From positions 1 through 21,494 of the IMG/VR virus record IMGVR_UViG_3300042305_000789: DNA of 21,494 nt; one strand, given 5' to 3'. The stretch is from a virus. The position numbers and the translations under genes are program-made. Within the stretch, counting starts at the first letter, position 1. The number at the start of each line of letters is the position of its first letter. The notes beneath the pieces are model-generated. The model was not told the origin of the DNA. It was given only the letters and a program-made list of their open reading frames with translations, and ran no database searches. Of this stretch, positions 1 through 21,494 are shown one piece after another.

Positions 1-3000
1 GGCCGAAGGTGTAGGCGTTATTTGAATCTGGAACGAGATTACCGCCGGCTGATATATCCCAGCGGACGACGTTGTTCGTCTTGAAATACACGGGGAAGTT
101 GTCGGAAGTCCCAAGTATCGCGGCCGTTCCGAATGAATTTCCGGATTGAACGTAGCAGGTTGGGCACGCGGCCGCGGCTTGCCATGATCCAGCACCGCCC
201 GTGCTGGTCGCGGTCCAGACATAGCCTACGGTCGTGGTATCGGTAAGGATGAAGCCAGAGGCAGAGAAGTAGCCAGCCCCATACGAATAGCCAGAGTCGC
301 CGATTGAGCCAGTTCCGCCGAATAGCGGCTTCATTGTGCCCGCCATCGTCCCGCTGTTGAAGCTGAATGTCGCGGAGCCCGTGGCGGCAATGCTGCCCAG
401 AATCGTGACGGCCTGATTTTTGATGGTCAGCGCGTCCTGATATGTGCCCGAGCCGGTTGCTGTTTGGATGGAAAATTTCTCATCTGTGAATACTGCCGAC
501 TCGTACCCAGAGCACACCCGCGCGGCTCCATAGATAGTGCTGGTGACGGTATCGGTAGAGGCAAGAACTAGGCACGCCGGATCATATGTTGCGGTACTGT
601 TGGTCTGCGCCAGGGTCATCTGCGTTTGAACGCTGGCGATGGCAATGGTTTGCGGATTGACGAAGGTCTGATTGATGTTGAGCCCGGCCAGGATGTAATC
701 CCCGTCCTGCACGGTGAGCACGCGCGTCGTTCCGGTAGTCAGCCCGTCCACTTCCAGGCGCGCGATCTTCGTCGCGTCCGATGAGCCTTTGGCGATGCCG
801 GTAGTATCCACGACGGGGAGCGCAGTGGGTATGGCTTGCCATGAGCCCGCGCCGCCGGTGCTTGTGGCGGTCCAGACATAGCCAGTGGTTGCCGCGCCCG
901 TGTTGATCGTAAGTCCAGCGGTGGAAAGCGTTCCGCTATAGTCACCATCGACACTATAGACATTTGACCAGCGCTTTGCCGCGTCGCCGTTCTGCGCGCC
1001 GCCGTCAACCTTCGGCTCAATAATCGACGTGGCAGTAATGGAGCCAACGAACAGCTCATTCCACTCGCTCCCGGTCGCGCCAAGGTCACGCGTGCCCGAT
1101 GGAACCACGTTTCCCGCGATGGTGACTTGCCCGCCGGAATTGATCTGGAGGTAGGAGACGTTGTTGGTTTCGAGAGAAAGCGTCTGCGCGTCGTTTGTGC
1201 CGATGGTCAGCGTCGCGCCGGTCGTGTTGCCACCGTTTACGATGCAAGTCGTGCAGGCGGCGGCGGCTTGCCATGATCCAGCACCGCCCGTACTTGTAGC
1301 GGTCCAGACGTGCCCAACCGTGGCCGCGCCCGTGTTGATCGTGAGCGCAATAGTGTTGAGTCCCAAGAAATTAGAGTTTGCCCCCCAGATGACAGCCGGA
1401 TAGGAAGCATCGCCAATCTGATTGGCGTACACCTTATCCCAATTGAGCAGTGGCGTACCGATGTCTCTACCGCCGTCTGTGTCTGGCAGAAGAGACGTGT
1501 ACCAGGTGGTTCTTGATACTGCCGAGCCGCTGGCGATGCGTTCTGACTTGAATACATTAGAGCCAGCGTTATCCCGAAGGTAGAAATAGCTGTTCTGAAA
1601 TGCCCCGGCCCCACTCATTACGACATTCAAATCCCAGTACGAAGCGGCGGTTGATGAACCAGTGTTATCAAACAATTGCAGTTTTCGCGTCTGCATGTAA
1701 TCGCCCGTGGCGCCCGCCAGCGCCGTGTCCACGATCTTGCTGTACACGCCGCGCACGCGAAGAGGCGTTGTTAGGTCGCCAATATCGTAAGTATCGGTTG
1801 CCATCGGCATCAACATGCCCGCCGCCGTCCACTGCCAGCGAGCCGCGGCATCTGTGTAGACCGTGACCGGGTGCAAAGAGAACGCCCCCAGCCCAACGCC
1901 GCTTGATAGGTTGGCCCCGAAGCGCCCGGCAATGGAGCCGGAAATCGAGTACAGAGAGCCGTAGCTGATGAGGTTTTTGTCTTTATCAAAGCTGGCCGCA
2001 ATCGTCTGGCCGCTGTTGTTTTTGCTGATGAGGACATCAAAGCGCGGGTAACGGTTGGCCGCCGTAGCGTCTTCCCACAGCACCTGCCAGCCGCCGGCGA
2101 CGATGCCAGTTCCGCCTTCGTCCTCCAATGTCACGGCTTGCTGCACGCCAAAGCCCGTTGCGGTGGTGCCGGTCGAATGGCGCTCGATTGATCCCACCGA
2201 CGCGGTGTTATTGGTGCCCGAATCTTTGAGGTACGTGCTGGGCTGCACCCCGTCGCGGATCGTGCCCGACGTGCTAACGCGCGTGGACGGAGCGCCTACT
2301 ACCGCCGCCATAGTGGCCGTGGTGCCGCTGCCGCCATTAAACCCCGTTGTACAGGCCGTGCCGAGATCGACGCCCACGAACGTGAGATTAGTACCCGCCG
2401 CGGCGTCTACAGCCGTGCCGCTGGTTGCGCACGTGATTTCTCCGCCATTGATTGCCACGCGGTCAGTGGAAGCCCCGCTGATGGAGATGGCCGTGGAATA
2501 GTTGCGGATCTTATTCGAACTGACGTTGGCCCCAATGGCGTTTACCAGCTTGACTCCCTGTGTGCCCGCTTCGCCCGCGCCGTAGAACTCGTTATCGCTG
2601 ATTTGCGCTCCCGTGCTAGAGCCGTCCAGGTCGAGGTGCAGGCTGTACTTATGCGCGCGGAACGTGTTTCCACTGATCTTAATATCCGGCCCCGCGTGAT
2701 CTGCGTAAATGCCCGTGTGGTCGTAGGTGACGCCGGACAAGTTTGCCATCCGATTGTCGAGTATGTCAAACTGCGCGAAGCGCGGCCCAGTCATTTTGAT
2801 GGCGGTGTAGGCTTCGGCGTTGAAAAAGTTGCTGAAGCTGTTGTTGTGGATCTGCGCGCCAGCAAATGGCACCTTGCTGTCAAACCAAATGCCAGTTCGG
2901 TTTTGGTTGTCAAAATTGTTTGCGTAGAAGTGGAACTGGCCTGTCGATTGTCCCACCTTTGCACCTGTCAGCGTGCCAAGGTTATCGGCTAGCGTGACGT

Positions 3001-4237
3001 GGGTTTCATCGGTGTAGGAGGCGATGGACGTCAGGTTGCCATCCACATACACAGCCAGCCCTACTTGTACCGGCCGGAATCGACCCGTGGTAGCGGTGGC
3101 AGCGGTGCCGGATACGTCCACCGTGGCAAAGGCCAAGTCGGCGTAGAAGCTATCCCGGCAGCCGAGGAAGTAATTGCCGGCGAACGTCGCTGCTCCGGGA
3201 GAGTGGAAAAACACCCCCTTGGAGTCGGAGTCGGCAGTACAGACGAAGTTGTTCTCATTGACCGTCAGGCCGCCCTGGTCGCTATTGATTTCGTTCGCCA
3301 CCTCCAGGCCCACACGGGTGCCGTAAAACCGATTGCCCATCACATACGTTTCAGTAGCGGTCCGGTGGTTGATGCCGGTGGCGTGGTTTTGCAGGAAATT
3401 GTCAATAAAGCGGTCGGAGCCGCCATTGCTCACCGTGGCCTGCACATAGATTCCAGTGGTGGTGGTGTCGCCAACAATCGACATGCGAATAACGTCGAGG
3501 GTGTTGTTTGAGTTTTTGCAGATGCCTTGCTGGTTCGGCGTGGTTAGGTAGATGGCGGAGCCCGTGCCTTGCCCTATGTGTGTCACGTTTTTGCCGTTGG
3601 TGCAGGCGCGTGTCTTCCACGACGGATTGCCTATGGGATACGAGAGCGTGACCGAGCCAGACGCCGCGTTGATCGCTTCCTGTGCCCCTACGCTGCCACT
3701 GGCGATGGTGGTGGTGCCCGTGTGGCTATTGGCCGTCGTGATCTGGATAGTGCAGGACGTTTGCCCGGTTCCGTCACAAGTGCCAGTGCCGGTCGAGACT
3801 ACCGCCTCAGACGAACCGGGTGTGCCTACAAGCCAATACTGGCTCGCGGTGTCGGTCGCGCTCACGCCTAGCGGTCCGGGGGTGAGCGTGATTGTATAGG
3901 TGCCAGCGACGCCAGGCGCGGTGATGGTCTGCGACCAGTCGTAGTCGCCAGGGTTGACGTTACCGCCAGCTCCGCACGTGCTCCAACCCCACTGGCCAGC
4001 GCCATCAGTGGAGAGGCATTGGTTGGCGGTGCCGTCGGCGGTGGGAAGGGTGAAGGTTTCCGACGCCGCCACGGAGGCCGGCCCTCGAAGGCCGATATAG
4101 TGCGCGCCGTTCCCGTACTTCTCCTGGAACTTAATAAGGCCAGTCGCCGAGTCATCCTGTTTTGGAATGATTTTCAACTCGTTCTGCGACTGCCCGAAGG
4201 CCAGCCCAGCCGCGATGATATAAAAGAGAATTCTCAT
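1..4237 (-). CDS. Tailspike/fibre with parallel beta-helix, partial (3' end beyond the window)
   Basis: Open for 1412 codons from the ATG at 4237 (overlapping the hub stop as ATGA) to the left edge, with no stop. The likely role is receptor recognition or cutting of surface polysaccharide. Residues 1-16 (MRILFYIIAAGLAFGQ) look like a secretion signal peptide. Residues 61-85 hold a TLPTADGTANQCLSTDGAGQW module common in fibres. Residues ~240-610 carry right-handed beta-helix rungs (NRFYGTRVGLEV, NNFVCTADSDSKGVFF, NNSFSNFF, GNTFRAHKYSLHL, DNEFYGAGEAGTQGV), the architecture of pectate lyase-like spikes. From ~800 it is repetitive: three copies of VWTATSTGGAGSWQA (977, 1121, 1340) and several DIG...W..VY motifs (817, 925, 1051). 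The C terminus, perhaps an S74-type chaperone domain, is not seen. Confidence 0.85.
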   Translation of the reverse strand, partial: MRILFYIIAAGLAFGQSQNELKIIPKQDDSATGLIKFQEKYGNGAHYIGLRGPASVAASETFTLPTADGTANQCLSTDGAGQWGWSTCGAGGNVNPGDYDWSQTITAPGVAGTYTITLTPGPLGVSATDTASQYWLVGTPGSSEAVVSTGTGTCDGTGQTSCTIQITTANSHTGTTTIASGSVGAQEAINAASGSVTLSYPIGNPSWKTRACTNGKNVTHIGQGTGSAIYLTTPNQQGICKNSNNTLDVIRMSIVGDTTTTGIYVQATVSNGGSDRFIDNFLQNHATGINHRTATETYVMGNRFYGTRVGLEVANEINSDQGGLTVNENNFVCTADSDSKGVFFHSPGAATFAGNYFLGCRDSFYADLAFATVDVSGTAATATTGRFRPVQVGLAVYVDGNLTSIASYTDETHVTLADNLGTLTGAKVGQSTGQFHFYANNFDNQNRTGIWFDSKVPFAGAQIHNNSFSNFFNAEAYTAIKMTGPRFAQFDILDNRMANLSGVTYDHTGIYADHAGPDIKISGNTFRAHKYSLHLDLDGSSTGAQISDNEFYGAGEAGTQGVKLVNAIGANVSSNKIRNYSTAISISGASTDRVAINGGEITCATSGTAVDAAAGTNLTFVGVDLGTACTTGFNGGSGTTATMAAVVGAPSTRVSTSGTIRDGVQPSTYLKDSGTNNTASVGSIERHSTGTTATGFGVQQAVTLEDEGGTGIVAGGWQVLWEDATAANRYPRFDVLISKNNSGQTIAASFDKDKNLISYGSLYSISGSIAGRFGANLSSGVGLGAFSLHPVTVYTDAAARWQWTAAGMLMPMATDTYDIGDLTTPLRVRGVYSKIVDTALAGATGDYMQTRKLQLFDNTGSSTAASYWDLNVVMSGAGAFQNSYFYLRDNAGSNVFKSERIASGSAVSRTTWYTSLLPDTDGGRDIGTPLLNWDKVYANQIGDASYPAVIWGANSNFLGLNTIALTINTGAATVGHVWTATSTGGAGSWQAAAACTTCIVNGGNTTGATLTIGTNDAQTLSLETNNVSYLQINSGGQVTIAGNVVPSGTRDLGATGSEWNELFVGSITATSIIEPKVDGGAQNGDAAKRWSNVYSVDGDYSGTLSTAGLTINTGAATTGYVWTATSTGGAGSWQAIPTALPVVDTTGIAKGSSDATKIARLEVDGLTTGTTRVLTVQDGDYILAGLNINQTFVNPQTIAIASVQTQMTLAQTNSTATYDPACLVLASTDTVTSTIYGAARVCSGYESAVFTDEKFSIQTATGSGTYQDALTIKNQAVTILGSIAATGSATFSFNSGTMAGTMKPLFGGTGSIGDSGYSYGAGYFSASGFILTDTTTVGYVWTATSTGGAGSWQAAAACPTCYVQSGNSFGTAAILGTSDNFPVYFKTNNVVRWDISAGGNLVPDSNNAYTFG
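176..220 (-). repeat. Spike repeat unit, copy 3 (VWTATSTGGAGSWQA)
   Basis: Residues 1340-1354 of the spike, preceded by TDTTTVGY and followed by AAAACPTC, so it shares the CxxC-bearing tail with copy 1. It lies 657 bp after copy 2. Confidence 0.85.
833..877 (-). repeat. Spike repeat unit, copy 2 (VWTATSTGGAGSWQA)
   Basis: Residues 1121-1135 of the spike, preceded by TINTGAATTGY and followed by IPTALP in place of the cysteine pair. It lies 432 bp further into the gene than copy 1, an exact number of codons. Confidence 0.85.
1265..1309 (-). repeat. Spike repeat unit, copy 1 (VWTATSTGGAGSWQA)
   Basis: Residues 977-991 of the spike, preceded by TINTGAATVGH and followed by AAAACTTC. Identical in protein to the copies at 833-877 and 176-220, and strongly conserved in DNA, including the codons for GGAGSWQ. 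The TINTGAAT flank is shared only with the second copy. Confidence 0.85.
3983..4057 (-). repeat. Diverged N-terminal relative of the spike repeat
   Basis: Residues 61-85 (TFTLPTADGTANQ, then LSTDGAGQWGW) align with the TINTGAATTGYVWTATSTGGAGSW units further on: the same T..T..A.GT spacing, an ST.GAG.W core and a trailing cysteine. This LPT.DGT...L.TDGAG..W form is frequent in phage fibre proteins and is probably the ancestral version of the module. Confidence 0.6.
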
Positions 4238-7200
4238 GTGATCGAAGCACCCCGCACGCCGCCCACGTACTCCCACTTAGCGGCCGTGTTATAGACAAAT
4301 TCAAAAATTGAGTAGGTATCGGCGGTGAGGTCCATGTCGATGTTTTGGAGGCCGATAAACACCGCGTCGAATGTCGGAACCCAGCCGCCCGTCGCGTCCT
4401 CAATGAGCTTGATTCGTAGCCGCATCCCGGCCACAAGCGTGCCGCCCGTGTAGACCGGCTCGTTCACGATCACGTCGGCCGTCATCGTCTCTTGTTGGTT
4501 CAGCCCGTCGGCAAGATCTGGCGTGACTTCGCCCGACGTTGTGACCATCTCGAAGTAGCCGTCATTGTTTCCGATAGCAGGATTCGACGAACCAAACACG
4601 TAAATCTCGCGCACCGGGCACAACGAATCAATAGCCTCGTTTTGCCCGCCGTCGAGCGTCACCGGCTGCACTAGAACGACGCGTTGCCGGTAGTTCGTGA
4701 CTTCCACTTCGAGGTACAAAACTGCGTCCAGATCCGCATTGTTCAGGCTGTCCGATGTCTGGATCACCTGCCAGTCCGGCTCTTCGATGATGTAGCGGCT
4801 CGCGCTTGTCGGCGTCGTCAACCAATCGCCTTCGATGTAGACCTTGCTGGCGGTGTTGCTGATGATCCGGTAGACTTGCCCAGCGCCAGTCCCGCTGATA
4901 ATGCGGAGGAGCCGCCCGACTTCTTCATCGACCGCCAGACCCGCGCCGGAGTTTTCGAGCGCGTTGAGCCAGAGCGCGTCGGACAGATAATTCCCGCCGC
5001 CATCGCTGCCCACCGTGGGCTTTGACCGCATGATGATCGCGTCGCCGACGGCCACGTCTCCAGCCGGATCAGGTGTTACCGTCAGCACGGCGGCGGTGTT
5101 CGATACCACTGAATAATTCAGCACCGCCATATCGCCGCCCGCGGCTTTTCCGAGGAGGGAGACATCGTAGCCGGCCCATTGGTTGACCGTCCAGCCGGCG
5201 CCCGTGATTTCGAGCGTACCCGCCGCCACCACGTCCACCGGCTGACCCCAGACGCCGCTATGCGCCACGCGCTTTACTTTCACGCGCATCCGGTCAAACT
5301 CCGGGTCAGGGATGCCTTTGCCGCGGTCGAGATAGGCGGTCACGGTGATAGACGTTGGCGTGCTCGCCGCGTTCGATGCGTGCTCGGTCAGGAGTTGCGG
5401 GGAGTTGCCGACGTAGCAGATATACCCGGCCGCGCTCGAAGGCCAGCCGAGAATCGGGACTGTGATGGTGTTCGCCGTTGATACGTTCGTGACGACGACT
5501 TCGCAGAGATTCGACGGCGCAGAAGGCACGCCGAACGCATCGAGCGCTACAACGGCAAGGTAGTACGAGCGGCCACTGCCGAGGATGGAGCCGCCCGTGG
5601 ATGCCGTGGTGCCTTGACGCCCCACATCGGGAGGCGTGCCCGTGAAGAGGTTCACTGGCCACGCGCCGGAGAGGTATAGTTTCGTGATGATCGTGCCGTC
5701 CGCCGCCGTTTCGTGGGCTTCGGCGAGGGTGAAGGTTTGGTCGGTTTCCGAGTACATCGGGTCCGAGGCATCGGGGGCGATTCCTACCGGCCCCCACGGG
5801 TACGCCGCGCGGGCGAGACGGTTGCGCGCCTGGAGCGATTGTTCCGGGTCAGCGGCTTGCCCGTAGGTGTCTACGTACCAGTCGTCGTTGTGCCGCTGCG
5901 CGGTGATCTGCACCGTCTCAAAGTTCGTGGATGGCCGCATTTGCGTGATGCGGGCGAGGACGTTGGACAGGCCGAAATGCGCGTTAGACACGCGGGCAAT
6001 TTGCCCCACGCGGCAGCGCACAGCGCGGAAGGAGTCGAGCCAGGTGTAGACTTCCGTTCCGCCGGCATCAGCGCGGGCGTTACCGTACAGGTTCCGCGCG
6101 AGGCGCCGGGCACCAATGCGCTTCGCTTGGTCAAGCGTGTTCACGCCGTCCGCTTCCATTTGCTCCGCCACTTCCTGCCCGCTTCGCGCCACCGCGTCGG
6201 TATCGGCGATGGAAACGGAGTCGCCGGCCCAATCGCGTTCGCTATTCGCGAATCCGAAACTTACCCGGTTGGGAGTGCTGGCGAGCGGCTGCGTCTGAAC
6301 TTTAAACGAAGACTGACGGCCGCCAAGAAACTTCGTGAAATCATAGGCCGCATATCCGTTCGTGACGCTGCCGGTGAGTGACTTCGAGGAGATGGCCGTG
6401 TTGTAATTCGAGCCCGTGACGGCCGATGGCTGCTGACTAGCCAGCGTGCCTTCGATGAAGAGCTGCAGCTTGCCGGTGGTCGAGTTCGGAACGAGTATCC
6501 CGCCGCACCCCTGCCGGACGCCGCGGATCACGTCGGCCGCGCTCCGCCGCTGGCGAAGGACGAGGGAGCACGCATAGCGCGCGTGAGAGGTGGACGCGCC
6601 GTATTGGTCGGTGTATGTGACTGTGGCCGCGCAGATCGCCGCCGCGTCAATAAAACTCTGGAGGTCGAGTTCCGCGTAGCCAACGCCCGCCCAGGTGAGG
6701 AGGTCCATCAGCACCCACGCGGGGTTATCGGTGTAGGTCTTTGAGTAGGTGGAAACGTCGGCATAGACGCGCAGTTTCGGCCCCTGCACCAGCACGCGGA
6801 CGCGCGGGGTTGAGGTTGATTCAGCCAGACGGCGAGGGACCACGCAGAGAATCGCGCACATCGAGCCGTAGGGGTCGCCGTTGCCATTCCAAGGGGTGTC
6901 AAGGTTTGGCGCGCCGTCACGGTCGCCGCGGTTGATGACGTTGTAACGCATCAGCGGGTCACGGACGATGTAATTAGTTCCGCCTGTGATGTCGGTGGCC
7001 GGCTGGAGTTCGGTATCGTTGACGACCACGCGCAGGATGCTTTGTGCTTCCCCGAGGCAGACAATCGCCTCGAAGCGCGTCGAGTTACCGTCGCCCTGCG
7101 GCTGGATCACAACCGCGTCTACCCACGCGGTCCCGTAGACCATGGGAATCGGGTTGCCGTAGCGGGCTTCGTTCGGATTATTGGCAATATCGATCCAATT

Positions 7201-7977
7201 GCCGGAGGTATACTCGCGTGAACGTCCGCCCGTTGCGCCCTCGTATTGCACACCGCCGAAGCGCCCGGTGACGCGAGAGGATGAGTCTTGCTTGTACATA
7301 CCGCGCGCTTCGCAGGCGGCCTTGGTGTAGTCGCAGGAGGTGTAGGAGGTCACGCCGCTGGAGTAGTTACCCCGCGCGTTGCCGCCGCTGGCGTCGGGCG
7401 AGTACCCGCATTCGTAGCTGATATCGTCCGCGTTATCCGCCGCCGCCTGTCGCTTCGTGGATGTCGTCGGGAAGATCCACGGGCAGCGCCGTTGCAACGG
7501 CACAGGCGGGAGCATTCGCCGCTGGAGGTTCAGCTTATTGATGGCGGAGACGGTAATGGTTTCGGCGTCGCACTGGGCGGGGTCACAGATGCCACGGAAA
7601 CGGAGAATGGAGTCGCTGGAGAACGTGAAAGAGTCAGCGTCCCAAAACACAAAAACAAGATCCAAGGTGGCGCCGGAGAATCCATACACGTCCTCGTAAC
7701 TCGTTTTTAGTGCTTTGTCCGCATCGGCCAGGGTAAGCGAAACGCGCGGAATGATGTCGATGCCGCCAGCGTCGTACCCCTGAACCGCGCTGATGTCCTG
7801 CGAAATAATGCGCCCGATGTAGTTGTTGCCGCCGTACTGATACCCGCCCTCCGCCGTGTTCAGCGGATGCGTGCAGGCGCGGTAAACCGTCCCGCCGTTA
7901 AACGTGATCGTGGCGAGTAGGAGCGGCTGATAAGACTGCTGTGCGTCTTTCGCCGATGCTATGTCAGTGAGCGCCAC
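4234..7977 (-). CDS. Tail-tip hub protein: lambda L-like N domain fused to J-like central tail protein
   Basis: 1247 residues from a GTG start that abuts the previous stop (TAAGTG); no ATG is nearby. Residues 1-~245 resemble gpL: beta-rich start, RFRGICDPAQCDAETITVSA, then RRCPWIF, SYECGYSPD and SYTSCDYTKAACEARG with cysteines 165, 190, 215 and 222, and a FGGV end. Lambda gpL binds an iron-sulfur cluster with four cysteines in this kind of arrangement. Residues ~250-720 are J-like hub domains that would close the tail tube. Residues ~740-890 look like a fibronectin III-type segment (SYYLAVVALDAFGVPSAPSN). Two related glycine-rich modules follow (about 925-990 and 1011-1070, with YSVVSNTAAVLTV and YRIISNTASKVYI). 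The end (FEFVYNTAAKWEYVGGVRGA) resembles many J-like C termini. The TGA overlaps the spike ATG. Confidence 0.88.
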   Translation of the reverse strand: MALTDIASAKDAQQSYQPLLLATITFNGGTVYRACTHPLNTAEGGYQYGGNNYIGRIISQDISAVQGYDAGGIDIIPRVSLTLADADKALKTSYEDVYGFSGATLDLVFVFWDADSFTFSSDSILRFRGICDPAQCDAETITVSAINKLNLQRRMLPPVPLQRRCPWIFPTTSTKRQAAADNADDISYECGYSPDASGGNARGNYSSGVTSYTSCDYTKAACEARGMYKQDSSSRVTGRFGGVQYEGATGGRSREYTSGNWIDIANNPNEARYGNPIPMVYGTAWVDAVVIQPQGDGNSTRFEAIVCLGEAQSILRVVVNDTELQPATDITGGTNYIVRDPLMRYNVINRGDRDGAPNLDTPWNGNGDPYGSMCAILCVVPRRLAESTSTPRVRVLVQGPKLRVYADVSTYSKTYTDNPAWVLMDLLTWAGVGYAELDLQSFIDAAAICAATVTYTDQYGASTSHARYACSLVLRQRRSAADVIRGVRQGCGGILVPNSTTGKLQLFIEGTLASQQPSAVTGSNYNTAISSKSLTGSVTNGYAAYDFTKFLGGRQSSFKVQTQPLASTPNRVSFGFANSERDWAGDSVSIADTDAVARSGQEVAEQMEADGVNTLDQAKRIGARRLARNLYGNARADAGGTEVYTWLDSFRAVRCRVGQIARVSNAHFGLSNVLARITQMRPSTNFETVQITAQRHNDDWYVDTYGQAADPEQSLQARNRLARAAYPWGPVGIAPDASDPMYSETDQTFTLAEAHETAADGTIITKLYLSGAWPVNLFTGTPPDVGRQGTTASTGGSILGSGRSYYLAVVALDAFGVPSAPSNLCEVVVTNVSTANTITVPILGWPSSAAGYICYVGNSPQLLTEHASNAASTPTSITVTAYLDRGKGIPDPEFDRMRVKVKRVAHSGVWGQPVDVVAAGTLEITGAGWTVNQWAGYDVSLLGKAAGGDMAVLNYSVVSNTAAVLTVTPDPAGDVAVGDAIIMRSKPTVGSDGGGNYLSDALWLNALENSGAGLAVDEEVGRLLRIISGTGAGQVYRIISNTASKVYIEGDWLTTPTSASRYIIEEPDWQVIQTSDSLNNADLDAVLYLEVEVTNYRQRVVLVQPVTLDGGQNEAIDSLCPVREIYVFGSSNPAIGNNDGYFEMVTTSGEVTPDLADGLNQQETMTADVIVNEPVYTGGTLVAGMRLRIKLIEDATGGWVPTFDAVFIGLQNIDMDLTADTYSIFEFVYNTAAKWEYVGGVRGASIT

Positions 7978-8331
7978 TTATTTGTATTCCTGGATGGAGA
8001 CGGAAACGCGGTTTTCGTTCAGTTGGACCTGTTGGACTGTCAGCGAATCCTGATCGAATCGGCACTTGCTCGTAGTCGCGCCGGTGTCCGGGTCGGTGAA
8101 GTCGAATTCCTCGTAGTTGCCCTTGCGCGCGTCCCAAAAGGTTTGGAGCGTGGCGAGGTCGGCATCGGACAGGTTGAACGAAATCTCCCACCGCTTCAGC
8201 CCCGCGGCGAGGAGGTTGTAACTGTACTGGTAGCCGTGCGGTTGCCGGTTGGTGACGTTCCAGAATTCCTGCTCTTGGGTATAGGGCAAGTGGACGGATT
8301 CGCCGCCCGCGAATGTGGGGAAGGATGGCAT
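7978..8331 (-). CDS. Small tail-tip protein B (117 residues), paralogue of the preceding gene
   Basis: 117 residues, ATG abutting the stop of protein A (TAAATG) with GGAAG 7 nt upstream. It shares the FPTFAG start, the AAGLKRWEISFNLSDADLATL segment, a FWDARKGNYEEFDFTDPDTG loop and a strand-rich end (RFDQDSLTVQQVQLNE) with its neighbour. The region from W/F after AAGL to DPDTG and RFDxDSL is typical of small phage tail-tip proteins that bridge tape measure end and hub. The next gene starts one base after its stop. The function is inferred from the position between tape measure and L-J. Confidence 0.78.
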   Translation of the reverse strand: MPSFPTFAGGESVHLPYTQEQEFWNVTNRQPHGYQYSYNLLAAGLKRWEISFNLSDADLATLQTFWDARKGNYEEFDFTDPDTGATTSKCRFDQDSLTVQQVQLNENRVSVSIQEYK

Positions 8332-8685
8332 TTAGTTCTTCCGCGTCTGAACCAGCCGAATCGTTAGCGACCATGCGCCGTTCTCGCCCTGCGTTGCGCT
8401 GATCTTGTCATCGGCGAAGGCCATATAGCTGTAGGTGGTCGAACTGATAACCAGATCCCACGTAGCATCAAACGAGCCCTTGCACGTCTCGAAAAAGTCA
8501 ACGATGGCGTCTTTTTCGTCCGTCGTGATTTGGTCGAGTGCGAGGGTGAACGATTGCAGCCCAGCCGCCTGCCGGAACCGCTGCTCCGTGCCGTCCGTGA
8601 ACTTCAGGATACCCACTGGATAGCGTTTTGCCGTGGTCAGCGGGTAGAGAGCGGAGACGCCGGCAAACGGGGTAGGGAAGGCCAT
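8332..8685 (-). CDS. Small tail-tip protein A (117 residues), paralogue of the next gene
   Basis: 117 residues starting in a TAATG overlap with the tape measure stop and preceded by AGGGG. It lies at the place of lambda M, between tape measure and the L/J genes, and probably joins the tail tube end to the tip. The pattern FPTPFAG, GLQSFTLALDQIT, FFETCKGSFD and SLTIRLVQ reads as a small beta-rich protein with one helix. It lines up along its length with the following 117-residue protein (FAG; AAGL; FF/W....KG; SLTIRL/SVSIQE), so the two look like an old tandem duplication. They may form adjoining rings of the distal tail. I do not assign a specific family name. Confidence 0.78.
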   Translation of the reverse strand: MAFPTPFAGVSALYPLTTAKRYPVGILKFTDGTEQRFRQAAGLQSFTLALDQITTDEKDAIVDFFETCKGSFDATWDLVISSTTYSYMAFADDKISATQGENGAWSLTIRLVQTRKN

Positions 8686-11438
8686 TACGCCGCCCCTACG
8701 GCTTCCTGCATCGCCCGGTTGACCCCGTGGCCTTCGTAGATCGCCATACGGAGCGCGTCCGCAATGGATTCGCGGGAGTCTACGATTGACCGGGAATCGA
8801 GCGCGGAGATGTTGACCGTGATCTCCCGTAGCCCGCCCAGCTTGTTCGTGTCGTAGGACCGTCCGAGCCGGTCCATGGAATAGGACATTGAGTCGGCTTC
8901 GTCGTAGTACGCATCGGTCAGACGCTGATTGATTTGCGCGTCGCGCTTTTTCTTCGGGTCGCCCAAGATCATGGCGATACCCTGGAGGCCAAGCGCCACG
9001 CCAGCGAGAATAGGCGCCGCAGGGCCGGAAACGCCCGACAGCGCGAGAATCGACCCAGCCGCGCCCGCGAGTGCCGCCGTCCCATTTAACGCGCCCTGCG
9101 CGCCGCCTGCTTTGAATTGCGTGTATGCGCCAATGGCCCCGCCTGCTACCGCTCCGGCAATGCCGACGCCACGCGCGGTTTTCGAGAGCCCGTCGCCAAG
9201 CGGAACCACTGCGCCGCCTTCGGTTGTGCCGAGACCGATGAAGCCGGGGGCGGGAGTGACCGTGGATTTCGGCGCAGCGGAGAATACCATCGGATTCGAC
9301 GCGCTGGCACCGCTGAACACGCCAGGGGCGCCAATGAGATCGCCAAGGAAGCCACTAGCCGGTCCCAGCGCGCGCATGGCGTTGAACCCGTTCGGCCCTG
9401 ATACCTGGAAGCCGCCAGTCGCCTGCCGCTCAATGGCTTCCGTATTGCGGTCGGTGGCAAGCGTGTTCTTGTCGATGGGCGTGGCGTTCGCCGGGTCCAG
9501 TAACGTTCCCTGTAGGAGCCCGCCGAGGCCCGAGGCCGCGCCGATGCGCCCGAGGGTGCCTTGGACGCGCTGGAAGGTGCCCGTAAGGGCATTCGTGCCG
9601 ACTTGGTTGAGGAGTCGGCTGCCCTGCTGGCGGAAAAAGTCTTGCGGCCGCCCGTCCTGTAGGGAGCCGACGAAATCAGAGGCGAGCCCGCGGGCTTCGT
9701 CGCGCCGCTGCCGCTGGAGGTTCAGGATTGACAGCGTGCGCTCCTCTTCGATCTGGAGACGCCGTTGGTTGAGGTCGAAGACTTCGGTGCCGTAGTCGAG
9801 TTCCTGCTGGAGCCCGGCTTTCTTCAGATCGTAAATCTTTTGGATCGCCGCCAGTTCGCCGCCCGGCCCGGTGAGCATTTCGATTTTGCGTTCCTGGAAC
9901 TGAACGAACGAGCGGGCGAAGGAGGCATTCAGTTCGCGTTCGCGCTGGTCTTTCTGCCGCTGGAGTTCGGCTGAGGTTGCCGCCCGATCCGCTCCCGGGT
10001 TGCTGGAGTCGAAGGCATTGCGGTCGGCTTGCGTGGAAACAAATTCGGGGAGGTCGGGCAGCGAAGTAGCGCGGCCACGGAGGGACGGAACGCGGCCGAC
10101 TGTGATCCCAGCGCCGATGTTGGCGTTGATGAGATCGGACGAGTTGACGACCAGCTCGGCGCCGGCACGGGCTTTTTGCAGAAACTCGATTTGCTTGTTG
10201 AGCGCCAACTGCTCCGCCGTGATACGGGAAAGTTCTTTGCTCTGCAGTTCAAACGCCGATTTGCTCAGTGAGCCGGAAGCCAGCGAGGAAGCGATACCAG
10301 CCCGCTCCTTCCCGAGTTGTTCTAAACGCGCCTTGATGCCGTCTTCGCCGCCAAGCTGGCCGCGGCGGAACCGATCGGACATCGCGGCACCGGCAGTGAG
10401 CCCACCGGTATCTAGTCCCGGCACGGATGGCGCAAGGCGTGATAGTGCCGCCCCGCCGTCGAGAGTCGGGAACATTTTCGCCAGGACTTCATTTTCGGCG
10501 TCTTGCGCGCCCTTGGAAAATGCCGATCCCGGCAGTGCGGAGGTATCGCCCGCAGCAAGGCGGGACACGCGGAGAAGTATCGGCACAATCACCGGCGCAA
10601 TCTTCTCCGCCAGCTTGCCCTTGATGATCTCCCATTGCAGATCAAATGTCCGCAATTGCTTATTGCTATCGTCCAGCGCCTTCAGCAGCCCTTCGCGCGT
10701 GCCGAATCCAAGTTGCTCGGCAAGCTGATTGGCTTCCCGATATCCAACAAGTAACGGCTGCACGTTCTTCGCCGCGTCCTCGCCGCCAAGCACCCGCGAG
10801 AGGTTCACGCGCTGCGTGGTGTCCTGGACCTTCGAGAGCGCGTCGAATGTCTCCAAGAGCACGTCATTCAACTGCCGTGTCTGCCCGGTTGACGTATAGG
10901 CGGATACGCCCAGTTGCTTCAGGAGTTGCCGCGTCTGGTCGCCCTGCCCGCCCGTGTCCTTCAGCGCAACGGACAAATCGAGCGCAGCTTCTTTCAGGTT
11001 GCGGATATCGAACCCGGTCAGGTTCGCCGCCGCCCGCAGTTTGTCCGCCTGGTTGATCGTTAACCCGGTGGACAGGGAGAGGGACTTGATTTCCAACGCG
11101 GCTTCGCCAGCGCCGCGCACGAACGCATCAAACCCGGCCGCCGCCGTCTTGACCGCGGCATATACGCCTAGCGCGGCCGTAGCGTAGCGGCCGAGGCCAG
11201 CGGCGCCGTCGTTGGTCGCCTTTGACGCGCCGCCCAGCGAGGACTCCGAGTCCTGCTTCATGCGCTTCATGGCGTCCGAATAGCGGACCTGATTCTTTAC
11301 CGCATCGTCCGCCATTTTCTTGTTGGCGCGGGCGAGTTCGTCGCCCAGTTTGTTGACGGTTGCGGACAGGCGCGCGAGTTCCGCATCGCCTCGCGCTTGG
11401 GCTTCGACGACGAGTTGAAATCGTTGAGTAGCGGCCAT
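8685..11438 (-). CDS. Tape measure protein (lambda H-like)
   Basis: 917 residues. The longest tail core gene, directly after the chaperones. It sets tail length, is ejected ahead of the DNA, and helps DNA cross the cell envelope. At the usual ~1.5 angstrom per residue it predicts a tail near 135-140 nm. Residues ~10-70 are a charged coiled coil (ATVNKLGDELARANKKM). Residues ~80-290 resemble tape measure N-domains (STGLTINQADKLRAAANLTGF, SRVLGGEDAAKNVQPLLVGY). Then follow long helices rich in Gln, Arg and Glu (RRLQIEEERTLSILNLQRQRR). Residues ~757-826 are a Gly/Ala-rich hydrophobic stretch (GAVAGGAIGAY, APILAGVALGLQGIAMILG) likely to enter the membrane. The ATG abuts the chaperone extension stop (TAAATG). 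Confidence 0.95.
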   Translation of the reverse strand: MAATQRFQLVVEAQARGDAELARLSATVNKLGDELARANKKMADDAVKNQVRYSDAMKRMKQDSESSLGGASKATNDGAAGLGRYATAALGVYAAVKTAAAGFDAFVRGAGEAALEIKSLSLSTGLTINQADKLRAAANLTGFDIRNLKEAALDLSVALKDTGGQGDQTRQLLKQLGVSAYTSTGQTRQLNDVLLETFDALSKVQDTTQRVNLSRVLGGEDAAKNVQPLLVGYREANQLAEQLGFGTREGLLKALDDSNKQLRTFDLQWEIIKGKLAEKIAPVIVPILLRVSRLAAGDTSALPGSAFSKGAQDAENEVLAKMFPTLDGGAALSRLAPSVPGLDTGGLTAGAAMSDRFRRGQLGGEDGIKARLEQLGKERAGIASSLASGSLSKSAFELQSKELSRITAEQLALNKQIEFLQKARAGAELVVNSSDLINANIGAGITVGRVPSLRGRATSLPDLPEFVSTQADRNAFDSSNPGADRAATSAELQRQKDQRERELNASFARSFVQFQERKIEMLTGPGGELAAIQKIYDLKKAGLQQELDYGTEVFDLNQRRLQIEEERTLSILNLQRQRRDEARGLASDFVGSLQDGRPQDFFRQQGSRLLNQVGTNALTGTFQRVQGTLGRIGAASGLGGLLQGTLLDPANATPIDKNTLATDRNTEAIERQATGGFQVSGPNGFNAMRALGPASGFLGDLIGAPGVFSGASASNPMVFSAAPKSTVTPAPGFIGLGTTEGGAVVPLGDGLSKTARGVGIAGAVAGGAIGAYTQFKAGGAQGALNGTAALAGAAGSILALSGVSGPAAPILAGVALGLQGIAMILGDPKKKRDAQINQRLTDAYYDEADSMSYSMDRLGRSYDTNKLGGLREITVNISALDSRSIVDSRESIADALRMAIYEGHGVNRAMQEAVGAA

Positions 11439-11831
11439 TTATTTCGCGTCCATCTCCGTCCGGTCCCAATCCGCCCGCGCGCTGGCGACCGCTACCAAGG
11501 CATCGGTCCACCATGCGGGCCATTTCCCCGAATCAGGGCCAAAAAGCGTTGCTCCGGTGTCTCGCGTCGCTACTGTGTGGGTGTTGACGAGTTCAAGAAT
11601 CCAGACGCTCTCAGGCGTGATGTACGAGGTTGGGCATTCGGAATTCCGATACCCTTGGACTTCCTTCTCCTTCGCCCGTGGTGTCCAGCACGGAGTGCGC
11701 CCGATCTGTATGAGTTCGGGGAAGTGGCGGCAGTTGCGCATTAGGTAGAGCCGCTTGCGCTTGCATTGGCCGCATTGTAGATCGGCGTTGGACCATCCGC
11801 CCGAACGGGCGAACAGCCACGCCGTCGCTAG
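11439..11831 (-). CDS. Frameshift extension of the tail chaperone (lambda T-like part of GT)
   Basis: The -1 frame stays open for 130 codons past the slip site, from CTA at 11831-11829 (LATAWLFARSGGW) to TAA right before the tape measure ATG. Fused to the G-like part it gives about 285 residues. In lambda the T domain recruits tail tube protein to the gpG-coated tape measure. This one carries five cysteines: a CGQC pair, C-R-H eleven residues later (LYLMRNCRH), and two further single cysteines (TPCW, SECP), so a metal site is possible. It ends WPAWWTDALVAVASARADWDR. The same frame is open a little way upstream, but no good independent start is visible, so expression by frameshift is preferred. 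Confidence 0.85.
   Translation of the reverse strand, partial: LATAWLFARSGGWSNADLQCGQCKRKRLYLMRNCRHFPELIQIGRTPCWTPRAKEKEVQGYRNSECPTSYITPESVWILELVNTHTVATRDTGATLFGPDSGKWPAWWTDALVAVASARADWDRTEMDAK
11796..11813 (-). other. Candidate frameshift-stimulating hairpin
   Basis: On the minus strand TTCGCCC-GTTC-GGGCGGA can fold into a 7-bp stem with a 4-nt loop, 17 nt after the slippery heptamer. That spacing is longer than the 5-9 nt usual for -1 stimulators. An alternative fold pairing ACGGCG (about 7 nt downstream of the heptamer) with the CGCCCGT segment would have better spacing at the cost of a bulge. Either way a GC-rich structure lies where a stimulator would be expected. Confidence 0.5.
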
Positions 11832-12295
11832 TTTTTTGCCTCGTCCTCGGTCAACCCGGAGCCGCGCACGCACGCCGTGTAAACCTCTTCGATCAGGTCG
11901 TCGGGAGCGCCGGACAGCAGGTCTTCCACACTTGGCATAGACACGCCGTCCAACTCTAGACCTTCGACGCTGATAAACCCGGCGCGAATGGCGTTGGGCA
12001 ACATGAAGCGCTCGTAGATATGCTGGGCCTTCTCGTCCATTTCCAGGATAGCCAGCCGCTTATCAACGGGCAGCGCGTTCACGCGCGCGTTGCGCTCTTC
12101 GATGGTGCCATCTTCGCCAGCCAGCGCCTTCCATTGCGTAGCGCGTTCGGCGGTGAGGCGGCTGTACTCCAGGCGGTAGGGCGCAATAGCCGCGTCCCGT
12201 TCCGCCCGTCGCATTGCGTTCAGGTTGCGGACGGTGAAGGTCACGCCCGGATATTTTTTCGACGCTTCAGTGAATTTGGATTTGAGCGAGTGCAT
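11828..12295 (-). CDS. Tail assembly chaperone, short form (lambda G-like)
   Basis: 155 residues, ending in GLTEDEAKN. Its place between tube and tape measure genes, together with a -1 frameshift site in its last codons, marks it as the G-type chaperone that coats the tape measure protein during tail assembly and is not part of the virion. The product is mostly helical and charged (RNLNAMRRAERDAAIAPYRLEYSRLTAERATQWKAL is one long predicted helix at about 23-58, named here by its ends RNLNAM and QWKAL). The amber stop comes immediately after the slippery heptamer. Sequence similarity to lambda gpG is not obvious. The call rests on position and frameshift. Confidence 0.85.
   Translation of the reverse strand: MHSLKSKFTEASKKYPGVTFTVRNLNAMRRAERDAAIAPYRLEYSRLTAERATQWKALAGEDGTIEERNARVNALPVDKRLAILEMDEKAQHIYERFMLPNAIRAGFISVEGLELDGVSMPSVEDLLSGAPDDLIEEVYTACVRGSGLTEDEAKN
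11831..11837 (-). promoter_or_regulatory. -1 ribosomal frameshift slippery site A AAA AAC
   Basis: In the chaperone frame the codons read GCA AAA AAC TAG, so A AAA AAC fits the X XXY YYZ rule exactly in phase, with the stop codon as the next codon. The -1 frame then enters the 130-codon extension. A stem of 7 bp (TTCGCCC with GGGCGAA on the minus strand, 11813-11796, one U-G pair) around GUUC starts 17 nt downstream. A competing stem closer to the slip site (GGCG with CGCC) is also possible. The frame arithmetic (starts congruent to 1 and 2 mod 3 on the minus strand) confirms a -1 shift. Confidence 0.85.
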
Positions 12296-12299
12296 AAAC

Positions 12300-13328
12300 T
12301 TACGTGGCGACGTATTGGAGTTCGTCGCGGGAGCCGGCGGTGATCGACGCCACGCCGGAGAAATTCAAAATGTTCTCGGCGCCGGATTCATCACGGGACG
12401 CGCCATCGACGGAGACGCCGTTGATGTTGAACGTGTGGATATTCCCCGCGTCTTCTCCGATCACGAGCGACACATCGAACACGCCCAAGGTGCGGGCGAG
12501 GTAGCGCAGCGCGGCCTGTGCGCTGGTGTCCTCTTCGTAGAGCGAGAAGTTGACATTGACCGTTGCCACATCGGCAATCGGGACGCTCGGGTAGTAGCTT
12601 CCGTGTGCGTAGCGGATCGAGCGGGCAAAGTCACCGGAAATCGAGAATGAGCGGATTTGGAACGTCGAGACGCTGTTGATCGTGGCGGAGCCGGTGAATC
12701 CGAGAGCGGCTTGGGAGAGGAACGTAGGGGCGGATGGTTCGGTCGGCCACGAGGTCAAACCGCGCTTTTCCGCCGTCGTGAGGCTGGAAAAGTTCGGCTT
12801 GTCGATGACATCGACGCCGGGACCGCTGACGCGCAAAACAGATTCAGTTTCATCGCCGCCGCCGCTGATCTCGAAACCGCTTACCAGCCCGCCAACGAGA
12901 ATCTCGTTCCAGATATTCGATCCGGCCGGATCACGGAAAACGTGCGCGGTCACGCCGATGCTGTTTTCTACAATGCCATAGGTCACCGAGACGCCCGAGC
13001 TCACGGTGCCAGCCGCGCCAAACATAGCCTTTAACAGCGGGTCCATGTCGGAGACGGTGCCCGCGGTGCCAGAGCCGCGCAACGGAACGGAGATGCCCCA
13101 GTTGCAGGTACGGCGCCCGCGGCGGTCAGCCTTGCGGCCGAGGCTTCCGGCGGCCACATTGGACGGGATACGGTTCGAGGTGGCGACGAGCGAGAGCCCG
13201 CCGCGCATGTACTCCAGGCCGTCAGCGGTGGCAACGGTAGCAGTGCCCGAGGAATTCGGGATCGTCGCCGCCCATGGGTCCGTAGCCTGGACAAACAGCC
13301 GCGCGTCGTTGGGGGAGAGTGTGCTCAT
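12300..13328 (-). CDS. Major tail tube protein
   Basis: 342 residues. Likely the subunit that stacks in hexameric rings to form the tail tube, by its position right before the tail assembly chaperone and tape measure genes and its beta-rich, Ser/Thr/Gly-rich composition. It opens with MSTLSPNDARLFVQATDPWA. The tandem beta layout (LRGSGTAGTVSDMDPLLKAM at about 85-105, then FQIRSFSISGDFARSIRYAH at about 225-245 and FDVSLVIGEDAGNIHTFNI at about 290-310) is consistent with a two-domain tube protein larger than lambda gpV (246). GAGG lies 8 nt before the ATG, which overlaps the previous stop. The stop is 4 nt from the chaperone start. High expression would be expected. Confidence 0.85.
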   Translation of the reverse strand: MSTLSPNDARLFVQATDPWAATIPNSSGTATVATADGLEYMRGGLSLVATSNRIPSNVAAGSLGRKADRRGRRTCNWGISVPLRGSGTAGTVSDMDPLLKAMFGAAGTVSSGVSVTYGIVENSIGVTAHVFRDPAGSNIWNEILVGGLVSGFEISGGGDETESVLRVSGPGVDVIDKPNFSSLTTAEKRGLTSWPTEPSAPTFLSQAALGFTGSATINSVSTFQIRSFSISGDFARSIRYAHGSYYPSVPIADVATVNVNFSLYEEDTSAQAALRYLARTLGVFDVSLVIGEDAGNIHTFNINGVSVDGASRDESGAENILNFSGVASITAGSRDELQYVAT

Positions 13329-13873
13329 ACGTGAACCTCGAATTCAAGGGAGAATGTGATTGTTTGGGTGTGGCCGTCGCCAAGGTTTTGAACCGGCAAA
13401 CGGTCCTCGCGGTATTGCGAATGCAGGACGTTGGAGGCGCGGAAATGCGTCCGGCCTTCCTTTAGCGCGGTGCTGAATGCGTCGGCCACGGCATCGGCGT
13501 ACTTCTCGAAGTCGTTGGAAAAGTCAGGCTGATTGCTGCCGTAGTTCGGCGCGTCAAGTTGCTGGTAGCGGAGGTACATCACGACAGCCGCGCCAACGGT
13601 GCCCGAGAAGGTCTTACCGACGATCTTGTGTTTATCCTCAGCAAAGGTTGTGCAGATGACGGCGCCGGGAAACTCGAAGATTTGGGAGACGTCTACTTCT
13701 TCGTCGTCCAGATACCCGTAGGCGACGTTCTTGGAGTTCGCGCCGAATTCCAGGGAAAATGGCGTAATGCCGTAGCTTTGCGATAGGCTGCCCAGTTGCG
13801 CGTTGAAGCCCGTGGTGCCATCGGAGAGCGCCGCAACGAGGGCGTCTCGTGTTGCTTTTCGGTAGTTTGCCAT
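13325..13873 (-). CDS. Probable tail terminator / minor tail protein (lambda U position)
   Basis: 182 residues. It lies between the tail completion candidate and the tail tube gene, the place of the tail terminator (lambda gpU), which caps the growing tube as a hexameric ring and forms the interface to the head. The N terminus is helical (MANYRKATRDALVAALSDG), the middle is mixed alpha/beta (KIVGKTFSGTVGAAVVMYLR) and the end is a beta strand (HTQTITFSLEFEVHV), the general plan of terminator proteins. It is longer than gpU (131). No clear ribosome binding site is visible. The TGA overlaps the tail tube ATG. The function is inferred from context. Confidence 0.65.
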   Translation of the reverse strand: MANYRKATRDALVAALSDGTTGFNAQLGSLSQSYGITPFSLEFGANSKNVAYGYLDDEEVDVSQIFEFPGAVICTTFAEDKHKIVGKTFSGTVGAAVVMYLRYQQLDAPNYGSNQPDFSNDFEKYADAVADAFSTALKEGRTHFRASNVLHSQYREDRLPVQNLGDGHTQTITFSLEFEVHV

Positions 13874-13876
13874 GGA

Positions 13877-14386
13877 TTATGCGGCGCGGCCAAAATACGT
13901 TCGGCGGGCGGTGATAGTGGAGCGGGAGGTGGTTGCCGCGCGGGGTAGGTTGCGGCCTGTTCGGATGGTCTGTTCGACGCCATCGGCGAATAGTTGCGTG
14001 GCGAGTTCGAGCATTTTAGCCTGGTCGCCGTTGGAGAAGCGGAGGAGGTCGGAGTGTACGCGGGCCTTCATGCGCCCCAGGCGCGTGCCGGCGTCCGCAA
14101 TGGCTTGCCGGTCGTCGGAGTAGCGCGGCTTGATTTCGTCCAACAGCGCGCCGGTGAGGTTCATATCTCGGACAGCCCGGCGCCCGGTCTTCTTCGACTT
14201 AAAGCGCGCATAGCGCTTTTTGAGCGGCTTCGTCGGCCCGTCGTCTTCTGAAACGCCTTTCGCCAGGCGCGCCTTCATTGCCTTGATCCCGGCATCTAAA
14301 ATGCGGAGGTTGTGGAATTTTCGGAAGCCGAACCCGACGAGTCGCACGTTAACGCCGTTGTATTTGATGCGGATGTCGGGGATCAT
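13877..14386 (-). CDS. Probable tail completion / minor tail protein (lambda Z / HK97 gp10 position)
   Basis: 169 residues, very basic, with MIPDIRIKYNGVNVRL at the start and then helices rich in Lys and Arg (LDAGIKAMKARLAKGV, PLKKRYARFKSKKTGRRA). RDMNLTGALLDEI and RQAIADAGTRLGRMKAR resemble the RxxxxTGxLLxxL segment seen in phage tail completion and virion morphogenesis proteins. The slot between the FII-like and terminator-like genes is that of lambda Z, which is needed to finish the head-proximal end of the tail. The start overlaps the upstream small gene as ATGA. The stop lies 3 nt before the next ATG. The functional class is inferred mainly from position. Confidence 0.68.
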   Translation of the reverse strand: MIPDIRIKYNGVNVRLVGFGFRKFHNLRILDAGIKAMKARLAKGVSEDDGPTKPLKKRYARFKSKKTGRRAVRDMNLTGALLDEIKPRYSDDRQAIADAGTRLGRMKARVHSDLLRFSNGDQAKMLELATQLFADGVEQTIRTGRNLPRAATTSRSTITARRTYFGRAA

Positions 14387-14505
14387 TTCAGGAGCTTAGC
14401 GGCGAGTTTGGCGATAGCTTCGGTGAGCGACTTGCTGGCAATGGCCGGCGCGTTAGCAATAGACTTCGCGGCCAAATACCGGCAGTAATCGCAATGGCAG
14501 GTCAT
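14383..14505 (-). CDS. Small 40-residue protein of unknown function, cysteine-containing N terminus
   Basis: A 40-codon frame starts with ATG overlapping the stop of the FII-like gene (TTATGA) and ends with TGA overlapping the ATG of the next gene (AAATGA). The product begins MTCHCDYCRYLAAK, with three cysteines and one histidine in six residues (C-H-C-x-x-C), then continues as an Ala/Lys-rich amphipathic helix (IASKSLTEAIAKLAAKLL). Its fit between two coupled junctions in an otherwise gapless operon is the main evidence that it is real. The Cys/His cluster could hold a metal ion or a redox pair. I do not recognise a family and propose no function beyond a possible connector or tail role. Confidence 0.62.
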   Translation of the reverse strand: MTCHCDYCRYLAAKSIANAPAIASKSLTEAIAKLAAKLLK

Positions 14506-14813
14506 AACGGATTCGTAACGGCCAGCTTCAGTAGCCGCCCGCCGCCAGCGTCTTTTTCGACGTCGGCAACGCGGTAGGTGACACTATCCAGGACGATGTG
14601 ATCGCCTTTGATTGGCTCGCCTTCGGTGAAGGAAGTGAGCGGCGCCCAGGCGGTTTGATAGACGCGCTGGGATTGCTGTACCTGCTCGCCGGTGTCGAAA
14701 ACGAGGGTTATCGTGTACGAGGCACCGGCGCGCGGGTAGTAAGTGGCCTCTTCCCCAAACACGGCGAGGAGAGGCACCGTGGCAGTATCAAAAAGGCCAC
14801 TGAAGGTGGACAT
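14502..14813 (-). CDS. Head-tail attachment protein, lambda gpFII-like
   Basis: 103 residues, near the 117 of lambda gpFII. Such proteins form a ring below gpW on the portal and provide the surface to which the finished tail docks. The composition is beta-rich: MSTFSGLFDTATVPLLAVFGEEATYYP at the start, then SYTITLVFDTGEQVQ, DHIVLDSVTYRVADVEKDAGG and LLKLAVTNPL, in keeping with the FII fold (an N-terminal segment, then a barrel with a DSVxYRVxxVE strand). It starts 6 nt after the decoration gene. Its TGA overlaps the ATG of the next small gene. The assignment rests on pattern, size and position. Confidence 0.82.
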   Translation of the reverse strand: MSTFSGLFDTATVPLLAVFGEEATYYPRAGASYTITLVFDTGEQVQQSQRVYQTAWAPLTSFTEGEPIKGDHIVLDSVTYRVADVEKDAGGGRLLKLAVTNPL

Positions 14814-14819
14814 GGCTGG

Positions 14820-15365
14820 TTAGTATTCGGCGACCACGAGGAACTTCTTCGAGGCCGTGACGGTCACGACCACGTTCGTGCTGGTGTGGCTGCCATAGGT
14901 GACGTTGACGCTGCCGGCGGTCGCCGGGGTCAGGTCGGTGTAGGTAACGAACACGCGCGACGGAACGAACCCGAGGCCGTGGGCCACGTTCTGCGCGCTG
15001 CCCGTGCCGGTCTGCTCGGAGGAAACAAACTTCAGCGTGAGCGGCCCACCATACAGCTTGACGCGGACGGTGGTATCGCCGGAAACGGCGGCCCGCGTGC
15101 AGACGCCAACTTCGCAATTGCCGGCGGCCGTGGTCGTCAGGTACTTGTTCGTGTTGTCCCAGTACACCGCGTCGCCCACCGAAATCGCGCCGGTGGTTTT
15201 GGCGATGTCGAACACGCCTTCGGTTTTGAATTGGCCAACGGCTCCGGAAGTGGTATCGGACACCGCAACGCCGAAAATCTTGCCCACGCGCGCCGCCGCA
15301 CCGGCGACAACGGTATAGGGGGCGGTAAGCGCGAGAGAGTCTCCCGCCTGTACGAAATTATCCAT
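14820..15365 (-). CDS. Capsid decoration protein (DUF2190-like) with C-terminal extension
   Basis: 181 residues. Residues 1-107 match the pattern of DUF2190 proteins, found next to capsid genes in place of lambda gpD: a beta-rich small domain with AAARVGKIFGVAVSD, GQFKTEGVFDIAK and ISVGDAVYWDNTNK. They bind the outside of the shell and stabilise it. Residues ~110-181 form a second, Thr/Val-rich domain (SSEQTGTGSAQNVAHGLG, SRVFVTYTD, SHTSTNVVVTVTASKKFL) not part of the minimal DUF2190 fold as I know it. It resembles short beta modules of tail fibres and may be exposed on the head surface. GAGGG lies 7 nt before the ATG. The gene follows the capsid gene after a 62-nt gap with a hairpin. Confidence 0.82.
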   Translation of the reverse strand: MDNFVQAGDSLALTAPYTVVAGAAARVGKIFGVAVSDTTSGAVGQFKTEGVFDIAKTTGAISVGDAVYWDNTNKYLTTTAAGNCEVGVCTRAAVSGDTTVRVKLYGGPLTLKFVSSEQTGTGSAQNVAHGLGFVPSRVFVTYTDLTPATAGSVNVTYGSHTSTNVVVTVTASKKFLVVAEY

Positions 15366-15379
15366 GGTTTTACCCTCGT

Positions 15380-15399
15380 GGGGCGGCCCTCGCCGCCCC
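15380..15399 (-). other. Perfect GC hairpin between capsid and decoration genes
   Basis: An inverted repeat of GGGGCGGC and GCCGCCCC (8 bp, perfect) around a 4-nt loop lies in the only sizeable intergenic gap, 28 nt after the capsid stop. On the minus strand the following bases are ACGAGGGTAAAACC and then the ATG of the decoration gene, so no U-run follows and it does not look like an intrinsic terminator. It ends 2 nt before the GAGGG ribosome binding site. It may stabilise or mark the 3' end of a processed capsid mRNA, or tune decoration protein translation. Confidence 0.6.
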
Positions 15400-15427
15400 T
15401 AGTTGTTTGGTTGCCTTGTTCCGCCGA

Positions 15428-16747
15428 TTAAACGCCGCTGGAGTAGTAGAGGCCCTTCCAGCCGACGGCTTTGGCCGCGAAGTCGAGAAAGACGTTGATG
15501 CGAACGCCAAGAATGTCGCCAGCGTTTTCGACGCGGTAGAACTGCGGGCCGGGCGCGCCCGCCAGGTTGGCGTATTCGACATCGCCCGTTGCGGCGGCGC
15601 CGTACCATTTGGCAGTGTCGGTGAGTTCGGCATCGGACACGACTTCCAGCATTCCTGCGAACCAGTTCTGGTCGGAAATCTTGACAGAAGGCCCGGTTTC
15701 ACGCATGGCAGTGACAGCCGTCATGCGCTTGGCGGGCGGGACGATGAGGTATTTCGGCATCAGGTTCAACGGGCTTACCCCGTCGATATCCTTCTGCGTG
15801 GCCATCGCCACAAACATGGAGTCCAGACCGGTGTTACCGATGGCGCCGGTGCCGACGTTTTCATGATCGGCATGGAACAGCGTCACGCCGTCATTCATCG
15901 CCGCGTTCGCCGTTAGGATGGCGTACACGGTCTTGTTTTCCAAGCGCGCGCACTGCTCGCCCATCTTCGCGCTGATGTCATTGAAGGCACCGAGGTCGTC
16001 GTTGATGAGCATTTGGCGCGTGAAGCTGATGCCGCGCGCGTAGGTCGCCAGCGCGTAGGATTCGCGCTCTTCGCCCATTGTGCCCAGCGTGACTTCTCCG
16101 CCTTCGGGGACTTCCAGAAGCACGGGGGCCGCACCACTGCGAATCCGGCGCATCGTCTTGAAGTCGTTCGCCACACTCGCGCGAGACCAGGTTTTGTAGG
16201 TCACGGGCGCAGTGTCGTAGGCGGTCAGCAGCACTTTGCGCAGCCCGTTTTCCAGGATGTACGGGAAGTCGCTGGTGGAGTGGAACGCTTGGATACAGAA
16301 GTCGGTTTCGTTCATACCGCGCGTGTTGACGCCCGCGCGCGCCAGCACTTCTTCGGCCAGCCGGCGAACGCCCATGCCCCGGAAGTCGTTGGCGGCTTCC
16401 ACTTGATACTTCGACGGGTCCACGCGGTTCAACAGCGCTGAGACGCCCAAGGCGCGCCGCGTGTCGCGCTCATCGCGGGAGATCGTGGCGGCGGTGTGGC
16501 CGACGCGAGTATCGGTAGCCATATCGGCGGCGATCTTCGCCTCGATCACGGCATCTTTGAATGCCTCGACCGTCTGTCCGCTAGAGATAGCGGAGTTGAT
16601 GGCCGTAGCGGGCATCTTGGCGAGCGCGCCAATACGGGAGATTTCGCTGGTGCGGGTCCGTTCGGCGGCCATGGCGGCGGCGGCAATAGCCTCGGCGTTA
16701 ATAGCCGGGTTCTGCCCCGTGGATTCGACAGGGTTCGGATTGGGCAT
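15428..16747 (-). CDS. Nested in-frame scaffold/major capsid gene (probable internal start)
   Basis: An internal ATG at 16747 (M240 of the protease-capsid fusion) is preceded by AAGGAGG with 5 nt spacing, the strongest Shine-Dalgarno sequence seen at any start in the window. Initiation here would give a 439-residue protein beginning MPNPNPVES, made of the helical scaffold-like segment and the capsid domain but no protease. Lambda uses the same arrangement, with Nu3 nested in frame at the 3' end of protease gene C, to make the scaffold in excess of the protease. Here the nested product would also carry the shell subunit, needed in hundreds of copies against few protease copies. Independent translation is an inference from the ribosome binding site. 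Confidence 0.7.
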   Translation of the reverse strand: MPNPNPVESTGQNPAINAEAIAAAAMAAERTRTSEISRIGALAKMPATAINSAISSGQTVEAFKDAVIEAKIAADMATDTRVGHTAATISRDERDTRRALGVSALLNRVDPSKYQVEAANDFRGMGVRRLAEEVLARAGVNTRGMNETDFCIQAFHSTSDFPYILENGLRKVLLTAYDTAPVTYKTWSRASVANDFKTMRRIRSGAAPVLLEVPEGGEVTLGTMGEERESYALATYARGISFTRQMLINDDLGAFNDISAKMGEQCARLENKTVYAILTANAAMNDGVTLFHADHENVGTGAIGNTGLDSMFVAMATQKDIDGVSPLNLMPKYLIVPPAKRMTAVTAMRETGPSVKISDQNWFAGMLEVVSDAELTDTAKWYGAAATGDVEYANLAGAPGPQFYRVENAGDILGVRINVFLDFAAKAVGWKGLYYSSGV

Positions 16748-17464
16748 ATAGCCCTCCTTGTGTGAATTGTCATCAGGGGCAGAGCCCTGGACTTTGTTGG
16801 GCGGTGCAACTTCCACCGCATTCGCCACCGGCCCAACCGCGCACAATGCAGCGGGGGCGTTACGGTAGGCGGTCAAATTCCATTCGTTTTTCGCGGCCGT
16901 GGTTTCCACGATCCGGTCAGCTAGACCAGCATCTACGGCTTCCTGTGCGGAAAACCACGTTTCCGCGTCCATCCACGCGCGGACGGTCGCCTCGTCTTTG
17001 CCGGTTCGGCGCATGTAGTCGGCCGTCAGTGAATCGGCGTACTTACTGAGAACTTCCGCAACGGCCATGTGATCGGAAGCGTTGCCGAAGGCCAGAGCGT
17101 GCGGATTGTGGACCATCACAAACGCGCCCGCCGTAATCTCGATTTCGTCTGCCGCCAGCATAATCACGGACGCGGCCGATGCGGCCAGCCCATCAATATG
17201 AGCAACCACTCGCGCCGGGTGTTGCGCAATGGCCGTAGACATTGCCCGCGCGGCGTCAACCTCCCCGCCTGGGGAGTTGATACGCAAATGAATCAATGAC
17301 GCCTTCAGTGATTTCAAATCCTTGGCAAATTGAGACGCCTGAATTCCCCACATCCCACCAATCGCGTCGTAGACAAACACTTCGGCGGCATCTTCCGCCT
17401 TCGCGTTGATCTCGTAACGGCGCGGCTTTTGTTCGTTGTCGGCGAAGAGTTTATTGAGGCTCAT
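15428..17464 (-). CDS. Prohead protease / major capsid protein fusion
   Basis: 678 residues from the ATG at 17464. A longer reading from a TTG at 17512 would lie wholly in portal sequence and is less likely. Residues ~15-190 are a ClpP-like serine protease: INSPGGEVDAARA, then DGLAASAAS with the probable nucleophile S96, and VMVHNP with the probable H119. After a Pro/Asn-rich linker (about 210-255), residues ~255-340 are Ala-rich and helical and could act as a scaffold (delta) domain. Residues ~350-678 are a Mu gpT-like, HK97-fold capsid protein (NDFRGMGVRRLAEEVLARAGV, GEERESYALATYARGISFTRQ, LFHADHENVG). Such protease/capsid fusions are known in tailed phages. The protease would cut the scaffold and release the mature shell subunit. 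Confidence 0.95.
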   Translation of the reverse strand: MSLNKLFADNEQKPRRYEINAKAEDAAEVFVYDAIGGMWGIQASQFAKDLKSLKASLIHLRINSPGGEVDAARAMSTAIAQHPARVVAHIDGLAASAASVIMLAADEIEITAGAFVMVHNPHALAFGNASDHMAVAEVLSKYADSLTADYMRRTGKDEATVRAWMDAETWFSAQEAVDAGLADRIVETTAAKNEWNLTAYRNAPAALCAVGPVANAVEVAPPNKVQGSAPDDNSHKEGYMPNPNPVESTGQNPAINAEAIAAAAMAAERTRTSEISRIGALAKMPATAINSAISSGQTVEAFKDAVIEAKIAADMATDTRVGHTAATISRDERDTRRALGVSALLNRVDPSKYQVEAANDFRGMGVRRLAEEVLARAGVNTRGMNETDFCIQAFHSTSDFPYILENGLRKVLLTAYDTAPVTYKTWSRASVANDFKTMRRIRSGAAPVLLEVPEGGEVTLGTMGEERESYALATYARGISFTRQMLINDDLGAFNDISAKMGEQCARLENKTVYAILTANAAMNDGVTLFHADHENVGTGAIGNTGLDSMFVAMATQKDIDGVSPLNLMPKYLIVPPAKRMTAVTAMRETGPSVKISDQNWFAGMLEVVSDAELTDTAKWYGAAATGDVEYANLAGAPGPQFYRVENAGDILGVRINVFLDFAAKAVGWKGLYYSSGV
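16753..16759 (-). promoter_or_regulatory. Strong internal Shine-Dalgarno sequence AAGGAGG
   Basis: On the minus strand AAGGAGG is followed by GCTAT and then ATG (16747-16745), an optimal spacing. In the fusion frame it encodes the K-E-G of the linker, so it is compatible with both readings. The starts I examined for the other genes have at most partial sites such as GAGG, GGAAG or AGGGG, and several have none. Confidence 0.75.
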
Positions 17465-18926
17465 CAGGTACCTGCTCTTGCGGGTCTGCCGCGTTGCTTT
17501 CTGCGATGGCAAGTTGACCGTTGAAAAAATCCACTCCGGCCCCTTGTAATCCCTCGGAGTATTCGGAGATTTCCGCCAACTGCTGCGCTGGGTTATTCCC
17601 CGCGCCTGCCACGACTTGCGGCCAGGTCTTTTTGCCGATCTGGAGGTCTACTTGATCGGCTTTCGATTCCGACAGCCGATCTAAAAGCTCGAACGCGGGC
17701 GGGCTCCATTGGTGCGAGGTGTCAGATGCCGGCCCATCTAACATCAGTAGGTATTCCAAGAACTTCTGCGCCGCCCATTCGCACATTTGCGGGATAAACC
17801 ACGCCCATTGGTGGGACTCGACCGCGCGCTTGAACGCTACTGCGCCCATGCGGCTACTGCTGTAATTGGACTTCGAATAGTTCCCGGTCAGTAACTCGAA
17901 CGGGATTCCAATGCCTGCCGCAAAGTCTCGCTGGCGGCTCGTCTTATAATCTTCGTATCCGCCAGCGTATGCCGGCTGATTGAATTTCACGTCTTCGCCA
18001 GGCCGCAATTTAAGCATCATGCCAGGCTCAAACGTCGATACCGGGTTACCGTTGGCGTCGGCGACTTCGGTGGTGAACTGGAATTCGTCGCCTTCAGGCG
18101 AGGTCACTGCGGCGGCAATACACGCCTCAGTGCGCTTGCGGATAATCTCGGCTTCTTCCCAATCCGCGGTGTCTTTTGCGGGGAGGGTTGACGGCGCCAA
18201 CCGGGGGACGATCCGAACCTGCCCCGGCCGTTTCGGGCGCCCAATATGGGACACCTCGGAGGCGGGCACGCGATGCGACATCGTGCTGATAGAGCCGGGC
18301 AAGCCGGATGCCGCGCTATCGCCGGGGTGACGGTCGAATAGCCAATACGCCACGCGCTTTCCGACTCCGTTGAATTCGACGCCCTGGATGATGTAGCCGC
18401 TCGCCAGCGTGGCCGTTTTGAGTGTGTCCAGGTAGTCGGCTTCCAGAACTTGAATCTGCACCGGAGGCCAGACGCCATCAGAACGGCGACGGGGGCGGGA
18501 TCGGAGAAGGACTTCGCCGGTTTCAAATTCTGCGTCACACGCCTGGGCTTGAATCGCCTCGAAACCAGGCAGGCCATCGGCGGAGCACGTCTTAACCCAT
18601 GCGTCCCACTTCGCCTGCACCGTGGCGTCATTCCACTGGCAAAGGATGCCTGTCCCGACTACTGAATCGGTCCATTTCGTTTGACCGCTACCCGCCAGCG
18701 GGTTATTGCGAATGAGGTCGCGCGATCGGTCGCGGAGTGCCACCAGCCCGCCCGATGTTTCAGCGTTGGCCGATGCTCCACTCGTTGTCCATCCGGCCGT
18801 GCGGCGGCCGTCTTTCGCGCCTTCATAAGATGCCTTCGGGTTCAGCGCGGCGCGGGCGCGACTCCGCCGAATCCCGGCAGCCGGGTCGAAGAACGCAACG
18901 ACTTTATCAACGATGTTTAGGCTCAT
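17451..18926 (-). CDS. Portal protein, lambda gpB family
   Basis: 491 residues, somewhat shorter than lambda gpB (533). The portal is the dodecameric ring at one head vertex through which DNA enters and leaves and on which the connector assembles. Family features include the early SYEGAKDGRRTAGW segment, LRDRSRDLIRNNPLAGS (about 63-80), GTGILCQWN, the acidic ACDAEFETGEVLLR segment (about 128-141), VLEADYLD, and a C-terminal FELLTGNYSKSNYSSSRMG region. Lambda gpB is trimmed by the head protease in its N terminus. Whether that happens here is unknown. The gene starts in an ATGA overlap with gpW and ends 14 nt inside the following protease gene. Confidence 0.96.
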   Translation of the reverse strand: MSLNIVDKVVAFFDPAAGIRRSRARAALNPKASYEGAKDGRRTAGWTTSGASANAETSGGLVALRDRSRDLIRNNPLAGSGQTKWTDSVVGTGILCQWNDATVQAKWDAWVKTCSADGLPGFEAIQAQACDAEFETGEVLLRSRPRRRSDGVWPPVQIQVLEADYLDTLKTATLASGYIIQGVEFNGVGKRVAYWLFDRHPGDSAASGLPGSISTMSHRVPASEVSHIGRPKRPGQVRIVPRLAPSTLPAKDTADWEEAEIIRKRTEACIAAAVTSPEGDEFQFTTEVADANGNPVSTFEPGMMLKLRPGEDVKFNQPAYAGGYEDYKTSRQRDFAAGIGIPFELLTGNYSKSNYSSSRMGAVAFKRAVESHQWAWFIPQMCEWAAQKFLEYLLMLDGPASDTSHQWSPPAFELLDRLSESKADQVDLQIGKKTWPQVVAGAGNNPAQQLAEISEYSEGLQGAGVDFFNGQLAIAESNAADPQEQVPDEPQ

Positions 18927-19132
18927 CCGTTGGTGTGCTGAATCAAGAGCGCGCGATTCGTCCGCGTGCCAGTGGAGGATGCAAGTTCTCCGTCAAGGAT
19001 CGCCAGCGCTTTTTCCATGCCCGCAATATCTGCGTAGGTCACGGACTTGTCGCCGGTCGTGATGGATTTCACGGCGTCGGCAATCCGCCCTACTAAAGCG
19101 TCCCGTTTTGTCTGGAGTTCTTCGGTTGTCAT
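18923..19132 (-). CDS. Head-tail joining protein, gpW family
   Basis: 69 residues, matching the ~68-residue lambda gpW, a small alpha+beta protein that joins the connector after DNA packaging so that the tail can attach. The sequence has the expected pattern: an N-terminal helix (MTTEELQTKRDALVGRIADA), a short beta hairpin around KSVTYAD, a second helix (IAGMEKALAILDGELAS) and a flexible C terminus. It overlaps the large terminase stop (ATGA at its start) and the portal start (ATGA at its end), the same place gpW occupies in lambda between A and B. Translational coupling to both neighbours is likely. Confidence 0.93.
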   Translation of the reverse strand: MTTEELQTKRDALVGRIADAVKSITTGDKSVTYADIAGMEKALAILDGELASSTGTRTNRALLIQHTNG

Positions 19133-21045
19133 CGTCTAAGCCAATTACTCCCGCCCTGTATCCACCCGGGCCGCGCTTGCGGCTTAGGTTGCTCAGATGG
19201 CTGCTGTGTGATCTGCGTTGGGCCTTGTTGCCGTGCAACGGTAACGCCGCGTGGTAGTGGCTCCATGGCTACTGCTAACGCATTCCAGCGCGCTTCCGGC
19301 CACTTCCCAACCCCAAGATGCTCCGCGGCCGCCCGTGCGTAATTCGCGGTGTCCAGCGCCTCGTTGCGTCCGGTCTTGTGCCAGCGGCCTTCCATGAAGC
19401 CGCGCTTATTCTTCGCCTGCACGTACCGCTCCGCGACGAGTTGCTTGTACCACTCGTCTGTTTCCCGGTAGTGGTGAACCCAGCCGGGCGGATGTTCCCC
19501 GCCCTCCGCTGATTTGCCGAGGCGCAACTGACCGTAAAGCTCAGTCTTCGCCATCGACACATTGACCGGATACACCAGCACGCCACGGCGCCGGCGCTTC
19601 GAGTTCGATTCTGTTGTTTTCGGCGTCCCGAGGACCGCCGTTCCGGTATCGTAACCCTTAACCACGATCACCCGGCCCGGTCCCTGTTGCCGTGCCCAGT
19701 CGTACACCTGCGTGGATTGATCGCCGGAGTCAATCGCCGTGCGGCTGATCGACATTTCAGCGCCGGATGCGTGCCGCCAGGTTTCCCCGAGCATTCCGGT
19801 AAGTTCGAGCCATGGCCCAGCGCCTAGGCGGGCGGTGTCACCGAATAGAACCCGGTAGTCTACCAGGAAGCGCTGTTTATTGCGCCCCCAGCCCCATACA
19901 GCTATTTCTAATCGGTCGCGCTGTACGTCAACCCCGGCCGTTAGAATCAACGCGCCAGCGGGCACTGTGCCCTTTTCGTAGTCGGACGCGCGGGAGGCGA
20001 TGATTTCCCAGTCGGGGGCGTCGCCGGTGATCTTCCATAGTTCGGCGAGCTTCGTGTTGATAAACGATTTCAGCTCGCCCGGGTCGTCTTTCGACGCGAG
20101 GAAGTCTTCGGCCAGCTCGCCCCATGGCGTGATGAGCGAATAGAGGCGCGGGAGGTGGAAGCCGGCTATTTTCGACTTCGGGTTACCCTTCACCCACTCG
20201 CCGCGGTCAATCATCCACGGTTTTCGCCAGTTTTCAATATGCCCATGGCAGAGTTCGCACTCGTACCAGGCTTCAGCCGGATCTGCGCCCCACTTCACCC
20301 GCTCCCAGATGAGCACCTGATAGGCACCGCACAGGGGGCAGGGAACGTAATATTTCCGCTGGTCGGAGCGCGTCCACCACTCGTAGATAACGGAGTCACC
20401 TTCCAGCGTTGGGGTGGACGCCAGCGCAACTTTTCGTATGCGCCGAAAATTCGCCGTTCTCATGATGAACAGGCGAACAGTAGAGCCTTCTTTTCCGACT
20501 TCGCGCGGCCAGCGGTCTACCTCGTCTCCGAGGGCGTACCGGATCGACCGCATCTGAAAATTCTCTGGCGTTTGCGCGCCAAGCATGGTCAGCGATCCAC
20601 CGCGAAACCGCTTTTCGTTGATTGTGTTCCCGGCTTCGCGCGATTTCTTTACGGCCACAAGCCCGGCCAGCGTCGGGCAGTCCCGAAACATCGGGTCGAT
20701 GCTCTTTTTGCTAAACTCTTCCGTGTCCGCTTCGCGCGGTTGAATCAAGAGGATCGGGCCGGGGTCGTTGGCGATGTAGGAGCCGATGGCGTTTTCGTAG
20801 GCCGTCGTTTTCAACATCTGCGAGGCGCACATCAGCACAATAAACTCGGTCGGATCGTGCGCGCTGAGAACGTCCATGGGCTCCCGCTGGAAGGCCCAGG
20901 CCCGGAAGTCGCCGGGGGATGCACTGCGTTCGCTGGAGAGCTTGCGGTTACTCTCCGCCCACTCCGTCACCGTCTGCCGGATCGGTGGCCGCATCGCCTT
21001 CGCCGCCGCTGTCCACAATAGCTGCGCCTGCGTCGAGAAAGTCAT
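19129..21045 (-). CDS. Terminase large subunit, lambda gpA (GpA) family
   Basis: 638 residues, close to lambda gpA in length. This is the packaging motor: an N-terminal ATPase drives DNA into the prohead and a C-terminal nuclease cuts the concatemer. The N-terminal WAESNRKLSSE and SASPGDFRAWAFQREPMD segments are typical of the family. A Walker A-like CASQMLKTTA lies at about 73-82 and Walker B YALGDEVD at about 170-177. Two CxxC pairs (C236/C239 and C263/C266) suggest a zinc site. Acidic nuclease candidates are D373 (GVDVQ), D439 (AIDSG) and D565 (EALDTANY). The ATG at 21045 lies inside the small terminase gene. An ATG at 20994 with GAAGG close upstream is an alternative, but it would cut the conserved N terminus. 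The stop overlaps the gpW start as ATGA. Confidence 0.97.
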   Translation of the reverse strand: MTFSTQAQLLWTAAAKAMRPPIRQTVTEWAESNRKLSSERSASPGDFRAWAFQREPMDVLSAHDPTEFIVLMCASQMLKTTAYENAIGSYIANDPGPILLIQPREADTEEFSKKSIDPMFRDCPTLAGLVAVKKSREAGNTINEKRFRGGSLTMLGAQTPENFQMRSIRYALGDEVDRWPREVGKEGSTVRLFIMRTANFRRIRKVALASTPTLEGDSVIYEWWTRSDQRKYYVPCPLCGAYQVLIWERVKWGADPAEAWYECELCHGHIENWRKPWMIDRGEWVKGNPKSKIAGFHLPRLYSLITPWGELAEDFLASKDDPGELKSFINTKLAELWKITGDAPDWEIIASRASDYEKGTVPAGALILTAGVDVQRDRLEIAVWGWGRNKQRFLVDYRVLFGDTARLGAGPWLELTGMLGETWRHASGAEMSISRTAIDSGDQSTQVYDWARQQGPGRVIVVKGYDTGTAVLGTPKTTESNSKRRRRGVLVYPVNVSMAKTELYGQLRLGKSAEGGEHPPGWVHHYRETDEWYKQLVAERYVQAKNKRGFMEGRWHKTGRNEALDTANYARAAAEHLGVGKWPEARWNALAVAMEPLPRGVTVARQQGPTQITQQPSEQPKPQARPGWIQGGSNWLRR

Positions 21046-21442
21046 CGGCTAATTGAGCGGCACATCGGTCAGTTTCGCGGATCAGGAAGAGGCGTACTTC
21101 GGTCGGGTCGGTCATTGCGGCCAGTTGGTCGCACAGTGCATTCGGAAGCGCTGAGAGTTTCTGCCGGACCATCTGGCAGAGTTGCGCCCAGGCGGCGGAC
21201 GCCATCGCCACGGGGATCACGTCGCCCTGTTTTTGCTGGAATTCCAGCTCTCGAAGGTTGGCGAGCGCGGACTCTTTGCGGAGTTGCGCGTCGATGAGAG
21301 TCTCGTCGCGCGGCGCTTGTTCGTGGCGGTTTTTGATGATCGACTCGTCTGATTCACCGCGCCGGCGCCTGCGGTTGACGTTTTGCGGGGAGATTCCCGC
21401 TTTTTCAGCCACGGAAGCGGCTGAACTTCTACCATTTTTCAT
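20948..21442 (-). CDS. Terminase small subunit (Nu1-like)
   Basis: 164 residues. By position and composition this is the DNA-recognition subunit that binds the packaging site and hands DNA to the large terminase. The first ~35 residues look like a helix-turn-helix (VAEKAGISPQNVNRRRRRG), the usual site-binding domain. They are followed by a charged helical region (about 50-75), a helical segment around WAQLCQMVRQKLSALPNALC (about 105-125), and an acidic Gly/Asp-rich tail (about 140-164) that probably contacts TerL. The last 98 nt overlap the start of the large subunit gene in another frame. The ATG at 21442 lacks an obvious Shine-Dalgarno sequence. The family assignment rests on context and overall pattern rather than on a diagnostic motif. 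Confidence 0.82.
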   Translation of the reverse strand: MKNGRSSAASVAEKAGISPQNVNRRRRRGESDESIIKNRHEQAPRDETLIDAQLRKESALANLRELEFQQKQGDVIPVAMASAAWAQLCQMVRQKLSALPNALCDQLAAMTDPTEVRLFLIRETDRCAAQLADDFLDAGAAIVDSGGEGDAATDPADGDGVGGE

Positions 21443-21494
21443 AGAATATGGTTTTTGGTAAGACTAACTAGGTATCGCGTGCAATGAGTCGACC
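21443..21494 (-). other. Short upstream edge, no supportable gene
   Basis: Only 52 nt lie upstream of the small terminase ATG. No Shine-Dalgarno sequence and no convincing promoter are seen. One minus-strand frame is open from the edge to a TGA that overlaps the terminase ATG (CTATGA), so an upstream gene could end here in the same coupled manner, but 17 codons are too few to support this. Confidence 0.3.

Follow-up and report, generated by a model that had tools for sequence, protein, structure and literature searches.

A conserved candidate start for a nested scaffold-capsid protein in phage protease-capsid fusion genes

The lambda C/Nu3 and Mu I/Z genes nest a scaffold within a protease gene, and an in-frame internal start yields the scaffold in excess. 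In HK97, the gp4 protease and gp5, with its delta domain, are encoded by separate genes, and the shell is translated from its own start. The Gifsy-2 capsid gene is reportedly tripartite, with protease, scaffold and capsid in one gene. The same is described for gp5 of MD8, which in the main text of the MD8 paper holds all three proteins in one gene (PMC8508860). One-gene protease-scaffold-capsid proteins and nested scaffold starts are thus both already known. Our literature search, with the Gifsy-2 capsid text outside its reach, found no internal start releasing the shell protein in such fusions, and the words 'internal' and 'fusion' are absent from the main text of the MD8 paper (PMC8508860).

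The fusion gene analyzed here shares features with each of these systems. Like Gifsy-2 and MD8, it has a ClpP-type protease, a central scaffold-like region and a shell protein in one frame. Like lambda C/Nu3 and Mu I/Z, it has an in-frame internal start with its own Shine-Dalgarno (SD) sequence at the protease-scaffold junction. In lambda and Mu, however, the nested product stops short of a separate shell gene, whereas here the nested frame is not confined to the scaffold and continues through the capsid domain, as the original prediction had stated. As in HK97, the scaffold is the N-terminal part of the shell protein, but HK97 uses separate genes and this locus a single frame with a nested start. 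The original prediction had named lambda C/Nu3 as the known parallel; this holds for the nested scaffold start and has to be amended to include the one-gene capsids of Gifsy-2 and MD8.

The window, that is, the whole stretch of DNA analyzed, is the 21,494-base virus contig IMGVR_UViG_3300042305_000789, which carries tailed-phage late genes on the minus strand, comprising terminase, lambda-type portal, fusion gene, cement protein and tail genes. The 678-codon fusion gene, like each of its features located below, is on the minus strand (15428-17464), with its ATG at 17464 and a stop codon that ends at 15428. Its first 14 nt are shared with the end of the portal gene, and a weak SD-like stretch, AGCAGG (17471-17476), precedes the ATG. 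Long open frames of 277, 288 and 242 aa lie on the plus strand opposite the late genes (14598-15431, 8929-9795 and 10000-10728) and are likely a by-product of codon usage.

This frame had been predicted to join a ClpP-type prohead protease to a gpT-like shell protein. The fusion is confirmed by Pfam, which places CLP_protease (PF00574) at residues 49-188 (1e-26), and by NF045542, a ClpP-related head maturation protease family, which matches residues 27-185 with 171.4 bits against a cut-off of 120. For the shell, the capsid domain stands, but its best Pfam match is Phage_capsid_4 (PF25209; residues 390-673, 15446-16297), at 3.9e-44 and 152.4 bits against a 27-bit cut-off, and the gpT family (PF10124) matches more weakly (1e-6). 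A profile built from 12 fusions does match the solved gpT-like chains 8rkc and 8rkx, which we take to be the shell of phage JBD30. The whole protein scores 426 bits over residues 27-676 with NF045540, the family of ClpP-like prohead protease/major capsid protein fusions, which indicates homology though the score is below the curated 475-bit cut-off; the Gifsy-2 and MD8 proteins match this family at 949.6 and 1012.3 bits. A second family of prohead protease/major capsid protein fusions, NF045541, gives 418.5 bits, under its 525-bit cut-off, and its best stretch runs from residue 232 on, while the N-terminal half is ClpP-like.

An AlphaFold model based on 40 sequences (mean pLDDT 82.0, pTM 0.51) contains a confident protease (residues 16-208, 16841-17419), a linker predicted to be disordered at residues 211-255 (pLDDT under 50; 16700-16834), helices at 257-281, 286-294, 299-317 and 332-348, and the capsid domain. 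We assign a putative delta-like scaffold role to the helical region (residues 257-348, 16421-16696). All 50 Foldseek matches listed are ClpP entries (TMt 0.72-0.86 for the protease), so that the search is uninformative on the capsid fold. Ser96 and His119 presumably form the ClpP catalytic pair, with what looks like Glu168 in place of Asp as the third residue. In an alignment of 12 sequences, S78-like members among them, E168 does not vary and H119 hardly does. The codons for Ser96, His119 and Glu168 are at 17177-17179, 17108-17110 and 16961-16963.

The candidate internal start consists of AAGGAGG (16753-16759), the five-nucleotide spacer GCTAT and the in-frame ATG of M240 (16745-16747), and would open a 439-codon frame plus stop (15428-16747) whose product begins MPNPNP. 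Both the well-spaced SD at the domain boundary and the nested 439-residue frame are present as predicted. M240 sits in the low-confidence linker just ahead of the scaffold helices, and, on this model, the nested product would thus open with a short flexible tail followed by scaffold. Calculated SD:anti-SD pairing is stronger at M240 (-11.9 kcal/mol) than at the full-length start (-6.4 kcal/mol). An in-frame start as strong appeared in 7 of 300 codon-order shuffles, and an equal or stronger SD at M240 in 168 of 1000 synonymous shuffles with the protein held fixed (16.8%). On these figures, the single gene is no more than suggestive, and the weight of the argument rests on its relatives.

The alternative that survives best is that only the full-length fusion is made, that the protease excises itself to leave protease and shell at 1:1, and that a charged linker rich in lysine, glutamate and glycine gives rise to the SD-like stretch incidentally. 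We consider this unlikely. In its favor, the linker is predicted to be disordered and could be cut, and in the relatives described next the frame nearly always stays intact through the junction. A capsid-domain profile search over 429 loci, fetched mostly by fusion-protein queries, found 356 capsid-bearing ORFs, 345 of them fused (some contigs were retrieved more than once, and 307 ORFs differ in their last part). The 11 capsid ORFs not counted as fused, several of which start at a contig end, were dropped from all counts. L189 and L348 resemble split genes and appear to be damaged copies or misjoined sequence, and the Gifsy-2-like loci L359-L361 are frameshifted upstream.

We scored a site where an in-frame ATG had a four-base SD core 4-10 nt upstream, in a linker window 110-180 residues before the capsid domain. 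Among 81 fusions less than 70% identical to one another, 72 have such a site; windows of the same width elsewhere gave 4-11 (71-81 genes long enough). Synonymous shuffling of the 81 genes, 100 times, gave a mean of 47.8 (sd 3.0, maximum 57), and this codon choice, which favors an SD beyond what the peptide demands, argues against an SD that is only a by-product of the linker. So does retention of the methionine at the correct spacing: 75 of 138 ATGs in the linker window bear an SD, compared with 135 of 1580 elsewhere in these genes. The site is found in 133 of 142 fusions at less than 90% identity and in 21 of 28 at less than 50%, the latter by a small margin over shuffles (mean 15.6, maximum 20); control windows in this last set gave 1-7 of 22-28, except for the one holding the full-length starts, with 10 of 19. 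By protease type, it occurs in 45 of 51 ClpP-type, 27 of 29 S78-like and 0 of 1 other fusions. Two of the nine misses have a site just outside the linker window and one has a GTG. Gifsy-2, Fels-1, MD8 and Rhodobacter phage RcKvothe all carry an ATG with SD within it.

The bounds of this window were chosen after an initial look at the same genes, and a second set was therefore drawn. Searches with PF25209 covered 398, 247 and 251 genomes, with matches in 63, 18 and 63 and at most 30 loci taken per search; six more genomes and six named phages were added. Among 65 fusions, 32 were new at 70% identity. With the first window unchanged, 17 of 32 have the site (shuffle mean 10.0, maximum 14), and same-width controls gave 0-7 of 29-32, apart from the next window upstream (-250 to -180), with 13 of 32, into which longer scaffolds shift the site. 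In ten of the 15 misses, an ATG with SD lies 184-229 residues ahead of the capsid domain; this prompted a wider, post hoc window, which captures 28 of 32, against 15.9 (sd 1.8) in shuffles. The mRNA at the site is, on average, more weakly folded (-6.1 versus -11.8 kcal/mol; 135 genes, the second set with duplicates), in a comparison that SD-rich stretches bias toward weak folding. Folding at the window's own site is not weak, at -10.2 kcal/mol versus -6.8 at the full-length start. Odd frames, such as the 505-aa frame of L455, also occur in the second set.

Lack of conservation across homologous fusions had been named in advance as evidence against an internal start. In the combined 113 fusions (less than 70% identity), the ATG and SD are conserved in 89 with the first window and in 103 with the wide one. 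Wide-window shuffles of the 113 genes gave 69.8 (sd 3.7, maximum 79), downstream controls gave 20/113, 11/113 and 17/110, and 69 of 111 genes have their strongest in-frame ATG inside the wide window (21.6 expected; two further genes had no ATG there); these wide counts and ranks are somewhat inflated, since the wide window spans a protease motif, ETWM, that is SD-like in some ClpP-type genes. In the ClpP-type fusions L089, L092, L136 and L469, SD-like codons precede the methionine of this motif. They are probably a coding by-product, and a second internal start within the protease is possible. The ten genes with no ATG and SD core even in the wide window fit the production of full-length fusion alone; among them, L210, L591 and L601 have a GTG with an SD core and L103 a TTG, and in L100, L191, L583 and L592 we found no ATG, GTG or TTG start with an SD core.

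The comparison indicates that selection acts on nucleotides at the site rather than on a peptide. The codon phase of the SD GG across 72 genes is distributed 49, 21 and 2, so that differing peptides (lysine-glutamate, lysine-glycine and others) encode the same signal, and the residues at the site vary accordingly (KEGYM, KEVTM, KGKTM, GGNLM, RGTIM). These varied phases and peptides rule out conservation through a common protein motif, and the two main phases also count against an SD dictated by linker composition. The fusions L005, L007 and L008, which are 89, 72 and 44% identical to the window protein overall, all keep an SD and ATG at the junction. In L005, insertions and deletions flank the site on both sides, and AAGGAGG and the ATG are retained.

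Relatives in which protease and capsid are separate genes bear on the remaining alternatives. A homologous scaffold-capsid module occurs in Faecalibacterium phage FP_Epona and Dulem virus 34 (337.3 and 343.8 bits with NF045541, below its cut-off). Ahead of it lies a protease with a match to the N-terminal part of NF045541; unlike the single frame of the window, protease and module are two separate genes. Among 80 Epona-like loci, we found 70 uncut, unfused capsid ORFs, six cut at a contig end and four fused. An SD core with its ATG stands 156-197 residues ahead of the capsid domain in 69 of these 70 uncut ORFs, which encode scaffold-capsid separately. The site equivalent to M240 thus starts a separate gene, which argues against production of the full-length fusion only. 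In L519, L517 and L524, the stop of the protease gene and the ATG of the capsid gene share bases in an ATGA; the stop lies inside the SD in L467 and just after it in L474. In the four fused members (L514, L531, L539 and L542), the SD and ATG are kept in frame. L514 is 84% identical over about 500 aa to the split L519/L520; its frames are joined through a small length change near the SD, with SD and ATG in place, and L531, L539 and L542 share this fused layout.

The L514 case fits the idea that fusions arose recently from two genes by stop loss and that the internal start is a relic that has yet to decay. Decay would be expected under such a history, whereas the site persists in three quarters of fusions less than 50% identical and stands behind ClpP-type and S78-like proteases alike. 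The relic account may explain the origin of the fused arrangement, not the maintenance of the site, and we regard it as very unlikely. A single fused case such as L514 could also be a sequencing frameshift or base error in one metagenome contig. As a general source of fusion, sequencing frameshifts are ruled out by the number of fused ORFs in the first set, from isolates and metagenomes. The record of L098 (Pseudomonas phage PAN70) marks the fusion gene as broken by a homopolymer deletion, perhaps also a sequencing matter. That the mid-gene SD is a translational pause aiding protease folding before scaffold and capsid are made, and no start at all, is highly improbable: pausing at internal SD-like stretches has been proposed and this one lies at a predicted domain boundary, but an in-frame ATG is kept alongside at start spacing far more often than elsewhere, and the equivalent SD-ATG pair opens a separate gene in the split clade.

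A first scan for the nearest relatives kept 80 of 379 loci. In 71 of these, the protease is a separate ORF (226-331 aa, stop to stop), and at the three stand-alone loci checked, the next gene encodes an HK97-type capsid (PF05065). Seven loci (L002-L008) belong to fusions, of which two are truncated at a contig end. The remaining two, L062 and L069, encode ClpP-type protease-scaffold-like ORFs of 379 aa, each with AAAGGAG-ATG inside, at ORF residue 240; this is seemingly a lambda C/Nu3-like layout built on a ClpP-type protease. The window protease is 62-81% identical to those of the four next-nearest fusions (L005, L007, L087 and L008) and 41-55% identical to those of the stand-alone and protease-scaffold loci. 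Between the window and L005, the protease part is 81% and the scaffold-capsid part 94% identical, which suggests a likely recombination joint inside the gene.

NF045540 fusions carry a ClpP-like protease and NF045541 fusions an S78/HK97-like protease, and both types are found upstream of the same scaffold-capsid module; the ClpP-type and S78-like folds are unrelated. We assigned the S78-like label with a profile of four fusions plus two split proteases, and by Pfam S78 is weak, with one of five NF045541 proteins scanned passing the cut-off. In a FastTree phylogeny of 109 capsid domains, the window falls in a group labelled 99 with L111, L112 and L191. L111 and L112 pass NF045541 (541 and 534 bits), whereas the window protease is ClpP-type, and similarity to the window begins at residue 267 with L111 and 256 with L191, just past M240. 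Protease-type and split/fused labels change 17 times on this tree, versus 53.5 times for shuffled labels; it is a quick tree with many weak forks. A differing N-terminal part is found in capsid fusions L574-L601, from the phylum of an Anaerolineales genome, and in L552. It matches neither protease profile, and the four checked have no Pfam protease; it may represent a third type of protease ahead of the shared module. With this third label, 16 of 21 de-duplicated genes have an ATG and SD in the wide window. L464, from the archaeal tailed virus Methanoculleus virus L4768, is a separate 395-aa capsid gene that bears the name Clp protease-like. Only some 67 residues lie ahead of its capsid domain, and most of the scaffold region seems to be missing.

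Returning to the window, we think it very likely, from the sequence comparisons above, that the 678-codon frame comprises two overlapping in-frame cistrons, of which the nested one would give an excess of shell over tethered protease. What follows on start use, product ratio, assembly and cleavage is our inference. Ribosomes starting at 17464, with its weak SD, would make a minor protease-scaffold-capsid precursor, and ribosomes starting at 16747, with its strong SD, would yield an excess of the 439-residue scaffold-capsid protein. Both products would co-assemble via their common capsid domain, and a minority of tethered protease domains would thereby enter the prohead. These proteases would then cut away linker and scaffold. 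HK97 and lambda proteases cleave in trans.

The same logic probably extends across the capsid family, whether the N-terminal part is ClpP-type, S78-like or of the third type. The annotated fusion would be the minor product and the main shell gene a nested cistron with its own ribosome-binding site; this cistron would be a portable module, upstream of which proteases are swapped and which flips between separate and nested states through small frame changes at the junction. If true, internal initiation would explain how phages with one-gene capsids escape making protease and shell 1:1. The annotated N-terminus of their main capsid protein would be off by about 200 residues throughout a family that includes Gifsy-2, Fels-1, MD8 and RcKvothe, and a translation signal would mark the point where one protease module is swapped for another.
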